Position numbers and translations under genes: made by a program. The notes under the pieces are model-generated. The model was given only the letters and a program-made list of their open reading frames with translations, was not told the DNA's origin and ran no database searches. Positions 1 to 64,000 of a DNA stretch of 64,000 bases are shown here, piece after piece. Position 1 is the first letter of the stretch; every line of letters begins with the position of its first letter. The stretch covers positions 62,001-126,000 of the forward strand of contig NZ_JBBYXL010000013.1 of assembly GCF_039655865.1 (NCBI RefSeq), read 5' to 3'. Source of the DNA: Prosthecobacter sp. SYSU 5D2 (lineage in GTDB: Bacteria; Verrucomicrobiota; Verrucomicrobiia; Verrucomicrobiales; Verrucomicrobiaceae).

Positions 1-644
1 GCTTCGACAAAGTTCATGTGAGTAGGATGCTCCGTATGGCGCAGCGCATCAAGGATGAGCGTGTCCACCCCTTCCAGCGCCTCCAATGTTTCCGGCGGAA
101 TGACCTTCGCATCGGGGATGTACGCGCACAGCTTGATGTCACGCCTGCTAAACAGGTAGCCAATGGTCTCCACCTTGCCATGCTGGACCGGCAGCGGTGT
201 GACCAGTGTTTCCCCCAGATGAAACGGGCCGTGGATGGGCTTCGGAAACGGTTTCAAATAACCCCGGTAACGGTTCTCCCCGTTAAAGGCAAAGGTGAAC
301 ATGCGCTCCAGCATGGCCAGGCACGAGGGCATCCCATAAATGGGCATGAACTGGTCTGGCTCGATGGTGAACCGGCGCAGGTCGTCGAAACCCGTCAGGT
401 GGTCCATGTGCGGATGGGTGAACAGCGCCGCATCCACCCGGCGGATGCCCGCACGCAGCACCTGGGTGCGAAAGTCCGGCCCCGTGTCCACCACCCAGCT
501 CTGCTCCGGTGTGCGCAGCCACAGGCTGGAGCGCAGGCGGTTGTCGCGCGGATCCAGGCTGCGGCAGGTCTCGCAGTCGCAGCCGATCATCGGGATGCCG
601 ACGGAGGTGCCGGTGCCGAGGAATGTAAGCGTTAGATCTGGCAT
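1..644 (-). CDS. MBL-fold metallo-hydrolase, PhnP-like (3' end cut by window edge)
   Basis: About 214 codons are visible, starting at the ATG at 644; the C-terminus lies beyond the left edge. The protein begins with a strand and a GTGTS loop. A GCDCETC cluster at residues 21-27 follows, matching the structural zinc site of PhnP-type phosphodiesterases. The metallo-beta-lactamase metal motif HPHMDH is at residues 77-82. The family hydrolyses cyclic phosphodiesters or related phosphate esters in the cytoplasm, using two metal ions. There is no phn operon in view, so a carbon-phosphorus lyase role cannot be claimed; PhnP-like proteins often occur alone as general cyclic phosphodiesterases. It is divergent from tcdA, with about 100 bases between the two starts. 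Family assignment is firm and substrate is inferred. Confidence 0.85.
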   Translation of the reverse strand, partial: MPDLTLTFLGTGTSVGIPMIGCDCETCRSLDPRDNRLRSSLWLRTPEQSWVVDTGPDFRTQVLRAGIRRVDAALFTHPHMDHLTGFDDLRRFTIEPDQFMPIYGMPSCLAMLERMFTFAFNGENRYRGYLKPFPKPIHGPFHLGETLVTPLPVQHGKVETIGYLFSRRDIKLCAYIPDAKVIPPETLEALEGVDTLILDALRHTEHPTHMNFVE

Positions 645-746
645 GTCAGGGTTAACGTATAGCGGTAAATTGGCCCATGGAACGCAAAGAATACAGCGAG
701 TGATTTTTTGCCTTGCCTGAGGCTTTTTACGACTATGAAAGGAGGC

Positions 747-1544
747 ATGACAGAAAGTTATCTTCAGCGATTTGGCGGCATCGCCCGGCTGTATGGCGCG
801 CAGGCCCTGCCGCGCTTCCATGGTGCGCGGGTGGCTGTCATCGGTGTCGGCGGGGTCGGCTCCTGGGTGGTGGAGGCGCTGGCCCGCAGTGGCATCGGCT
901 CCCTGACGCTCATGGACATGGACGATGTCTGCATCACCAACACCAACCGCCAGCTCCCCGCCCTGGCCCACACCATCGGCTATCCCAAGGTGGATGTGCT
1001 GGCCCGCCGCGTGGCCGAGATCCACCCCGAATGCCACGTCCAGGCCGTGCCGGAATTCTTCCTGGAAAGCAGTGCCGACCGCCTCCTCGCCCCCGGTTTT
1101 GACTGCTTGGTGGATGCCGTGGACAGCACGAATATCAAAGCCCTCATTATCGCCAAGGCGCGGGCGCTGGGCATTCCCGTTGTCGTTTCCGGCAGCGCCG
1201 GTGGACGGCGCGACCCGACCCAGATCAAAGTCGCCGATCTCGGCCAGGCCGGCGCCGATCCCCTCCTGCAGCAGGTGCGCCGCCGCCTGCGCGAGGCTCA
1301 CGGCTTCCCCAAAAGCCCCGAAGGCAAACCCATGCACTGGGACGTGCCCTGCGTCTATTCCACGGAAAAAGCCGTCTATCCACAGCCCGATGGAACCTGC
1401 TCCACTCAGCGCGAGACGGGTACTGAAACCGGCCTCCGCCTCGATTGCGCTGCGGGCTTCGGTGCCGCCACCTTCGTCACCGGCACCTTCGGCTTCGCTC
1501 TGGCTGCGGAGGTGCTGCGGGTGCTGCTCAGTCCGTCACGGTGA
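747..1544 (+). CDS. tcdA: tRNA threonylcarbamoyladenosine dehydratase (TcdA/CsdL)
   Basis: A 265-residue member of the E1-like ThiF/MoeB/HesA superfamily, which dehydrates and cyclises t6A37 to ct6A37 in ANN-decoding tRNAs at the expense of ATP. It opens with the family signature LQRFGGIARLYG. A Rossmann nucleotide loop GVGGVGSW follows at about residues 35-42, then DMDDVCITNTNRQ, VDAVDS and GAGG-type loops, and DCAAGFGAATFVTGTFG near the end. Length matches the family (about 268 aa in E. coli). The ATG at 747 gives the family-typical N-terminus, but an AAAGGAGG stretch lies only one base before it. The in-frame ATG at 735, or an even earlier start, is therefore possible. The last codons overlap the convergent small membrane protein gene. 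Confidence 0.93.
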   Translation: MTESYLQRFGGIARLYGAQALPRFHGARVAVIGVGGVGSWVVEALARSGIGSLTLMDMDDVCITNTNRQLPALAHTIGYPKVDVLARRVAEIHPECHVQAVPEFFLESSADRLLAPGFDCLVDAVDSTNIKALIIAKARALGIPVVVSGSAGGRRDPTQIKVADLGQAGADPLLQQVRRRLREAHGFPKSPEGKPMHWDVPCVYSTEKAVYPQPDGTCSTQRETGTETGLRLDCAAGFGAATFVTGTFGFALAAEVLRVLLSPSR

Positions 1545-1814
1545 TTGTTGTCCCATCGGGCGCGCTGAATAACCAGCAGTAAGCAAAGAAAGCCCCATAA
1601 ATCCCGCGAATGCATAAGCGAGATCACCGAGCATGAATAGCACCGGCAGGAAAATCAAATAAGGCGCACCAATGGTAGCGAAAAGGCTGGTCTTCCTCGA
1701 CTTCCCTCTTTCCACTTTGCGCAGATCACGCCGGTAAAACCACCCAATTACCCACCCCGCAGGGATGCCAGCCAGGACCAGCAGCACTTGATAGAATATC
1801 AGGGGCGAATTCAT
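1536..1814 (-). CDS. Small hypothetical membrane protein
   Basis: A 92-residue protein not recognised as a named family. Two hydrophobic segments are visible, at about residues 5-25 (IFYQVLLVLAGIPAGWVIGW) and about 50-80. A basic loop, YRRDLRKVERGKSRK, lies between them. This predicts a two- or three-helix inner-membrane protein with a positively charged cytoplasmic loop. The gene ends nine bases inside the 3' end of tcdA on the opposite strand. It starts 14 bases downstream of the lipoprotein gene, which lies on the same strand, so the two may be co-transcribed. Coding potential rests on the hydrophobic pattern and the tight packing, and the function is unknown. Confidence 0.55.
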   Translation of the reverse strand: MNSPLIFYQVLLVLAGIPAGWVIGWFYRRDLRKVERGKSRKTSLFATIGAPYLIFLPVLFMLGDLAYAFAGFMGLSLLTAGYSARPMGQQSP

Positions 1815-1828
1815 CCTTGATCATTTCT

Positions 1829-2866
1829 TCATCCTACAGGCGTCAGCACCACCTTCTGCACATCCAGCACGGCCGATTTCACCTTGTTCACCGGATTGAT
1901 CTGCAAGCGCTGCTTGCCCGGGGCCTTGATCTCGATCTCGCCCAGCGGGACGTCCTGCCAGTTTTGAAATCCGCCCGTGTCCTGCGTGGTGAATTTCAGC
2001 GTCTGGTCGGCATGCTTCACCTCCACCTCGCTGCCGTGGTTACCCCCGCCGCAGCCGTGGCTCACCGTCACCTTGTAGCGGCCGGGCTGGGCCACTTCAA
2101 ATTCCCATTCCGCCAGATCCTCTTCGGAGGTCCAGAAGCCCAGGCAGTTCTTTTCCGGCTTCGGCTCATAACGCATGTTCTCAGACCAAGTGATCGCATT
2201 TTTCGCCTCCAGGAGAATGCTACCATCCTCCGCCTGTTTCGGCATTTCCCCCTCACAGGTGGGGATGAGGGCGATTTCGTGGATCGTGAAGCTCGCGTCT
2301 TCAGTCGGCGGCGTCAGCAGTGAAAAAGGCACATCCCCCGGCTGCGGAATGTACAAGTCCCCCAGATACGTTTTACGGGGCTTGGGGGAGGACGAAAGAG
2401 ACTTCTTCACCACCAGCTCCCCCATGCGAAACTGCATGCCCAGCGCCGCCCGGTTCAGCGTGTAGGTCAGCCGAACCTGATAACGGCCCCAGCGCTTCGC
2501 CTTAAATTTGGTACCCGTATAGGTCTCCCAATGCGCCCCGTTGCTGTGATCCCAGCTGTCCGGACCCATCACGATGATTCCCCGGCTCGGCATGTCTTTG
2601 CGCTCCAGCGGCTCATCACTGCCGAAGCCGGCAATGTCCACCGCCTCAGGGAACGTGGTCTCCGCCATCACCGGCTTTTCCTCGGCGGGTACCTCCTTCT
2701 TTTCAGAGGTTTCTTCGGCATTTGCCACCGCCTGGGTTTTCTCAGGCTGATTCACCTCCGTCTTGGCGGGAGCCTCTTCAGCGGTTTTCGTGGCGGCCTT
2801 GGGTCCGCAGGAGGCCAGGCTCAGCGCCAGAGGGATAACAAGAAATGAAAGGGGCTTACGAATCAT
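1829..2866 (-). CDS. Lipoprotein with tandem carbohydrate-binding-like beta-sandwich domains
   Basis: A 345-residue predicted outer-envelope lipoprotein. The signal peptide ends in a lipobox LASC with the acylated cysteine at residue 20. A low-complexity Ala/Glu/Lys linker follows, to about residue 75. After it come two related modules of the type seen in fucosidase- and sulfatase-associated domains. The first has HWETYTGTKFKAKRWGRYQV. The second has WEFEVAQPGRYKVTVSHGC followed by GGGNHGSEVEV. A role in binding glycans or wall polymers is an inference from the fold pattern; no catalytic motif is visible. The ATG at 2866 was chosen because it directly precedes the lipoprotein signal; an upstream extension would add a non-signal leader. 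It is divergent from the GntR regulator at 3062. Confidence 0.75.
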   Translation of the reverse strand: MIRKPLSFLVIPLALSLASCGPKAATKTAEEAPAKTEVNQPEKTQAVANAEETSEKKEVPAEEKPVMAETTFPEAVDIAGFGSDEPLERKDMPSRGIIVMGPDSWDHSNGAHWETYTGTKFKAKRWGRYQVRLTYTLNRAALGMQFRMGELVVKKSLSSSPKPRKTYLGDLYIPQPGDVPFSLLTPPTEDASFTIHEIALIPTCEGEMPKQAEDGSILLEAKNAITWSENMRYEPKPEKNCLGFWTSEEDLAEWEFEVAQPGRYKVTVSHGCGGGNHGSEVEVKHADQTLKFTTQDTGGFQNWQDVPLGEIEIKAPGKQRLQINPVNKVKSAVLDVQKVVLTPVG

Positions 2867-3036
2867 GATAAATGGGGAAGAAGCATCGCTGCCGGATGTC
2901 AAAAACCGTCAGGGCGTGCCTCTGCAACGGGCGAAGCCCACCCTTCTTTAGCCTGAATCGCCTCCTATTGGCGATAAAAATAGGGAAAACAAAATCCAAG
3001 CTCCTTATCGAAAGAGTCTGGCCTTTCACGACGATT

Positions 3037-3052
3037 CACTGGCATACCAGTG
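3037..3052. promoter_or_regulatory. Palindromic operator candidate upstream of the GntR-type regulator
   Basis: A perfect six-base dyad, CACTGG-CATA-CCAGTG, ends ten bases before the ATG at 3062. GntR/FadR-type dimers bind short palindromes containing TGG...CCA-like half sites, often at their own promoter. Position and symmetry fit autoregulation and, through coupling, control of the downstream DUF1549/DUF1553 gene. Function is inferred. Confidence 0.45.
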
Positions 3053-3061
3053 CGATATCAT

Positions 3062-3754
3062 ATGTCCCGTCCCCTGTTATCCACCGCTTCGCCGACCGAT
3101 TCCCTCGCCCCGGTCCGCTTGCAATCCCGCGCTTATTCGGAGCTGCGCCGCCTCATCGTCTCTGGTGAATTCCCCCCCGGCACTTTCCTCTCGGAGCGCC
3201 AGCTCGCCGCCCAGCTCGGCATGAGCAAGACCCCCGTCCACGTCGCCCTGGAGCGCTTGGAGTCGGAGGGTTTTGTCACCATCTCCGCCCAGCAGGGCAT
3301 CGTCGTACGGGGCCTCAGCGTGGATGACATCGTGGACCACTACGAGCTCCGTGAAGCCGTGGAATCCTGGGTCGTCCGCCGCCTCGCTGGAAAGCTGAAT
3401 CCCGCCCAGCAGGCCGAATTGCAGGCCAATCTCCAGCACCAGCACGAGGCCCTCGCCACCTGGGATATGGTGCGGCTCATGCACTTGGATGAGCAGATGC
3501 ACTACCTCCTCTGCTCCTACCTGAACAACCGCGAAATCGCCTCTACCATGGAGCGCCTGCGCGATAAAATTCACCAGGTCATCCTCCGCGTCACCGAAAC
3601 TGACCGCACCCGCCCGGCCGAAAGCACCGCCGAGCACGTCCGCATCATCCAAGCCATACTCGACGGCGAACCGGACCTCGCCGCCCGCCTCATGACCGAG
3701 CATCTGGAGGCCGGCAAACGCCGCATTCTCAATCCCGAACGCTTCTCCCGCTGA
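3062..3754 (+). CDS. GntR family transcriptional regulator, FCD (FadR) subfamily
   Basis: A 230-residue regulator. The N-terminal winged helix-turn-helix spans about residues 18-80 and carries the GntR pattern LRRLIVSGEFPPG, LSERQLAAQLGMS, TPVHVALERLESEG and QQGIVV. The C-terminal all-helical FCD ligand domain follows (ELREAVESWVVRRLA, HLDEQMHYLL, ESTAEHVRIIQAI, HLEAGKRR). FCD regulators usually bind carboxylated sugars or organic acids, often in a metal-bound pocket. The stop codon overlaps the ATG of the next gene by one base (TGATG), so the two are translationally coupled. The DUF1549/DUF1553 gene is therefore a likely target. A GTG at 3050 would also be in frame, but it lies inside the palindrome. 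Confidence 0.9.
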   Translation: MSRPLLSTASPTDSLAPVRLQSRAYSELRRLIVSGEFPPGTFLSERQLAAQLGMSKTPVHVALERLESEGFVTISAQQGIVVRGLSVDDIVDHYELREAVESWVVRRLAGKLNPAQQAELQANLQHQHEALATWDMVRLMHLDEQMHYLLCSYLNNREIASTMERLRDKIHQVILRVTETDRTRPAESTAEHVRIIQAILDGEPDLAARLMTEHLEAGKRRILNPERFSR

Positions 3755-6183
3755 TGCGCCATTTCCTTCCAGTGCTGCTTCTGGCCACCCCGCTCAGCCT
3801 CGCAGCGGCCACCCCGGATTTCACCCAAGACATACTCCCCATCTTCCAGCAGCACTGCCTGGACTGCCACGGCCCGGACAAGCAGAGCGGCGGCATGCGC
3901 TTTGACCAAAAGCACGTCCCCCTCGCCGGCGGCGATTCCGGCACGCCCGCCATCACCCCTGGCCAGCCAGAGCACAGCCAGATGCTCCAGCGCCTCACCT
4001 CGTCCAGCAAGGACGACCAGATGCCGCCAAAGGGCGTCCGCCTGGCGCCTGAAAAGATCGCCCTCTTCCGCCAATGGATCGCCGCTGGTGCGCCCTGGCC
4101 AGAATCGGATTCGCCCAGCATCGCCTCATCAGAAACCAAACCCGCCTCCACCCACTGGTCTTTCCAGCCCCTCAGCGACCCCACACCGCCTAACGTCAAG
4201 GATGAAAACTGGCCGCTGAATCCCATAGATCGTTTCATCCTCGCCCGCCTCGAAGCCGAAGGCCTCACCCCCGCTCCCGATGCCACCCCCGCCGCCCTCA
4301 TCCGCCGCGCCACCTACGACCTCACCGGCCTCCCCCCCTGCCCCGAAGAAGTCCGCTCCTTTATCGGGGAGACCTCTGAAAATTCGTCATTCGACATTCG
4401 TCATTCGTCATTTGAATCCCTCATCACCCGCCTCCTCCAAAGCCCCCGCTACGGTGAGCGCTGGGGCCGCCACTGGATGGACTGGGTGCGCTACGCCGAC
4501 ACCGCCGGCGACAACTCCGACTACCCCATTCCCCAGGCCTACCTCTACCGGAACTACATCATCCAGTCCTTCAACGACGACGTGCCGTATGACCGCTTCC
4601 TCACCGAGCAACTCGCCGGAGATCTCCTTCCCACCAGCAGCCAGCAGGAAAAAAACCGCCTCACCATCGCCACCGGCTACCTGGCCATGGCCCGCCGATT
4701 CGGCTCCCTCGTGGAGCGTTACCCGCAGCACCTCACCATTGAGGACACGCTGGATAATCTTGGCCGCACTGTCATGGGCCTAACATTGAGTTGCGCACGC
4801 TGCCACGACCACAAGTTCGACCCTGTCTCCACCCGCGACTACTACGGCCTGTACGGCATCTTTGCCAGCACCCGCTACCCCATGCCCGGCCTGGAGCTCT
4901 TCCAGACGCAGAACGACTTCATCCCCCTCGTCCCCGAAAAAGAAGCCGCCCAAAAGCTCCAGCCCTTCCAAAAAGAAACCGCCCGGCTCACCGCCGAAAT
5001 GGAAAAGCTGCTCGCCGCCTGTGAGGACAAGGCCGTGGAAAATGCCCGCCGCGAGCGCGACGCCACCCTGGATGAACAGCGCCGCATGAAGGGCGACCTG
5101 GACCGCATGATGCTCAAGGCCCGCAAGGCCGGCGAAAACCTCGCCAAGCATCTGAAGACCCTCCCCGTCATCCCCACCGCCTATGCCGTCCAGGACCGGC
5201 AGCCCGTCAATGCCCGCATCCAGATCAAAGGCGAGCCCGACCGCCCCGGTGCTGAAGTTCCCCGCAAGTTTCTGGACATCCTCGGCGGCCAGCCATTGCC
5301 CCCGGAGGCCGCACAGACCAGCGGCCGTCTCCAGCTCGCCCAGTGGCTTACCCATCCGGAAAATCCCCTCACCTCCCGCGTCATCGTCAACCGCATCTGG
5401 CAACGCCATTTCGGCAGGGGCCTCGTCCCCACCACCAGCGATTTCGGCCTGCGTGGCGAGCCCCCCAGCCACCCTGAACTGCTCGACTGGCTCGCCCGCG
5501 ACTTCATCCGCAGCGGCTGGTCCATCAAGCACCTGCACCGCCTCATCATGACCTCCCGCACCTACCGTCTGTCCAGCCAGGACCGGCAGGAAAACCTCGC
5601 CGCCGATCCGTCCAACACCCTCCACTGGAAGTTCAGCCGCCAGCGCCTGGATGCCGAAGCCATCCGCGATACCCTCCTCCTCATCAGCGGCGCGCTGGAT
5701 CCCGCCCCGCAGACGCATCCCTACCCCATCCCGCCCGCCAAAGACTGGAAATATACCCAGCATCACCCCTTCAAGGACGATTACCCCAGCAACAAACGCA
5801 GCGTCTATCTCATGACCAAGCGCCTCACCGCCAAGCCCTACTTCCAGACCTTTGATGGCGCCGATGCCAACGTCTGCACCACCACCCGCGACAGCTCCGT
5901 CACCGCCCTCCAGGCCCTCTACTTCGTCAACGACTCCTTCGTCCACGAGCAGGCCCGCCTCACTGCCCAAAACCTCCTGGCTAACCAAAAGGACGACCAC
6001 ACCCGCCTCCATCATCTCTTCCTCACCCTCCTCTCCCGCGAACCGACCCCCGAAGAAACCACCCTCCTCCTCTCCCACCTCCAAAAAGTCCGCCAAACCG
6101 CCGCCAGCGATACCGACCATGAAGCCTGGTCCAGCCTCACCCGCAGCCTCTTCCGCCTGAACGAGTTCCTCTATCTCGATTAA
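3754..6183 (+). CDS. DUF1549/DUF1553 planctomycete-type cytochrome protein
   Basis: An 809-residue secreted protein of the large PVC family. A signal peptide occupies residues 1-19. A c-type haem motif, CLDCH, is at 35-39 in the planctomycete cytochrome C domain. DUF1549 follows at about 145-370, with RYGERWGRHWMDWVRYADT and CARCHDHKFDP. A charged helical stretch lies at 410-470, and DUF1553 runs from about 505 (NPLTSRVIVNRIWQRHFGRGLV) to near the C-terminus. Members usually sit next to DUF1501 genes and are associated with polysaccharide-degrading loci; the reaction is unknown. Here a GntR regulator precedes it and a DUF1501 gene follows after one small gene. Near residues 209-221 the protein carries an odd segment encoded by a tandem micro-repeat, listed separately. 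Confidence 0.93.
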   Translation: MRHFLPVLLLATPLSLAAATPDFTQDILPIFQQHCLDCHGPDKQSGGMRFDQKHVPLAGGDSGTPAITPGQPEHSQMLQRLTSSSKDDQMPPKGVRLAPEKIALFRQWIAAGAPWPESDSPSIASSETKPASTHWSFQPLSDPTPPNVKDENWPLNPIDRFILARLEAEGLTPAPDATPAALIRRATYDLTGLPPCPEEVRSFIGETSENSSFDIRHSSFESLITRLLQSPRYGERWGRHWMDWVRYADTAGDNSDYPIPQAYLYRNYIIQSFNDDVPYDRFLTEQLAGDLLPTSSQQEKNRLTIATGYLAMARRFGSLVERYPQHLTIEDTLDNLGRTVMGLTLSCARCHDHKFDPVSTRDYYGLYGIFASTRYPMPGLELFQTQNDFIPLVPEKEAAQKLQPFQKETARLTAEMEKLLAACEDKAVENARRERDATLDEQRRMKGDLDRMMLKARKAGENLAKHLKTLPVIPTAYAVQDRQPVNARIQIKGEPDRPGAEVPRKFLDILGGQPLPPEAAQTSGRLQLAQWLTHPENPLTSRVIVNRIWQRHFGRGLVPTTSDFGLRGEPPSHPELLDWLARDFIRSGWSIKHLHRLIMTSRTYRLSSQDRQENLAADPSNTLHWKFSRQRLDAEAIRDTLLLISGALDPAPQTHPYPIPPAKDWKYTQHHPFKDDYPSNKRSVYLMTKRLTAKPYFQTFDGADANVCTTTRDSSVTALQALYFVNDSFVHEQARLTAQNLLANQKDDHTRLHHLFLTLLSREPTPEETTLLLSHLQKVRQTAASDTDHEAWSSLTRSLFRLNEFLYLD
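4382..4413. repeat. TTCGTCATTC tandem micro-repeat inside a coding region
   Basis: Three to four imperfect copies of the word ATTCGTC or ATTCGAC lie head to tail and are translated in frame as a Ser/Phe/His/Arg-rich insert. Related words appear in intergenic gaps at about 20778 and 28299. The reading frame is kept. Confidence 0.7.
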
Positions 6184-6189
6184 ACTGTC

Positions 6190-6573
6190 ATGATGAAAGC
6201 ATCACTAAAGCCAAACTGGAAATCAGGTTTCTCCGGCTTTGCTGCCATGACCATGTTGGTGATAGCCCTGGCTCACGCAGCCTTGCTTATTCCTTCAAAC
6301 CTAAATAAGTCTCAGCCATTGGATGCCTTGGCAGCTTTGGGAATGGAATTGATCTTTGCAGTGCCTGCCTTGCTTTATTTAATCGGCTTCACTTGGATGC
6401 GTTATGTGGTCTCCGTGCAGTGTTTTCTTTTGCTACCCCTTTGGTTACTTTCACCAGTAGTACTGCACTCTATTGAGCGAACACCATTATTCTGGCTGGT
6501 TTGGACACTAAGCCTAATGGCCATCCTTTTCAGCGCCTTTGTCAATTCCGTCCCACCTCGAATCAAGAGATAA
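6190..6573 (+). CDS. Small hypothetical integral membrane protein
   Basis: A 127-residue protein with four clear hydrophobic segments, at about residues 13-35, 44-72, 75-95 and 98-120. The hydrophilic part is small and the C-terminus is basic. It is not recognised as a named family. It begins seven bases after the DUF1549/DUF1553 gene and may share its transcript. Base composition is visibly more AT-rich than the flanking genes, with codons such as TTA, CTA and AGT used freely. This suggests recent acquisition or weak selection. ATG codons at 6190 and 6193 are both possible starts. Its position between the DUF1549/DUF1553 and DUF1501 genes, which are normally adjacent, suggests insertion into that pair. 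Confidence 0.6.
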   Translation: MMKASLKPNWKSGFSGFAAMTMLVIALAHAALLIPSNLNKSQPLDALAALGMELIFAVPALLYLIGFTWMRYVVSVQCFLLLPLWLLSPVVLHSIERTPLFWLVWTLSLMAILFSAFVNSVPPRIKR

Positions 6574-6617
6574 CATGCACTCCCATTGGTAAAACAGCCC
6601 CGATCACCCACGACCTC

Positions 6618-6677
6618 CCCCTCGCCCCAGGAACTGGGGTTGCGAAGCCGCGAAGCGAAAGGGCCAGGGGTGAGGGG
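6618..6677. repeat. Imperfect palindromic intergenic element (REP-like)
   Basis: Arms CCCCTCGCCCCAGG and CCAGGGGTGAGGGG are near-perfect reverse complements enclosing about 32 bases. An inner CCCCAG/CTGGGG pair also lies in the left arm. It is non-coding and sits between the small membrane gene and the DUF1501 gene. The appearance is that of a dispersed REP-type hairpin, but no second copy was found in this window. Confidence 0.5.
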
Positions 6678-6709
6678 CCGTCCGCCTCACCCAATACCTC
6701 CACCCCGCC

Positions 6710-8047
6710 ATGCACTCCCGCCGCACCATCCTCCGCTCCCTCTTCAGCAGCTCCCTGCTGATGCCCGGCATGCTGTCCGAGCTGCTCGCGGCGGACGATC
6801 CTCTCTCCCCGCGCCGCTCCCACACGAAGGCGAAGGCCAAGCGCGTCATCATGATCTACGCCACCGGCGGCGTCTCCCACATTGATTCCTTTGACCCCAA
6901 ACCCATCGTCAAAGGCCGCGACGGCACCGGCTCCGACAAATTGATGGGGAACATCTTCGGCGCCCAGCCTAACCAAAAATGCGGCACTTTCGTCTCCGAC
7001 ATCTTCCCGCACATTCGCAATGTGATGGAGGACATCTGCGTCATCCGCAGCATGAAGGCCTCCCACTTCGACCATTCTGAGGCTACCCTCGGTTTTCACA
7101 CCGGCTCCCCCACCTTCGCGCGGCCCAGCATGGGCTCCTGGGTCAGCTACGGCCTCGGCAGCTTCAATCAAAACCTCCCCGGCTTCATCGTCATCGCCCC
7201 GCACCTGCCCTATGGCGGCACCCAGGTCTATGCCAGCGACTTCCTGCCCGCCATCCACCAGGGCACCCGCGTCTTCCCTGGCGATGATCCCATCGCCAAC
7301 CTGCGCGCGCCGCAGGGCACCCAGGATTTGCAGAACCTGGAGTTAGGCCTCGTCGAGACACTCAACCGCCGTCACTTCAAAACCCGCCAGCACGACACCG
7401 CCCTGGCCGCCCGCATCAAGTCCTTCGAGACCGCCTTCCAGATGCAGCAGGCCGCCCCGGAAGCCTTTGATCTCACCCAGGAGCCCGCCCACATCCGCCG
7501 CCTCTACGGCCTGGACCGCAAGACCAAAGGTCCCGCCTCCGAATTCGGCTGGCAGTGCCTCGTCGCCCGCCGCCTCGCCGAGCGCGGCGTCCGTTTCATC
7601 GAGCTCATTGACACCGGCTCCCGCCCCAACTGGGACTCCCACGGCGAGATGAAAGACCACGCCGACCTCGCCTACAACGTGGACCAGCCCATCGCCGCCC
7701 TCATCACCGACCTCAAGCAGCGCGGCATGCTGGAGGAGACCATCGTCCTCTGGGCCACCGAGTTTGGCCGCACCCCCACCCGCGAAGGCAAAAACGGCCG
7801 TGGCCATCATCGCGACTGCTTCTCCATCTGGCTCGCCGGCGGCGGCTTCAAAGGCGGCCACGTCCATGGTGCCACCGACGACATCGGCAAATATCCAATC
7901 GAAGCTCCTGTCGAAGTCCACGACCTCCACGCCACCATCCTCCACCAGCTCGGCATGGACCACGAAAAGCTCACCTTCCGCCACGCCGGCCGCGACTTCC
8001 GCCTCACCGACGTCCATGGCCACCTCATTCAAAACATCCTGAGCTGA
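6710..8047 (+). CDS. DUF1501 domain-containing protein (secreted, alkaline-phosphatase-like fold)
   Basis: A 445-residue protein with an N-terminal signal that begins with a twin arginine (SRRTILRSLF) and ends near residue 25. Family hallmarks are VIMIYATGGVSHIDSFDPKP, where the metal-binding aspartate region of the alkaline phosphatase/sulfatase superfamily lies, then MKASHFDHSEA, WDSHGEMKDH and WATEFGRTPTREGKNGRGHH. DUF1501 proteins are near-constant partners of DUF1549/DUF1553 cytochromes in Planctomycetes and Verrucomicrobia. That partner lies 527 bases upstream, with only a small gene and a palindromic element between. A periplasmic hydrolytic or redox-linked role in polysaccharide processing is inferred; no biochemical function is established. 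The start is the only ATG giving an intact export signal. Confidence 0.93.
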   Translation: MHSRRTILRSLFSSSLLMPGMLSELLAADDPLSPRRSHTKAKAKRVIMIYATGGVSHIDSFDPKPIVKGRDGTGSDKLMGNIFGAQPNQKCGTFVSDIFPHIRNVMEDICVIRSMKASHFDHSEATLGFHTGSPTFARPSMGSWVSYGLGSFNQNLPGFIVIAPHLPYGGTQVYASDFLPAIHQGTRVFPGDDPIANLRAPQGTQDLQNLELGLVETLNRRHFKTRQHDTALAARIKSFETAFQMQQAAPEAFDLTQEPAHIRRLYGLDRKTKGPASEFGWQCLVARRLAERGVRFIELIDTGSRPNWDSHGEMKDHADLAYNVDQPIAALITDLKQRGMLEETIVLWATEFGRTPTREGKNGRGHHRDCFSIWLAGGGFKGGHVHGATDDIGKYPIEAPVEVHDLHATILHQLGMDHEKLTFRHAGRDFRLTDVHGHLIQNILS

Positions 8048-8131
8048 AGCACGGTCCCCATCATTCCGCGCCGTCCTTTGTTCCCCCACATCCCCCGATA
8101 ACATCCCCTTCCCGCGTCCGTAAATCATCGG

Positions 8132-9463
8132 ATGCCTCTCTCCCGCCGCTCACTCCTTTCCCAGCTTCCGCTCGCCGCCCTCGCCAGCAGCTTTCACATC
8201 GGCTCCCGCGCCCAGTCCGCCAAGGAAATCTGGAGAACCGGCAACCCCACCATTGATACTCCGCGCGAGATCGCCCTGGGTCTGCTCAAGCCCACCCAGG
8301 CCCAGCTCGAGCACGCCTGGGAACTGCACTTTGGCTCCGTCATTTTTGAATCCTACGGCTTCATGCCGGGCAATGCCCTCGATTCCGAAAAGTTCAACCA
8401 GGCCATCCGCGAAGGCGCTTCTTCATCCGAACTCACCGATCTCCGGGAGTCCATGTCGAAGACCACCAGCATCTACAACGAGCGTGATCGCGAAGAGTTT
8501 TTCCAGGCCTTCAAGGCCTCCGGCGTCACCTGCATTTTCCAAAACTCCGGCGAGGAAGGCAACGACCCCATGCGCCTCATCAAACGCCTGGCCTACGTCA
8601 CCAAGGCCACCGATGCCCTCAAGCCCGCCTTTTCGAAAGTCACCACCGCCGAAGAAATCATCGCCCTCAAAAAAGCCGGTCACGTCGGCATCTGCATGAC
8701 CACTAATGGCGTCCCTCTGCGCATGGAGTGGGAAAGCGTCCGCGACGAGCTGCGTCTCGTTCGCATCTTTCATGACCTCGGCGTGCGCATGATGCACGTC
8801 ACCTACAACCGCCGCAATCCCCTCGGCGATGGCGCAGGCGAGCCGCATGACGGCGGCCTCAGTGACTTTGGCAAAGCCGCCGTGGCCGAGATGAACAAGA
8901 CCGGCGTCATCGTGGACGTCGCCCACAGCGGCTGGAAAACCGCCGAAGAAGCCGCCAAGGCCTCCGCCAAACCCATGGTCGCCAGCCACACCACCTGTGG
9001 CGGCGTTTACTCCCATTTCCGGGGCAAGCCCGACAGCGCCATCCGCGCCATCTGCGATACCGACGGCCTCGTCGGCATGTGCTGCATCTCCCGTTTTCTT
9101 GGCGGCAAAGGCGACATCACCTCCCTCATGGACCACCTGGATTACCTCATCAAAACCTTCGGCCCCCAATACGCCGCCATCGGCTGCGATGTCGCCTACC
9201 GGTCCCGTTTTGAAAAAGAGGAAAACGCCAAAATCCTCCGTCGTCCCGATGGCTCCATGCCCTATGGCGGCAGCGGCGACCGCTGGGAGCACCTCTGGCC
9301 CCAGGACGACTTCAAAACCACCATCGAGGCCGAGCGCAGCATCGCCTGGACCAACTGGCCCCTCTTCACCCTCGGCCTGATCCAGCGCGGCCACAGCGAC
9401 GACACCATCCGCCAGGTCCTCGGCGGCAACATGCTCCGCGTGCTAAAGGCGAACGCCGTCTAG
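8132..9463 (+). CDS. Membrane dipeptidase family (M19) protein, divergent
   Basis: A 443-residue protein. The exported N-terminus has an SRRSLLSQLPLAALASSF signal and a possible twin arginine. The body matches the amidohydrolase-fold renal dipeptidase family, M19. Recognisable parts are the YNRRNPLGDG segment, VDVAHSGW, VASHTTCGGVYSHFRGKPD, and a C-terminal GL..RGHSDDTIRQVLGGNMLRVL. Two histidine zinc ligands (in DVAHSG and VASHT) can be seen. The N-terminal HxD ligands (canonical DGHND) are replaced by FESYGF, and the bridging Glu region reads GICMTTNG. The metal centre is therefore incomplete or rearranged, and dipeptidase activity is uncertain. It follows the DUF1501 gene by 84 bases on the same strand. 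Confidence 0.8.
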   Translation: MPLSRRSLLSQLPLAALASSFHIGSRAQSAKEIWRTGNPTIDTPREIALGLLKPTQAQLEHAWELHFGSVIFESYGFMPGNALDSEKFNQAIREGASSSELTDLRESMSKTTSIYNERDREEFFQAFKASGVTCIFQNSGEEGNDPMRLIKRLAYVTKATDALKPAFSKVTTAEEIIALKKAGHVGICMTTNGVPLRMEWESVRDELRLVRIFHDLGVRMMHVTYNRRNPLGDGAGEPHDGGLSDFGKAAVAEMNKTGVIVDVAHSGWKTAEEAAKASAKPMVASHTTCGGVYSHFRGKPDSAIRAICDTDGLVGMCCISRFLGGKGDITSLMDHLDYLIKTFGPQYAAIGCDVAYRSRFEKEENAKILRRPDGSMPYGGSGDRWEHLWPQDDFKTTIEAERSIAWTNWPLFTLGLIQRGHSDDTIRQVLGGNMLRVLKANAV

Positions 9464-9583
9464 AACTGTACTCATCACTCCCTGTCCCGCGACTACGGCG
9501 ATCCGAGTGACGCTATTCACCCGCGACGTCTTCTCCCCATCTTCCCCCTTGCATCCCCACCCCCCATCGCGTTTCACTGCCGC

Positions 9584-10690
9584 ATGGACGATGCCTCCGA
9601 TCTTGATCTCCTGACCCTCACGCAACTGCGCCAGATCGCCGGCCCCTCGCCGCAGCCTTACCGCGCGCATGTGCAGGTGGACAACCGCATCGAAAAACAG
9701 ACCGCCGGCGGTGCCCCCTTCCTCGAAGTGAAACTGGCCGATGCGGGAGACTCCATGGTCTGGCGCGTCTTTGACAACAACCCGCTTTTCCAAGACGCCC
9801 GTCAGTTGCAGCGTGGCAGCTTCATCGAGCTGGCCGCCCATTGGGTGGATACCGGCAAGTATGGCATCGAGCCCCGACAGCCCCAGATACGCTTCCTGGA
9901 TGAAGACGAAAAGCAGCAGCTCCTCAGCGGCGATGCCGACCTGGCGGAGCGCCAGCGCGCGGACTATGCTGACATCGTCGCCTTCGTCGAATCCGTGCGC
10001 GATCCTCGTCTGAAATCCCTTTGCAGCCTCTTCCTGGAAAAACACAGCGAGCGCTTCCGCCGCACCGCTGCCGCCCGCGAAAACCACCACGCCCGTCGCG
10101 GTGGCCTGGTGGAGCACGTGGCGCAGATGATGCGCACCGCCATCGTCATCGCCGGCGTTTACCGCACCCTGAACCAGGACCTCCTCATCACTGGCGTGCT
10201 TTTCCATGACTGCGGCAAGCTCTGGGAAAACACCTATCCAGAAACCGGCTTCAGCCAGCCCTACCAGCTTCATGGAGAAATGTTGGGACATATTTCGTTA
10301 GGCATCGAACTCGTCAACAAACTCTGGCGCGATGTCATGGACCGCCCGGAGGCCTCCGCCTGGACCCTGCTGGAGCCCGCCAGCGACCTCGTGCGCATGC
10401 ACCTGCTGCACCTCATCGCCTCCCACCACGGCCAGTATGAATTTGGCTCCCCCGTGCTGCCCAAAACCCCCGAGGCCATCATCCTGCACCACGTGGATAA
10501 TATTGATGCCAAAATGGAAATGCTGCGCCGGGGCTATGAAAACGGCAAGGAACTGGCCCCCGGCATCGTCGAGCGCTTCCGCCCCTGGCCCGTCAATGTC
10601 CTCCTCCCCCTCCCCAACGTCACCGGACTTCCTGAGCCTGCGGTGGTGAATGAGGAAATGATGGAAACACCGAAGGACTTGATCTCCTGA
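9584..10690 (+). CDS. YhaM-like 3'-5' exoribonuclease (OB fold + HD domain)
   Basis: A 368-residue cytoplasmic protein. An N-terminal OB-like beta domain spans about residues 18-110 (FLEVKLAD, WRVFDNNP). An HD phosphohydrolase domain follows, with ENHHARRGGLVEHVAQMM, the signature LFHDCGK, HGEMLGHISLG, and HLIASHHGQYEFGSPVLP with IILHHVDNIDAKME. These are the conserved metal ligands of the YhaM/CbfA group, which trims RNA and single-stranded DNA from the 3' end with Mn2+. Length is slightly above the Bacillus enzyme because of the N-terminal leader. It is preceded by a 120-base gap in which no clear signal was seen. Family assignment is strong; substrate preference is inferred. Confidence 0.88.
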   Translation: MDDASDLDLLTLTQLRQIAGPSPQPYRAHVQVDNRIEKQTAGGAPFLEVKLADAGDSMVWRVFDNNPLFQDARQLQRGSFIELAAHWVDTGKYGIEPRQPQIRFLDEDEKQQLLSGDADLAERQRADYADIVAFVESVRDPRLKSLCSLFLEKHSERFRRTAAARENHHARRGGLVEHVAQMMRTAIVIAGVYRTLNQDLLITGVLFHDCGKLWENTYPETGFSQPYQLHGEMLGHISLGIELVNKLWRDVMDRPEASAWTLLEPASDLVRMHLLHLIASHHGQYEFGSPVLPKTPEAIILHHVDNIDAKMEMLRRGYENGKELAPGIVERFRPWPVNVLLPLPNVTGLPEPAVVNEEMMETPKDLIS

Positions 10691-10727
10691 CCGCAACATC
10701 CCGCCTTCAGGCAACGTCTCCCTCCTC

Positions 10728-11309
10728 ATGATCGGCATCTACGACTTCTGCGGTCACTACGAATGGACCTTTGCATGGCTGCAGCAGCAGGGCGGGCACG
10801 ACCTCGTCCGCGACTACTGGCATGAGGCCATTTATGAAGACTCCCAGCGCCACGCCACCGCCCTCATTGTCGGCAAGGGCTTCGAAGGCATGAAGGAATA
10901 TTGGGGCCACACCCTGGCCGAGGAAGGCGGCGACTGGACCACCACGGCCAAGGAAGACGTCTTCCGCATCGACATGCACGCCTGCCCTTCCAAAGGCTTC
11001 CTCATCCAGAACAGCCTGGAGCAATACCCCGACTACTGCGACCACTGCATCGGCTGGATAGGCCCGCTCATGAAGGAGGCCGGATTCGTCATCAACCACG
11101 CCCACAACCACTGCGGCCAGTGCTGGTGGGAAATGCGCCGCACCGCCGACCTGCGCCCCGCCAGCGCCGTGGGCGAACTCTCCGGAAAAGCCGATGTCCG
11201 CCTGCGCCCTGATTGGAAAACCCCTGAGACCCGTATGGATGTCTATGACCGCGCGACCGATCCTGATCACAAGCTGCCTCCTGACCCTCCTGCTTCCCCT
11301 GTCAGCTAA
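10728..11309 (+). CDS. Cys/His-rich hypothetical protein
   Basis: A 193-residue soluble protein with no signal peptide. Cysteine, histidine and tryptophan are unusually dense in the middle: MHACPSKGFL at about residue 84, YPDYCDHCIGW near 102 and HAHNHCGQCWWEM near 125. The pattern YCDHC...HNHCGQC suggests a metal site. The general look resembles small hydrolases of the L-2-amino-thiazoline-4-carboxylate hydrolase type, but this was not confirmed. It begins 37 bases after the YhaM-like gene. Its last 70 bases overlap the start of the Kelch gene in another frame. If the Kelch start at 11239 is right, translation is coupled. No function is assigned. Confidence 0.65.
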   Translation: MIGIYDFCGHYEWTFAWLQQQGGHDLVRDYWHEAIYEDSQRHATALIVGKGFEGMKEYWGHTLAEEGGDWTTTAKEDVFRIDMHACPSKGFLIQNSLEQYPDYCDHCIGWIGPLMKEAGFVINHAHNHCGQCWWEMRRTADLRPASAVGELSGKADVRLRPDWKTPETRMDVYDRATDPDHKLPPDPPASPVS

Positions 11310-12243
11310 AGCCACCGGCTGGGAAAAACTTCCGCCGCTCCCTGAGCCGAATGGCGGGTTTATCTGCGGTGCCGTCAGCGACCAGGTTTATGTAGCTGGG
11401 GGCACATTATGGAGGGGTGAAACCAAAATCTGGCTCTCCACAGTCTGGAGACTAAATGTAGCAGCCATGGAGTGGGAACCACTGTACACTCTGCCACAAC
11501 CGGTGGCGTATGGAGTTGCAGGAACACGGCAGCTGCCCACAGAGAAGCCACCATGTTTATTTTTCACAGGCGGATTCAGCGGCACTGTGCAAAGAGAGTT
11601 GATGACAGCTCTGGATGGCAAGGGAATTAAGCACGTAGCTATATCGAACATGCCTCACACCATGAGCTTGTCGGCAGGCGGCATTGTAAAAAACCACATG
11701 GTTTTCAGCGGCGGCAGCGATGATCCCGGCAAACCATCGCATTTCTCAAACAGCACCTGGAAAATCAATCTGGATACCCACGAAGTGACCCGCCTGCCAA
11801 ACTATCCTGCCGGACCCTTTGGTTGTGCAGCTTCAACAATCGCCCTGGGACGGCTCCATGTATTCGGTGGAGGAAAGTGGGATCCCCAAAGTGAGGCTGT
11901 AGTAAACATAAACGAGGCTCATGCCTTTTCAATGAAGGACAATCAGTGGCATGCTTTGAAACCCCTCCCTTTTGCGGTCCGTGGCATGTCAGCCGTTTGG
12001 TTTTATGACCACATCTACCTAGCCGGCGGGTATAAAAGCGATGCCGAAGGATTCACCGATGAAGCCTTTTTATACAATATCCAAAAAGACGAATACCGCC
12101 CCGCCAAACCCCTGCCGTACAAGGCCATGGCCGGTCTGGTCGTTTGCGACGGATACGTCTATTGCCTGGGCGGAGAGGACAAACAGAAGTCCCGTACGGA
12201 TGCCTGCTTCCGCATTCCGATAAAGGACCTGCTGAATAAATAA
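11239..12243 (+). CDS. Secreted Kelch-repeat beta-propeller protein (NanM/YjhT-like)
   Basis: A 334-residue protein with a signal peptide of about 20 residues (ILITSCLLTLLLPLSAKA). About six Kelch blades are marked by paired glycines: VYVAGG, FFTGG, MVFSGG, LHVFGGG, IYLAGG and VYCLGG. This matches the mutarotase-type Kelch propellers such as N-acetylneuraminate epimerase NanM. A periplasmic sugar-epimerase role is plausible but not proven, because active-site residues cannot be judged by eye. The start at 11239 (or ATG 11245) places the signal peptide at the N-terminus and overlaps the preceding gene by 70 bases. The gene is more AT-rich than its neighbours, a possible sign of horizontal acquisition. 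Confidence 0.82.
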   Translation: MSMTARPILITSCLLTLLLPLSAKATGWEKLPPLPEPNGGFICGAVSDQVYVAGGTLWRGETKIWLSTVWRLNVAAMEWEPLYTLPQPVAYGVAGTRQLPTEKPPCLFFTGGFSGTVQRELMTALDGKGIKHVAISNMPHTMSLSAGGIVKNHMVFSGGSDDPGKPSHFSNSTWKINLDTHEVTRLPNYPAGPFGCAASTIALGRLHVFGGGKWDPQSEAVVNINEAHAFSMKDNQWHALKPLPFAVRGMSAVWFYDHIYLAGGYKSDAEGFTDEAFLYNIQKDEYRPAKPLPYKAMAGLVVCDGYVYCLGGEDKQKSRTDACFRIPIKDLLNK

Positions 12244-12318
12244 TCCGTTACCGGGGTGGCCGGGTTCACGTTGTTCTCGCAGTGTGTCCGGTTCATCCCA
12301 TAAACTGCCGCCATCGTG

Positions 12319-12915
12319 ATGCCCGATGCTTTCGATGTGCAGGACTGTCTCCAGCGCGTGCGCGACGGCGATGCCGCTGCGGCACACGCTCTGATCACCC
12401 ATCTGCATCCCCTGGTGCGGCGGCTCGTGCGCAATCACCTGCCCCGGCGGGAGAGCGAGGAAGACCTCATGCAGGAGGTTTTTGTGAAGCTCTTCCAAAA
12501 GCTGGACTCCTACCGGGAGCGCAGCGGCATCCCCTTCGAGCACTGGCTCAGCCGACTCACTGTGCGCACCTGCCTGGACGCCCTGCGTGCGGAGAAAACC
12601 CGGCCCGAGTGGCGCTTCGCCGATTTCTCCGAAGGCGAGACGGAGTGGCTGGACTACCTGCTCAACCGCCAGGCCGAAGTTCCCGCCCAATCCGGCAGCG
12701 ATGCCCACGCCCTCGTCACCCGGCTCCTGGCCCTGCTCTCCCCGCCCGACCGCCTCGTTCTGACGCTGCTGGACCTGGAAGAACGCTCCACCCAGGAGAT
12801 CTCCCAGCTCACCGGCTGGACAAGGCCCATGGTGAAAATGCGCGCCATGCGTGCCCGGCACAAACTGCGCGCCCTGGCCCGCCAAACCCTCAAAAGTGAA
12901 TTTCCCAACCCATGA
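12319..12915 (+). CDS. RNA polymerase sigma-70 family factor, ECF type
   Basis: A 198-residue sigma factor. Region 2 covers about residues 20-90 (HPLVRRLVRNHLPRRESEEDLMQEVFVKLFQKLDSYRERSG), containing the DLMQEVF core-binding helix, and ends in FEHWLSRLTVRTCLDALR. Region 4 is at about 130-190 (LLALLSPPDRLVLTLLDLEERSTQEISQLTGW, then MVKMRAMRARHKL), with its helix-turn-helix for the -35 element. The stop codon overlaps the next start (ATGA), and that gene overlaps the following one the same way, forming a three-gene translationally coupled unit. By analogy with other ECF operons, the membrane proteins encoded next are candidate regulators. A GTG three bases earlier is an alternative start. Confidence 0.9.
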   Translation: MPDAFDVQDCLQRVRDGDAAAAHALITHLHPLVRRLVRNHLPRRESEEDLMQEVFVKLFQKLDSYRERSGIPFEHWLSRLTVRTCLDALRAEKTRPEWRFADFSEGETEWLDYLLNRQAEVPAQSGSDAHALVTRLLALLSPPDRLVLTLLDLEERSTQEISQLTGWTRPMVKMRAMRARHKLRALARQTLKSEFPNP

Positions 12916-13205
12916 CCGACTTTAATAACCGCTGGCAGACGCTGTCCCAAAACGCCCGCCAGGCCCCGCTAGACCCCGCCGCTGACCTGCCCCACGGCTT
13001 TGCCACCCGCGTGCTCGCCCTGGCCCGGCAGCCCTCACACGAGGCCTGGGAGGAAGTGCTCACCGTCTTGGGCCTCCGTGCCGTGCTGGCCACTGGCGGT
13101 CTCTTCCTGCTGAGCGCCAGTCTGACTTTCTCCGACTGGTTCGACACCCGCCTGGAGCCGCCCGCTTTGGAGCTCACCTTCCTTTCCGACCTCACCTGGC
13201 CATGA
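12912..13205 (+). CDS. Single-pass membrane protein, candidate anti-sigma factor
   Basis: A 97-residue protein. The N-terminal cytoplasmic part of about 48 residues is followed by one transmembrane segment (VLTVLGLRAVLATGGLFLLSASL), then a short extracytoplasmic tail rich in Leu, Glu and Asp. No zinc-binding HxxxCxxC anti-sigma motif is present, so this is not a classic ZAS-type anti-sigma factor. It starts within the stop of the ECF sigma gene (ATGA overlap), a gene order and coupling typical of anti-sigma factors. Topology fits: the N-terminus could hold the sigma factor at the membrane. The role is inferred from context only. Confidence 0.6.
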   Translation: MTDFNNRWQTLSQNARQAPLDPAADLPHGFATRVLALARQPSHEAWEEVLTVLGLRAVLATGGLFLLSASLTFSDWFDTRLEPPALELTFLSDLTWP

Positions 13206-13576
13206 CCGTATCCCTCCGTTCCAAGGCAGGCTGCGTGATCACTCTGCTCATCCTCCTGAGCACTGGCGTCGGTTTCACCCTGGGCATTCTGGTGGCCAAA
13301 GGCATCCAGAAGAAGAAGGAGGACCCTACCTTCTGGAAGCAGGCAGCCATGAAAAAGCTTGATGAGTTGAACCCCAACGAAGCCCAGCGGAAACGCTTTG
13401 AATACCACACCGAGCAGGCCGTCACGGAACTGTCGGACCTGCGCCAGGAAGGTATTCGCCGGGTCTGGGAGGTGCTGGATCGGGCACTCGATGACATTGA
13501 GGCGGACTTGCAGCCGGAGCAAAAGGAGACCTTCGAAAAGATCCGCCCCAAGCCGCCTGAATCTATCTCCAAGTAA
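13202..13576 (+). CDS. Periplasmic CpxP/ZraP-like sensor-type protein
   Basis: A 124-residue protein with an N-terminal hydrophobic anchor or signal (CVITLLILLSTGVGFTLGILVA). A charged, fully helical extracytoplasmic domain follows, with patterns such as KKLDELNPNEAQRKRFEYH and LRQEGIRRVWEVLDRALDDI. The last repeat-like phrase, DLQPEQKETFEKI, resembles the LTPEQ motifs of Spy/CpxP/ZraP helical-hairpin proteins, which sense metals or misfolded protein. It overlaps the preceding gene by four bases (ATGA). It is thus the third coupled member of the ECF unit and probably feeds the extracytoplasmic signal. The family call is by pattern; there are no histidine clusters for metal binding. Confidence 0.6.
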   Translation: MTVSLRSKAGCVITLLILLSTGVGFTLGILVAKGIQKKKEDPTFWKQAAMKKLDELNPNEAQRKRFEYHTEQAVTELSDLRQEGIRRVWEVLDRALDDIEADLQPEQKETFEKIRPKPPESISK

Positions 13577-13642
13577 AATCACCTGCGGATACCTTTTCTC
13601 CTGGGTTGCAAACTTGGAGGCAATCTGGTTTCCTACAGGCCT

Positions 13643-14287
13643 ATGCATCGCCTGTTCATCGCCATCCTCCTGGCCGCCCTCCTTCCAGCCTGTGAATCCG
13701 GGAGAAAGGACAAGGTGCTCATCACGGTGCATTCCCAGGGCACGGACATGGACTCTCCCAAGACCATCTTCCGCCGCCCGGTCGCCGGCCGGGAGATGAT
13801 CTTCAAAATCATCCCGGAATTCAGCAACCAGAGCATCTCTGCGGTGCATCCATTCCCGGCCGATGACGGCACCTATGGCGTAGCGCTGAAGCTGGACTTC
13901 AAGGGCACGCAGTCCCTGGATATTGTGACCCGCTTGCGACCCGGCGAAATCCTCATGACCATGGTCAACGGTACCGTAGTGGACCATGTCCGGATTGACC
14001 AGCCCGTCTCCAATGGCCTGTTCACAGTCTGGCGCGGCATACCCGCGGAACTCGTGAGCAGCCTGGAGGAGAAGTATCCCAGCATCAATGAACTGAAATC
14101 CTCCTCCACCTTCCTGGAGATGACCCCTTCCACCCGCAAGGAGAAGAAGGAATCCAAACGCAACTCCTCAAGGAATGAGAAGGTAAAACTCGAAGAAGAA
14201 AAACGTAAGCTGCGCGGTGAGTTCGATCCCGAAATCCCCGAAGAGGATATCGTTCCCTTGTCGGAACTGCTGAAAAGTTCGCGCTAA
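13643..14287 (+). CDS. Lipoprotein with SecD-periplasmic-like domain
   Basis: A 214-residue lipoprotein. Signal MHRLFIAILLAALLPAC places the lipid-modified cysteine at residue 17. A mixed alpha/beta domain spans about residues 25-130. Its phrases GVALKLDFKGTQSLDIVT, ILMTMVNGTVVDHVRIDQP and NGLFTVWRGIP recall the P1 periplasmic domain of SecD. The tail from about residue 150 is highly charged (KEKKESKRNSSRNEKVKLEEEKRK), probably helical. It sits 66 bases downstream of the CpxP-like gene in the same direction and may belong to the same transcript, giving the ECF unit an envelope lipoprotein. The SecD resemblance is an eye-level observation, and the function is unknown. Confidence 0.65.
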   Translation: MHRLFIAILLAALLPACESGRKDKVLITVHSQGTDMDSPKTIFRRPVAGREMIFKIIPEFSNQSISAVHPFPADDGTYGVALKLDFKGTQSLDIVTRLRPGEILMTMVNGTVVDHVRIDQPVSNGLFTVWRGIPAELVSSLEEKYPSINELKSSSTFLEMTPSTRKEKKESKRNSSRNEKVKLEEEKRKLRGEFDPEIPEEDIVPLSELLKSSR

Positions 14288-14503
14288 GCAGGTGTAGGGC
14301 GGATGTGTTTTGCACAAACCAGCTCCGACTGGTCACTAAGGCTCTTTGCAAAACTATCCGGCTGTTTTCTGAACGTTCGGAGTCCCTTGCGTTACCATCC
14401 CACAACAAGCCGGATAGCTTGTCGGCAGCCCGACAAGGCACAAACGGCATCCCCCGCGCCAAACACATCCGGCCCACGTTTCTCCCGCTAAGCGGGTGTG
14501 GGC
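14283..14503. repeat. Intergenic element with nested inverted repeats and flanking near-direct repeats
   Basis: Outer perfect 10-base inverted repeats GGATGTGTTT (14301-14310) and AAACACATCC (14461-14470) enclose inner perfect 10-base inverted repeats CTATCCGGCT (14354-14363) and AGCCGGATAG (14408-14417). The whole is bracketed by near-identical direct words GCTAAGCAGGTGTAGGGC (14283-14300) and GCTAAGCGGGTGTGGGC (14487-14503). These two overlap the stop codons of the convergent lipoprotein and flavoprotein genes. No convincing reading frame lies inside. It could be a small non-autonomous mobile element or a structured RNA or terminator region. Confidence 0.5.
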
Positions 14504-16074
14504 ATAGACGCCTTTTCCATGGGCATCTCATCTTTGGCCGGCATCTCTTTCGGTGCCCGGCCGAAGAGAGTTCGCAGTTCCGCCGTGAGCCACAAGCGGA
14601 TGCCCCAACGCAGGAACCGCATGGCGGAGAAGTCCGGGGTGTAGCTCTGGCCTAGCGTGAGGTCCATGCCGGTATTCCAGGCTCCATAGGTGCCTTTGGC
14701 CTGGCGTTTCTTGGCCATGGCATTGAGGCGGCGGTTATACAAGGCCATGAATTTGGCAAAAAAGGTGCCCGCAGGGCCATCATACGGCAGCCGGCCGAAT
14801 TCATACTCCGGATTATCATACACCAGCCGCACAGGGCCCACGAAGTAAGTGCCCAGGTCCATGATGAAGGCGATCCGGGTCAGTTCAGCATCCCCCATGT
14901 ATTCGTATTTGCCCTTATACAGGGATTCAAACCAGAGCTGGTAGCTGCGCTTATACGCGCCTTTGAGGTAGTTCAGCGTCTCCGTGATGTCCTCGCCCAT
15001 GGTCTGCTTGCCGATCATCCGGGTGACAGCAAAGACGGTATGCCCGCAGTAATCCAGGCCCTGGCTGTAAAGAGGGTCTATAAACCCGGCGGCATCGCCG
15101 ACCATGGCCCAGCGGTTGCCTGCCATCTGCTCCGTATAATAGGGCAGGCCCTTGTAATAAAAGGTGTCGTCCTCAATGGGTTCCGCATTTTCAAACATCA
15201 GGCGGCCAATGGGGTGCTGAAGGATGTGGGCGTGCAGCCTGGCCGTCAGTGAGGGGCCTTCAGGCAGGGTGAAGACACTCCGGTCCCAGACGATGCCGGC
15301 GCTGTAGTCGCCGTTCGAAAGTGGGATAAGCCAGACCCACCAGCCGCGGCCCATGAGGTGGTTGGTGGCCGTGGCGCGCATACCCTTGGTGCGCATCATC
15401 AGCTTCGGATACCGGGTGCGGCTCTCATGGCTGTCCAGGTTGTTGACGTTTCGATAGCGGCACCACAGGGAGGAGGTGGCGTGTTCATCCCCCAGGAGAC
15501 GGTGCAGGCCCAGCTTTTTAGACAGTAGGGCCGCCTTGCCGGAAGCATCAATGACCCAGCGGGCCGTGAAGGTCTTCGTTTCCTCCTTGCTGATGGCGAC
15601 GGTGACGCGGTGGTTCTCCTCCCCGTCCGCCAGGGTGACTTCGCGCAATGTGGCCGGGCGCAGGAGGTCGGCTCCAGCCTCGCGGGCCAGCTTCAGCACA
15701 TGCTCGTCCAGCAGTGCACGGTCCAGCTGAAAGGTGGGCAGACGGCTCTGGAACTTGGGGCCCAGCTCCGTGCAGTCCTCCACGCTGTCCTCCGGACTGT
15801 TGCAGAACCACATGCGCAGGCCGTGCTTTTGATAATGATGGGCGCTCAGGTAGCTGCCGAGGTGAAGCACCCGAGTTAGGAAACAGCCGGCCACCTCCGA
15901 GGTGCTCTCGCCCACTTTACGATTAAATTCCACCTGGCGCTCCACCACCAGCACCCTCAGCTCCGGATGGTCCCTTTTTAAGAGCAGGGCAGCTGAGGCC
16001 CCGCTGAAGGCGCCGCCCATGATGATCACATCGTAGTCGGCCTTGGGCATCGAGGGCAGGTGGGGATCGTTCAT
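14488..16074 (-). CDS. FAD-dependent oxidoreductase, tryptophan-halogenase-like
   Basis: A 528-residue flavoprotein of the p-hydroxybenzoate hydroxylase/flavin halogenase group. The dinucleotide loop GGAFSGASAALLL is at about residues 20-32. VVERQ ends the second strand, and VGESTSEVAGCFL follows. The halogenase-type GRGWWVWLIPL motif (WxWxIP) comes next, then VGDAAGFIDPLYSQGLD for FAD ribityl binding. Such enzymes halogenate or oxidise aromatic substrates and also occur in aryl-polyene and dialkylresorcinol clusters. Whether this one halogenates is unknown. It is divergent from an LpxL-like acyltransferase 102 bases away, a pairing also seen in lipid-linked pigment loci. The C-terminal 130 residues extend beyond the core. 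No carrier protein or ketosynthase is in view. Confidence 0.85.
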   Translation of the reverse strand: MNDPHLPSMPKADYDVIIMGGAFSGASAALLLKRDHPELRVLVVERQVEFNRKVGESTSEVAGCFLTRVLHLGSYLSAHHYQKHGLRMWFCNSPEDSVEDCTELGPKFQSRLPTFQLDRALLDEHVLKLAREAGADLLRPATLREVTLADGEENHRVTVAISKEETKTFTARWVIDASGKAALLSKKLGLHRLLGDEHATSSLWCRYRNVNNLDSHESRTRYPKLMMRTKGMRATATNHLMGRGWWVWLIPLSNGDYSAGIVWDRSVFTLPEGPSLTARLHAHILQHPIGRLMFENAEPIEDDTFYYKGLPYYTEQMAGNRWAMVGDAAGFIDPLYSQGLDYCGHTVFAVTRMIGKQTMGEDITETLNYLKGAYKRSYQLWFESLYKGKYEYMGDAELTRIAFIMDLGTYFVGPVRLVYDNPEYEFGRLPYDGPAGTFFAKFMALYNRRLNAMAKKRQAKGTYGAWNTGMDLTLGQSYTPDFSAMRFLRWGIRLWLTAELRTLFGRAPKEMPAKDEMPMEKASMPTPA

Positions 16075-16176
16075 GATGTTATGACTGGGTTGCAGGTCGG
16101 GGCAAAGGGTGCCATCAGAGAAGAAGTGTCAGGCCGGAGCCAAGTGGGCGATGGGGGCACGCCACTGCCATTTCCC

Positions 16177-17139
16177 ATGCCGCCCGAAGAAACCGCCAAA
16201 GAGCCCCAACCGCAAGCGCCACGTCGGCGGAATACGGGGCTGCATGGAGCATTTTGGACGAATGTGCTGTTGAAAATCCTGCGTTTCCTGCCGGTCTGGC
16301 TTTGCCTGCTCCTGAACAGCTTGGTGGTGGCGGTCATCTACTGCCTGGCCGGGCCCCAGCGCCGGGCCGTGCTGGAAAATCTGCGCGGCCTGCGCCCGGA
16401 CTTTGGCCCAGTGCGGCGCTGGTTTGCAGGCTACCAGATCTTCCTCCAGTTTGCCCTGACCTATCTGGACCGCCTGTGGCACATGCACTTCAAGCGGGAA
16501 GTGACCTGGGACATTCCGGACCTGGCGCATTTCGAAAAAATGCGCGCGCATCCGGGGGGAGTCCTTGTTTTCACCATTCACAGTGGCAATTACGACATTG
16601 GAGCCACTCTGTTCGCCCAAAAGTTTGGCCGCACCCTCCACATGGTCCGCGTGCCGGAGCAAACCGATGAATTGCAGGAGCTGCGCGCCGCCGAGCTGAA
16701 GCGGGTGGAAAAGGAAAATCCGCACCTTCGTGTGCATTACAATGAAGTGGACAGCCACCTGGGCCTGGAGCTGTGCCGCATCCTGATGGCCGGCGAGGCC
16801 GTGGCCGTGCAAGGGGACCGCGTGGTAACAGGTGTCTCCCCCATCGAAATGGAGGATGAAGGCGTGACCTTCAAAATCCCGCGCGGCCCCCTGGTCCTGG
16901 CGGAAATCTCCCGCGTGCCCTGCTATCCCATCATCCTCCAGCGTCTGGGCACGCTGAAGTACCGCATCGTCTGCGGCCCGTGCTTTTACGATGGCAAAAC
17001 GAAGATGCGTGCCGATGACCTGGGCAAGATCTGGCTGCCCATCATGCACCGCTTTGTCCACGAGCACTGGGACCAGTGGTTCGTCTTTGAATCCTTGGTG
17101 AAAAAAAGCGCTCCTCAGGACGAGCCTGAGGAGCGCTAA
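16177..17139 (+). CDS. LpxL/HtrB-like lysophospholipid acyltransferase
   Basis: A 320-residue membrane-associated acyltransferase. An N-terminal hydrophobic segment, VLLKILRFLPVWLCLLLNSLVVAVIYCLAG, anchors it. The catalytic HX4D motif is seen as HSGNYD in VFTIHSGNYDIG. The middle holds AVQGDRV and IPRGPLVLAEISRVPCYPII, and the C-terminus ends HEHWDQWFVFE, all typical of lipid A late acyltransferases and aryl-polyene lipid acyltransferases. It transfers an acyl chain to a glycolipid or lysolipid at the inner membrane. The ATG at 16177 (MPPEETAKEP) was chosen because longer versions overlap the divergent flavoprotein gene. The last eight codons double as the hairpin of a terminator read on the other strand. 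Confidence 0.85.
   Translation: MPPEETAKEPQPQAPRRRNTGLHGAFWTNVLLKILRFLPVWLCLLLNSLVVAVIYCLAGPQRRAVLENLRGLRPDFGPVRRWFAGYQIFLQFALTYLDRLWHMHFKREVTWDIPDLAHFEKMRAHPGGVLVFTIHSGNYDIGATLFAQKFGRTLHMVRVPEQTDELQELRAAELKRVEKENPHLRVHYNEVDSHLGLELCRILMAGEAVAVQGDRVVTGVSPIEMEDEGVTFKIPRGPLVLAEISRVPCYPIILQRLGTLKYRIVCGPCFYDGKTKMRADDLGKIWLPIMHRFVHEHWDQWFVFESLVKKSAPQDEPEER
17101..17136 (-). terminator. Rho-independent terminator of lysA, embedded in the opposing gene
   Basis: A perfect 12-base stem GCGCTCCTCAGG/CCTGAGGAGCGC (17108-17119 and 17125-17136) has a five-base loop. On the minus strand it is followed by seven T residues (A7 at 17101-17107). It lies 25 bases beyond the lysA stop and inside the acyltransferase 3' coding end. 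The plus strand has no T tract after it. Confidence 0.8.
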
Positions 17140-17161
17140 GGGGAACAAACTAAACGCGGAA

Positions 17162-18454
17162 TCAGGCAATGTGCTCGCCCTTCAGCACATCATCCAGCGT
17201 CTGGCGCTCGCGCACCACCGTCGCCTTGTCGCCATCCACAAGGATCTCCGCAGGCATGGGCCGGGTGTTGTAATTGGAGGCCATGGTGAAGCCATAAGCT
17301 CCCGCGCTGAGAACGGCGAGGTAATCGCCCTCGTTCACCAGAGGGATGTCGCGGTTCTGCGCCAGGAAGTCCCCGGTCTCGCAGATGGGGCCGACGACGT
17401 CCACTTTTTCCACTTCATCCGTGATGGGCTGTTTCACCGGAGTGATGAGGTGCCAGCCTTCATACAGAGTGGGGCGGATAAGGTCGTTCATGCCGGCATC
17501 CACGATCTTGAAGGTCTTGGCAGCCCCGCGCTTCTCATAAAGCACCTTGGTGAGCATCACGCCGGCATTGCCGACCATGTAACGGCCCGGCTCGCACAGG
17601 ATGCGCAGGCCCAGAGGGGCCAGGTGGGGCACCACCGCCTCGGCATAAGCCTGGACGGTGAGCGGATGGACCTCGCTGTTTTGCTGCCACCAGGAGGCAT
17701 CACCAGATTCCAGGCTCTGCTTGTAATTGATGCCGATGCCGCCGCCGATGCTGAAAAACTGGATGCCGTGCTTGTCCTTCACTTCCTGGACCAGGGGCAC
17801 GACTTTCTTCACCGCCTCCACAAACGGATCCACGCTGGTCAGCTGCGAGCCGATGTGCATCTGCAGACCCTTGATCTGGAGATTGGGCATCTCGGCGGCC
17901 ACGCGGCCATAGACCTCGAGGATGTTTTCAAACTCGATGCCAAATTTGTTCTCGCTCTTGCCCGTGGTGATTTTGGCGTGCGTTTTCGCATCCACATTCG
18001 GGTTTACGCGCACGGCCACCGGGGCCTTTTTACCGATCTCTCCGGCCACCTGGTTGATGTAGCGCAGCTCCGCCTCGGACTCGGCATTGATGCAATAGAT
18101 GCCCTGCTCCAAGGCATAGACGATCTCGTCGCGGGTCTTGCCCACACCGGCGAAGGTGCACTTGCGGGGATCGCCACCGGCCTTGATGACGCGGTAAAGC
18201 TCGCCTGCAGAGACGATGTCAAAACCGCCGCCCAGTTTGGCGATGGTGCTGAGGATGGAGAGGTTGGAATTGGCCTTCACCGCATAGCAGATGAGGTGGT
18301 CCAGGGGGGCCAGGGCCGCATCCAGGCGGGTGAAGTGGTCGGTGACCGTGGCCTTGGAATACACGTACAGGGGCGTGCCGTGCTTTTCAGCCAGGGATTG
18401 AAGGGAGACATTTTCGGCGAACAACTCGCCCTGAGTATAACGGAAGCTGTGCAT
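17162..18454 (-). CDS. lysA: Diaminopimelate decarboxylase
   Basis: A 430-residue PLP enzyme that converts meso-diaminopimelate to L-lysine, the last step of lysine synthesis, in the cytoplasm. The PLP lysine is K60 in CYAVKANSN. GGGFDIVSAGEL, FAGVGKTRDEI, RVNPNVDAKTHAKITTGKSENKFG and LQMHIGSQ follow. A GGGIGINY loop binds the phosphate, and CEPGRYMV, CETGDF and AGAYGFTMASNYN complete the site across the dimer. Length is normal for LysA (about 415-435). It stands alone, followed by a strong intrinsic terminator shared in space with the convergent acyltransferase gene. No lysine riboswitch could be recognised in the 120 bases before it. Confidence 0.97.
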   Translation of the reverse strand: MHSFRYTQGELFAENVSLQSLAEKHGTPLYVYSKATVTDHFTRLDAALAPLDHLICYAVKANSNLSILSTIAKLGGGFDIVSAGELYRVIKAGGDPRKCTFAGVGKTRDEIVYALEQGIYCINAESEAELRYINQVAGEIGKKAPVAVRVNPNVDAKTHAKITTGKSENKFGIEFENILEVYGRVAAEMPNLQIKGLQMHIGSQLTSVDPFVEAVKKVVPLVQEVKDKHGIQFFSIGGGIGINYKQSLESGDASWWQQNSEVHPLTVQAYAEAVVPHLAPLGLRILCEPGRYMVGNAGVMLTKVLYEKRGAAKTFKIVDAGMNDLIRPTLYEGWHLITPVKQPITDEVEKVDVVGPICETGDFLAQNRDIPLVNEGDYLAVLSAGAYGFTMASNYNTRPMPAEILVDGDKATVVRERQTLDDVLKGEHIA

Positions 18455-18574
18455 ATGCGGGCCGGGTAGATAGGCGGAAATGTGACATGCGCAACCGCTC
18501 CCGCATGCCGCGTGCGGAGTATCTGCTGAAACTTCTTCCTTGGATTCTGCCGCTTCATCCGTTGTGATGAGGTC

Positions 18575-19402
18575 ATGCGCTGTCTTTTTCTGCTTCTCCC
18601 CTTTCTAGCCACCCTGCCCTGTTCCCTGGCTGCGGCCCCTGCCACCGCTGCGGATATCAAACCGGGGGTGCGCAGCACCATCACCTTCCAGGGCTCCATC
18701 CCGCAGAACAGTGATGAGCAGTACAAGATGCGCCTGTCGTATCCGGATGTGCCCAGGCCGTATGATCTGAGCCGGGAGACCTTCGAGATTCTGGTGCCCA
18801 AAGGCTACAAAGACAGCGATCCGCACGGGCTTTTCATCTGGATCAGCCCGGGCAACAAACCCAACCTGAACCCGGAATGGGAAAAGGTGCTGGCGGATGA
18901 GAAGCTGATCTTCATCGGCGCGGTGAATTCCGGCAACAGCCGGGAGACGCCGGACCGCATACGCCTGGCCGTGGAGGCCAACCACCACCTGCGCCAGATG
19001 TATAAAGTGAACCCGGACCGGGTGTATGTCAGCGGCCACTCCGGCGGCGCACGGGTGGCCTCAATGATCGGGGTGGCCTATGCCGACATGTTCACCGGCG
19101 CAGCCTGCTTCATGGGGGTGAATTTTTTCCGCGCCACCGAGGGGAAGGACGGGGAGATCTACGACATGCGTTATTTCCCCCACCCGGAGATCGCCGTGAT
19201 CGCCCAGCAGCACAACCGCTTTGCCCTCATCACCGGCGACAAGGACTCGAACCTGGACAATACCCTGGCCGTGTATGAGCAGGGTTTTAAGGCCAACCAG
19301 TTTCAAGGAGCCAAGCTTTTCCAAATCCCCGGCCAGGGCCACGGTGCCCCCGATGCCAAATGGCTGGAGAAGGTGATCCGGTTTTTGGACACCGGGAAGT
19401 GA
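18575..19402 (+). CDS. Secreted alpha/beta-hydrolase esterase (PHB-depolymerase/feruloyl-esterase-like)
   Basis: A 275-residue protein with a signal peptide of about 20-25 residues (CLFLLLPFLATLPCSLAAAPA). The fold is alpha/beta hydrolase: ETFEILVPKGYKDSDPHGLFIWISPGN forms the early strands. The nucleophile elbow GHSGG is in VYVSGHSGGARVASM, at about residue 150. LITGDKDSN probably carries the acid, and the histidine is in IPGQGHGAPD. The triad is therefore complete. Related esterases remove acyl or feruloyl groups from polysaccharides or depolymerise polyesters. The substrate is not known. It is divergent from lysA by 120 bases and is followed by a palindromic repeat copy. Confidence 0.82.
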   Translation: MRCLFLLLPFLATLPCSLAAAPATAADIKPGVRSTITFQGSIPQNSDEQYKMRLSYPDVPRPYDLSRETFEILVPKGYKDSDPHGLFIWISPGNKPNLNPEWEKVLADEKLIFIGAVNSGNSRETPDRIRLAVEANHHLRQMYKVNPDRVYVSGHSGGARVASMIGVAYADMFTGAACFMGVNFFRATEGKDGEIYDMRYFPHPEIAVIAQQHNRFALITGDKDSNLDNTLAVYEQGFKANQFQGAKLFQIPGQGHGAPDAKWLEKVIRFLDTGK

Positions 19403-19460
19403 AGGGGGAGGGAGGAAAGATATTAGTGGTTTTTAAAGGTTCCTGAGATTGAGGCTCCTG

Positions 19461-19488
19461 CATGCCGACGGGTCGTCGGAGCTCCATG
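19461..19488. repeat. Palindromic GCCGACGG-type repeat, copy 1
   Basis: Core GCCGACGGGTCGTCGG followed by AGCTCCATG. The core is a near-perfect dyad (CCGACG..CGTCGG). A second copy in the same orientation lies at 20833-20859, so the two bracket the AlkC-like gene. Confidence 0.7.
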
Positions 19489-19507
19489 TTATCGTCGGTG
19501 CTCGAAG

Positions 19508-20611
19508 TTACTTGGCGAGGTGGAAGGCGCTTTGGGCCATGTTTTGGCCGTTGATGAGGAGATCCACGGCGTGATGGCCGGGGTGGTGGAGGCGGGTGGT
19601 AAAGTCTTTGAGGGTCTGCTGGCGGGTGAGGGTGACAGTCTCGCCAGAGGCGAGGGTGAGCTCTTTCCATTTGAAGACTTTGGCGGAGGTGCTGCCGCTT
19701 TTTTTGACGTAGTGGAGGGCGTAGTCCACGACGAGGCGCTGGGAGGCGGAGGAGGCAGACTGGAGGTGAAGGGTGAGGGTGATTTTTTGACCTAACTGAA
19801 TGTTGTCAGGCGTGATGGTGAAGCGGGGGATTTTGACCTCGGCTTTGCCGCTGGCGCCGATGAGGGTGAGGGCGGTGGAATCGCCCTTTTTGATGAGGGT
19901 GCGGAGGGCATGCCGGGCGATCCAGGTGGTGTGGGGGCTGGCGGCGAGGGGCCATCCCTGGAGGAGATCGAGCACCCAGGCGGGGTGGTCTTTGGTGATG
20001 TCGTTGAGGTGGTTGGCGACGGATTTGCGGACGTAGAGGCTCGGGTCGGCGCGGAGGTTCTCCAAAATGGGAAGGACAGGGGAGGGATCGGCGATGAGGG
20101 CATCGAGCCGGAAGGACCAGGGGAGGCGGGGGCGGCATCCCTCACTGGCGAGGCGGCGAACGTGGTCGTTTTCATCGCGGGACCAGGTCTCCATGACGGA
20201 GAGGGTGCGGGGAAGGTCCTGGCGGAGGAAGGGACGGATGGCGAACTCGGCGGAGCTGAAGGGGGTGAAAAACTTGAGCGCGGCGAGGGAGAGGTCAAAG
20301 TGCTGGAGGCCGTATTGAGCGACGTAATCCGGGAGGACGAGGCCGACGAAGTTGTGATTGATGCGGGGGGCGAGGGCGCGGAGGATTTTAAGCGCGGCGG
20401 GGTAACTGGCGGGTAGGGTGGCGTGGAGGCTCTCCGTGGTGCGGCGGAGGCGCTGCATAAGGGAGAGTGAATCGAGGTCCGCGAGGGCGAGCCGGAGGAA
20501 GTGCTTGGAGTCGAAAGCGGGGTGGAGAGCGGCGACCTCATGGGCGATGTGACGGAGGCGGGGGGCATCGAACCAGTCTTTGAGGGAGGGGGCGGGATCG
20601 GGGTCTGGCAT
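19508..20611 (-). CDS. AlkC-like DNA alkylation repair glycosylase with C-terminal Ig-like domain
   Basis: A 367-residue protein. Residues 1 to about 240 form a HEAT-like repeat solenoid of the AlkC/AlkD superfamily: DWFDAPRLRHIAHEVAALHP, LALADLDSLSLMQRLRR, YVAQYGLQHFDLSL, EFAIRPFL, WSRDENDHVRRLASEG, and SLYVRKSVANHLNDITKDHP. Residues from about 270 form an Ig-like beta domain (ITPDNIQLGQKITLTLHLQ, GHHAVDLLINGQ), as known for AlkC subtypes. These enzymes remove 3-methylcytosine and 3-methyladenine from DNA. The start at 20611 removes a Pro-rich, unlikely 47-residue leader present if an earlier start is used. The gene is flanked on both sides by copies of a palindromic repeat. Confidence 0.85.
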   Translation of the reverse strand: MPDPDPAPSLKDWFDAPRLRHIAHEVAALHPAFDSKHFLRLALADLDSLSLMQRLRRTTESLHATLPASYPAALKILRALAPRINHNFVGLVLPDYVAQYGLQHFDLSLAALKFFTPFSSAEFAIRPFLRQDLPRTLSVMETWSRDENDHVRRLASEGCRPRLPWSFRLDALIADPSPVLPILENLRADPSLYVRKSVANHLNDITKDHPAWVLDLLQGWPLAASPHTTWIARHALRTLIKKGDSTALTLIGASGKAEVKIPRFTITPDNIQLGQKITLTLHLQSASSASQRLVVDYALHYVKKSGSTSAKVFKWKELTLASGETVTLTRQQTLKDFTTRLHHPGHHAVDLLINGQNMAQSAFHLAK

Positions 20612-20777
20612 GGGGCTTGGAGCGGGGGGCAAGGAGGGTGCCGGGGTGGGAAGGATGGGAGCGGAGACTGGCGTGGGAAGGTGGTGGGTGCGGGGGCTGA
20701 AGATGAGGTAGGAGAGCATGGCTGCCCGCACTCTGCCAAAGGGGACTGACAACGGTGTGTCAGGAGAGAGGGAGGAA

Positions 20778-20795
20778 AATGACGAATGACAGAAA
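20778..20795. repeat. Intergenic ATGACGAATGAC micro-repeat fragment
   Basis: Words ATGACGA and ATGACAG lie head to tail in the gap between the AlkC-like and DUF4282 genes. They are the reverse complement of the TTCGTCATTC words seen inside the DUF1549/DUF1553 gene and resemble those in the ccoP-ccoQ gap. Confidence 0.5.
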
Positions 20796-20832
20796 ACGGT
20801 GAACCCTGAGAGCAGGTGTCTCTCTTGTTTTT

Positions 20833-20859
20833 ATGCCGACGGATCGTCGGCGCTCCATG
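20833..20859. repeat. Palindromic GCCGACGG-type repeat, copy 2
   Basis: Core GCCGACGGATCGTCGG, a near-perfect dyad, followed by CGCTCCATG. It has the same orientation and layout as copy 1 at 19461 and differs at two or three bases. It lies four bases from the stop of the DUF4282 gene and might act there as a hairpin. Confidence 0.7.
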
Positions 20860-20862
20860 GGC

Positions 20863-21204
20863 TCAGTCTTTGCGGATGTTTTCGGCGATCTGGAAGATAG
20901 CGAGGATGAGCTCCATGAGGACGCGGGCGGTGAGAACGTAGATGACGAAGGCGATGGGGCCGGTGAGCAAGGTGAACAGGCCGTAAAAGAGGCCGACGCT
21001 GAAGCCGCTGGCCATCCAGCCGAGGGCGGCGAGGGTGGCGGCGACGAGGCTGAGCGCGTAAAGGATGCGGATGAGACGCGGGGTGACGAAGCGCTGGAAG
21101 GAGAAGTCCAGGACGAGGTCCATGATGGCGCGGCCCTCCGTCCAGATGGAGGTCGCCGTGGGGATGTGGCCCGGAGGGAGTTTTTCTGGTGGGGGCACGC
21201 TCAT
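20863..21204 (-). CDS. DUF4282 domain membrane protein
   Basis: A 113-residue inner-membrane protein. The N-terminal 30 residues are Pro-rich and polar (PPPEKLPPGHIP). LDFSFQRFVTPRLIRILYALSLV then opens the DUF4282 domain. Two transmembrane helices are at about 43-66 and 70-98, followed by the conserved RVLMELILAIFQIAENIR. The domain is widespread in bacteria with no known function; it is often annotated as a small two-helix membrane protein with a conserved F-x-x-F-x-T-P/R start. The gene is alone between AlkC-like and mfd. Promoter signals were not clear in the 231-base gap to mfd. Confidence 0.8.
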   Translation of the reverse strand: MSVPPPEKLPPGHIPTATSIWTEGRAIMDLVLDFSFQRFVTPRLIRILYALSLVAATLAALGWMASGFSVGLFYGLFTLLTGPIAFVIYVLTARVLMELILAIFQIAENIRKD

Positions 21205-21246
21205 GGGAGAGGTAACGGGGATGGGGTGGGGATTTGTTCGGAGACA

Positions 21247-21277
21247 GTGTTCGGTTTGCAGTTTTCAGTGTTCGGAG
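21247..21277. repeat. Intergenic CAGTTTTCAGTGTTCGG micro-repeat
   Basis: A short direct repetition of GTTCGG and TTTTCAG words lies in the 231-base gap before mfd. The same CAGTTTTCAG words recur at 25424-25460. The rest of the gap is G-rich with no clear promoter or terminator. Confidence 0.5.
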
Positions 21278-21435
21278 TGGATTAAGAGGGTAAAAAGATT
21301 TTGGGGCAGAAAGATTTTTTCTTTTGTTTCTAACTGAGGGGAGGCGAAGGGCGGAGGAGTGTTTATGGGCTTTGACGGGTGGGGTTTGTGCGGCTTGTTG
21401 GTGGGGAGGGGCGTTTGTTATCTCTCTGATTTTTT

Positions 21436-24400
21436 GTGTCTGATCCCGGTCCGGTAAAAAAAGTGGCGCGCAAGGCGGTGCCGAAAAAACGCAAACCTGT
21501 CCCTCTTGCTGCCAAGGGGGAAAGGGGGGAGGTGCATGGGCTGGTGGAGGAGGTGCTACAGACGGGAGTGTTCGCCAAGAAGCTGAAGGGGCTGGGCGGG
21601 AAGAGTGAGGTGGTGCTGGACCATGTGACCCGAGAGGCGTGGGGCTTTGCGGTGGCGATGGTGATGGGCCATGTAGCTACGGCAATGCCCGGACGGCGGC
21701 TGTGGGTGCTGTGCCCGAATGTGAAGACGCAGGATGCGCTGCACTCGGAACTGATGGTGTGGGGCTGCCCGGCGCTGTATTTTCCCCGGCACAGTGCGCT
21801 GGATGTGGAGGCGCTGCCGGACCCGGAGAGCGTGGCGGAGCGGGTGTCTGTGCTGAGCCGGTGGCGGGAGCATGGGCCGGACTGTCCGCTGGCGCTGGTG
21901 CTGTGTGCGGAGAGCCTGGAGGAGACGGTGCCTGCGGCGAGGGAGATCGAGAACCAGCGGCGGACCCTGGAGGTGGGGGCGAAGGTGGATGTGGAGGCTT
22001 TCCTGGAGGAGCTGGACGGGGCGGGATATGAGCGGGTGCCGGTGGTGATGGAGCGCGGGCAGTTTGCGCGGCGCGGGGGCATTGTGGACTTTTTTTCCTG
22101 GCAGGCGGAGGAGCCGCTGAGGCTGGAGTTTTTCGATGACGAAATCGAATCCATCCGGGCCTTTGACATTCATCACCAGGCGTCCATCCGCCGCATGGAG
22201 CGGGCGGGAATCATCTTGCAGATCAGCGAGGCGGCGGCGGATGAGGGGAAGGTGGCGGACTATCTGCTGCCGGAGGATGTGGTGCTGGTGGTGGGCGGTG
22301 ATGAGTCACGGCCGTGCCAGGTACGCATTGTGGAAAATGCAGCGCCGGGGGAGCTGGTGGAGGACTATGGGACGGCGATTCATGAGAATCCGCTGGGGGT
22401 CTTTGATGCGTCGGACTTTGTGCTGCATGAGGCGCGGCGGAAGCAGTTTCAAATGCAAGTGAAGGAATGGCAGGGGATGGGGTGGCGGACGGTGGTGTTT
22501 TTCCACAATGAGGCGGAGCGGGAGCGGTTTGCGGAGCTGTCCGGGACGCTGGAGATGGAGCCGCCGGAAAGTATGTTAGGCCTGCTGTATCGTGGATTCA
22601 CGGTGCCTGCGGCGAAGCTGGCGGTGCTGACGGGGGCGGAGATCTTTGGCCGGCACCAGCACACGCGGCGGGTGCGGGGATCCAAGCTGGATGACCCGGA
22701 GACGCTGCGGAAGGCGCGGGATGTTTTGCGTGAGCTGCGCGATGGAGACCTGGTGGTGCATGCTGACCACGGGGTAGCGAAGTATGGGGGAGTGAGCACG
22801 CGCATTGCGCCCGGAGGAAGGCGTGAGGAGGTGCTGGTGCTGCACTATGCGGACCAGGCGAAGTTTTTTGTGCCGGTGGCTCAAGCGCACATGGTGACGC
22901 GGTATGTGGGCGTCGGCGGGAAAGCCCCTGCCCTGAGCAAGCTGGGTGGCGCGGCATGGCAAAAGACGCGGAAGAGCGCGGAGAAAAGTGTGGAGGAATT
23001 TGCGGCGAAGATGCTGACCATCAGCGCGGAGCGCCAGAGCGTGACGGGCTATGCCTTTGAACCGGATACGAAGTGGCAGGTGGAGTTTGAGAACTCATTT
23101 CTTTATCGCGAGACGCCGGACCAGTTGCGCTGTGTGGAGGACATCAAAGCGGACATGGAATCGCCCAAGGCGATGGACCGGCTGCTGTGTGCGGATGTGG
23201 GGTTTGGCAAAACGGAGGTGGCGATCCGGGCGGCATTCAAGGCGGTGATGGGAGGCAAGCAGGTGGCGATCCTGGTGCCGACAACGGTGCTGGCGCGGCA
23301 GCACTGGGTGAACATTCGTGAGCGGATGAGCGAGTTTCCCGTGACGGTGGAGATGCTGTGCCGGCTGACGCCGAAGAAGCATGAGAAGAAGATCATCCAG
23401 GGGGTACGTGAGGGGAATGTGGACATCGTGGTGGGGACGCACAGGGTGATCTCCAAGGATGTGCGGTTCAAAGACCTGGGGCTGGTGGTGATTGATGAAG
23501 AGCAGCGCTTCGGCGTGAAGCACAAGGAGCGGTTCAAGGAGATGTTCCGCTTTGTGGATGTGCTGACGCTGAGCGCCACGCCGATCCCGAGGACGCTGTA
23601 TCTGGCGCTGATGGGGATGCGGGACATGAGCACCATCGAGACGCCACCGCCTAACAAACAGGCTGTCCAGACGATGATCTGTCCGTATGATGAGCGGGTC
23701 ATCAAACAGGCGGTGGACATGGAGCTGGACCGGGGCGGGCAGATTTTCTTTTTGCACAACCGGGTGATGACGATCGAGAAGGTGGCGCAGCGCATCCGCG
23801 AGCTGTGCCCACGAGCAAAGGTGATCATCGGTCATGGGCAGATGGACGAGGAACTGCTGGAGGATGTGATGCACACCTTTGTGGACGGACGCGCGGATGT
23901 GCTGGTGTGCACGACGATCATCGAGAGTGGGGTGGACATCCCGAACGCAAACACGATCATCATTGACCGGGCAGACCGGTTTGGCCTGGCGGACCTGTAT
24001 CAGCTGCGTGGACGTGTGGGACGCGGCGGGCAGCAGGCGCATGCGTATCTGCTGCTGCCACGCGATGCGGTGACGGCGGGGGATGCGCGCAAGCGAGTTA
24101 ATGCAATCAAGCAGTACGCGGGTCTGGGCAGCGGGTTCAAGATCGCGCTGCGGGATCTGGAGATTCGTGGAGCTGGGAACCTGCTGGGCACGGAGCAGAG
24201 CGGGCACATCGCAGCGGTGGGATTTGACATGTACTGCCAGATGCTGAAGCAGGCAGTGAACAAGATGCAGGGGCGGCGCGTGGCGAGGCCGATCGAGGTG
24301 GCGCTGCGGGCGGATTTTCTGGTACAGACAGAAGCGCTGATGGTGCAGGCGGTGGAGGGGGCGACACCGGCGTTTTTACCGGGCACGTTCATTGAAGATA

Positions 24401-24714
24401 CTCGGACGCGGATCACGGCCTACCGCCAGCTTGGTGAGGTGATGACGCGGAAGGAGCTGGATGAACTGGAGAACCAGTGGCGCGACCAGTTTGGCGACAA
24501 GCTGCCTCATGCGGTAACAAATCTGCTGACATGTGCGGCAATCCGTCTGGCTGCTGCGCATGCGGGGATCAGCGATGTGGAAATCAAGGACCGCAAGCTG
24601 ATGCTGACACGCAATGGCAAGATGGTGATGCCGGATGGGAAATTTCCGAGGCTGATGGAGCGGACAGGACACCGGCAACTGGCGGAGGCGCTGGTGATGC
24701 TGCGGAGTTTGTGA
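21436..24714 (+). CDS. mfd: Transcription-repair coupling factor Mfd
   Basis: A 1092-residue ATP-dependent DNA translocase that releases stalled RNA polymerase and recruits UvrA. The N-terminal UvrB-like modules contain RGGIVDFFSWQAEEPLRLEF at about 210-230. The RNA polymerase interacting domain has GDLVVHADHGVAKYGG near 435. The translocase follows, with Walker A DVGFGKTE near 587, GTHRVISKD, DEEQRFGVKHKER, LSATPIPRTLY, TTIIESGVDIPNANTIII and QLRGRVGRG. The C-terminal UvrA-binding domain is present. The start is GTG at 21436 (gtg tct gat), giving a short Lys/Arg-rich leader; length is within the family range (about 1100-1180). Its stop lies two bases from that of the convergent SafE-type gene, with no hairpin between. 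Confidence 0.97.
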   Translation: MSDPGPVKKVARKAVPKKRKPVPLAAKGERGEVHGLVEEVLQTGVFAKKLKGLGGKSEVVLDHVTREAWGFAVAMVMGHVATAMPGRRLWVLCPNVKTQDALHSELMVWGCPALYFPRHSALDVEALPDPESVAERVSVLSRWREHGPDCPLALVLCAESLEETVPAAREIENQRRTLEVGAKVDVEAFLEELDGAGYERVPVVMERGQFARRGGIVDFFSWQAEEPLRLEFFDDEIESIRAFDIHHQASIRRMERAGIILQISEAAADEGKVADYLLPEDVVLVVGGDESRPCQVRIVENAAPGELVEDYGTAIHENPLGVFDASDFVLHEARRKQFQMQVKEWQGMGWRTVVFFHNEAERERFAELSGTLEMEPPESMLGLLYRGFTVPAAKLAVLTGAEIFGRHQHTRRVRGSKLDDPETLRKARDVLRELRDGDLVVHADHGVAKYGGVSTRIAPGGRREEVLVLHYADQAKFFVPVAQAHMVTRYVGVGGKAPALSKLGGAAWQKTRKSAEKSVEEFAAKMLTISAERQSVTGYAFEPDTKWQVEFENSFLYRETPDQLRCVEDIKADMESPKAMDRLLCADVGFGKTEVAIRAAFKAVMGGKQVAILVPTTVLARQHWVNIRERMSEFPVTVEMLCRLTPKKHEKKIIQGVREGNVDIVVGTHRVISKDVRFKDLGLVVIDEEQRFGVKHKERFKEMFRFVDVLTLSATPIPRTLYLALMGMRDMSTIETPPPNKQAVQTMICPYDERVIKQAVDMELDRGGQIFFLHNRVMTIEKVAQRIRELCPRAKVIIGHGQMDEELLEDVMHTFVDGRADVLVCTTIIESGVDIPNANTIIIDRADRFGLADLYQLRGRVGRGGQQAHAYLLLPRDAVTAGDARKRVNAIKQYAGLGSGFKIALRDLEIRGAGNLLGTEQSGHIAAVGFDMYCQMLKQAVNKMQGRRVARPIEVALRADFLVQTEALMVQAVEGATPAFLPGTFIEDTRTRITAYRQLGEVMTRKELDELENQWRDQFGDKLPHAVTNLLTCAAIRLAAAHAGISDVEIKDRKLMLTRNGKMVMPDGKFPRLMERTGHRQLAEALVMLRSL

Positions 24715-24716
24715 TT

Positions 24717-25415
24717 TTACATCATCGCGTGGCAGCAGCTTGGGATGGCGTCGCTGGTGAAGTTGAGGGTATCGCGGAGGCGCCAGGCCATGATGAGGGC
24801 GGCGCTGAGGGCGAGGCCGCGCTGGACGCGGCGCAGGGTGACGGGCTGCAGGCGGCCGCCTAACCAATGAAGCTGAGTTTGCGCCAGCCAGAGGAGCGGC
24901 AGGGTGCCGAGGCCGAAGGCGATGGCGAATTCGGCCCCTTTGAGGGAGCTGCCGTTGGCCATGGCGAGGGCGAACATGACGTAAAGAGGGCCGCAGGGGA
25001 GCAGCGGTGTGGCGAGGCCTAACAAACTGGCGCGCCAGGCGCTTTTCATGCGGAAGGCGGCGGTCTGGATCTTGCGCAGACTGTGGCTGAGGACTTTGGG
25101 TTTAGGCAGGTATCTGTCCAACCCCATGCCAACGAGGGCAAAGGCGATGACCATGAGCCAGGGCAGGACGATGCCTGCTCCATGCTGGAACCAGCTCAGC
25201 GGGATGAACCCTGCGGCACCGGCGATGGCTCCGATGAGGCCATAGGAGATGAGGCGTCCGCCGTGATAAAGGGCGGTGTTACGCATGAAACCAGTAGTGC
25301 CGGATTTGGAAGAGACGGCCCAGGAGCAGGACAACGGACCGCACATGCCGACGCAGTGAACGCTGGTGACCAATCCGGCGAGGAAGGCGGCGGCGCTGGT
25401 GTCTATGGGGGGCAT
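24717..25415 (-). CDS. SafE/TauE-type urease-accessory-like membrane protein, cbb3-associated
   Basis: A 232-residue membrane protein with about six helices. LAGLVTSVHCVGMCGPLSC at residues 12-30 carries the conserved histidine and two cysteines (HCVGMCGP) of the heavy-metal or UreH-like family found in cbb3 operons. The second half has GLATPLLPCGPLYVMFALA, a repeat of the same CGP motif. Members are thought to take part in copper handling or cytochrome maturation. It is the last gene of the minus-strand cco locus, 70 bases after the FixH-like reading frame. The C-terminus ends SCCHAMM, a possible metal-binding tail. Specific transport substrate is inferred, not shown. Confidence 0.8.
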   Translation of the reverse strand: MPPIDTSAAAFLAGLVTSVHCVGMCGPLSCSWAVSSKSGTTGFMRNTALYHGGRLISYGLIGAIAGAAGFIPLSWFQHGAGIVLPWLMVIAFALVGMGLDRYLPKPKVLSHSLRKIQTAAFRMKSAWRASLLGLATPLLPCGPLYVMFALAMANGSSLKGAEFAIAFGLGTLPLLWLAQTQLHWLGGRLQPVTLRRVQRGLALSAALIMAWRLRDTLNFTSDAIPSCCHAMM

Positions 25416-25423
25416 GGGGAGGC

Positions 25424-25460
25424 AGTTATCAGTATGCGGTTTTCAGTTTTCAGTTTTCGG
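25424..25460. repeat. Intergenic CAGTTTTCAG tandem micro-repeat
   Basis: Three overlapping copies of the CAGTTTT word lie between the FixH-like and SafE-type genes. They match the words before mfd at 21247. No coding frame lies there. The function, if any, is unknown. Confidence 0.55.
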
Positions 25461-25485
25461 ATCCTGATGAGAAATGCGATGAGGT

Positions 25486-25641
25486 TTAGGGGACGAGCAT
25501 GAGGATGCGTTCGACCTCCTGGGGACGGTTTTGGATAGCGAAGACGATGAAGGCGATCCACCCGGCGACGAAGGTGAGGAAGGCGAGCACGGGCAGGAGC
25601 CAGGGCTTATTGAACAAAATCTTTCGGATCGAGAGGTTCAT
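25486..25641 (-). CDS. Short single-pass membrane protein, FixH/CcoH-position peptide
   Basis: A 51-residue protein: MNLSIRKILFNKP, a transmembrane segment (WLLPVLAFLTFVAGWIAFIVFAI) and a short tail NRPQEVERILMLVP. Its ATG at 25641 lies inside the 3' end of ccoG (35-base overlap, different frame), which suggests translational coupling. FixH/CcoH normally has about 150 residues and sits between ccoG and ccoI. This is a much shorter protein in that place, so it may be a reduced form or an unrelated small subunit. It is followed by the repeat-containing gap and the SafE-type gene. No CcoI copper ATPase is in view. Confidence 0.65.
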   Translation of the reverse strand: MNLSIRKILFNKPWLLPVLAFLTFVAGWIAFIVFAIQNRPQEVERILMLVP

Positions 25642-27028
25642 TGGATTTAAGGCGGGTATCGGGGCCGAGGAATTCCATGACGCGGGTGGTGACGGTATCG
25701 CCGCGGGTGGTGTCAGTGACATTGACCTGGAGCTTGAAAGGCTGGGTGAAGGCGGCTTCGGGGAGGGAAAGAACCAGGGTTTTTTGTTCTTCGCCCAGCG
25801 GGGCTAAGCTGAGGGTTTCGGTGAGGCCGCTGATGCTGAGCTGAGGGGGGAAGTCACCAGTGAGCTGAAGGCGATAGGTGGAGGGGCTGTTACGCTTGTT
25901 GATGACGCGGATGAGGAACTGGTTTCGCAAGGTGCCATCTGACACATAGAAGGGAGCCCCGACCATACGCACGACGCTGGCTCGGACGGGGGAGAGCTGC
26001 AGAGCGGAGAAGGCAAAAGCACCGACGCCTAACAATAAGAGGCCAGTGTAAAGGATGATGCGCGGACGGATGAAGCGGGTCTTTCCTCCATGCAGGCCGA
26101 CATGGGAATCATAACGCACCAGGCCGGTGGGGCGCTTGAGCTTGAGCATGATGTCATCGCAGGCATCTACACAGGCGGCGCAGCCGATACAGTCGAGCTG
26201 CAGACCGTTGCGGATGTCAATGCCGGTGGGGCAGACCTGCACGCAGCGGCGGCAGTCCACACAGGCACCGCTGGTGCTGCCGACCTTGCCGCGAGGTTCG
26301 CCGCGTTGTTTGTCGTACCCAATGACGACGCTGTGGTCATCCGTGAGGGCGGATTGCAGGCGGCCGTAAGGGCAGAGGATGACGCAGAATTGCTCACGGA
26401 ACCAACTGAAGGCAAAGTAAAGGCCGCCCGTGAGGAAGAGCATGACACCAAAGACCATGAGGTGCTGGCTGGGCGGGCCCTGCATCATTTCATACAGCTT
26501 TTTCAGCGAGACGAAATAGCTCAGAAAGATGTGGGCGATGAGGGCGGAGACGAGGATGAAGACGGCGTGCTTGAATCCGCGACGCATGGCTTTGCCAGCG
26601 GACCAGGGGGCTGCATCCAGACGACGGCGGGCGGTGGCATCGCCATCAATCCAGCGCTCGATGCGGCGATAAACATGCTCCAGGAAGACGGTGTATGGGC
26701 AGGTCCAGCCACACCAGATGCGCCCAAAAAGAGCGGTCACGTAAAAGAGCGAAAAGGCCAGTCCTGTGATGAGGAAGAAACCCACCCACAGATCCTGGGT
26801 GGCGAGGGTGAGGCCCATAAAATGAAAGCGCCGCTCCTGCACGTCCAGAAAGACGGCAGGGTAGCCGTTAATTGGAATCCACGGCAGGGTAATGTAGATG
26901 CCCAGGAGCAGCAGGGCAGACGCGCGCCGCCAGGCAGTGAACCGGCCATGCACATCCGCCGGGTGGATCATGCGATGTGATCCATCTGCCTCAATGGACG
27001 ACAACGATTCCAGGGTGGGGGATTTCAT
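25607..27028 (-). CDS. ccoG: Cytochrome c oxidase accessory protein CcoG (FixG)
   Basis: A 473-residue polyferredoxin-like membrane protein needed for cbb3 oxidase assembly, with Cu2+ reduction the proposed role. RFTAWRRASALLLLGIYITLPW opens the first helix, and RIWCGWTCPYTVF follows at about residues 107-120 with EHVYRRIERWIDGD. Further helices lead to REQFCVILCPYGRLQSAL. Two 4Fe-4S motifs then appear: CVDCRRCVQVCPTGIDIR and CIGCAACVDACDD. A C-terminal Ig-like IG fold domain begins near residue 355 (FYVSDGTLRNQFLIRVINKR). Length and domain order are those of the family. It is separated from ccoP by an oppositely directed toxin-antitoxin pair. Confidence 0.96.
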   Translation of the reverse strand: MKSPTLESLSSIEADGSHRMIHPADVHGRFTAWRRASALLLLGIYITLPWIPINGYPAVFLDVQERRFHFMGLTLATQDLWVGFFLITGLAFSLFYVTALFGRIWCGWTCPYTVFLEHVYRRIERWIDGDATARRRLDAAPWSAGKAMRRGFKHAVFILVSALIAHIFLSYFVSLKKLYEMMQGPPSQHLMVFGVMLFLTGGLYFAFSWFREQFCVILCPYGRLQSALTDDHSVVIGYDKQRGEPRGKVGSTSGACVDCRRCVQVCPTGIDIRNGLQLDCIGCAACVDACDDIMLKLKRPTGLVRYDSHVGLHGGKTRFIRPRIILYTGLLLLGVGAFAFSALQLSPVRASVVRMVGAPFYVSDGTLRNQFLIRVINKRNSPSTYRLQLTGDFPPQLSISGLTETLSLAPLGEEQKTLVLSLPEAAFTQPFKLQVNVTDTTRGDTVTTRVMEFLGPDTRLKSNEPLDPKDFVQ

Positions 27029-27100
27029 GGGGTGCCCTTACCCTCGGTGATGGTGGCCCTTTTGCTTTGCAGGGGTTGCGGATGGAGGGGCGGATTTTGC

Positions 27101-27128
27101 TTGGCTGGCTGGTCTCAGAAGTTATACT
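27101..27128 (+). promoter_or_regulatory. Sigma-70-type promoter candidate of the toxin-antitoxin pair
   Basis: TTGGCT and TATACT are spaced by 16 bases. The predicted start of transcription falls on or next to the antitoxin ATG at 27135, so the message may be leaderless. Assignment is by pattern only. Confidence 0.4.
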
Positions 27129-27134
27129 CACGGC

Positions 27135-27368
27135 ATGAATGCCGCTGTTGCACACCTTTTTGAAGAAGTCCTGCTGCTGCCCAGTGATTCGCGAACTGAG
27201 CTGGTGGAAGCGATCCTTGAGCGAAGTGCTCCTTCGGATGAGTTGCTGAAGCAGCAGCTTGAGGTCGTTGCGCGGCGAATGGAGAATGTCAGAACGGGGG
27301 TCTCCGAATTGACTCCTGCCACTGAAGCCCATGCAAGTGTGCTCGCTTCACTCAATCTGCGCGCATGA
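27135..27368 (+). CDS. Addiction module antitoxin, TIGR02574-like
   Basis: A 77-residue acidic, helical protein. Its opening AHLFEEVLLLPSDSRTELVEAILER matches the short antitoxins annotated as addiction module components that pair with RelE/ParE toxins. It would bind and neutralise the toxin made from the next gene and probably repress their shared promoter. No DNA-binding motif is obvious, so autoregulation is uncertain. Its stop overlaps the toxin start (ATGA). The pair lies between ccoG and ccoP, on the strand opposite to the oxidase genes. Confidence 0.82.
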   Translation: MNAAVAHLFEEVLLLPSDSRTELVEAILERSAPSDELLKQQLEVVARRMENVRTGVSELTPATEAHASVLASLNLRA

Positions 27369-27658
27369 CAGTCAGCTTTGAGTCCGAAGCGCTGGAGGAG
27401 TATCGTGAGGCGGCGCAATATTCGGAGGACCGGTTTGGTCTTGGGCGTCAGTTTGTCCAAGCCATTGAGAACGCGCTTGCTGAGATTTCAAATCATCCAG
27501 AACGGTTCCAGCCAGTTGGGGAAGGGATTCGAATCTTTCGAATGCGCAGGTTTCCTTATTACCTGTTTTATCATTATGATACTGCGCGTGAGAGCATCGT
27601 CATCTATGCCGTGGCCCATCATCGCAGACAGACGGATTATTGGAGAGGGAGGCTGTAG
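27365..27658 (+). CDS. RelE/ParE family toxin
   Basis: A 97-residue toxin of the ParE/RelE superfamily. It opens with VSFESEALEEYREAAQYSEDRFGLGRQFVQAIENAL, then ISNHPERFQPVGEGIRIFRMRRFPYYLFYHYD and ESIVIYAVAHHRRQTDYWRGRL. The pattern HPERFQ...R...RRFPY.L.Y......I.AVAH.RR..YW is typical of the plasmid stabilisation (ParE-like) branch, which targets DNA gyrase, while RelE members cut mRNA on the ribosome. The target cannot be decided by eye. It is translationally coupled to the antitoxin and complete at both ends. Thirty-three bases separate it from the convergent ccoP stop. Confidence 0.88.
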   Translation: MTVSFESEALEEYREAAQYSEDRFGLGRQFVQAIENALAEISNHPERFQPVGEGIRIFRMRRFPYYLFYHYDTARESIVIYAVAHHRRQTDYWRGRL

Positions 27659-27691
27659 TTGCGCGGATAAGGGCAACCGCTGGCAGTTTGG

Positions 27692-28288
27692 TTACTTGGC
27701 GGCTTTCAGTGGGGAGTCGGCGGCGAGGGTGATAGGGTCGTCTTGCTTGTGCTTGCTGAGGATGTAGGCGACGACTTCGACGACGCGCTGGAGGCCGAGC
27801 TGGGGCTCCCAGGGGGGCATGCCTTTGGTGAGGTCGGGGGCGCCCTGGCGGACGATGGTGAGGATCTGGGTGGGGTGGCCGCCATGCTTCCATTCCTGGT
27901 CGTTGAGGGGGAGGCCGGGCAGCTTGGCTCCGGCGAGGAGGCCACTGAGATCCGCCGCGTGGCAGGCGATGCAGGTGGTGCTGTAGGTGGCGGCTCCTGC
28001 GGCAACAATCTTCTCGTCGCGGGACATTTCCCAGAGCTTGTCGTCATCAATCAGCTCCAGCTCGCGCTTTTGGAAATCGGCGATTTTGGCCATGGCGGCC
28101 TCGATATTTTTTTCATCGGACATGCCGATGCCAAACTGGTAGTACGCGACCCAGGCGATGACAAAAAACACCATGGTGATGTACCAGCTGAACAACCACC
28201 AGTTAGGCAGCTTTTGGTCATACTCCTGGATGCCGTCGTAAACGTGCGGTCGGAGGGTGGGGCCGGAGTTGGGGGAATCGGGAGGCAT
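27692..28288 (-). CDS. ccoP: Cytochrome c oxidase cbb3-type subunit III, mono-haem CcoP
   Basis: A 198-residue membrane-anchored cytochrome. The FixP N-terminal domain is seen: HVYDGIQEYDQKLPNWWLFSWYITMVFFVIAW with its helix at about 31-52. One c-type haem site follows at residues 106-110 (CIACH), with LPGLPLNDQEWKHGG and GMPPWEPQLGLQRVVEVVAYI carrying the likely axial methionine. Ordinary CcoP has two haem sites in about 290-300 residues. This protein has only one and is correspondingly short, so the electron path to CcoO is reduced. It is part of the minus-strand cco operon, downstream of the CcoQ-like gene by 63 bases that contain a micro-repeat. Confidence 0.93.
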   Translation of the reverse strand: MPPDSPNSGPTLRPHVYDGIQEYDQKLPNWWLFSWYITMVFFVIAWVAYYQFGIGMSDEKNIEAAMAKIADFQKRELELIDDDKLWEMSRDEKIVAAGAATYSTTCIACHAADLSGLLAGAKLPGLPLNDQEWKHGGHPTQILTIVRQGAPDLTKGMPPWEPQLGLQRVVEVVAYILSKHKQDDPITLAADSPLKAAK

Positions 28289-28298
28289 AGGGAGGCGG

Positions 28299-28320
28299 AT
28301 GACGAATGCAGAATGACGAA
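28299..28320. repeat. ATGACGAATG micro-repeat in the ccoQ-ccoP gap
   Basis: Two neighbouring copies (GATGACGAATGC and GAATGACGAAGG) of the same word family seen at 4382 and 20778. They sit just before the ccoP start, within the presumed transcript. Confidence 0.5.
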
Positions 28321-28351
28321 GGATCCCGTGGGCGAGAACGATGGCCTGAAG

Positions 28352-28507
28352 TCAGTTATCGAGGGGCAGATGGGAGAGATGATCGGCGCGGTCTTTGCGC
28401 ATGATGAGGGCGTGGATGGAGAAGGTGAAGAAGACGAGGGAGGTGACGCCGAAAGCGACGTAGGGGACCCAATCCAGCCAGTTTTCGTAGATGACGTATT
28501 TGTACAT
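28352..28507 (-). CDS. ccoQ: CcoQ-like small cbb3 oxidase subunit
   Basis: A 51-residue protein that is easy to miss because of its length. It reads MYKYVIYENWLDWVPYVAF, then a transmembrane segment through about residue 32 (GVTSLVFFTFSIHALIM). A charged tail RKDRADHLSHLPLDN follows. Size, single helix and place directly after the fused ccoNO gene (20-base gap) and before ccoP match CcoQ (FixQ), which stabilises the cbb3 complex. Sequence identity between CcoQ proteins is generally low, so the name rests mainly on position and topology. Confidence 0.75.
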   Translation of the reverse strand: MYKYVIYENWLDWVPYVAFGVTSLVFFTFSIHALIMRKDRADHLSHLPLDN

Positions 28508-28527
28508 GATGGGCGGATAGGGGGTGG

Positions 28528-30912
28528 TTATTGGCTGCCGCTGAGGGGGCGGTTTTTGTCAGGGTTGACGGGGCCGGGGATCAGACCGGGGGTGGTGGGG
28601 TAGGTCCCAAGTTTGTTTTCTGCCTCAAGGGTGTCGTGCTTGCCCAGTTTTTGCAGGTAGGCGATGAGGGCGATGATCTGGGTATCCGGGGAGGCGGTGA
28701 TTTTGTCCTCCTTGAGTTTGTTGACGATTTCGATGCCTTGCTTGATGGCGTTTTCCTTGATCTCGAGATCGGTCATGGCGGGATAAGGCACGCCGAGCCG
28801 AACCATGGCGGCGATCTTTTTGGGCAGGGTCTTCTGATCAAACTTATCCGTGAAGAGGTGCGGGTAAGAAGGCATGTTGGAGCCGACGGAGGTGCTGCGG
28901 GGGTCCATCATGTGGTTGTAGTGCCAGCTATGCGGATAGCGGTCGCCTTCGCGGGCAAGGTCGGGACCGGTACGCTTGGAGCCCCACTGGAAGGGATGGT
29001 CATAGATACTTTCGCCGAGGCGGCTGTAGTCGCCATACCGGAGGACGTCCGGCAGCATGGTGCGGATCATCTGGCTGTGGCAGTTGTAGCAGCCTTCGGA
29101 GACATAGATGTCGCGGCCAGTGAGCTCCAGGGGGGTATAGACCTGCTGGATGCGGTCCTCCATGTTTTTGGCCCGGTTCACCATGACGGTGGGGATGATC
29201 TGGATGAGGCCGCCGAGGGCGACGGCGAGGAAGGTGAGGATGGTGAAGGGCAGCCAGTTTTCTAACAAACGATCATACCACTGCGCCCAAGTGGTGTTTG
29301 AGGCGATGAACTTTTTCACTGCAATGGCTCCGAAGAGGAGGGCGCAAACCAGAGCTGTGATGTCGGCCCCTTTAGGCAGGAAGATCCAGCCCATGAGGAG
29401 GAATAGGCCGCCTAGGAAGTAGGTGACGGGATCAGCCAGGAAGGCTTCGCGCGGCCGCATGTTGTCCACACTGGCGCGCTCGATGACGGCGACCTCGCGG
29501 GTTTCATTGACGGGGCTGCCACTGCGGGCGGTCATCCAGAGGTTCCAGAGCATGAGGATCATGCCGACGAGATACATGACACCGCCGATGATGCGGAAGG
29601 CCATCATGGGACGGATGGCGGTGAGGGTCTCGATGAAATTTGGATAAGTGAGGGCGGTGCCTGCGGCATTGGTGGAATTCAGCATGAGGCCCTGCATGAT
29701 GCCGGACACCCACATGGCGGCGACGTACAGGAGAATGCCGACGATGGAGATCCAGAAGTGAAAATTGGCCATCGGGATGGAATGCAGCTTTGTTCCGTAA
29801 AGGCGTGGAGTGAGCCAGTAAAACATACCGGCGGCCATGAGTCCGTTCCAGCCAAGAGCACCGGCGTGGACGTGGCCGATGGTCCAGTCTGAGTAATGCG
29901 AAAGGGCATTGACAGCACGGATGGAAAGGAGAGGACCTTCAAAGGTGGCCATGCCGTAAAAGGTGACGGCGGCGATGAAGAATTTAACGACGGGGTCGGT
30001 GCGCAGCTTGTCCCAGGCACCGCGGAGAGTGAGCAGGCCATTGAGCATGCCTCCCCAGCTGGGCGCCCAGAGCATGAGGCTGAAGAACATGCCGAGCATT
30101 TGCAGCCATTTGGGCAGGGCAGTATTCAACAGGTGGTGCGGACCGGCCCAGATGTAAATGAAGACCAGGGACCAGAAGTGGACGATGGACAGGCGGTAGG
30201 AATACACGGGCCGCTCCACAGACTTCGGCAGGAAGTAGTACATGATGCCGAGAATGGGCGTGGTGAGGAAGAAGGCGACGGCGTTATGCCCATACCACCA
30301 CTGTACCAGCGCGTTCTGCACACCGGAGAAGATGGTATAGCTGTGCGTCCAGCTCGTGGGGATGGAGATATGGTTGACGATATAAAGCATCGCCACGGTG
30401 ATGATAGTGGCGATGTAGAACCAGAGGGCGACATAGAGCGAGGGCTCGTTACGGCGGGCCAGTGTCCAGAAGAAGTTCACCGCAAATACGACCCAGATGA
30501 GGGCGACGGCGATGTTGATGGGCCAGATGAGCTCGGCGTATTCCTGGCCGCGTGTGTAACCCAGCGGCAGGCTGATGGCGGCGGCGACGATGATGCCCTG
30601 CCAGCCCCAGAAGTGGATCTTGGACAGGAGGTCTGAGGCCATGCGGGCCTTGCACAGGCGCTGAGTGGAGTAGTAGATGCCGGCGAACATCATGTTTCCC
30701 ACAAAGGCGAAGATGACGGCATTGGTATGCAGCGGGCGCAGGCGGCCAAAAGACAGCCACTGCGTGACATTGAGCTGATGGAAATTGAGCTGGGAGGCGA
30801 TGATGACGCCGACGAGCATGCCGACGATGCCCCAGATGATGGACGCCCACATGAACTGGCGGACGACCTTGTCATCAAACGTGATGAGCTGCTTGGTGGT
30901 GGAGTGGGTCAT
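28528..30912 (-). CDS. ccoNO: Fused cytochrome c oxidase cbb3-type subunits I and II (CcoN-CcoO)
   Basis: A 794-residue fusion. The first part, to about residue 470, is the 12-helix CcoN haem-copper core: low-spin haem histidine region RPLHTNAVIFAF, copper-B region WWYGHNAVAFFLT and WAGPHHLLNT, the helix with FYGMATFEGP, and GHVHAGALGWNG. A short linker and two hydrophobic segments follow. CcoO then starts, with ITxxLAVALGGLIQIIPTV and EGCYNCHSQMIR, whose c-type haem site CYNCH lies at 608-612. The C-terminal region ends YLQKLG. Together they reduce oxygen to water at high affinity and pump protons. Fused CcoNO is known from some bacteria and is common in PVC members. No frameshift is seen between the two halves. 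Confidence 0.96.
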   Translation of the reverse strand: MTHSTTKQLITFDDKVVRQFMWASIIWGIVGMLVGVIIASQLNFHQLNVTQWLSFGRLRPLHTNAVIFAFVGNMMFAGIYYSTQRLCKARMASDLLSKIHFWGWQGIIVAAAISLPLGYTRGQEYAELIWPINIAVALIWVVFAVNFFWTLARRNEPSLYVALWFYIATIITVAMLYIVNHISIPTSWTHSYTIFSGVQNALVQWWYGHNAVAFFLTTPILGIMYYFLPKSVERPVYSYRLSIVHFWSLVFIYIWAGPHHLLNTALPKWLQMLGMFFSLMLWAPSWGGMLNGLLTLRGAWDKLRTDPVVKFFIAAVTFYGMATFEGPLLSIRAVNALSHYSDWTIGHVHAGALGWNGLMAAGMFYWLTPRLYGTKLHSIPMANFHFWISIVGILLYVAAMWVSGIMQGLMLNSTNAAGTALTYPNFIETLTAIRPMMAFRIIGGVMYLVGMILMLWNLWMTARSGSPVNETREVAVIERASVDNMRPREAFLADPVTYFLGGLFLLMGWIFLPKGADITALVCALLFGAIAVKKFIASNTTWAQWYDRLLENWLPFTILTFLAVALGGLIQIIPTVMVNRAKNMEDRIQQVYTPLELTGRDIYVSEGCYNCHSQMIRTMLPDVLRYGDYSRLGESIYDHPFQWGSKRTGPDLAREGDRYPHSWHYNHMMDPRSTSVGSNMPSYPHLFTDKFDQKTLPKKIAAMVRLGVPYPAMTDLEIKENAIKQGIEIVNKLKEDKITASPDTQIIALIAYLQKLGKHDTLEAENKLGTYPTTPGLIPGPVNPDKNRPLSGSQ

Positions 30913-30929
30913 GGAAGAGGGGCGGTGAA

Positions 30930-31079
30930 TCAGCGGTCCGGGGAGTCACCATCCAGCGGCAGGAGGGACATTTGCTCGATGGAGCGACGCTGGCGCTGGG
31001 AGCGCTCGGCGAAAAAAAGGACGGCAAAAAGCACCGCAAAAGCGAGGCTCATGAAAATGGTGACAGCGAAGACTTCCAT
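30930..31079 (-). CDS. ccoS: cbb3-type cytochrome oxidase assembly protein CcoS
   Basis: A 49-residue protein: one N-terminal helix (MEVFAVTIFMSLAFAVLFAVLFF), then a basic and polar tail AERSQRQRRSIEQMSLLPLD. CcoS proteins are about 50-70 residues, with one helix beginning at the first residues, and are needed to insert haem b and copper into CcoN. It lies 17 bases upstream of ccoNO. It is the first gene of the operon on this strand. The ATG at 31079 was chosen because it starts directly on the helix. Confidence 0.82.
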   Translation of the reverse strand: MEVFAVTIFMSLAFAVLFAVLFFAERSQRQRRSIEQMSLLPLDGDSPDR

Positions 31080-31215
31080 ACTGATGCCAAGGAAGCCGAG
31101 GGACGCGCGGGCTGCTCTCCGCACCTTGTTTGAAGCTGCACCGATCTTGTGAAGTGACGAACCCCGGATTCCGGGGTGAAAGGCCGGGCTGCGGGCTGCG
31201 TTTCTACCGTTTGCC

Positions 31216-32538
31216 ATGAACCGCCGCCGTTTTTTCCAGACCTCCGCCGCCGCCACGCTGGGCTTTCCCGCCATTTTGCGCAGCGCCTCCCCAAATTCCA
31301 TGCTGCAAGTCGCCAGTTTTGGCGTGGCCCGGATGGGCGGCAGGACGATGCAGAGCGTGGCCACGCATGAGAAGGTAAAAATTGTCAGCATCTGCGATGT
31401 GGACGCGGCGCATCTGGCGCAGGCGGCGAAACTTTTCCCCGATGCCAGCAAGCACAAGGACTGGCGTGAGGTGATGGCCAAACTGGGGGACAAATACGAT
31501 GCGGTGACCATCGGCACGCCGGATCACAGCCATGCAGGGCCGGCAGTGACGGCTCTGCGGGCGAAGAAGCACGTTTATTTGCAGAAGCCCATGGCCCCGA
31601 CGCTGCATGAGTGCCGGGTGATCACGGAAGAGGCAAAGAAGGCGGGCGTGGTGACACAGCTGGGCAACCAGGGGCGCTCCAGCATCGAGGCCCGCATGAC
31701 GGTGCAGCTCATCCAGAGCGGGGCCATCGGCAAAGTGAAGGAGGTCATCATGTGGGAGAACAAACCGCTGAGCTGGTGGCCGAAAAACACGGAGTTGCGC
31801 CCCCAGGGCGATCCCATCCCGGAAGGGTTGGACTGGGACCTGTGGTGCGGGGTGCGGAATCCGGTGCCGTATTTAAATGACACCTATCATCCGCAAAACT
31901 GGCGCGCCTGGTTTGACTTTGGCTGCGGTGAGATGGGCGACATGGGCTGCCATCACTTTGATGCCACCTTTGATGCGCTGAAGCTGACCGCCCCCATCCG
32001 CGCCCGCCAGACACACGGCGGCAGCAGCGGCCCGCTGTGGGGTGAAAAGCGCATCGTGGAACTGGACTTCCCCGGCAGCGAATACACGGCGGACGACATT
32101 GTCCGCATCACGTGGAACGATGGCGGCATGGAACCGGACATGACCAAGGTGAAGATGCCTAAAGCGCTGACCAAGTGGCCCCATGCCGGCACCTTCTGGG
32201 TGGGCACGGAAGGCAGCATCTTCAAGCCGTACGGCCAGCGCCCGTTCGTGCTGCCGGAAGAAACTTTCCCAGCGGAGAAGTACCCCAAAGGCCTGAAGGG
32301 CCAGGACCATTACCATGACTGGGTGGATGCCATCCTCGCCGGTAAAAAGAGCTGCGCGGATTTCAGCCACGGCGGCCCGCTAACGGAGAGCGTGCTTGTA
32401 GGGACGATCACCGACCGCTTCCCCGGCCAGTGGCTGGAATGGGACCGCGAGGCCTGCCAGATCAGCAACCACGAAGGCGCGAACAAGCTGGTGAAGCGGG
32501 AGTATCGCGAAGGGTGGAAGATCGAGGGGCTGGGCTAA
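31216..32538 (+). CDS. Gfo/Idh/MocA family oxidoreductase, Tat-exported
   Basis: A 440-residue dehydrogenase. The N-terminus NRRRFFQTSAAATLG is a twin-arginine signal, which is usual for this PVC branch. The Rossmann NAD(P) region runs from QVASFGVARMGG through VSICDVDAAH. YDAVTIGTPDHSHAGPAVTALRAKKHVYLQKPMAPT carries the catalytic-site Lys (EKP-type motif, here QKP). HxxNWRAWFDFGCGEMGDMGCHHFD is typical of the C-terminal substrate region. It probably oxidises a sugar or sugar-derivative hydroxyl in the periplasm with bound cofactor. It is divergent from ccoS, with 136 bases between. A strong intrinsic terminator lies 51 bases after its stop. Confidence 0.9.
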   Translation: MNRRRFFQTSAAATLGFPAILRSASPNSMLQVASFGVARMGGRTMQSVATHEKVKIVSICDVDAAHLAQAAKLFPDASKHKDWREVMAKLGDKYDAVTIGTPDHSHAGPAVTALRAKKHVYLQKPMAPTLHECRVITEEAKKAGVVTQLGNQGRSSIEARMTVQLIQSGAIGKVKEVIMWENKPLSWWPKNTELRPQGDPIPEGLDWDLWCGVRNPVPYLNDTYHPQNWRAWFDFGCGEMGDMGCHHFDATFDALKLTAPIRARQTHGGSSGPLWGEKRIVELDFPGSEYTADDIVRITWNDGGMEPDMTKVKMPKALTKWPHAGTFWVGTEGSIFKPYGQRPFVLPEETFPAEKYPKGLKGQDHYHDWVDAILAGKKSCADFSHGGPLTESVLVGTITDRFPGQWLEWDREACQISNHEGANKLVKREYREGWKIEGLG

Positions 32539-32589
32539 CAGCTTTACCCCACCTCGCATGCTGGGGCGGGTACACTAATTTTATCGAGG

Positions 32590-32627
32590 CGATGCTGCGA
32601 ATGGAGATTCGCAGCATCGTTTTTTTT
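32590..32627 (+). terminator. Rho-independent terminator of the Gfo/Idh/MocA gene
   Basis: A perfect 13-base stem CGATGCTGCGAAT/ATTCGCAGCATCG with four-base loop GGAG is followed by eight T residues. It lies 51 bases downstream of the stop codon and ends 30 bases before the convergent stop of the metallophosphoesterase gene. Confidence 0.9.
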
Positions 32628-32657
32628 GTGATTGACGAACTTTTTAGTTAGCTCGCA

Positions 32658-33656
32658 TTACTTCTTCCCCGGCAACGACAGGTCGGGATTAACGAGATTG
32701 GCTTCTATCATCAAGGGGGAAGCGATGAGGGGATTTGGGGACTGGGGGGTTACCTGGACGCGAATGAGGTGGAGGTTGTGGCCACCGAAGGTTTCGATGC
32801 GGGTGAAGTTTTCCAGGGTGCGGCCGGTGGCGGAGGTGAGGGGCTTGTCTATGCGGAAGTAATGGCTGTCGCTGTGGAAGAGATAGACAGGTTTGGGGAA
32901 AGCCTGGACGGCGGCGCGGAGGGCGGGGACGAGGTTGGCGAAGCCGGGGCTGCGTGGCTCGGAGCGCTGGGTCTCGGAGAGGGGATTAGCCTGCATGAAA
33001 AGGACTAGGGCGCGGTGCTGCGGTTTCGCGGCCTCTTCAAACGCGGCCTGCATCCAGGCGATGGAGGCGGCATCGCGGGCGATGAATTCCTCCATGGCGG
33101 CAGGGTGGTTCTCGCGGGCATTGTTGTTGCTTCCGACGACGTGGAGGGTGGTGAAGAGGATGCCGTTATGCGACCAGCGGTTGTTTTCCACATAGGTGGC
33201 GAACTGGGGCTGAAGCCCGGGCTGGGAGGTCAATGTGAGCGAGGGGGTGCCGAGGCTCTGTGAATCCGGGAAGAACAGGCGGCGGACGAGGGCGAGGCGG
33301 TCAACCGGATCAAACTGGCCGGCATTGGCAGTGTGGCAGTCGGTCCATTCGTTGTCGCCGGGGGTGTAGATGAAGGGATGCTGGAACTGGTCGAAGCGTT
33401 TTTTGATCTGGTCGTAGGCGGGGTCATCGCAGGGGACCTGGCCGTATTTGGTATCGCCACAATGGACGCTGAAGGCGGGCCGGGCCTGGTTGGCGGTGGC
33501 GATGACGTTTTGAAAGCGGGCCTCATCCTGCGGCATGTGGTAGGGCATGCAGCCCATGACGAGGAATTCAAAGGGGGCACCGGTTCCTGTTTCCGCCGCC
33601 GCGGCGGTGAGGGGGAAGAGCAGCGAGAGGGCTAGGAGGAGTGGGCGGGTGGTCAT
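32658..33656 (-). CDS. Secreted metallophosphoesterase-like protein
   Basis: A 332-residue protein with a signal peptide (PLLLALSLLFPLTAAAA). The first metal-binding strand is FLVMGCMPYHMPQDEARF, in place of the usual D-x-H. The canonical GD motif is in VHCGDTKYG, and PFIYTPGDNEWTDCH holds the GDNE element. TTLHVVGSNNN and LFHSDSHYFRIDKP, with its HSDSH, complete the likely calcineurin-type metal site. The family hydrolyses phosphoesters. The first D-x-H is altered here to GCMPYH, so metal content may differ. The gene is on the same strand as the AAA protein 26 bases upstream, and co-transcription is likely. Confidence 0.75.
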   Translation of the reverse strand: MTTRPLLLALSLLFPLTAAAAETGTGAPFEFLVMGCMPYHMPQDEARFQNVIATANQARPAFSVHCGDTKYGQVPCDDPAYDQIKKRFDQFQHPFIYTPGDNEWTDCHTANAGQFDPVDRLALVRRLFFPDSQSLGTPSLTLTSQPGLQPQFATYVENNRWSHNGILFTTLHVVGSNNNARENHPAAMEEFIARDAASIAWMQAAFEEAAKPQHRALVLFMQANPLSETQRSEPRSPGFANLVPALRAAVQAFPKPVYLFHSDSHYFRIDKPLTSATGRTLENFTRIETFGGHNLHLIRVQVTPQSPNPLIASPLMIEANLVNPDLSLPGKK

Positions 33657-33682
33657 GAGGATGATTGAAATGGATGAGTGGT

Positions 33683-34276
33683 TTAATGGGACGGCTTGAG
33701 CTGCTGCACGATGGATTGCAGGGTCTGCAGGCCGAAGCTGATCTTTTGGAAGAAGGAGGCGTGGTGGGGGACGAGGCTGAAGGCAGGATGGTGGGACCAG
33801 AGGGCGCGGAGTTTAGCATCCAGCGCGATGGCCTGCGCGAGGGTTTCATTGCGGATGGGGTTGCCGCCTTCGATGGAGGATCCGCCGACGGCGGCGGTCT
33901 CAAAGAAGATGACGGCATCGTAACGGGCGAGCTCGGCCGCGCGGGTGGTCTGGAGGGCGGCGAAGTACTCCTCCTCCGGGCCGGGCCAGTAGGCGGCTCC
34001 GTCAATGGTGCCACGGTCACACATGAGGACGCGGCCTGGATAAAGGGTGGCGTATTCGTCCTCCAGATGACGCTGTACATGATAGATGGCGCTCTGGGTG
34101 TGGCGCAATGCGGAAGGCTGGAGGGAGCGCGGGAATCCGCCCTGAAAGAGGATGGTAGCGGCCTCGGGCACGATGACGACGGAATCGCCAATTTCACGGC
34201 GAAAGAGGTCGGCGGAAGTGGTCTTGCCACCACCGGGGCCGCCGGTGAGGGCGATGCGGAAAGGAGAGGAGGGCAT
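33683..34276 (-). CDS. AAA family ATPase, nucleotide kinase-like (AAA_28/NadR-type)
   Basis: A 197-residue P-loop protein. Walker A GGPGGGKTT is at residues 10-18 directly after the first strand. VIVPEAATILFQGGFPR follows and is typical of the AAA_28 group. Walker B-like VLMCDRGTIDGAAYW is at about 95-110, then YDAVIFFETAAVGG. The group includes NadR-type and Ttd14-like kinases. Substrate is unknown. The start at 34276 matches the family; an upstream GTG at 34375 would add an unlikely 33-residue leader. It is 26 bases upstream of the metallophosphoesterase gene on the same strand and divergent from the pectate lyase. Confidence 0.8.
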   Translation of the reverse strand: MPSSPFRIALTGGPGGGKTTSADLFRREIGDSVVIVPEAATILFQGGFPRSLQPSALRHTQSAIYHVQRHLEDEYATLYPGRVLMCDRGTIDGAAYWPGPEEEYFAALQTTRAAELARYDAVIFFETAAVGGSSIEGGNPIRNETLAQAIALDAKLRALWSHHPAFSLVPHHASFFQKISFGLQTLQSIVQQLKPSH

Positions 34277-34401
34277 GGAAGGGAGGATGGAGAATGAAAG
34301 ACAGCTACTGGAAGTAACAGGTTTTTCACTCCGGAAAGCAACATTCGTGAAGAACGGTACGCTATGTATCCGCACAGCCCTTCACTCCCAATCGCCCCAC
34401 C

Positions 34402-35850
34402 ATGAAAACGCTTCTTTGTTTGCTCCTGCCACTGTCTGCCCTGGCGGCGGATTCTTTGCCTGATCCGGCTGAGGTGACGGCGGGGATGAAAAAGGCGGCG
34501 GCGTTTTATACGGAGAAGCTGGCTGTACATGGCGGTTATGCCTCCGCCTGGAAGAAGGACCTGAGCGCGGGCGTGACGGAGCATAAGGAATCCAAGACGG
34601 TCATTTCCATCCAGCCGCATGGGACGACCAGCGTGGGGCATGCGCTGGTGAAAGCGTATGAGGCGACGGGGGAGAAGCAGTTCCTGGAGGCGGCCAAAGC
34701 GGCGGGCAAGGCGCTCATCGAGTGCCAGCTGGCCAGCGGAGGATGGGACAGCGATTTTGATTTTGCGGATGAGCAGGCGAAGCGCTACCACCTGCGCAAG
34801 GATGTCCTGGCAGGAGACAAGGAAACGGGCAAACGACGCAACTCCAGCACGCTGGATGATAACAAAACGCAGTCGGCGCTGCTGCTTCTGCTGGAGCTGG
34901 CCCACCTGCCGGAATGCAAGGATGATGCGGAGCTGCACACGGCCCTGAAGGCAGGAATGGACAGTTTGTTAGGCGCACAATACCCGAACGGTGCCTGGCC
35001 GCAACAGTACTCCGGTCCGGTGGATGCTAGCCTGCCGGTGATGAAAGCGGCGTATCCGAAAGACTGGCCGCGCACCTTTCCGAAGGAGGACTATAAGGGC
35101 TACTACACGCTGAATGACGGCAACATGATGAAGATCGTGCAACTGCTGTTACGGGCGCATGAACTGACGAAGGAGGAAAAGTACATGTCCGCTGCGAAAA
35201 AGGCGGGGGACTTCTTCATTCTGGCCCAAATGCCGGAGCCACAAACGGCCTGGGCACAGCAGTACAACCACCAGATGGAGCCAGTGTGGGCACGCAAGTT
35301 TGAGCCGCCATGTGTGAGCGGAGGCGAGAGCCTGAGCACGATGAAAACCCTGCAAGAACTGTATGTGGTGACGGGCGAGGAGAAGTACATGAAGCCGCTG
35401 GCGGCTGCCTTTGCCTGGTATGCGAAGTCCGAACTGCCGGATGGCCAGTATGCGCGCTTCTACGAGCTGAAGACCAACAAGCCGCTGTACTTTGTGAAGG
35501 ATACTTATGAGCTGGTGTATGACGACAGCAACCTGCCGACCCACTACGGATTCAAGCTGGACTGGGTGAACAAGGACCTGGAGGCTCTACGCAATCAGAT
35601 GGACAGATCGCGTGAGGAGTTGCTGGCCAAACGCGGCGGCCCAACGGATGACAAAGGCTGGGCCAGCCGTGCCAAAGGTGCGGGAAGCAAGGCACAGCAG
35701 GCGCTGAAATCACAGACGGCCGATGGAATCTGGATGAAGGGCGATGAGATTGATGCAGGCGAGTTTGTGAAGCATATGAATGCGATGGCCTACTATGTAG
35801 AAGGAGCCAGCAAGGGCGGAGACGCGTTTGCGAAGCTGAGGGCGAAGTAA
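34402..35850 (+). CDS. Pectate lyase-like protein, PL10 family
   Basis: A 482-residue secreted protein with signal MKTLLCLLLPLSALA. The alpha/alpha toroid of polysaccharide lyase family 10 runs through the body: GYASAWKKDLS, SGGWDSDFDF, STLDDNKTQSAL, YPNGAWPQQYSG, YKGYYTLNDGNMMKIVQLLLRA, PEPQTAWAQQYN, CVSGGESLSTMKTLQELY and LVYDDSNLPTHYGFKLDW. PL10 enzymes cut polygalacturonate by beta-elimination with calcium. The protein is longer than single-domain PL10 (about 330-350) because of an extra C-terminal helical region with GWASRAKGAGSKAQQ. This is the only plain polysaccharide-cleaving enzyme in the window and fits the sulfatase-rich setting. Confidence 0.85.
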   Translation: MKTLLCLLLPLSALAADSLPDPAEVTAGMKKAAAFYTEKLAVHGGYASAWKKDLSAGVTEHKESKTVISIQPHGTTSVGHALVKAYEATGEKQFLEAAKAAGKALIECQLASGGWDSDFDFADEQAKRYHLRKDVLAGDKETGKRRNSSTLDDNKTQSALLLLLELAHLPECKDDAELHTALKAGMDSLLGAQYPNGAWPQQYSGPVDASLPVMKAAYPKDWPRTFPKEDYKGYYTLNDGNMMKIVQLLLRAHELTKEEKYMSAAKKAGDFFILAQMPEPQTAWAQQYNHQMEPVWARKFEPPCVSGGESLSTMKTLQELYVVTGEEKYMKPLAAAFAWYAKSELPDGQYARFYELKTNKPLYFVKDTYELVYDDSNLPTHYGFKLDWVNKDLEALRNQMDRSREELLAKRGGPTDDKGWASRAKGAGSKAQQALKSQTADGIWMKGDEIDAGEFVKHMNAMAYYVEGASKGGDAFAKLRAK

Positions 35851-35866
35851 TTTTGCTTCAGCAGAC

Positions 35867-38233
35867 TCAAGGGCTCTCCAGCCTTGGCTGGAGGGTGAGG
35901 GTCTGGCCACTAAGGTGGGCTTTGAGCAGGGCTTGATGAGGGTGGATGTGGATGCCGACGCTGCCGCTGGATTCGAGGTCGAAGAGGGGAATTTGGTAGC
36001 GCTGGCAGTGGTCGCGGAGGCGGGGTGGCAGGGCTTCCTCGACGCGCCAGGCATCATTGCTGCTGATGACGGCCTGCGGTTCGGCGGCGAGCAAAAGCTC
36101 AGTGAGGCCGGAGAAGTCGGCATTGTGCTGGTGACGGATGAGGATGTCACACTCCACCGGGGCCTGGCGCTCCAGCAGTCGCTTTTCAGTGATGAAGCCG
36201 GCATCGCTGAGCCAGAGGATGCGGAATTCGCCTGCCTGGATGAGCAGGACGAGGCCACGATCATTGGCCTTTTCATGAAGATCCTCCGGGCCGGGATGGA
36301 GGACCTGGGCGGTGACTTGAAGACCGTCTGGTGAGGCCAGCGGGATGATTTCATTCAGGAGGTGCCGCTGCCAGAGGGAACTGTCAGGTTCGATGATGCG
36401 GCTGAGGGATCGCAGGCTGGCGGAGGGAGGGTCGGTGGGCCAGGGCTCCAGGCGGCTGGTGTGGAGAAGGGGTACGTTTTGCGCCTTGAGAATCAACGGG
36501 GCAGCACCGGCATGGGCAATGTCGGCATGGCTGAGGATGATGCCGTCGAGGCTGTTGACGCCGTGATGGCGGAGGAAAGGACGGAGGGTGTAGCGCCAGG
36601 CATCCTCATTGCCAGTATCCAACAGCCAGCGGCGGTCACCATTGCGCAGGTAGCCTGCACCGCCGCCAAAGGGGAGATGAAGGACCTGCATTTCCACTGG
36701 TGGCGGTTGTTGTTCAAAGCGCAGGTCCAGGCTGTGATTGGAGGCCGGGAGACCGGCAAACCAGGTGGCGATGCCGACCATCACCTTGGCCAGAAAGGCA
36801 TTGGCATGATTAACCAAAAGTGCTGCGGACACGCAATGGGCTGTGGACAGCCCGAGACTGAGGCAAGAGAGAAAAAGGCATATGCCCGAAGCGGGAACGA
36901 GCACCATGTTGGAAATCAGGGCAATCGGCGTGATGGTGTCAAAATGCCAGATCATCAGAGGCAGGCTGCCTGCCCAGGCTGCCGCAGAGACACTGGCAAG
37001 AGAGGCGATATGCAGACGGAGTTTCACGCCGAGGCGTTGAAGGGGCGAGGCCAGTGCGGAAGGCAAAAAGGGATCCAAAGTACACCAGGGGCGCAGGGTT
37101 TCCAGGAGGCCTGAGGTCATCAGCATGATGGCAAGGAGGACACCGAAGGAGAGTTGAAAGCCGACGATGAAAAGTTGATGCGTATCAAACAAAAGAAGGA
37201 CAAGTGCAGCGGCACCGAGGGTGTTCGGAAGTTGGGAACTGCGATGAAAAAGAGGCCCCGCCAGGATCACAGATGTCATAAATGCGGCCCTGGCGGCAGA
37301 GGGACGCCAGCCTGTGATATAGGCATAAGCAAAGACCAGCAGAATGATGAACAGGGTGATGCGCTGAATGCCCAAACCGCGCAGGAACAGGGTCGCAATG
37401 CCGGCCAGCATGGCTACATGCAGACCGCTGACGGCAAAGACATGCAGGGTACCGCTGTCCCGAAAGGCGTCTTCAATATCCTCCCCTGCGGCATCCGATG
37501 CGCCGAGGGCCATGGCCAGGATGACTGCGGCGTGATCCCCTTCCCTTTCCAGCCCGCGCGAGAGCTGGCGGATGATCCACTGCCGGGAGTTTTCCGCTGC
37601 CTGGAGCAGATGGAAGCGGGGGGCAAACGAGGCGGCCTGAAGCATGGTGACTTCCTGCGCACGCAGATGGGCGATCCAGCCCATGCGCAGCCCATGACTG
37701 GCGGAGTCAAACTGGCCCGGATTCATCGGTGCCCTGGGGAGAAACAGGCGGCCTTTGATTTCATGCAAACCGGGAGATGCGAGTGCCCAGCCTTCGGGAA
37801 GGCGGACTTTGATTTGCGCGGTCACGGGGCGGAATGGGCCTTCGCTTCCTATGCGCACAGCGGTGGTTTTGCACAAGGCAGCAGCTTCATCCACTTCGGC
37901 ACCCCGCGTCCAGGGATAGAGATGACCACGCACGGTGACTTCCATGGCGTGGTCCGGTGCCGCCAGAAGAGCTGTCCGCAGCGGATGATCATAGGTATCC
38001 GCCAGCCGGAATGAATGGAGCAGCCCGAAGGTAATAAAAACGGCCGGCAGGCTGAGCCAGAGACGGGGGTGGAACATAAAAACCAGCCAGGCGAACAACG
38101 TGACCGCCACCAGCAACCATCCTGGCTGCCAGGAGAAATGGTCCGCCAGGATGATACCTGCGGATGCAGGTACGGCCACCACCAGCAAAGGATGCTTTCT
38201 GTGCCAGTGACGGGAGCTGGGAGGGGCGGCCAT
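35867..38233 (-). CDS. comEC: ComEC/Rec2 family DNA-uptake channel protein
   Basis: A 788-residue inner-membrane protein. Two early helices lead to the DUF4131 region, with VTVRGHLYPWT and RLFLPRAPMNPGQFDSASHGLRMGW. The competence domain follows at about 230-500, with IILAMALGASDAAGEDIEDAFRDSGTLHVFAVSGLHVAML (the conserved G(T)-H-(V/L)-x-A-V-S-G-L-H) and several helices. A metallo-beta-lactamase-like domain is C-terminal, with LDTGNEDAWRYTLRPFLRHHGV and LSHADIAHAGAA. ComEC carries single-stranded DNA into the cytoplasm. It includes all three usual domains, and the stop lies 16 bases from the convergent pectate lyase stop. No other competence genes are nearby. Confidence 0.95.
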   Translation of the reverse strand: MAAPPSSRHWHRKHPLLVVAVPASAGIILADHFSWQPGWLLVAVTLFAWLVFMFHPRLWLSLPAVFITFGLLHSFRLADTYDHPLRTALLAAPDHAMEVTVRGHLYPWTRGAEVDEAAALCKTTAVRIGSEGPFRPVTAQIKVRLPEGWALASPGLHEIKGRLFLPRAPMNPGQFDSASHGLRMGWIAHLRAQEVTMLQAASFAPRFHLLQAAENSRQWIIRQLSRGLEREGDHAAVILAMALGASDAAGEDIEDAFRDSGTLHVFAVSGLHVAMLAGIATLFLRGLGIQRITLFIILLVFAYAYITGWRPSAARAAFMTSVILAGPLFHRSSQLPNTLGAAALVLLLFDTHQLFIVGFQLSFGVLLAIMLMTSGLLETLRPWCTLDPFLPSALASPLQRLGVKLRLHIASLASVSAAAWAGSLPLMIWHFDTITPIALISNMVLVPASGICLFLSCLSLGLSTAHCVSAALLVNHANAFLAKVMVGIATWFAGLPASNHSLDLRFEQQPPPVEMQVLHLPFGGGAGYLRNGDRRWLLDTGNEDAWRYTLRPFLRHHGVNSLDGIILSHADIAHAGAAPLILKAQNVPLLHTSRLEPWPTDPPSASLRSLSRIIEPDSSLWQRHLLNEIIPLASPDGLQVTAQVLHPGPEDLHEKANDRGLVLLIQAGEFRILWLSDAGFITEKRLLERQAPVECDILIRHQHNADFSGLTELLLAAEPQAVISSNDAWRVEEALPPRLRDHCQRYQIPLFDLESSGSVGIHIHPHQALLKAHLSGQTLTLQPRLESP

Positions 38234-38272
38234 CGTGGAGAATGGAAGCGGGTAATCAGGTTGAGATTCTTT

Positions 38273-38902
38273 TCAGTCTCCTGACCGTGCACGTTGTTCC
38301 TGAAGATGCCGGTATTCCGCCTGCTCCACTTCCTTCAGCTTATGATGGGCATTGGCGCTGTGATGGGTATTGGGAAAGAGGGTGATGATCTTTTCCAATA
38401 CCTGTCTGGCCGAGGTGAAATCACCCAACTGATGCCAATGCACCTCTACCATGCGAAAGTGCAAGAAGGCGGAGTCTTCCTCTGACCACTCGCGTGCGTC
38501 AAGATGCTTTTGGAGGACCTGCAAGGCACGCCGTGGATCGTGTAGCCTCTCTGCGCAGATCTTGGCGATTTCGGCGATGGGATAAGTCTGGGCGGGATCT
38601 GCTGCCAGGGCTTTTTCATGCTCGGCGATAGCCCCTTCATAGTCTCCCTGGGCCATCTTGGCGGCGGCTTTATGGCTTTCCGCAGGCTGGACTTTCTCGC
38701 CGGACGAGTACACCAGAGTGCCTACGGCATCACCAAAGGCAGGCAGCACATACTTCACGATGAGCAGTCCAACAGCCAGCCCCACCGCGAAGAAATAGAC
38801 CAGCATCATACCGTCATCGCCTTCCACCCGGTCCCAGCCCATTTTGACAAGCCAGAGAACCAGGGCGATGACGCATAGGCGGAAGATGAACTTGTGGTTC
38901 AT
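38273..38902 (-). CDS. TPR-repeat membrane protein
   Basis: A 209-residue protein with two N-terminal helices at about 8-22 and 32-56 (GMMLVYFFAVGLAVGLLIVKYVLPAF). A C-terminal solenoid follows, with tetratricopeptide-like pairs: KAAAKMAQGDYEGAIAEHEKALAADP, YPIAEIAKICAERLHDPRRALQVL and HFRMVEVHWHQLGDFTSARQVLEKIITLFP. It probably works as a protein-interaction scaffold at the inner membrane. It lies 39 bases upstream of comEC on the same strand, so it may be co-transcribed, but a role in DNA uptake is not implied. Confidence 0.8.
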   Translation of the reverse strand: MNHKFIFRLCVIALVLWLVKMGWDRVEGDDGMMLVYFFAVGLAVGLLIVKYVLPAFGDAVGTLVYSSGEKVQPAESHKAAAKMAQGDYEGAIAEHEKALAADPAQTYPIAEIAKICAERLHDPRRALQVLQKHLDAREWSEEDSAFLHFRMVEVHWHQLGDFTSARQVLEKIITLFPNTHHSANAHHKLKEVEQAEYRHLQEQRARSGD

Positions 38903-38958
38903 GCCCGCATTTTAAACGGGGAAGGCCGCCCATGGCAAGCCGTAAGCCGGAATCGGGG

Positions 38959-39561
38959 TTACGGCTTTTGAACTTCGACGCCGGCCTCCTTGGCCACCTC
39001 CTCCTTTTTCTTGTCCACGGCTGCATCGGTCAGTTCCAGCAGTTTGGGGGCTTCCCCTCCTTTGGGGACATAGTGCAAGGCCACACCATTGATGCAGAAG
39101 CGACGCTTGGTGGGTGTGTTTGCAGAGACGGATTCTCCTTCAAACACATGTCCAAGATGGGCGCCGCAGCGCTTGCAGAGCGTTTCCACCCGCTTCATGC
39201 CATGGGAGTTGTCGGTACGCTCCAGGACGTTTTTGGCCGTGGACGCATCGTAAAAGGAGGGCCAGCCGCAGCCGGAGTGGAACTTTTCTTTGGAGGTAAA
39301 GAGCTCCACGCCGCAGCAGACGCAGTAATAAGTACCCTCCCCTTGTTTTTCGAACTCCTCATAGATGGCTCCAAAAGGACGCTCGGTGCCGGCCTGGCGG
39401 GTGACGGCGTATTGCTCGGACGTGAGGCGCTTTTTCCATTCAGCTTCGCTGAGGGTGACTTCGGGTTTGGGCATGGGGGTGGTTGGTGTGATCTTGTCCT
39501 CAGCGCAGGCGGCGAGCGACAGGCTGGAAAGGGCGATGAAAAGAAATGTCTTCATGTTCAT
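38959..39561 (-). CDS. msrB: Peptide-methionine (R)-S-oxide reductase MsrB, exported
   Basis: A 200-residue protein with signal MNMKTFLFIALSSLSLAAC, which ends in a possible lipobox LAAC and so may be a lipoprotein. The MsrB domain has EWKKRLTSEQYAVTRQAGTERPF, a zinc-binding CVCCG and a second pair in CKRCGAHLGHVF. GCGWPSFYD and the catalytic cysteine in RFCINGVAL follow. It reduces methionine-R-sulfoxide in periplasmic proteins. The C-terminal tail beyond the domain is Lys/Glu-rich. It starts 56 bases after the stop of the sigma factor gene on the same strand, so oxidative-stress control through that factor is possible but unproven. Confidence 0.93.
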   Translation of the reverse strand: MNMKTFLFIALSSLSLAACAEDKITPTTPMPKPEVTLSEAEWKKRLTSEQYAVTRQAGTERPFGAIYEEFEKQGEGTYYCVCCGVELFTSKEKFHSGCGWPSFYDASTAKNVLERTDNSHGMKRVETLCKRCGAHLGHVFEGESVSANTPTKRRFCINGVALHYVPKGGEAPKLLELTDAAVDKKKEEVAKEAGVEVQKP

Positions 39562-39617
39562 GTTATCTACAACGTTCGACAAAGCTCTCTGATTGCTTAT
39601 TCCCGCAAAGTTTGCGG

Positions 39618-40355
39618 TCATGAGACGCTCTGCCGGAGCTGGGCCAGCTCTTCTGCGGCCGTGGCAGGATCCTCCACTGTGTGAAGAATCTCCTGATGCA
39701 AGGCTTCCTGATAATCCACCAGCATACGCATGAGAGCAGTGCGGAGTGCTCCATAGTTCATGCCGGCCTCCTCTGCCAGGCGGGGGCCGTTTTCGCCACG
39801 CAGGCTGCCGCCGTCCATAAGCACGGGACGCAAGACGTTGAAAAGCTTCTCTTTGCCCCGGGCTTTATAATTTTCCGCCACGCGGTTGAGGGCCGCTCCT
39901 AAAAGGGTGAGGGTCCACTTGCGGCCAAAAATCTGCTCCGGAGTTTCATGAGAATGAAACTTTTCATGCTGGTAGCGCTTTTCGGCTTCGGACTCTCCGC
40001 TTCCGGTTTCTTCATCCAGGCTGAATTCTTTCCTCCGGTGCTGGTTTTGCCGCTCCCAATTGATGACAAAACGTTCCAGGCTGACCTGAAGCATGCAGCG
40101 CAACCGCCCTTTGGTGGCATCTGCAGTTGCAAAACTCTCGTTTCGCAGGAGTTTCATGAGAAAATCCTGGAGGATGTCATCGGCATCGTAGTGGCTGTAG
40201 CTGCGACGGCGAAGGTAGCAGTATAGCGGGTAACGATACTGCTTGATCAGCTCATCCAGAGCACGCTGCGCATCCTGGGCAGTGCCATGGCGCAGACGCG
40301 CAATGAGCGTCCATTGAGTAGCTGGCAGATGACTTTCCGGGGGGGCAGCAGACAT
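39618..40355 (-). CDS. RNA polymerase sigma-70 family factor, ECF-like (PVC type)
   Basis: A 245-residue factor. It opens with the PVC-typical phrase LPATQWTLIARLRHG. Region 2 follows with LIKQYRYPLYCYLRRRSYSHYDADDILQDFLMKLL and RGRL-like LRCMLQVSLERFVINWER. Region 4 lies between about residues 165 and 230 (LLGAALNRVAENY, LAEEAGMNYGALRTALMRML). An acidic linker (EETGSGESEAEK) separates them. It differs from the 12.3-kb sigma factor in type and has no coupled anti-sigma gene. The ATG at 40355 (MSAAPPES) was chosen because it fits the promoter candidate upstream. The gene is directly upstream of msrB. Confidence 0.82.
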   Translation of the reverse strand: MSAAPPESHLPATQWTLIARLRHGTAQDAQRALDELIKQYRYPLYCYLRRRSYSHYDADDILQDFLMKLLRNESFATADATKGRLRCMLQVSLERFVINWERQNQHRRKEFSLDEETGSGESEAEKRYQHEKFHSHETPEQIFGRKWTLTLLGAALNRVAENYKARGKEKLFNVLRPVLMDGGSLRGENGPRLAEEAGMNYGALRTALMRMLVDYQEALHQEILHTVEDPATAAEELAQLRQSVS

Positions 40356-40366
40356 GTTACATCTGC

Positions 40367-40395
40367 ATAGTACGTCGTTTGAGGGGGATTCACAA
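40367..40395 (-). promoter_or_regulatory. Sigma-70-like promoter candidate for the second sigma factor gene
   Basis: On the minus strand TTGTGA and TACTAT are spaced by 17 bases. The -10 box ends 11 bases before the ATG at 40355, giving a very short leader. The 140 bases from 40416 to 40555 are AT-rich and hold no reading frame. Confidence 0.4.
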
Positions 40396-40555
40396 GCAAG
40401 TGCTCTTATGAACAATGACCCATGGAAATAAATCGGCTTATAAAATGTTGATTATCAGATATTTGGGCAATCTTACCCCTGGAAAGAAATTCTACCACAG
40501 GCAATACCCTCCTTTTGAATTTAATATGTAAACGGAGCAATCCAAGGCGGGAGAA

Positions 40556-42046
40556 TCATTGCCCACGCAGGTCATAACACAGGATGCGGGGTCCGGTCTT
40601 GTGGTCCAAGGACTCATCCTGCTGGCAGACATAAAGCAGTCCGTGGCTGAGAGCTGGCAGGCTCCAGGTATTGGCGGCATAAAAGAGCTGGCTGCGGGAG
40701 ATTTCCTCGCAGCCCTCAGGGGTCAGTTTCAACCAGTGCAGGCTGCCCACCTCTCCCAGGCATAGGAAAGCGCCGTCGGCACGCAGCAGACTTGCGCGGA
40801 AGATGCTGAGATTCACCGGATTGCTGCGGCCCTGAATGGCGGCCAGGACGGCATCCTGCCACTCGATGTTTTTCGCCCAGACCTCGGCCCCGGTCCCGGC
40901 ATTCACACAGACGAGGCGGGAATTGTTCTCCCGTTCGCCATCAATGGCGTAAAGATGACCGTCTGCATAAACGGGTGTCATCCAGTGGACGCCGATCTTG
41001 GGGGAATGCCAGACTTCACGGGCTTTGAACTCCGCATCGTACTCCACCATGAGGCCGCCGATGGGCCGGTTCTTCGGATAGCAGGTGGTAATGAAGGCGC
41101 GGTTTTTTTCCGGAATGACGACCGGACTGCTGCCGGTGGCCTGGATATACTCATCATCTCTCCAGGGAAAGCGGTCATGCACGGTGCCAGTGGCAGGATC
41201 AATGCAGAGCAGGCCCCCGATGGCAGGATTGCTCTCGCCTCCAGCATAGATGAGCACTTTGGTCTGCCCATGAAGCCGGGCAGGAATGGGGGAGGCATAG
41301 CTGGCCCCCCACTCATCTTCAGCCATCCATTTCACAGCGCCGGTTTTGAGATCAAAAGCGGCGACACTCACGCCTTTGGCGGCCAGTTTGGCCGCGCGGT
41401 CCCGGCGGTCTTCGAAGCCATCAAACGGCTCCGCTTTTCCACCCACATTGACGATGACCCGGCCATCCAGGATCAGCGGGGAGGAGCCCGCGCCGAAGAA
41501 GTCCTGGGGCACGTTGTATTGCTTGCGCAGGTCGTGTGCCCAGAGCTGCTGGCCGGTCTTTAAATCAAAGGCATGGAGCATGGAAGTCACGCCCAGGGTC
41601 ACCACCACACCATCGCCAATGACCGGGCTGCCGCGCGGCCCGTTGCCGAAGCCGTAGCGGTCCTGATACTCGACCGGGTAGGCCTGGCTCCAGAAACGTT
41701 TGCCCGTTTCACGATGCAGGCATTCCACGGTCTCCTGGCCCTCTAGCGTGTGGAAGATGACGCAATAATCGCCGCTGATGGCGGGTGACGTATAGGCCTC
41801 GCCGATGGCCACTTCCCAGACCGCCTTTGGACCGGTTTCCGGCCACTTTTTGAGCAAAGGCGTCTCCGGTGAAGAGCAATCGTCGCCAGGTCCGAGCACA
41901 CGCGGCCAATCACTGGTTTTGGCCGTGGCGGACAGGGGCGCGGGTGCGGCGTGAAAGGTGAGCCGGTCAAAGGGCTGGGCTTCCTGGGCGGGGAGCGCTG
42001 CAGAAAACAGACTCAGGCATAAAATCAGTCTCGACGCGTACTTCAT
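40556..42046 (-). CDS. Secreted PQQ-like beta-propeller repeat protein
   Basis: A 496-residue protein with signal MKYASRLILCLSLFSAALPA. It holds the repeats of the PQQ-enzyme/BamB-like propeller: CLHRETGKRFWSQAYP, AFDLKTGQQLWAHDL, AFDLKTGAVKWMAEDEWG, GGLLCIDPATGTVHDRFPW and CVNAGTGAEVWAKNIEW. WPRVLGPGDDCSSPETPLLKKWPETGP at the start is frequent in planctomycete and verrucomicrobial homologues. None of the catalytic features of quinoprotein dehydrogenases is seen, and a scaffold or binding role is more likely. It is divergent from the Dabb lipoprotein gene, 23 bases apart. Confidence 0.85.
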   Translation of the reverse strand: MKYASRLILCLSLFSAALPAQEAQPFDRLTFHAAPAPLSATAKTSDWPRVLGPGDDCSSPETPLLKKWPETGPKAVWEVAIGEAYTSPAISGDYCVIFHTLEGQETVECLHRETGKRFWSQAYPVEYQDRYGFGNGPRGSPVIGDGVVVTLGVTSMLHAFDLKTGQQLWAHDLRKQYNVPQDFFGAGSSPLILDGRVIVNVGGKAEPFDGFEDRRDRAAKLAAKGVSVAAFDLKTGAVKWMAEDEWGASYASPIPARLHGQTKVLIYAGGESNPAIGGLLCIDPATGTVHDRFPWRDDEYIQATGSSPVVIPEKNRAFITTCYPKNRPIGGLMVEYDAEFKAREVWHSPKIGVHWMTPVYADGHLYAIDGERENNSRLVCVNAGTGAEVWAKNIEWQDAVLAAIQGRSNPVNLSIFRASLLRADGAFLCLGEVGSLHWLKLTPEGCEEISRSQLFYAANTWSLPALSHGLLYVCQQDESLDHKTGPRILCYDLRGQ

Positions 42047-42069
42047 GGTCACGCAAACTAAAGACCGCT

Positions 42070-42474
42070 ATGCAAAAAGCCATCTCCATCTTTTCGTTCA
42101 CCGCCCTCGCTTTCCTTGCCTCCTGCACCAGTTGCCCTCTGGGCCACAAGACCACGGCCAAGGGCAAGGTGGAGCATGTGGTGCTGATCTGGCTGAAGAA
42201 TCCTGGGGATGCCAAGGACCGTGCGGCGGTGATCGCGGCGGGGAAGAAATTTCAGCGGGAAATTCCGCAAGTGGAACATCTGAGCGTGGGCACACCGCTG
42301 GCCAGCGAAAGGCCCGTGGTGGATGACAGCTTCGATGTAGGCCTGGTGATGCGCTTTGCCAATGCGGCGGACCTGGCCATCTATGAGAAGCATCCGGTGC
42401 ATGTGCAGGCAGTGAATGACGTCCTGAAACCGGCGGCAAAGAAGCTGCTGGTCTATGACGTGGTGACCGAATAG
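42070..42474 (+). CDS. Dabb (stress-responsive A/B barrel) lipoprotein
   Basis: A 134-residue protein. The signal with lipobox LASC places the modified cysteine at residue 19. The dimeric alpha-beta barrel starts with [25 protein letters not shown], then [41 protein letters not shown] and LVYDVV. This is the pattern of the Dabb family (HIVLFK...D..L...F.d...l..Y..HP.H), whose members are stress-induced proteins or small lyases of uncertain activity. It stands between divergent and downstream genes as a single unit. The next gene begins 58 bases later in the same direction. Confidence 0.88.
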
Positions 42475-42532
42475 GCCTTTATTTATCCGTCAAAACCCTT
42501 GCAGCCAGGGCCTGCGCATTTCATCTCTCCGC

Positions 42533-43105
42533 ATGCCCAAGCCAGCCCCCGTCGCCCGACAGAACCGCCACTCCTCCCCTACCACGGGCCATGTGCCCGT
42601 GTATGATGAGGATGACCTGGGAGCGATCCTGGAGGGAAAGGAAAATGCGCTGGTGCTGATCCTGGACTGCATCCAAGACCCGCACAACCTGGGCGCCTGC
42701 CTGCGCACGGCGGACGCGGCGGGCTGCGACTGCGTGGTGATGCCCAAGGACAAATCTGCGCCCATCTCTGATACGGTGATCCGCGTTTCCTGCGGCGGCG
42801 CTGAAAACGTGCCCCTGGTGCGCGTGACCAATCTGGCCCGGGCGATGGATAAACTGAAAAAGCTGGGCATCTGGATCGTGGGCACGGCGGATGAAACAAC
42901 CAAGTCCCTGTATGACATGGACCTGAAAGGCCCCACGGCCATCGTCATGGGTGCTGAGGGCGACGGCATGCGGCGGCTGACCGGGGAGCATTGCGACTTC
43001 CTGGTGCGCATTCCCATGATTGGCCGGGTGCCCTGCCTCAACGTTTCCGTCGCCACCGGCGTTTCCCTTTTTGAGGTCGTGCGGCAGCGACAGGTGAAAA
43101 CATAG
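42533..43105 (+). CDS. TrmH/SpoU family RNA methyltransferase (RlmB-like)
   Basis: A 190-residue SPOUT methyltransferase that would 2'-O-methylate an rRNA or tRNA ribose using S-adenosylmethionine. Motif 1 is in [27 protein letters not shown]. Motif 2 is [13 protein letters not shown] and motif 3 is [25 protein letters not shown], the knotted AdoMet site. It lacks the N-terminal substrate-binding domain of RlmB (about 245 aa), having instead a short basic leader of about 25 residues. That makes the RlmB assignment tentative. Its stop is 10 bases from the convergent pdxA stop. Confidence 0.9.
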
Positions 43106-43115
43106 GCACTGCCGC

Positions 43116-44111
43116 TTACTGGGCGAGTTTGGCGGCGAGGAGGACGGCCTCGACCAGGCTCTGGCCGTTGGCCTTGCCCTGCCAGGCGATGTCGCAGGCG
43201 GTGCCATGGTCCACACTGGTACGGGGCATGGGCAGGCCGAGGGTGGTGTTCACCGCGCTGTCAAAAGCGAGAGCTTTGAGCGGGATCAAGGCCTGGTCGT
43301 GATACATGCAGATGTAGGCATCCACGGTCTTGCGCTTGGCGGGGATGAAGGCGGTGTCTGGTGGCAGGGGTCCTTCGATGGTATGGCCTTTGGCCCGTGC
43401 GGCTTCAATGGCAGGCTGGATGAGCGTTTCTTCTTCCCGTCGGCCGAAGAGGCCATGCTCACCCGCGTGGGGGTTGAGACCACAGACGGCCAGTTTGGGC
43501 TTGCGGCCCAGGTGGCGCTGAACGGCCTCTGCGGTGAGTTCGATGACCTCAAGAACGCGGGCGGAATTGAGGGCTGGAACGACATCCTGGTAACCGATGT
43601 GCACCGTGACGAGGCTGCAAATCATGACCTCGGAGAAGAAGGCCATGCAGGAGCGGGCGGCGTCCATCTTCTCGGCAAACATTTCGGTGTGACCGGGATA
43701 AAGGATGCCTGCGGCACGCAGGGCTTCTTTATTGATGGGCGCAGTGGCGACGGCGGCGACCTGTCCGGCGAGGGCAGCAGTGATGCTTTTGTTAATGTAT
43801 AAACAGGCGGCGGAGCCGGTGTGCGCGCTGACCGTACCGGGCGTGAAATCTGTGGCGTCAAAGCCGAAGAGGTCCAGCACGGCAGGCTCGTCCAGAGAGG
43901 TGCATTTATCCGCCCATTCGATCTCGGACAGGATGCGCCGGGGAGCGGGCAGGCCGGTCTGGCGGGCGCAGCGCGCGAGCAGGCGGGCATCGCCAAAAAT
44001 GACGGGTGTGGCGACGGAGCGCACCCGTTCATTGGCAAGAAGCTGCAGGCAGATTTCCGGGCCGACCCCGGCAGGGTCTCCCATGGTGACGGCGATGAGT
44101 GGCTTGGGCAT
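43116..44111 (-). CDS. pdxA: 4-hydroxythreonine-4-phosphate dehydrogenase
   Basis: A 331-residue NAD-dependent enzyme of the DXP-dependent vitamin B6 pathway. It oxidises 4-phosphohydroxy-L-threonine, which leads to 3-amino-1-hydroxyacetone 1-phosphate for PdxJ. Motifs are MGDPAGVGPE at the start, VATAPINKEAL, PGHTEMFA, CGLNPHAGE, MYHDQALIP and RTSVDHGTACDIA, which together carry the metal ligand histidines. Length is normal. The ATG at 44111 begins directly at the conserved PKPLIAVTMGDP; an upstream start would add a non-conserved leader. It is divergent from the sulfatase at 44214. Confidence 0.96.
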   Translation of the reverse strand: MPKPLIAVTMGDPAGVGPEICLQLLANERVRSVATPVIFGDARLLARCARQTGLPAPRRILSEIEWADKCTSLDEPAVLDLFGFDATDFTPGTVSAHTGSAACLYINKSITAALAGQVAAVATAPINKEALRAAGILYPGHTEMFAEKMDAARSCMAFFSEVMICSLVTVHIGYQDVVPALNSARVLEVIELTAEAVQRHLGRKPKLAVCGLNPHAGEHGLFGRREEETLIQPAIEAARAKGHTIEGPLPPDTAFIPAKRKTVDAYICMYHDQALIPLKALAFDSAVNTTLGLPMPRTSVDHGTACDIAWQGKANGQSLVEAVLLAAKLAQ

Positions 44112-44213
44112 GGAGCGGATGAACCTATGCTGAGAGAGCGGGGTGGCGTCAATGGGCGGAAATGGGGGCAATATGAGCGGGCTGGGTGCGTTTTAGAAGG
44201 CCCTTAAACGATT

Positions 44214-45737
44214 ATGAAATGGTCTGCCCCTGCCCTGCTGCTATGTGTTTATCTGAGTGCGGTTCAAGAATCGCCGGCGGCGAAACCGGATGTGCTGGTG
44301 ATCCTGACGGACCAATGGAGTCCGCGTTATCTGAGCTGGGAGAATCCGCAGGTGCGCACGCCGAACCTGGACCGCATCGCGGCGGAAGGGATGATTTTTG
44401 ACCGGTGCTACACCACCTCCCCTGTCTGCATGCCGGCGCGGGTGTCCTTGCTTACTGGGCAGTATCCGCATAACGGTGGCCATGCACTTTGGGGAAATTC
44501 ACTGGAATACCACCCTGCCCCCAAAGACGGGACGATGTTTCGCGATATCAAGGAGGCCGGTTATACGACGGCGCAGATCGGGAAAACCCACTGGACGGGC
44601 GGAGGCAGCATGAGGCGTGAGTTTGCCAGTGATGAGGACTACCACAAAGCGCTGGGGCTGGACCACGTGATGGATGTCTCCGGGCCGCCTTCCTCGGCTG
44701 CGGACAAGGGGCCCTATGGCAAGTATTTGAAAGAACTGGGGCTGCTGAAAACTGTGGCGGAGGACATGCACGAGCGGTATGTGCGGTTTCAATATTTGCC
44801 CAAAGCCAACCCGGCACCGCCCGAGCATTATCACGATACCTTTGTGACGCAGAAGGCGGTGGAGTTTATCCACGATCAACCAGCGGAGAAGCCGCTCTGT
44901 GTGGTGGTGAGCCTGCACTCCCCACACCCGCCGCTGGATGCGCCCGGTGAGTATGCGACGATGTATGACCCCGAAGAACTGACCCTGCCTCCGAATGTGC
45001 CGGAGACCTACCGGCGCGAGATGCGCATGATTGACCATGCAGAGACGCGCAAGATGGTGGCCAACTACCTGGGCAAGATCACCCTGGCGGATGAGCATGT
45101 GGGCAGGCTGGCGGCGGCCTTTCAAAAGCGTGGCACCTGGGACAATACGCTGGTGCTTTTTACCGCCGACCATGGTGAGATGATGGGGGCCCAGGGGCAG
45201 CTCACCAAAGGGCGGTTCTTTGAGGAATCTGCCAGGGTGCCTCTCATGATCCGTTGGCCGGGGAAGGTCAAGGCAGGGCGGACGAAGGCGCTGGCGCAGA
45301 TGTTTGATGTGTATCCGACCATCGTGGATGCCATCGGCGGCAAACTTTCGCCCTATCGCCAGGCGGTGTCTTTGATGCCGGTGGCCAGCGGTGAGAAAAA
45401 GACGGTGCGCCATGTGGCCATCAGCGAGATTGGTACGAAGTCCCCGCTCAATATCATGGCCAGCGACGAGCGGTATAAATGGTGGATGGAGAAGGATCAG
45501 GAGTTCCTCTTTGACCTGAAAGAGGACCCTTACGAAATGAAAAATCTGGCGGCTGACCCGGAGCATTTCAAAGCGCTTAGCCAGATGCGGGCACGCATGC
45601 TGACCCATCTGCGCAACACGCAGACCAATCACGCAGAAGGATACGTGCCCATGGTGGACCGGCTGAGAGATAAGGACGCGGCCAAGAAAGGCATCGAGAC
45701 AAAGAAGAAGAGGAAGGGCAAGACCGGCGAGCCCTGA
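44214..45737 (+). CDS. Secreted sulfatase, choline-sulfatase-like branch
   Basis: A 507-residue sulfatase with an N-terminal signal (APALLLCVYLSAVQESPAA). DVLVILTDQWSPRYL carries the metal-binding aspartate, followed by RTPNLDRIAAEGMIFDRCYT. The formylglycine signature is C72-M-P-A-R76, in VCMPARVSLLTGQYP. Later ligands lie in FTADHGEMMGAQGQLTKG. The enzyme would cleave sulfate esters in the periplasm after conversion of C72 to formylglycine; no formylglycine-generating enzyme is in this window. The C-terminus is Lys-rich (KKGIETKKKRKGK). It converges on the next sulfatase with only three bases between stops and a shared dyad. Confidence 0.92.
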   Translation: MKWSAPALLLCVYLSAVQESPAAKPDVLVILTDQWSPRYLSWENPQVRTPNLDRIAAEGMIFDRCYTTSPVCMPARVSLLTGQYPHNGGHALWGNSLEYHPAPKDGTMFRDIKEAGYTTAQIGKTHWTGGGSMRREFASDEDYHKALGLDHVMDVSGPPSSAADKGPYGKYLKELGLLKTVAEDMHERYVRFQYLPKANPAPPEHYHDTFVTQKAVEFIHDQPAEKPLCVVVSLHSPHPPLDAPGEYATMYDPEELTLPPNVPETYRREMRMIDHAETRKMVANYLGKITLADEHVGRLAAAFQKRGTWDNTLVLFTADHGEMMGAQGQLTKGRFFEESARVPLMIRWPGKVKAGRTKALAQMFDVYPTIVDAIGGKLSPYRQAVSLMPVASGEKKTVRHVAISEIGTKSPLNIMASDERYKWWMEKDQEFLFDLKEDPYEMKNLAADPEHFKALSQMRARMLTHLRNTQTNHAEGYVPMVDRLRDKDAAKKGIETKKKRKGKTGEP

Positions 45738-45748
45738 CGGTCAGGGCT
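45730..45748. terminator. Dyad between convergent sulfatase genes, possible bidirectional terminator
   Basis: AGCCCTGA and TCAGGGCT form a perfect eight-base stem with loop CGG spanning both stop codons. No long T tract follows on either strand, so termination strength is uncertain. Confidence 0.4.
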
Positions 45749-47153
45749 TGTTCATGGGGCGTTTGCCCTTGCCCTTCTTTTTGTCCGGACCGCCTTTGCC
45801 ACCTTTGCGGTCCATGGCAGGCGCTTTGGCTGGATCGTACTCTTTGTTAGGAACAGGCATGGCGGCTCCGAGTTCAGCCAGATGAGTATGCAAACGCTGG
45901 GCGAGTGCGGTGGCAAGTTCTGGCTTGGAGGCGGCGAGGTTGTTGCGTTCGGCGAGGTCGCTATCGAGATCGAAGAGGAGGTTGTCGCCTGTTTCGTAGA
46001 AGTGGATCAGCTTGTGGTGGCCGGAGAGGATGGCGGAGTGCGGCGTATCCCCCTGATAGTGAGGGAAGTGGAAGACAAGCTCCTCATGGGCGCGTTTAAC
46101 GGGAGTCTTTGCACCCGTGAGCAGATGAGAGATGTCGCCGCCCTCGATGCCTGCTGGCAAGGCCTTGCTGACGCCTGCCCAGCGGCAGAAGGTAGGGAAA
46201 AAATCGTAACCGACGACGCGCTGATAGCACCAGGAGTTGGGCTTGATGCCGGGGCCGCGAATGATGAGGGGCACGCGGATGCCGCCTTCCCACACGCCAC
46301 CTTTGCCTGAGGATAGGGGCCGGGGGCCGCCGCCGCCTGCACCGTTGTCTGACATGTAAATGACGTAGGTGTTTCCGGCGAGGTCGAGACGATCAACGGT
46401 CTCCAAAAGGCGGCCAACACCGGTATCGAGGTCGGTGGTGATGGCGGCGCGACCGGGATCACGATGCATGCGGCCGGGGGGCTGGTTTTCGTAGAATTCG
46501 CGGGTGGCTTTCAGGGCGTTTTCGGGACGGTGCAGGGCATGGTAGGACATCTGGATGAAAAAGGGTTTGCCGGCCTTTTTCTGGCTCGCCATGAAGGCGG
46601 CAGCACGCTCTCCCATGCCGAAGATGTCCACAGGATTGGGGTCCACAAAAGGGTTCGCATGTTCATTACCGGTATCGCCATCACTTTCATCATAACCATG
46701 ATTTTCGGGACCGCCGCCACCGAGATGCCATTTGCCATAATGGGCGGTGGCATAGCCTGCGGCCTTCAGGACTTCGGCGATGGTGACTTCCTCCGGGCGG
46801 ATGTTTTTGCGGGATTCGGCTTCGATTAAGCGATGTCCTGGTTCCGGCGGGGCGGCTTTGGTCCAGCGCAGTTGGGCCGGGTTCAGGCCGGTTTGCAGAC
46901 TGATGCGGGTGGGGGAACAGACAGGGGCGGGCGCATAGGCGGCACTGAAGCGCATACCCTGGCTGGCGAATTTTTCCAGGTTTGGCGTCTTGTAAAAGTC
47001 GCTCTTTGAACTCGGAACATCCGGATGCATCGGCGTGGACAGCCCGGTCCAGTCCTGGTCATCGGAGAGAAGGAACAGTATGTTAGGCTGGGCCGCCCAC
47101 GCTGTTGATGTGATAACCAGAAGGATGGCGGCGAGAAAGGGAAGAAGTTTCAT
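45741..47153 (-). CDS. Secreted sulfatase
   Basis: A 470-residue sulfatase. Signal MKLLPFLAAILLVITSTAWA precedes QPNILFLLSDDQDWTGLS. The formylglycine motif is C79-S-P-T-R83, in PVCSPTRISLQTGLNP. HYGKWHLGGGGPENHG carries the conserved Lys and His, and VIYMSDNGAGGGGPR ends the metal site. PFFIQMSYHALHRPE is typical of S1-family subgroups that act on polysaccharides. The C-terminal tail is Lys/Gly-rich (GGKGGPDKKKGKGKR). The ATG at 47153 lies seven bases after the stop of the large YHYH gene, so these two genes are very probably one operon. The upstream frame extension overlaps that gene and was rejected. Confidence 0.93.
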   Translation of the reverse strand: MKLLPFLAAILLVITSTAWAAQPNILFLLSDDQDWTGLSTPMHPDVPSSKSDFYKTPNLEKFASQGMRFSAAYAPAPVCSPTRISLQTGLNPAQLRWTKAAPPEPGHRLIEAESRKNIRPEEVTIAEVLKAAGYATAHYGKWHLGGGGPENHGYDESDGDTGNEHANPFVDPNPVDIFGMGERAAAFMASQKKAGKPFFIQMSYHALHRPENALKATREFYENQPPGRMHRDPGRAAITTDLDTGVGRLLETVDRLDLAGNTYVIYMSDNGAGGGGPRPLSSGKGGVWEGGIRVPLIIRGPGIKPNSWCYQRVVGYDFFPTFCRWAGVSKALPAGIEGGDISHLLTGAKTPVKRAHEELVFHFPHYQGDTPHSAILSGHHKLIHFYETGDNLLFDLDSDLAERNNLAASKPELATALAQRLHTHLAELGAAMPVPNKEYDPAKAPAMDRKGGKGGPDKKKGKGKRPMNKP

Positions 47154-47160
47154 AAGGGTG

Positions 47161-49728
47161 TTAACGCTGGGGTGCTCCGCTGACATCGAGATCGGGTTGG
47201 GTATTCCAGCGCTTCTTCCAATCGGGCTTGTTGATCTTGGTGCGGAAGATGACGGTATTGTCCAGGGCCAGACTGTCGGTCCAGATGAACCTGGCACCGG
47301 CAAAGTCGCTTTCGAAATAGGGCTGCTTCGGGTCCACCTGTTCCTCGCTGTACTCCTTGGCGTTAGGCCAGGAGGCGTCGTCGAAGTCAACGGCCCACCA
47401 GTTGGTGGGGAGGGGTTCATGTTTGACCTCGGGGTTGGCGGTGTTGCTGTTGAGCGGGCCGTGGAAAAAGCTGCGGGCTTTCCAGCTGGCATCCGTCACG
47501 GTTCCATCGGCGAATTTGAGGATGAACCCTCCATCACCGATGTTGGTGCCGTATTCCATGCCGGTCTTGGGGTCGGCATTGTCTTTGGCGAGAACGGCGA
47601 GGGTCATGGGATACTCCGGAAGGAAGTCCACGCTGACGACATTGTGCGGAGTGAACTGGATGGGATCCACGGCGACCAGCCTTCCATTGACGTAGAGCAT
47701 GAACCAGTTGTCGGCATAGACATTGAGTTTCATCGTATCGCCGATGCCGGGCTTGATGAGGCCGCTTTGATCACCGCGTCCTTTGGGCTTTCCTCCTTTG
47801 CCTTCAGGTCTTTGGCGCGGCGGAGGGGAAGCATTCGAGGGCGTATCAACGGCACTGTCTGCACGCGAGTAAACGACACTCAGTTTGGCGTGACCGAGAA
47901 TCTTGCCCTGGATGGCTGCCAGCAGGACCTCGCGATTGACCTGGGAAGCTGGTTCAGCGAATGCCGACGGGGCAGAGAGGGCATAAACATGAAGCACGTA
48001 GGTCTTGGCACCTGGGCCTTTGGAATGCGGAGGTTCATAACCGGGGGCTCCCCGGAAACCAACGCCGGTTTTGCCAATCCCCTGGACATTCTTGGGCAGG
48101 ATGGTGACATCCGCCGGGATGTCCCAGAGGGTCCAGTAGCCTTTCATTTCATTGCCAGGCGCTTCGTGATCCATGATCAAAGCGAAACTCTGAGTGCCTG
48201 CGGGGGCTCCGCTCCAGCTCAGAGGCAGGGTGGAGCCGCTGCCATCCCCGGTATAGTCCATGGGCAGAGGACCGCCGTCCTCAACGACCGGGCTGGTGAG
48301 GATGAAAGCACCGGTGCTTTTCGTTTCGGGCTCCCTGCTCTGCTCCAAGGCATCCAGGCGACCGTCGTTGTTTTTATCCAGGGCAGTGAAGTCGGTGCGT
48401 GCTTTTTCCATGGCGCTGGCCAGGGAGCTGCCGTTTTTGCGTGCAGCAAAGTCACGCTTGGTGGCTTCGGCAAATTCATGAGCGGTGATGATGCCGTCAC
48501 CATTGGCATCCCTGGGGGTGCTGGATGAGGAGGAAGGGGAGGGTGCTGTGGTTTCGCGTGAGGGTGGCGCGGGGGGTGAATTGTCTCGCATGCCTTTGCC
48601 CTTCCCCTTGCCCTTTGCGTCACCCTTTCCCTTTGCATCACCTTTGCCGCCGCCCCCCTGGCGGGCAGTATAAACTTCGCGGGTGATGTCATCGCTCCCA
48701 TTGTTGTATTCGAAGGGGTAGGTGCCGTCGCCATTGATGGAATAGGTGATGGAGCGACGGCTGCCATTCAGGGTATAAGTCAGTTGGTAGCTGTTGGGGC
48801 CGGTGCTTTCAAAGCCCGTGATCACCGCTCCGCGCAGCGGTGGGGTATCTGGCCGCACACCCTGGGCACGGGGCTGGGGATCCACCTGACCGCCTGCTTC
48901 AACAACCTCACCGTGAAAACCGCCCAGGACGTAAGGATACTTCAATGAGGCATGGTAATGATAACCGGTGCCTGGGGTTTCGTGGCCGTGGCATACGTCC
49001 AGCTTGCCAATGGGAGAACCATCAGGCTCAGTGAGTCCATAGATCGGGTAACCATCCAGGGCATAGGCGATGGCCATGCCCTTGCCCACTACGTTTTGCA
49101 AATGCAGCGGTGCGGCATGGTAATGATAGTCATCCGCACGCCCGCAATGGCCGCCCCATTGGTCGAGTTCGCCGATTTCCTGGGACACTTCGCCCCGGTT
49201 GTTTTGGGGATTGAAGATGGGGATGCCATTCACGGCCAGGGCGATGGCCCCACGGAGGAAGCGGCCTTTGATCAAAGCGGGTTCTTTGGCCGGGACAGGA
49301 TGCAACGGGATGCGCCAGGCATTGTCACCGAAGTAGGCATGCGGCAGCGGAACCTGCTGCTGCCAGGCAGTGATGCCGGTCATCATGGGATGATCCGGCA
49401 GGCCATTGGAGCCGATGAAGAGGAAGTCCCGGTCCCACTTGATCTCCAGCTTGGGGAAGGCCTGAAACGGCAGCGATTGCGCCGGTGCTCCTTTCACATT
49501 GGCCAGGGCAGTCGCAGCGAGATTGAGGGTAGAGGCTGCGGAGGCTACCTGCGTCGGTTTGATTTCGCCGGAATGCCTGTGAGCTTGCTTTTGCTCCCAC
49601 TCGGCGAGGAGGTGGGCGCGCAGGGCTTCATCAAAAACGGGAGTCTCGCCTTGCTTCCAAGTATGGGCCGTGGCCGGCTGGATGGCGGCAAAACTGATGA
49701 GCCAGATGAAAAGGTAACGGCAGGTCAT
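47161..49728 (-). CDS. Large multidomain YHYH / EF-hand / PEBP-like secreted protein
   Basis: An 855-residue secreted protein (signal CRYLFIWLISFAAIQPATA). A YHYH domain has two copies of the tetrapeptide, at about 201-204 (DDYHYHAAP) and 256-259 (GTGYHYHASL). A Gly/Lys-rich low-complexity stretch follows at about 340-370. An EF-hand pair comes next, with DANGDGIITAHE at about 407-418 and DKNNDGRLDALE at about 451-462. A PEBP-like (YbhB/RKIP) domain has LPLSWSGAPAGTQSFALIM and GYWTLWDIPADVT. A second Gly/Lys-rich linker leads to a C-terminal lectin-like domain (YADNWFMLYVNGRLV) that ends near ARFIWTD. Such chains suggest a calcium- and metal-binding surface protein. The sulfatase gene follows after seven bases. 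Its function is unknown. Confidence 0.85.
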   Translation of the reverse strand: MTCRYLFIWLISFAAIQPATAHTWKQGETPVFDEALRAHLLAEWEQKQAHRHSGEIKPTQVASAASTLNLAATALANVKGAPAQSLPFQAFPKLEIKWDRDFLFIGSNGLPDHPMMTGITAWQQQVPLPHAYFGDNAWRIPLHPVPAKEPALIKGRFLRGAIALAVNGIPIFNPQNNRGEVSQEIGELDQWGGHCGRADDYHYHAAPLHLQNVVGKGMAIAYALDGYPIYGLTEPDGSPIGKLDVCHGHETPGTGYHYHASLKYPYVLGGFHGEVVEAGGQVDPQPRAQGVRPDTPPLRGAVITGFESTGPNSYQLTYTLNGSRRSITYSINGDGTYPFEYNNGSDDITREVYTARQGGGGKGDAKGKGDAKGKGKGKGMRDNSPPAPPSRETTAPSPSSSSSTPRDANGDGIITAHEFAEATKRDFAARKNGSSLASAMEKARTDFTALDKNNDGRLDALEQSREPETKSTGAFILTSPVVEDGGPLPMDYTGDGSGSTLPLSWSGAPAGTQSFALIMDHEAPGNEMKGYWTLWDIPADVTILPKNVQGIGKTGVGFRGAPGYEPPHSKGPGAKTYVLHVYALSAPSAFAEPASQVNREVLLAAIQGKILGHAKLSVVYSRADSAVDTPSNASPPPRQRPEGKGGKPKGRGDQSGLIKPGIGDTMKLNVYADNWFMLYVNGRLVAVDPIQFTPHNVVSVDFLPEYPMTLAVLAKDNADPKTGMEYGTNIGDGGFILKFADGTVTDASWKARSFFHGPLNSNTANPEVKHEPLPTNWWAVDFDDASWPNAKEYSEEQVDPKQPYFESDFAGARFIWTDSLALDNTVIFRTKINKPDWKKRWNTQPDLDVSGAPQR

Positions 49729-49814
49729 GCCACCATAAACACCGGTTCTGTAAAGGGATGATGAGGAAAGAGGCGGAGATTTGTTAAGAGATGGTAAAGC
49801 TGCCCGCTGTCCCT

Positions 49815-50081
49815 TCATTTCCCACCGGGTGGCGTGCGGTCATCGCCGAAGTATTTTTCACTGCGATAGCGCAACCACACGCGCAAAACCTGCGGCACCT
49901 TCTCGCGCTCCGCTTCGGTTAGCGTTTCATACAGCGTCATGGCCTTTTCCCGCTCGCCACGGCAGGCGCGGTTGTTATGGGCATCCCAATAGCTGCGGGC
50001 GGCCCGGATGCGGCGGCACACTTCCTTGATCAAAGCTGCCCCCGCGAGCGGCTTGTCGGAAGGCTTTTTCTTGGCAGGCAT
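49815..50081 (-). CDS. Small conserved hypothetical protein
   Basis: An 88-residue basic, soluble protein without signal peptide. It opens MPAKKKPSDKPLAGAALIKEV, and its centre is helical (RRIRAARSYWDAHNNRACRGEREKAMTLYETLTEAEREKVPQVLRVWLRYRSEKYFG). The helices are rich in Arg, Glu and Tyr, and the tail is Pro/Gly. It is not a recognised family. It is the third gene of the presumed sulfite dehydrogenase operon, starting 14 bases after the cytochrome stop. A possible role in that system is inferred from position only. The gap to the next gene downstream is 86 bases with no visible signal. Confidence 0.65.
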   Translation of the reverse strand: MPAKKKPSDKPLAGAALIKEVCRRIRAARSYWDAHNNRACRGEREKAMTLYETLTEAEREKVPQVLRVWLRYRSEKYFGDDRTPPGGK

Positions 50082-50095
50082 GGTTTGTATCTCTG

Positions 50096-50530
50096 CTACT
50101 TGGCCGAAGCTGGTGGCGGCAGGAGGCCTTGCTGCTTTTTGGCCTCGGCTTCGGTGCGGGCTTCGGAGGCGTAGGGGTTGGGGGGCATGAGGGTGGCGGG
50201 GATGGGGGCGCGGCGGTAGTTATCGGCAGGGCCGGGGCCGTAGTTGGAGGCGAGATAGGTGATGATCTTTTTTTCGGTCTCGGGCTCAAGTTTCCACAGC
50301 CCACCTTTGGTCTGCATCCATTCCAGGACGGAGGTCCAGTTGGCCTTTGTGGCGCGCTGGCGGAGGAAGGTCTGGGGGGAGTGGCAGATGATGCAGTGAT
50401 TGCGAACGAGCTCCCAGTCGGGGGCGATTTTCATGCCGGTAGCGGGGTCCAGGGGGACGTCTTCCGCAGCCGTGAGGGGGAGGCTGAGGAGGGCCGTGAA
50501 AAGGAGAAGGAGGCGGCGGACGTCGGTCAT
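50096..50530 (-). CDS. c-type cytochrome subunit of sulfite dehydrogenase (SorB-like)
   Basis: A 144-residue secreted cytochrome with signal DVRRLLLLFTALLSLPLTAA. The mature part has one haem site in RNHCIICHSPQTFLRQRATKANWTSVLEWMQ. GLWKLEPETEKKIITYLASNYGP is typical of the SorB/cytochrome partner of molybdenum sulfite dehydrogenase. It would accept electrons from the molybdenum subunit and pass them to the respiratory chain. The Pro-rich tail (PPNPYASEARTEAE) is an extension. The gene begins five bases after the sulfite oxidase stop, and a four-base spacing with the next hypothetical gene suggests one operon. Confidence 0.85.
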   Translation of the reverse strand: MTDVRRLLLLFTALLSLPLTAAEDVPLDPATGMKIAPDWELVRNHCIICHSPQTFLRQRATKANWTSVLEWMQTKGGLWKLEPETEKKIITYLASNYGPGPADNYRRAPIPATLMPPNPYASEARTEAEAKKQQGLLPPPASAK

Positions 50531-50535
50531 GGCTC

Positions 50536-51801
50536 TCAGACGGCTTGGATGGCGATGCGGTGGCAGGTGTTGTTCAAGTAGCCCTGGGGATTCCAGCCGG
50601 GCAGCACCATGGGCTGGCTGCGGCCCTGGCTGTCCTGGGCGCGGGCCCAGATTTCATAGTAGCCTTTTTTGGGGAGCTTCAGAGCGGTGGTCCAGTGCTG
50701 CCAGGCATAGCGGTTGGCGGCGGGGCGGAGGTCGGCTTTCTGCCAGGTGATGCCGAAATCCACAGAGACATGCATCTCGCGGATGTCGCCTTCCCCGGTC
50801 CAGGCGTGGCCCCGCACGGTGAGGGCTTCACCAACGGGATGAGTGATGCCGGATATGGGGAAGGTGATGAGGGACTTCACCGGCATGGCGGCGATGACCT
50901 CCATGTCCTCGGCGGGCGGCTTGGTGCCAGGAGCGACGGGATAACGCGGCATGCGGTAGGAATGGCCGGTCATTTTTTCGCCATCGTGCTCGCGGTCGCG
51001 GACGAGGATGCGCTTAAGCCACTTGCCACAGGTGGAGCCTGCCCAGCCGCCGAACATGAGGCGCAGCGGATGGCCGTTTTGATAAGGGATGTCCTCGCCA
51101 TTCATGGCAAAGGCGATCAGGGTCTCGTCTTCCATGGCCTTGGCGATGGGGGCACCGCGTGAGATGGCGGACTTTTCGGGATTGCCGGACAGGTGGAAAT
51201 CGGCCCCGTAATAGCCGATGTAAACGGCATCCGGTTTGATGCCGACGTGCTTTAACACATCCTTCAAACGCACGCCCGTCCAGGTAGGGCAGCCGACGCC
51301 GCCGGTGGTCCACTGGGTGCCGGTGGCAGGGGGATTGAATTCGCTGCGGCCATTGCCGGCGCATTCCAGGACCATTTGCAGGGTGTGATGCTCGAACTTT
51401 TCCTTCAGTTCCTTGAGGGTAAAAGTGACGGGCTTTTCACAGCTCTCTCCCGCGATTTCCAGGGTCCATTTTTCGGGGTCGAGTGTTTCGGCAGCGGGCG
51501 GGAGGCCGTTATTGCGGATAAAAAGGTGTTTGGCGGGCGTGATCTCATCATCCAGCAGGTGGGCCGGTGTTTCGGCGACGAGGGGACGGTCTGTAAAAAG
51601 CGAGAGGCCCTCTTTGCCGGGGATGGTGAAAGGCTCGCTGCCCTGGGCGAGGGCGGTGGGGATGAGGCCAGCGGGCATTTTGTCGCCAAAAACGATCTCG
51701 GCACCCAGGGCGGCGCTCATGGAGGCGAGGCTCAGCCTGCTGAGAAAGCTGCGGCGGCTCACGGGATCTGGCTGGCTGGGTTGTGCATCAGAATTCATCA
51801 T
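50536..51801 (-). CDS. Molybdenum sulfite oxidase/dehydrogenase catalytic subunit (SorA/SoxC-like)
   Basis: A 421-residue enzyme with a twin-arginine signal (VSRRSFLSRLSLASM), so exported folded with cofactor. NGLPPAAETLDPEKWTLEIAG leads into the molybdopterin domain. Its cysteine ligand is in LECAGNGRSEFNP, and GGVGCPTWTGVRLKDVL and YGADFHLSG follow. The C-terminal dimerisation domain has RGHAWTGEGDIREMHVSVDFG and QHWTTALKLP. It oxidises sulfite to sulfate in the periplasm, passing electrons to the cytochrome encoded five bases later. Start 51801 (MMNSDAQ) or 51798; longer frames would overlap the divergent pseudokinase gene. Sulfite could come from sulfonates or thiosulfate; the sulfatases in the neighbourhood release sulfate, not sulfite. 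Confidence 0.9.
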   Translation of the reverse strand: MMNSDAQPSQPDPVSRRSFLSRLSLASMSAALGAEIVFGDKMPAGLIPTALAQGSEPFTIPGKEGLSLFTDRPLVAETPAHLLDDEITPAKHLFIRNNGLPPAAETLDPEKWTLEIAGESCEKPVTFTLKELKEKFEHHTLQMVLECAGNGRSEFNPPATGTQWTTGGVGCPTWTGVRLKDVLKHVGIKPDAVYIGYYGADFHLSGNPEKSAISRGAPIAKAMEDETLIAFAMNGEDIPYQNGHPLRLMFGGWAGSTCGKWLKRILVRDREHDGEKMTGHSYRMPRYPVAPGTKPPAEDMEVIAAMPVKSLITFPISGITHPVGEALTVRGHAWTGEGDIREMHVSVDFGITWQKADLRPAANRYAWQHWTTALKLPKKGYYEIWARAQDSQGRSQPMVLPGWNPQGYLNNTCHRIAIQAV

Positions 51802-51954
51802 CGGGGATATAACGTGTTCCGGCCGTTGTTCTTCAAGAGGAAGATGCGGTCCGTGAACTGGGATGAGCCACCAGATAAAGATGGAGATCAGGCCCTGCTT
51901 GTAAAAAGTCTGTGGGGCGGTTATCTGAAAGCTTTGTTCTGTTGAACTGAGTCC

Positions 51955-53376
51955 ATGTCTGAGCTTCCCAACCTTGAATTTCCCTCTGTGACGGAGCTTG
52001 CTGCCTGGCTGCCTCAATTTGAGGTGCTGGAGCAGATCCAGGCCGGGGAGGATGCTGCCTGGTATCTGGGACGGCAGACGGGCCTGGACCGCGAGGTTCT
52101 GATTGAAGTGATTCCCGAACCCGAGGAAACGGTGGCTCATGCGCTCCTGGAGCGGTTGCGGCGGCGGGCACGGCTGGTCCAGCCGACCATCACGGCGGTT
52201 TATGATTTCGGGCGGCTGCCTTCCGGGCCATTTTACCTGGTGGGAGAACACGTGAACGGGGTTTCTCTGGAGACTCTGATTGAGCAGCGGCAGCTTAAAC
52301 CGAAGACTGCTTTTCCCCTGGCGCTGCAGATTTGTGAAGCACTGCAAATCGTCCATGACCTCCCCATGCCGCACGGTGCATTGAGCACCCAGACCATCCT
52401 GGTCACCCCTGAAGGGCAGGCCAAGCTGACGGGGATCGGCATGGTGCAGATGGAGACGGGGGAGCTTTCCTGGCTGAAGCCGTTCCGGGGCAGCTTCACC
52501 GGCGACATCCGGGCGCTCGGATATACACTGCACTGGATGTTCGCCAAATGTGCACCGGATGCAGACGGACGGCTTTCGCGGGATCTGCCACCGGCATTTG
52601 CCACGGTTCTGCGCCGCTGCGTGGAGCCGGACGCTGCACGCCCGTTTACCCGGCCGGAGGATGTAGCAGAGGCTCTGAAAGAGGCGCTACGCGGAACCCA
52701 GGAAAAATCGGAACCCTCCACGCGCACCCGGATTGCGGTGGGCGCGGGGGCCTCCAGCCTGCCATCCCAGCCGCCGCCTGCCGCAGTTCCTCCGCCTCCA
52801 AAGGTGGTGCCCGGTCAACTCAAGCCCGTAGTGCGTCATTACCAGCCGACTTTGATGCAGCGGATGGACGCCTTTGTCTGGAAAGCTTTCAGCACGGGAT
52901 TGCACATGCTGATTACTCTGATCAGCGTCGGCAGCCTCATCCTGCTCATCATGTTCAAGGACCGTATCGTTTTTGAAGAGGATACCTCCCTGCCCATGGC
53001 CCAGTATGAAGAGGCTGGGTCTGAGGAAAAACCGATCCCGGCTGCTATACTGGGTGCGCTTCCCCAGGCTGAAGTCCTGTCTGCACCCGCGCCCGTCTCC
53101 AAGCCTATCACATTGCCGCCGCCCAAGCCAGAGCCTGTGCTGGATCCCATGGCCGATCTGCGGGCCCAGTACGTGGCGGCAGTCCAGACGGCGGCTAACC
53201 AGGCTCTTGAAAAGGTGCGGCTGGACGATCTGCCCTACCTCCAAAACGAACTGCAGCTGCTGCAAAGCGGAGGTGACATTCCGGCCATGGACGAGCCCAA
53301 CCTTCCTGCCAGCCTCAAAATACTGCGGCAGCGCTACCGGGAAGTAAAAGAAGGAAAAACATCGTCAGCGCCTTGA
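51955..53376 (+). CDS. Membrane-anchored protein-kinase-like pseudokinase
   Basis: A 473-residue protein. Residues 20-245 match the eukaryotic-like kinase fold: LLERLRRRARLVQPTITAVYDFG, FYLVGEHVNGVSLETLIEQ and LALQICEALQIVHD. The essential residues are gone, however. The Gly-rich loop is AGEDAAWYLG. The beta-3 Lys position reads IEVIP. The catalytic HRD is HGA in PHGALSTQTILV, and the DFG is TGIG. A Pro/Ala-rich segment follows at about 265-290. One transmembrane helix is at about 315-335 (GLHMLITLISVGSLILLIMF). The remaining extracytoplasmic part has a Pro-rich region and a helical end. Catalysis is unlikely; signalling or scaffolding is inferred. It lies 86 bases upstream of the CtpA protease start, in the same direction. 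Confidence 0.8.
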   Translation: MSELPNLEFPSVTELAAWLPQFEVLEQIQAGEDAAWYLGRQTGLDREVLIEVIPEPEETVAHALLERLRRRARLVQPTITAVYDFGRLPSGPFYLVGEHVNGVSLETLIEQRQLKPKTAFPLALQICEALQIVHDLPMPHGALSTQTILVTPEGQAKLTGIGMVQMETGELSWLKPFRGSFTGDIRALGYTLHWMFAKCAPDADGRLSRDLPPAFATVLRRCVEPDAARPFTRPEDVAEALKEALRGTQEKSEPSTRTRIAVGAGASSLPSQPPPAAVPPPPKVVPGQLKPVVRHYQPTLMQRMDAFVWKAFSTGLHMLITLISVGSLILLIMFKDRIVFEEDTSLPMAQYEEAGSEEKPIPAAILGALPQAEVLSAPAPVSKPITLPPPKPEPVLDPMADLRAQYVAAVQTAANQALEKVRLDDLPYLQNELQLLQSGGDIPAMDEPNLPASLKILRQRYREVKEGKTSSAP

Positions 53377-53462
53377 AGCCCGCTGGCAAGGAAGAGGACC
53401 GGGCGAAAGCCAGCGCTCCATTTTCCTCTGTCACTTGTCTGCGGATGGTGCACAGTTTTCCC

Positions 53463-54896
53463 ATGCGCCTTGTTTCAGCCCTCACCATCGTTTTGGCCGC
53501 AGGCTTCTGCCTCCCGGCTGCCTGCCCTGCCGCGCCCAGTGAGGCCCCCAAGAAGCTGGAAGGCGAACCCGCTGCTGCAAAACCAGGCGACGAGGCCCCC
53601 ACGACGACGCCAGAAAAAAAGGCCGCCGCACCCGCCGTCACGCCGCCACCACAGGACGCCTACCGCCAGATGGAGCTGCTGACCCGGGCGATGGAAACGA
53701 TCCGCCAGAGTTATGTGGACGAATCCAAAGTGACCTACGAGGAACTGGTGGAAGGGGCGCTGGAAGGCATGCTGCGCAGGCTGGACCCGCACTGCGAATA
53801 CATGGGCAGCAGTCTTTTTGAGGACATGCAGCGGGAGCAAAGCGACACGTCTGAGGGAGTCGGCATCACGGTCTCCCTGCGGGAGGGGACGCTGACCATC
53901 ATCACCGTGCGCGACGACGGCCCTGCCGCCCGGGCCGGGGTGCTGGCCGGAGACCAGATGGTGCGCATCGGCGACGTGCTGACGGACAGCGTCGGCGTGG
54001 CCGAGGCCATCCAACTGCTGCAGGGCAAGGCCGGAGAGACGATGAAACTGACGGTCCGCCGTCCAGGCACCCGGCAGTTTTTGGAATTCAGCCTGATGCG
54101 TGAAACCCTCTCGGAAACTTCGGTGCACGATTCCATGCTGCTGGTCCCCAAGCTGGCCGGAGATTATAAAATCGGTTATGCCCGTATCTCCCAGTACACA
54201 CATTCCACGGCAAGAGATCTGAGCGACTCCCTGAATGAACTGGAGAAGGCAGGCATGCAGGCCTTTGTGCTGGATCTGCGAAACAACCCCGGCGGCCTGC
54301 TGGACAGCGCCGTGGCCGTTTGCGGTGAATTTCTGCCTGAGGGCACGGTGGTGGTGACCACGGAAGGCCGCATCGCCTCCCAAAATCCCCCTCCCTACCG
54401 CACCCCAGCACGTGAAGGCAAAAAGCCGCGCCGGTATCCTGTGGCGGTGCTCATCAACCACGGCAGCGCCAGTGCGGCCGAGATCACCGCCGGGGCGCTC
54501 CAGGACCTGAAACGCGCCATTGTGGTGGGCACGACGAGCTTCGGCAAGGGGTCCGTCCAGAGCATCCTGCCCATGAAGAACGGTGCCGCCATGCGCCTGA
54601 CCACGGCCAAGTATTACACGCCAAGCCATCGCACCATCCATGAGCACGGCGTGGAACCGAACATTGTCTCCGTCCTGACCACCGATGAAGAAATGAAAGT
54701 GGCCAAGTGGCGCAACAGCCACGGCACGGGTGAAGCGGCGGCCATTGAGATCGCCAATCTGGGTGACAAGCAGCTTGAGCGTGCGGTGGATGCGCTGAAG
54801 GGGGTGCTGGTCTTTGAGTCGTTTCAGGCCAAGGCCACTCCCGTGCCTCCGCCAGATGTTCCGCGCGCCCTGCCTGCCAAGGATAACGCGCGCTGA
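53463..54896 (+). CDS. C-terminal processing peptidase, S41 family (CtpA/CtpB)
   Basis: A 477-residue periplasmic protease. The signal LVSALTIVLAAGFCLPAACPAA is followed by a Pro/Ala-rich stretch. The helical cap comes next: QMELLTRAMETIRQSYVDESKVTYEELVEGALEGML, RLDPHCEYM. A PDZ domain follows at about 150-220 (GVGITVSLREGTLTIITVRDDGPAARAGVLAGDQMVRIG). The peptidase core has LDLRNNPGGLLDSAV and GSASAAEI, with the nucleophile Ser at about residue 337. TTSFGKGSVQ follows, with the general-base Lys at about residue 362. The pair S337/K362 has normal spacing. It trims or degrades periplasmic proteins. The start at 53463 places the signal at the N-terminus. The context suggests that it works with the membrane pseudokinase next to it. 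Confidence 0.93.
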   Translation: MRLVSALTIVLAAGFCLPAACPAAPSEAPKKLEGEPAAAKPGDEAPTTTPEKKAAAPAVTPPPQDAYRQMELLTRAMETIRQSYVDESKVTYEELVEGALEGMLRRLDPHCEYMGSSLFEDMQREQSDTSEGVGITVSLREGTLTIITVRDDGPAARAGVLAGDQMVRIGDVLTDSVGVAEAIQLLQGKAGETMKLTVRRPGTRQFLEFSLMRETLSETSVHDSMLLVPKLAGDYKIGYARISQYTHSTARDLSDSLNELEKAGMQAFVLDLRNNPGGLLDSAVAVCGEFLPEGTVVVTTEGRIASQNPPPYRTPAREGKKPRRYPVAVLINHGSASAAEITAGALQDLKRAIVVGTTSFGKGSVQSILPMKNGAAMRLTTAKYYTPSHRTIHEHGVEPNIVSVLTTDEEMKVAKWRNSHGTGEAAAIEIANLGDKQLERAVDALKGVLVFESFQAKATPVPPPDVPRALPAKDNAR

Positions 54897-54947
54897 TAAG
54901 GGGAATCGCCGATATTCCAAACATCTGGTTAATCTTTGCCCGTGCAC

Positions 54948-55613
54948 ATGCCCTCCCAAGCTCCACTGGCGCTCATCACGGGCGGGGCGGGGGATCTGGC
55001 ACAGGCCATCCGCCGGGAATTGGAAAACCAAGGCTGGCAGGTGCATGCACCAGGCCGGGAAGAGATGGATGTCACGGACAAGACTCAAGTGCAGGCCGTC
55101 ATGGCTGCCCTGCCACGGCTGGATCTGCTGGTTCACAATGCCGGTTTTCTGCGGGACGCCATGCTGACGAAGATGACGGAAAACGATTTCCAGGACGTGC
55201 TGGAGGTTCATCTCAAAGGTGCCTTTCTGGCGGCCCAGGCAGCGCTTAAAATCATGGTGAAGCAGCGACAGGGGCACATTGTGAACATCGGTTCATTTAG
55301 CGCGCTTTCAGGCCCAGCCGGCCAGGGAAACTATGCCGCGGCGAAGGCAGGCCTGATCGCACTCACGCAGAGCCTGGCAGCCGAATACGGACCCCGAAAC
55401 ATCCGGGCCAACTGCGTACTGCCGGGATTTCTCGAGACAAAAATGAGCCGCCCGTTGTTGACGAAACATAGACCGAAGATTGAGGCAGCCCATGCGTTGG
55501 GGCGGTTGAATACCGTTGAGGACGCAGCGCGTTTCATCACGTTTCTGCACACGATGGAGCATGTCAGCGGACAGGTGTTTCAGCTCGATAGCCGGATTCG
55601 CAAGTGGACATGA
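54948..55613 (+). CDS. SDR family oxidoreductase, 3-ketoacyl-ACP reductase-like
   Basis: A 221-residue cytoplasmic enzyme of the short-chain dehydrogenase/reductase family. The cofactor loop is TGGAGDLAQAI. HNAG follows in LLVHNAGFLRDAM, and the catalytic Ser is in NIGSFSALSGPAGQ, Tyr and Lys in GNYAAAKAGLIALT. The tail reads NCVLPGFLETKMSRPLL and VSGQVFQLDSRI. It resembles FabG, with which it shares the order of motifs, but no fatty-acid gene cluster is around it. The substrate is unknown. The chosen ATG at 54948 begins the first beta strand; the earlier TTG/GTG codons would add four residues. It follows the protease after 51 bases. Confidence 0.88.
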   Translation: MPSQAPLALITGGAGDLAQAIRRELENQGWQVHAPGREEMDVTDKTQVQAVMAALPRLDLLVHNAGFLRDAMLTKMTENDFQDVLEVHLKGAFLAAQAALKIMVKQRQGHIVNIGSFSALSGPAGQGNYAAAKAGLIALTQSLAAEYGPRNIRANCVLPGFLETKMSRPLLTKHRPKIEAAHALGRLNTVEDAARFITFLHTMEHVSGQVFQLDSRIRKWT

Positions 55614-55694
55614 ACTCCGCTTCAATGTGCTGCTTCACATCTGCGATGGAACTTGCTGCAAGCCGGACGGATTTGCTTCGTTGATGGGTGTTCC

Positions 55695-57164
55695 ATGATT
55701 TTGCGACGTCTTCTTTCTTCTATCCTGCTCCTGGCTGCGGGGGTTTCTTTTGCGGCTGAAAAGCCAAACCTGATCCTCATTAACATTGATGACCTGGGCT
55801 ATGCGGACATCGGCCCTTTTGGCTCCAGCAATGCGACGCCGCACCTGGACCGCATGGCCGCCGAAGGCATGAAGCTGACCAGCCACTATGCCGCCCCGGT
55901 GTGCAGTCCTTCCCGAGCCTCCCTCCTGACTGGCTGCTACCCGAAACGGGTGCTGTCCATTCCGCATGTGCTGTTCCCCGCCGGGGCGGTTGGGCTGAAC
56001 CCGGATGAAACGACTATCGCCGAGGTGCTAAAAGAGGCCGGTTATAAGACGGCCTGCGTGGGCAAATGGCACGTCGGCGACCAGCCGGAGTTTTTGCCCA
56101 CGGCCCAGGGTTTCGACAGCTACTATGGCATCCCCTATTCCAATGACATGGGACCTGCCGCAGACGGCTCCAAAAGCAATCCCGGCCAGCCCATCCGCCA
56201 GCCAAACGCCAATGCGAAGAAGAAGGCCCCGCCGCCGGATGATGAAACGGGCCTCAAAGGTCTCTCCCAGACACCGCTGCCGCTGGTGGAAAATGGCAAT
56301 GTCATCGAACGCGTGAAAGCGGAGGAGCAGCACACCATCACCAGCCGTTATACCGGCAAGGCCTGCGATTTCATCCGTGAGAACAAAGACGGTCCTTTCT
56401 TCCTCTACATGCCCCACACCGCCGTGCACTTTCCGCTGTATCCTGGCAAAAAATACATGGGCAAATCCCCCAATGGTCTGATTGGCGACTGGACGCAGGA
56501 GGTGGACTCCTGTGTGGGCCAGATCCTGGATCTGTTACGTGAGTTGCAGCTGGACAAAAACACAGTGGTGGCCTTTACCAGCGACAACGGCGGGGCGCTG
56601 AACCATGGCTCCAGCAACAAACCCCTGCGTGGTTCCAAAGGCCAGACCTTCGAAGGCGGTATCCGCGTATGCACCGTAGTGTGGGGCCCCGGAACGATCC
56701 CGGCCGGGAGCACGACGGCGGAAATCACCAGCCACATGGACTGGCTGCCCACCTTTACCACGATGGCAGGTGGCAAACTACCGGAGCGCAAACTGGACGG
56801 CAAGGACCTGTCCCCCGTGCTGAAGGGGCAGAAGGAGGCCACAGGACATGACGTATTTTATTATTACCGGGGTTATCAGCTACAGGCCGTGCGTGGCGGC
56901 CCTTGGAAGCTGCATCTGGCCAGCGGTGAGCTTTATCACCTGGGCCAGGATATCGCCGAAGAGCAGAACGTAGCGGCCAAATACCCCAAAGAAGTGATGC
57001 GCCTCCGCGCCCTCGCCGAGTCCATGAAGGACGATCTGGGCTTGGACGGTGCCGAGGCTCCGGGCGTGCGCCCGCTGGGCCGTGTGGCCAAGGCCGTGCC
57101 GCTCATCCATGCCGATGGCACCGTGCGCGCCGGCTTTGACGGCATCGTCAAAAAGCTTCCCTAA
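55695..57164 (+). CDS. Secreted sulfatase
   Basis: A 489-residue sulfatase. Signal ILRRLLSSILLLAAGVSFAA is followed by KPNLILINIDDLGYADIGPFG. The formylglycine motif is C70-S-P-S-R74 in APVCSPSRASLLTGCYP. KTACVGKWHVGDQPEF contains the conserved Lys/His, and VVAFTSDNGGALNHGSSNKPLRGSKGQTFEGGIRV the metal-ligand Asp/Asn and the substrate lysine. PFFLYMPHTAVHFPLYPG is shared with arylsulfatase A-like polysaccharide sulfatases. It is separated from the downstream DUF1080-like gene by 32 bases, and the two may be an operon. The third sulfatase of the window. Confidence 0.93.
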   Translation: MILRRLLSSILLLAAGVSFAAEKPNLILINIDDLGYADIGPFGSSNATPHLDRMAAEGMKLTSHYAAPVCSPSRASLLTGCYPKRVLSIPHVLFPAGAVGLNPDETTIAEVLKEAGYKTACVGKWHVGDQPEFLPTAQGFDSYYGIPYSNDMGPAADGSKSNPGQPIRQPNANAKKKAPPPDDETGLKGLSQTPLPLVENGNVIERVKAEEQHTITSRYTGKACDFIRENKDGPFFLYMPHTAVHFPLYPGKKYMGKSPNGLIGDWTQEVDSCVGQILDLLRELQLDKNTVVAFTSDNGGALNHGSSNKPLRGSKGQTFEGGIRVCTVVWGPGTIPAGSTTAEITSHMDWLPTFTTMAGGKLPERKLDGKDLSPVLKGQKEATGHDVFYYYRGYQLQAVRGGPWKLHLASGELYHLGQDIAEEQNVAAKYPKEVMRLRALAESMKDDLGLDGAEAPGVRPLGRVAKAVPLIHADGTVRAGFDGIVKKLP

Positions 57165-57196
57165 ACTTAACTCCACCTGCATTGGCCTAACCGAAT

Positions 57197-57784
57197 ATGA
57201 TTAAACGCGTCCTCCTTGCTTTCCTTGCCGCCTCCAGCCTGTGCGCGGCGGATGCTCCCTTGCTCAAAGATGATTTTTCCAATCCCAAATTGGAGACCCG
57301 CCGCGCCTCCCGTGGCGAGTGGAAATTCGCCGACAACACCGCCACCTGCACCCAGGACGATGAGCTGTACAAAAAGCACAAGGACCATGGCCCGATCATC
57401 TTTTATGACCTGGGTTATGAAGACGCGACCATCCGCTATAGTTTCAAAGCAGATGCCGCAGTAAAGAGCGTCGTCTTCACCTCCAATGGTTCCGACGGCC
57501 ACATCTTCCGTTTTGTGAGCAGCGAAAGGGGCACCTCCGTGGTGGCCTTCCCTCCTGATTCCAAGGACCATAAAGCCGCCCGCCTGGGCAAGCCAGGCCC
57601 CGCTTTGAAACCCGGCGAGTGGGTGCCGGTGGTGGTGACCTTGAAAGGCCCTAAAGCCACGGTGAAGATCGCGGACTTCGAAGAGACCTATGAGCACGCC
57701 AGCCTCGCCCGGCCCAAAACAAACCTGAGCATCGGTTTCAGCTTCGGCACGGTGAGTGTGAAGGATGTCGTGGTGGAGAAGTGA
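57197..57784 (+). CDS. Secreted DUF1080-like/concanavalin-fold protein
   Basis: A 195-residue secreted protein (signal KRVLLAFLAASSLCAA). The mature part is all-beta: LKDDFSNPKLETRRASRGEWKFADNTATCTQDD, then FYDLGYEDATIRYSFKAD, GHIFRFVSSERGTS and PGEWVPVVVTLKGPKATVKIADFEETYEHA. This is the jelly-roll layout of DUF1080 and 3-keto-disaccharide hydrolase-type modules, which act in periplasmic glycan processing. The single domain is shorter than most DUF1080 proteins, so the assignment is moderate. It follows the third sulfatase closely, suggesting joint use in polysaccharide breakdown. Confidence 0.72.
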   Translation: MIKRVLLAFLAASSLCAADAPLLKDDFSNPKLETRRASRGEWKFADNTATCTQDDELYKKHKDHGPIIFYDLGYEDATIRYSFKADAAVKSVVFTSNGSDGHIFRFVSSERGTSVVAFPPDSKDHKAARLGKPGPALKPGEWVPVVVTLKGPKATVKIADFEETYEHASLARPKTNLSIGFSFGTVSVKDVVVEK

Positions 57785-57802
57785 TCTGCCGTGACCAAAC
57801 CA

Positions 57803-57831
57803 GGCGGGCAGGAGTGCCCGCCCTACTTTTT
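57803..57831 (+). terminator. REP-like hairpin with T tract between convergent genes
   Basis: GGCGGGCA and TGCCCGCC form a perfect eight-base stem with loop GGAG, followed by CTAC and five T residues. It lies 18 bases beyond the DUF1080-like stop and reaches the EVE gene's stop. Its words (GGCGGGCAGGAGTGCCCGCC) look like a dispersed palindromic repeat used as a terminator. Confidence 0.65.
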
Positions 57832-58294
57832 ACAGCCCGCCCATCTCACAGATCTTCTTCCAGTGCTTTTCTTCCACGGCGGTGATGGAGAGACGGTTGC
57901 CACGGCGCAGGGTGATCAGGTCCGCCAGTTCCGGCTCCGCCCGCAGCATGTCGAGGGTGACGAAAGTCTTGAAGGCCGCTTCCCACTTCACATCCACCAT
58001 CAGCCAACGGGGGTCTTCGGGCTTGCTGCCTTGGTCGAAGTATTCGGAGGAAGGATCAAACTGGGTGTGGTCGGGATAGGCTTCTTTGACGATTTTAACA
58101 ATGCCCGCGATGCCAGGCACGGGGCAGCTTGAGTGGTAGAAGAAACCCAGGTCGCCCAGGGCCATTTCGTCCCGCATCATGTTGCGCACCTGGTAATTGC
58201 GCACGCCGTTCCAGGGTTCGGTTTTCTTCGGGCGCTTTTTCAGGTCGTCGAAGGAGAAGACATCGGGTTCGGATTTGAGCAGCCAGTAACGCAT
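57830..58294 (-). CDS. EVE domain protein
   Basis: A 154-residue protein consisting of one EVE (PUA-like) domain. It begins with the signature RYWLLKSEPDVFSFDDLKK. WNGVRNYQVRNMMRDEMALGDLGFFYHSSCPVPGIAGIVKIVKEAYPD follows, then WLMVDVKWEAAFKTFVTLDML and LSITAVEEKHW. EVE domains bind modified bases in DNA or RNA (for example 5-methyl-, 5-hydroxymethyl- or N6-modified). They occur both as stand-alone proteins and in restriction systems. This is the stand-alone type, with no endonuclease nearby. It is divergent from the haem-binding gene, with 163 bases between, containing an inverted repeat ACACCGCT/AGCGGTGT. Confidence 0.93.
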   Translation of the reverse strand: MRYWLLKSEPDVFSFDDLKKRPKKTEPWNGVRNYQVRNMMRDEMALGDLGFFYHSSCPVPGIAGIVKIVKEAYPDHTQFDPSSEYFDQGSKPEDPRWLMVDVKWEAAFKTFVTLDMLRAEPELADLITLRRGNRLSITAVEEKHWKKICEMGGL

Positions 58295-58413
58295 AGGGGT
58301 GATGGGTGAAATACACCGCTGAAGGGGAAAGGGGAAGGCTCTTTGCTGAAAAAGGGCTGCATGGAGCGGTGTTTTCCACCGTTTAAATCACCCCCTGAAT
58401 CCTCGGAGAAACC

Positions 58414-58442
58414 TTGACCCCCGTCCCGGCTCCGCGTTTACT
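58414..58442 (+). promoter_or_regulatory. Sigma-70-type promoter candidate of the PVC haem protein
   Basis: TTGACC and TTTACT are spaced by exactly 17 bases. The -10 box ends 15 bases before the ATG at 58458, so the leader would be short. Both boxes agree well with the consensus. Confidence 0.5.
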
Positions 58443-58457
58443 TGTGCCCCCATCGTC

Positions 58458-61400
58458 ATGTCCTGCCGTTTCACCCTATCCCTTTTGCTATGCAGCGGAG
58501 CCGTCTGGGCTTCCCAGCCTCAGTCCGCCTCTGACGTGCCGGATCCGAATCCCGAGGTGCAGAAGGCGGGCTTCGTGGTACCGGAAGGTCTGGAGGTCAC
58601 GCTGTGGGCGCAGGAGCCAATGATCGCCAAACCGGTGCAGATGAACTGGGATGCCCAGGGCCGCCTTTGGGTGGTGAGCAGCACGACCTATCCGCAGATT
58701 AAACCTGGCGATGGCACCAAGGACCAGGTCGTCGTGCTGGAAGATACCGATGGCGACGGCAAGGCGGACAAATCCACCGTCTTCGCCGAAAATCTGCACA
58801 TCCCCACGGCAGTGATTCCCGGCGATGGCGGGGCCTATGTGGCCAACTCCACTGAGGTGCTTTTCCTGAAGGATACCGACGGTGACCTAAAGGCCGATGA
58901 GCGCACCGTCCTGCTGAGCGGTTTCGGCACGGAGGACACGCACCACCTGCTGCACACCATGCGCCACACTCCGGAGGGGCTGCTGTCCTTTTTGCAGTCC
59001 ATCTACATCCACAGCCATATCGAGACCCCGCACGGCGTGCGCCGTCTGATGGGCGGCGGCATTTGGGAATTCCGCCCGGAGACTCGCCGGCTGGAGATCA
59101 TCAGCAAAGGTCTCATCAATCCCTGGGGTTACGAATTCGATCAATGGGGCCAGTCCTTCGCCACCGACGGCGCAGGCGGTGAAGGCCTGAATTACATCTT
59201 CCACGGCAGCGTTTTCAAAACCTCCCCTGGTGCCAAACGTACCCTCAGCGGCCTGAGCCCCGGCCAGCCCAAGCAGTGCGGCCTGGACGTCATTGATGAT
59301 CCCCATTGGCCCGAAGACTGGCAGGGCACCTGGGTCACCAATGACTTCCGTGGCAACCGTGTGAACCGCTTCAAAGTCACCCCCAGCGGCAGCAGCTACA
59401 TCGCCAAACAGGAGCCCGATGTGCTCGCCTCCAACCACCGCGCCTTCCGTCCCATTGATGTTCGTGTGGGGCCTGACGGTGCGCTTTACATCGCCGACTG
59501 GTACAACCCCATCATCCAGCATGGCGAGGTGGACTTCCGCGATCCCCGCCGTGACCTCGTGCATGGCCGAATCTGGCGCATCACAGCGAAAGGCCGCCCT
59601 CTGAGCAAGATGCCGAAGATCGTCGGCGCACCCGTGCCGGAGCTTCTGGAAATGCTGAAGAGCGAGCGCAAATGGACCCGCCATTTTGCCAAGCAGGAAC
59701 TGCGCACCCGTGGAGTGACCGAGGTCATCCCGGTGCTGAAAACCTGGCCGGACGCCCTGGACAAAGCCTCCCCGGATTACTGGCGCACCCTGCTGGAGAC
59801 CGCCTGGGCACGCGAGGGCCTGAACCGCTTTTCCCCCAAGCTCTGGCGCGAGCTGTATGCCAGCCCGGACTATCGCGTGCGTTCAGCCGCCCTGCGCATT
59901 CTCACCCATCGCTGGAAAGAACTGCCAGATGCCATGGAATTTCTGAAAAAAGGCATCGCCGATGAAAACGCCCAGGTGCGTCTGTGGGCCATGGCCGTAC
60001 TTCATGACATGCGCCAGCCGCAGGCCTTTGAACTCGCCCTGAAAGCGCTGGATCAGCCCATGGACGACAGCCTGGACTTCCTCCTGGAACTCACCGCCCG
60101 TGAGCAGGCCGCCATCTGGATGCCCCTGGCGCTGAAGGGTGACCTCAAATTGAACGGCAATCCCAAGCACCTGGTGTATGCCATGAAAGCCACCGGCCGC
60201 AGCGATGCCCTGAAGCCGCTGCTGGCTTCCCTCAAAGCCGGCAAGCTGGCCGATGAGGATGCCGCCGCCGTCATGGCCATGGCCGGTGACGCCGCCGATG
60301 CCGCGCAGGCGAAGCAGATCGCCGACCTCGTCAATGATCCCGCCCTCGAGGCCAAGGTCGTCGGTCTCATGGATGCCCTCGTCAAAGCCGCCACCACCCG
60401 CGCCGTGGTGCCGGAAGGGGCCGAGGCCATCGTCCAAAACTGGCTGGCCAGCCCCCGTGTGGAAATCGTCCATCGCGCGACCATCCTCGCCGGAGCCTGG
60501 AAGGTGGAATCCACCCGGGAGACCCTGCAAGATATTCTCATGAAAGCGGACACACCTCCGCCCGTGCGCGACGGTGCCGTGCAGGGCCTGGCCCGGCTGG
60601 GCGGCACGAAGTCACGCGACTTCTTTGACAAGCTCTTCCAGGAAAAACCCGAACTCCGCAGCATCGCCGTGCAAGGCCTCACCGATGTCGGGCCACAGAT
60701 CGCTGCCAAGCGCGCCGTTGAATTTCTCGCCTCCGCCAAGACCGCCCAGGAAGCCGAGCCCATCCTCACCGCTTTCCTGAAAAACAAGCAGCTCCCCGGC
60801 ATCCTCGCCAAGGAGCTGGCAGGCAAAACCATCCCCGATTTTGTCGCTGTGGAAGGCATCCGCATGGTCTCCACTCGCGGCATCAAAGGCCCGCTTGAAG
60901 AAGCCCTCCGCACCGCCGGCGGCGTCAAGCAGATGGACCAGGCCCTCACGCCTGAACAGATGGCTGCACTGGTGACAAAAGTGAAGGAACAGGGCGATGC
61001 CGCCCGTGGGGAAAAGGTTTACCGCCGCCAGCAACTGCTCTGCCAGACCTGCCACGCCATCGGCGATGCAGGCGGCGTTTTGGGGCCAAACCTCGTCAGC
61101 ATCGGCGGCAGTGCCCCTGTGGATTATCTCATTGAGAGCCTGCTGGAGCCCAGCAAAAAGATCAAAGAAGGCTACCACATGATCATCATCGGTCTCAAAG
61201 ATGGCAGCATCGTCAGCGGCGGCCTGGTGCAGGACGGCGGGGAGGAAGTCATCATCCGCGACCCTGCCAACCAGCTCCAGAAAGTGCCCAAAGCCCAGAT
61301 CGCCAGCCGCCAGATGAGCCCCGCCAGCATGATGCCCCCCGGCCTCACCTCCAGCCTTCGCGAAGACGAGTTTGTGGACCTGGTTCGCTTCATGTCCGAG

Positions 61401-61862
61401 CTGGGCCGCGAGGGCTATTACAAGATCAAACCCAACCGCTACGTCCGCACCTGGCGCGTCATGGGGGAGATGCCACCGGACCTGCTCGACCACGTCCGCC
61501 ACGTCGGCCTGCATTCACTGCATGAAAAGGAGACCACCTACCCCTGGCAGATGATGTTCTCCAAAGTCAGCGGCGACCTCCCCCTGGATGAGGTCACCCA
61601 GCTCCGGCTGAATCCCTGGTATCCAAAAATCGCCCATTTTATTCTCAAGCTCGACAGCCCCGGCAAAGTCAAGCTGGCCCTCAGCAGCACAAAGGCCGTG
61701 GACGTCGTCGTCGGTGACCAGCACCTCAAAGAAATCACCCCCGAACTCACCCTCGACCTCCCCGCCGGCACCCATCCCGTCAGCATCCTCATCGGCCGCG
61801 ACGCTGGCGATGTGGCGAGCTTCCGTGTGGAGATCCTGGAAGGTGCGGCGACGGCGCAGTGA
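58458..61862 (+). CDS. PVC-type haem-binding CxxCH protein with beta-propeller and HEAT repeats
   Basis: A 1134-residue secreted protein of the PVC superphylum. A signal peptide of about 18 residues precedes a sorbosone/glucose dehydrogenase-like propeller, seen in GFVVPEGLEVTLWAQEPMIAKPVQMNWDAQGRLWV, DTDGDGKADK (calcium-type loop), DPHWPEDWQGTWVTNDFRGNRV and YIADWYNPIIQHGEVDFRDPRRD. A long HEAT-like helical region from about 380 to 830 follows. The c-type haem site CQTCH is at about 862-866 in LLCQTCHAIGDAGGVLGPNL. The C-terminal 150 residues contain PLDEVTQLRLNPWYPK and a final beta domain. These proteins probably take electrons from periplasmic sugar oxidation; the substrate is unknown. 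Confidence 0.93.
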   Translation: MSCRFTLSLLLCSGAVWASQPQSASDVPDPNPEVQKAGFVVPEGLEVTLWAQEPMIAKPVQMNWDAQGRLWVVSSTTYPQIKPGDGTKDQVVVLEDTDGDGKADKSTVFAENLHIPTAVIPGDGGAYVANSTEVLFLKDTDGDLKADERTVLLSGFGTEDTHHLLHTMRHTPEGLLSFLQSIYIHSHIETPHGVRRLMGGGIWEFRPETRRLEIISKGLINPWGYEFDQWGQSFATDGAGGEGLNYIFHGSVFKTSPGAKRTLSGLSPGQPKQCGLDVIDDPHWPEDWQGTWVTNDFRGNRVNRFKVTPSGSSYIAKQEPDVLASNHRAFRPIDVRVGPDGALYIADWYNPIIQHGEVDFRDPRRDLVHGRIWRITAKGRPLSKMPKIVGAPVPELLEMLKSERKWTRHFAKQELRTRGVTEVIPVLKTWPDALDKASPDYWRTLLETAWAREGLNRFSPKLWRELYASPDYRVRSAALRILTHRWKELPDAMEFLKKGIADENAQVRLWAMAVLHDMRQPQAFELALKALDQPMDDSLDFLLELTAREQAAIWMPLALKGDLKLNGNPKHLVYAMKATGRSDALKPLLASLKAGKLADEDAAAVMAMAGDAADAAQAKQIADLVNDPALEAKVVGLMDALVKAATTRAVVPEGAEAIVQNWLASPRVEIVHRATILAGAWKVESTRETLQDILMKADTPPPVRDGAVQGLARLGGTKSRDFFDKLFQEKPELRSIAVQGLTDVGPQIAAKRAVEFLASAKTAQEAEPILTAFLKNKQLPGILAKELAGKTIPDFVAVEGIRMVSTRGIKGPLEEALRTAGGVKQMDQALTPEQMAALVTKVKEQGDAARGEKVYRRQQLLCQTCHAIGDAGGVLGPNLVSIGGSAPVDYLIESLLEPSKKIKEGYHMIIIGLKDGSIVSGGLVQDGGEEVIIRDPANQLQKVPKAQIASRQMSPASMMPPGLTSSLREDEFVDLVRFMSELGREGYYKIKPNRYVRTWRVMGEMPPDLLDHVRHVGLHSLHEKETTYPWQMMFSKVSGDLPLDEVTQLRLNPWYPKIAHFILKLDSPGKVKLALSSTKAVDVVVGDQHLKEITPELTLDLPAGTHPVSILIGRDAGDVASFRVEILEGAATAQ

Positions 61863-62028
61863 GGTGAAGAGAAGTGGTCTCCATGCGAATTGCTGTCTCG
61901 CTCAAGGCTGGAGAAACCTATGAATTTACGCATACCCTCGCCACTGAGCTGTTGTGAACCTGGGTTAATCTAACTAGATCTTATTCGGAATGCTTGACTG
62001 AGAACGTGTATTATTTGTAAAAGCAGAA

Positions 62029-63959
62029 ATGCATAAAAAGAGGATCTTCTGGTTAATCTTTATTTTCTCAGTTGCGATCCTTTGGGCGATCTTCAGAAAT
62101 AGCTTTGCAGACCATTCCCTCGCCCATCAGGCACTGCACGATAGCAAGCCACAGACTGCCAAATGTTATTTTTTGCACACCGGTTTCCCGTCTATCCCTG
62201 CCGGATCCCCTGTCATTGCCCCAAAGCTGCCATTCCCCACTGAAGATCCCCTTTCGACCGACCCCTCAGTGAATGCACTGGCACAAAGCACAACCATTCA
62301 AGAGAGGTTGCTGCCAGGGAAGCCCGGATTCTGGCAGCGTGAGCGCCTTGTCAGCTCCTCCATTCAGACACGGTTGCTGCATGTTCGTGAGCTTTGGGAA
62401 TTGAATGCCGCCCAACAACGCTGGATCCACCATCAACGGGACATCTACCTGGCAGATCAGGTCATCGTACGCGCTCGCCCGGATGTCACACGCCAGACAT
62501 TGGAAACAAGACTTGAGGCCAACGGGATGAAGCTGCGGGAGGCGATCGCTTCGGATCTTTTCACAGTAGAACTCCCGGGGCGTGATCTGGACGTTCTGGC
62601 ACAGGGAATGGAGCTGCTGGCGACCATGCCGGACTGTGTGGCATTTTCAGAGCCGGATGGGGTGGGTTTTGGGGCGGCGATACCAAATGACCTGCTATTT
62701 ACTATTCAATGGGGCCATCACAATACCGGTCAATCTTCAGGCGTAGTGGATGCCGATGTGGATGCACCAGAGTTCTGGGACATCATGCAAACGGCCCCCG
62801 GAACGGTGATTGCCGTCCTGGATTCGGGATTGGACTTTAACCATCAAGATCTTCAGGGGATTGAATGGTCGAATCCAGGCGAGATCCAAATGATGGTCTG
62901 GACAATGATGGAAACGGGCGTGTGGATGATGTGAACGGATGGGATTTCGTCAATGCAGACAACAACCCCTTAGATGACCACAATCATGGCAGCCATGTGA
63001 CGGGCATCATCGCCGCCAACCGGGACAACTTCGTAGGCGTCGCGGGCATGATCAGTGGTGTTAAAATTCTCGTCTGCAAGATCCTGAATGAGAGCAACAG
63101 CGGCCTCACATCCAACCTGATTGCCGCCACCACCTATGCAAGGTTACAGGGTACGCCCATCATGAATCTCTCGCTTCAAAGCTACCCGTACAGTTCCACC
63201 TTGAATACCGAGTTCAATGCTTGTGAGTCAGCTGGCATTCTTCTCAGCATGAGTGCAGGCAACCTGGGGAGTAACAATGACAGCCAGCCAAATTATCCCA
63301 GCTCCTACCCCCATGGCAATATCATCGCCGTCGGAAATCATGACCGGACGGACAACCGTTATTCCAGTTCTAATTACGGCCTTATAAGCGTGGATATCTT
63401 TGCGCCGGGCACCTTGGTTTACTCCACGATAAAAAACAATGGCCACTCGACCATGACCGGCACCTCCATGGCCACCCCCTTCGTCACGGCCATGGCAGCC
63501 GCGATCAAGTCTCTGAATCCAGCCTGGCAGGCGGACCAGATCAAAAACTCCATTTTATCCTCCTCCATCCCGCACACCGCTTACAATCAGATTTGCACGA
63601 CAGGAGGCAGACTCAATGCAGTCACCGCCATTGCCCATGCCATCCGTTCCAACCCGTGGGCCGATACTGACGCAGACGGCCATTCCAATTTGCTGGAATA
63701 CTGTGCGGGCTCCCGTGTGGACAACGCCGACAGTATTCCTGATATTTCATTGGCGCAGGAGGGCGGATATCTTCGCATGCGCATGCCCCACGCAAACCGG
63801 CCTGATGTGCTGCTTAACTTGGCGCGGTCAGGCGATTTAGATTCCTGGCACGGCGAAGACATCGCAGATTTCAGCACGGAAAACATCATGGAAGGCGGCA
63901 TCCCGCTGAATGGTTCGCAGGGACGCTTTCTGCGCATTGAACTTTCAGTTGCAGAATGA
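62029..63959 (+). pseudogene. Subtilisin-like (S8) serine protease, broken by a single-base frameshift
   Basis: The first frame (62029-62934) gives a membrane or signal helix, a prodomain (RARPDVTRQTLETRLEANGM) and the Asp motif VIAVLDSGLDFNHQDL. It ends in an improper tail. The second frame (from about 62887 to 63959) continues with PNDGLDNDGNGRVDDVNG, the His motif NHGSHVTGIIAAN, FAPGTLVYST and the Ser motif GTSMATPFVTAM. A C-terminal repeat-like region follows. Restoring one C after GATCC near 62886 would join the two into one protein of about 643 residues with the triad D, H, S intact. It is therefore either a recent pseudogene or a sequencing error. The whole gene is AT-richer than its neighbours. 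The last 41 bases of the window hold nothing recognisable. Confidence 0.8.
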
Positions 63960-64000
63960 ATGGCCATCAAGGGATCACCCGAGGCTTCTTCGGCGGGCGG

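Follow-up and report, generated by a model that had tools for sequence, protein, structure and literature searches.

What does a receptor-like protein with a protein-kinase fold do once its catalytic residues are lost, and does it control the protease encoded next to it? This question is raised by two adjacent genes in the window, a stretch of 64,000 nucleotides from Prosthecobacter sp. SYSU 5D2, which encode a kinase-fold membrane protein and a CtpA-type protease (Table 1). Judged by its sequence, the product of the first gene is a member of a true, conserved membrane pseudokinase family. With a probability of about 60%, it acts without catalysis as a scaffold or co-receptor in the membrane and descends from Hanks-type receptor kinases of the Verrucomicrobiaceae. 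Such a role is the most likely one, and not simply that of a switch for the neighbouring protease. To our knowledge, a function has been assigned to only a few of the membrane pseudokinases of bacteria. The family is a clean case, in which catalytic loss is complete throughout a lineage and active kinases with the same extracytoplasmic module are encoded in the same genome. It thereby offers a natural comparison for the role of a receptor-kinase fold without catalysis, together with a testable pseudokinase–CtpA pair in Verrucomicrobiota.

Table 1 Features of the pseudokinase–CtpA locus (positions in the window)
Feature	Position	Strand	Basis and remarks
SorA-type sulfite dehydrogenase, divergent neighbour of the pseudokinase, outside the pair	50536..51882	-	domain and family models; start codon chosen by the authors
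Membrane pseudokinase gene	51955..53376	+	ATG start, 473 aa; ORF, domain search, alignment, AF2 model
Kinase-fold domain in the cytoplasm, catalytic residues lost (about residues 12-252)	51988..52710	+	AF2 model, Foldseek and VIA-align matches, residues
Codon 51, Glu for the beta-3 ATP-binding Lys	52105..52107	+	alignment
Codon 67, Arg for the alpha-C Glu	52153..52155	+	alignment
HGA for HRD (residues 140-142)	52372..52380	+	alignment
GIG for DFG (residues 160-162); the activation segment of 23 residues starts here	52432..52440	+	alignment
Juxtamembrane and single transmembrane segment (residues 298-340; best 19-residue window 316-334)	52846..52974	+	
Extracytoplasmic linker, proline-rich, low-confidence (residues 341-396)	52975..53142	+	AF2, conservation, composition
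Extracytoplasmic three-helix module (residues 397-470), also in active receptor kinases	53143..53364	+	
CtpA-type S41 carboxy-terminal processing protease (477 aa); residues 1-25 are hydrophobic and resemble a signal peptide	53463..54896	+	

Architecture of the pseudokinase

The 473-aa protein matches PF07714 above the gathering cut-off (E=1.3e-7) and PF00069 below it (E=1.2e-5, residues 25-166). Its AF2 model has block means of 89-97 over residues 11-200 and 78-94 over residues 201-250, and aligns to Stk1 with Z up to 22.9 (VIA-align). Model, structure matches and the PF07714 match together identify a bilobal protein-kinase fold. The only hydrophobic stretch above the Kyte-Doolittle threshold (1.6, 19-residue window) is residues 311-340. 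Proline makes up 12 of the 56 residues behind it (341-396), and the cytoplasmic linker in front of it (253-297) is proline-rich too, with 11 of 45. Three helices follow C-terminal to the extracytoplasmic linker in the AF2 model. The kinase lobes, the transmembrane part and the helical module are better conserved than the linkers. These data bear out the original prediction, which described a kinase-fold protein lacking the beta-3 lysine, the HRD aspartate and the DFG motif (Glu51, HGA and GIG in the alignment), with one transmembrane helix and a Pro-rich extracytoplasmic part, followed 86 bases later by an S41 protease with a complete Ser/Lys pair (Ser337/Lys362).

Loss of the catalytic residues

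The four residues that characterize a catalytically active Hanks-type Ser/Thr kinase, namely the beta-3 Lys, the alpha-C Glu, the HRD Asp and the DFG Asp, are absent from all 19 full-length homologues, which belong to one genus. The glycine loop is lost as well, and the activation segment of the window protein is short and lacks APE. The segment measures 23 residues in 19/19 full-length members vs 38 in the active relative G026, and Arg67 is likewise fixed in all 19. HG[A/C/T] stands at the HRD site and Glu or Arg at the beta-3 Lys site, giving VLIE/VMIR, HGALSTQT-like and GIG-like motifs. Several residues, His140, Gly141, Lys157, Trp173 and Asp184, are invariant in an alignment of 12 of the 19 members. 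The prediction had named homologues with intact K/D/D residues as the finding that would count against it, and none of the 19 keeps them. The intact relative G026, only 36-38% identical to the pseudokinase, is split off by a 100/100 branch, which has the 19 family members on one side and six active kinases on the other.

Selection and distribution

The dN/dS ratio (NG86) is 0.06-0.27 in all eight pseudokinase pairs, indicating purifying selection. Given the agreement among all 19 full-length homologues and these low ratios, 51955-53376 is not a chance open reading frame. A CtpA tree was built from 38 of the 44 CtpA-bearing genomes of the genus. In one half of this tree, the pseudokinase gene is present in 18/18 genomes (three of them as contig-end fragments; the copies of G006, G059 and G060 are cut in this way), and in the other half in 0/20. 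A helical-module profile scan, which an N-terminal-only fragment could escape, covered all 26 genomes of the genus taken to be pseudokinase-free (22 + 4). It gave no match better than 2.4e-13, family members scoring 1e-16 to 1e-37. In the order as a whole, 19 of 386 genomes matched the pseudokinase, all in one of 50 genera; four candidates per genome were scored, a depth at which absence outside the genus is strong only for close orthologues. As far as sequence comparison can tell, natural selection has kept a dead kinase-fold membrane protein throughout one Prosthecobacter-like lineage.

The CtpA gene and the neighbourhood of the pseudokinase

The protease is an ordinary member of TIGR00225 (285 bits vs a cut-off of 218.6). 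It has the PDZ and S41 domains (Pfam search) and the Ser337/Lys362/Gln366 arrangement, that is, all the hallmarks of CtpA/Prc proteases; Ser337 would be the nucleophile, by analogy with other members of the family. Its ATG at 53463 lies 86 bases behind the pseudokinase stop (53376). A TTG at 53373 would make the two genes overlap, but G018 and G063 do not conserve the sequence in front of the ATG. The gap holds a weak terminator-like site at 53401-53418 (+); the number of such sites, 5, is in the range given by shuffling (mean 3.1, sd 2.0). The stretch 51800-55000 showed no sigma-70-like promoter, a negative result of little weight in this phylum.

The same direct order, with gaps of 40-86 bases, is found in five of the 22 pseudokinase genomes (the window's own, G018, G063, G059 and G060). 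In G059 and G060, the C-terminus of the pseudokinase lies at contig ends directly upstream of CtpA, as found in a looser search (four genomes). In G034 and G056, CtpA follows downstream at a distance of 1.9 and 3.4 kb, in the same orientation, so that linkage extends to 7/9 genomes of clade 1 (tree support 94/99; clade 2, 82/82). The pairing is thus real yet, on the gene orders seen, clade-limited. The remaining 15 pseudokinase genomes lack the linkage. Nine of these carry a gene for a secreted PQQ-propeller protein there, which takes the place of CtpA in 9/12 genomes of another pseudokinase clade; the other six have neither gene nearby.

The pseudokinase might be a stand-alone signalling gene whose flanks merely reflect inherited gene order. 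This reading, which is compatible with a scaffold role, deserves serious weight even though we would wager against it. The type of neighbour follows the clades: CysI adjoins the pseudokinase in 6/7 clade-1 genomes with upstream sequence, and LeuB lies upstream in seven clade-2 genomes. However, the immediate downstream gene often survives a change of flank, as co-transcription predicts: CtpA is kept in G063, and the PQQ gene in G025 and G057, where LeuB is missing.

Alternatively, the pseudokinase could sense the cytoplasmic or envelope state and recruit or activate CtpA through its extracytoplasmic helices, by analogy with the lipoprotein partner of Pseudomonas CtpA. An activating partner of CtpA, LbcA, has already been reported, and the codirectional pairs of clade 1 are in line with such control. 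In the stretches compared between the window and G063, further homology is limited to weak sulfatase-type matches and to antisense frames of the pair. We nevertheless regard this reading as unlikely, in view of the unlinked genomes and of the presence of CtpA in 44/48 genomes of the genus, whether or not these encode the pseudokinase, including the 20 pseudokinase-free genomes of the CtpA tree. The same figures exclude the pseudokinase as an obligatory partner of CtpA. Therefore, the predicted gating of periplasmic proteolysis by the non-catalytic module is narrowed to one clade, where control of CtpA is possible, and is not the shared function of the family; the predicted co-occurrence of the pair elsewhere likewise holds within that clade and fails in the unlinked majority.

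A wider form of the idea is a non-catalytic transmembrane controller whose dead kinase fold would read a cytoplasmic state and couple it to an effector in the periplasm that is encoded in the same operon, CtpA or the PQQ-propeller protein depending on the clade, by holding and exchanging partners instead of phosphorylating them. We consider it improbable.

The extracytoplasmic helical module

The helical module also occurs in active receptor kinases, one of which is a 1103-aa kinase of the same genome (G000 C1, L160; E=5e-14). A second module match at E<=0.001 besides the pseudokinase is absent in 13 of the 17 pseudokinase genomes scanned (17 of 22), and therefore module-bearing active kinases do not track the pseudokinase. 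Foldseek with the module alone gave 57 PDB matches at E<=10, but no PDB match reached E<=0.001; this search, in which a TPR-type protease adaptor was considered, revealed no likeness to a known protease adaptor, which counts against control of CtpA without proving a difference from adaptors. A Pfam scan of 15 module sequences gave weak matches to six families, with one or two members each (best E 0.0034), all of which were discounted.

Comparison with known kinases and pseudokinases

Membrane pseudokinases as such have already been described (PMC12599244). Among the closest counterparts is Rv3910/MviN (ActPs3), which shares with the window family the kinase fold, three degraded motifs, the activation-loop deletion and the membrane link, and takes Foldseek ranks 12, 13, 15, 18, 19 and 26 for the pseudokinase model. 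The features listed for ActPs3 in section 8 of PMC12599244 (three motifs degraded, activation-loop deletion, C-terminal transmembrane region) are all present in the window family. However, the motif residues of the three members in Table 1 of that paper (VALT; Lsidhpsr or Lsidhpdr; Y-- or FPG) differ from VLIE/VMIR, HGA and GIG. Moreover, the window protein has no MurJ part and is only 15-17% identical to MviN, which is not among the best 50 VIA-align matches listed; those are PknB, PknA, PknI and eukaryotic kinases. MviN is further characterized by a phosphorylated tail that recruits an FHA protein. EssB/YukC, as presented in section 4 of PMC12599244, is similar in being a monotopic membrane pseudokinase with a degraded glycine loop, a reduced activation loop and a scaffold role, but EssB serves the type VII secretion system. 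The GLW pseudokinases of Proteobacteria are described as having GLW for HRD and Leu/Trp for the beta-3 Lys, unlike the HG[A/C/T] and Glu or Arg of the window family.

Among active kinases, the 1103-aa receptor kinase of the same genome combines a kinase domain with the same helical module. Unlike the pseudokinase, it has intact VAIK/HRD/DFG/APE motifs and a large extra part with a 3-keto-disaccharide hydrolase domain. The pseudokinase is also distinct from PASTA receptor kinases (PknB/Stk1): it scores 60 bits on NF033483 vs a cut-off of 450, in the kinase part only, and the Pfam search gave no PASTA match at E<=0.01. No title on this family appears among the literature listed for Verrucomicrobia pseudokinases, CtpA plus pseudokinase, and Prosthecobacter protein kinases.

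Proposed role of the pseudokinase

The sequence may leave room for nucleotide binding of a non-canonical kind or for a novel enzymatic activity. A new non-kinase catalysis in the kinase fold, such as AMPylation by SelO or glutamylation by SidJ, is in keeping with the retained fold and the invariant residues. It is very improbable all the same: SelO and SidJ keep a VAIK-type Lys and a metal-motif Asp according to Table 1 of PMC12599244, whereas the pseudokinase has lost the glycine loop, the beta-3 Lys and the DFG Asp. A decaying kinase gene without function, as the loss of every catalytic residue might suggest, is scarcely credible, being contradicted by the low dN/dS, by the fixed segment length and Arg67, and by the presence of the gene in every genome of its half of the tree.

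We infer that the pseudokinase is a scaffold or co-receptor whose role needs no catalysis. On the cytoplasmic side, its dead kinase fold would bind signalling proteins, either active kinases or FHA proteins; on the periplasmic side, partners would be bound or clustered by the helical module. The adjacent gene would contribute no more than a periplasmic partner particular to the clade, which is CtpA for the window and its relatives and the PQQ-propeller protein in another clade. Candidate cytoplasmic partners are encoded in the genome, with 20 PF00069 matches above the cut-off and six FHA matches.

Loss of the catalytic residues throughout the family

The window protein was predicted to have a kinase fold devoid of its catalytic residues, and alignment confirms these losses in all 19 full-length members, the window protein included, found by searching 48 genomes of the genus. 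The beta-3 lysine is replaced by glutamate in five members and by arginine in 14. All 19 carry HGA, HGT or HGC in place of HRD, glycine or cysteine in place of the DFG aspartate, and arginine in place of the alpha-C glutamate. The distance from the DFG glycine position to the alpha-F aspartate is exactly 23 residues in every member, compared with 38 in G026, an active kinase relative. In the subgroup of the window protein, Glu51 and Arg67 would be a charge-swapped form of the usual Lys–Glu bridge. G026 retains K, E, HRD and DFG but is only 36–38% identical. In a tree with six active kinases, a branch supported at 100/100 sets the 19 members apart, with G026 beyond it, so that no homologue with intact residues falls inside the family. 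Because the residues are lost in 19/19 members and the intact relative lies outside, the whole family is, judged by its sequences, one of pseudokinases.

Purifying selection acts on the gene: dN/dS is 0.06–0.27 in all eight pairs by NG86 and 0.07–0.34 in six of these pairs by YN00. A 2025 review (PMC12599244) names ActPs1-3, GLW, CP1, DYD and DLHK among bacterial Ser/Thr pseudokinase classes and presents MviN and EssB as scaffolds. The family motifs are unlike those it gives for ActPs3 and GLW, the two classes compared residue by residue, and words beginning Verrucomicrob or Planctomycet do not occur in it. Among the title matches listed, from literature outside subscription journals and preprints, no description of the family was found.

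Predicted fold and the helical module

PF07714 matches the window protein at 1.3e-7 and PF00069 at 1.2e-5, the latter under the cut-off. AlphaFold2 predicts a confident kinase fold (block means of 89–97 for residues 11–200 and 78–94 for 201–250), a long helix (300–334) spanning the transmembrane segment, a low-confidence stretch and three C-terminal helices (398–419, 426–437 and 452–470). Only one region exceeds the hydrophobicity threshold, in the window protein as in each homologue; the kinase fold would face the cytoplasm and the three helices the opposite side. In Foldseek the top ranks go to PknA and PknB kinases, and the Rv3910 (MviN) pseudokinase domain appears at ranks 12, 13, 15, 18, 19 and 26. 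Re-ranking by VIA-align puts Stk1/PknB on top (Z 22.9), and Rv3910 is absent among the best 50 matches listed.

A profile of the C-terminal helical module (about 76 positions, 15 sequences) recovers the family and, at lower scores, many other proteins of the genus. It matches in 35/56 relatives, from 3/14 genera. Several of the non-family proteins are kinases with intact motifs. Since the module is common to both, the pseudokinase looks like a receptor kinase of which the kinase fold, the membrane anchor and the helical module are left. One module-bearing ORF (L164) has no kinase match, and the module may therefore extend beyond kinases. The module alone gives no significant fold match in the PDB.

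The best-supported mechanism is a non-catalytic membrane scaffold or co-receptor, in which the protein would act without catalysis. No second module match at E<=0.001 is present in 13/17 scanned genomes that carry the pseudokinase (exceptions: G000, the source genome of the window, G009, G018 and G057), and thus no dedicated partner kinase emerges.

The source genome (5.87 Mb) has six FHA matches and 23 places matched by PF00069, of which 20 are above the cut-off and the pseudokinase is among those below. On visual inspection, the lysine and both aspartates are intact in 19 of these 23 places, one with HCD and two with DIG; the degenerate ones are the pseudokinase, L198 and L199. The place at C6:180050 has a HADPHPGN motif, which we take to be ABC1-like. 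When this genome is searched with the pseudokinase, the L110 kinase ranks highest after the protein itself.

Features at and around the pseudokinase and related loci
Feature	Location	Strand	Remarks
Pseudokinase ORF	window 51955-53376	+	473 aa
CtpA S41 protease	window, ATG 53463	+	477 aa; starts 86 bases past pseudokinase ORF
Large protein	window 47161-49818	-	YHYH and phosphatidylethanolamine-binding domains; EF-hand-like matches below cut-off
Kinase with helical module	G000:C1, L160 1294-4605	+	1103 aa; intact motifs; module, then C-terminal 3-keto-disaccharide hydrolase domain
ORF with helical module	G011:C97, L164 5375-8260	-	961 aa, cut by contig end
Degenerate kinase-like protein	G000:C16:25843-26670 (L198)		CAVK lysine kept; HGN replaces HRD
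Degenerate kinase-like protein	G000:C1:594473-594820 (L199)		degenerate motifs
Intact kinase	G000:C6:371000-378000, L110 2432-4198	-	PSCyt1 (planctomycete cytochrome c) domain behind kinase domain
CysI at pseudokinase	L032 10012-11736; L034 9645-11513; L106 9162-11153
CtpA near tandem kinases	G030:C12, G002:C20, G013:C175, G028:C44, G023:C18, G012:C70, G031:C192

Distribution and descent

The pseudokinase is carried by 22/48 genomes of the genus; in the other 26 (22 + 4 scanned) no helical-module match is stronger than 2.4e-13. Across the order (386 genomes, four candidates scored in each), matches at E<=1e-75 occur in 19 genomes, all of this genus (1/50 genera). Named records with the family (12 loci) are all Verrucomicrobiaceae; several bear the label Prosthecobacter, and one is Brevifollis gellanilyticus. 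When 38 genomes of the genus are arranged on a CtpA tree, the pseudokinase is present in 18/18 of one half and 0/20 of the other. The former count is complete because G059 and G060 hold its C-terminus at contig ends (16/18 without these two); in G006, among the same 18, it is likewise a contig-end fragment.

Association with CtpA

The original observation of a membrane pseudokinase with a CtpA neighbour is borne out by residues, fold prediction and gene order. CtpA has PDZ and S41 domains in Pfam and exceeds the TIGR00225 cut-off with 285 bits. It is present in 44/48 genus genomes and a PQQ protein match in 47/48, some at only ~35% identity; mere presence is therefore little informative, but adjacency is.

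The pair recurs elsewhere in one clade only. CtpA lies directly downstream on the same strand in 5/22 carriers, with gaps of 40–86 bases (G000 86, G018 65, G063 54, G059 59, G060 40) if its start is taken as the MR that is conserved in the signal-like N-terminus, and the two genes may be co-transcribed. All five belong to clade 1, which comprises these and G034, G056, G019 and G009; seven of the nine group on the pseudokinase tree (94/99), and G059 and G060 are assigned via the CtpA tree. G034 and G056 also have CtpA downstream in the same orientation, at 1.9 and 3.4 kb; a divergent pair of cytochrome and SorA genes lies between and, in G056, also a 450-aa ORF. In G019 and G009 the two genes are on different contigs. 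Upstream, CysI (sulfite reductase) adjoins the pseudokinase in 6/7 clade-1 genomes having such sequence, as two versions ~40% identical, one tandem and one divergent, in different genomes. CysJ adjoins CysI in G034, and the CysI of the source genome is elsewhere, on C1.

In clade 2 (11 full-length members, support 82/82, and the G006 fragment), by contrast, a PQQ_2 (BamB-like) propeller gene replaces CtpA directly downstream in 9/12, the exceptions being G005, G007 and G006. LeuB is upstream in seven clade-2 genomes. The remaining carrier, G064, has neither CtpA nor a PQQ_2 gene at the pseudokinase. A link to CtpA is plausible in clade 1, where gene order is kept despite altered flanks, but it cannot be a function shared by the whole family.

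In at least seven genomes, belonging to the pseudokinase-free half or unplaced, CtpA lies ~8–13 kb from two tandem kinase genes; both match Pkinase well at the G030 locus (L117).
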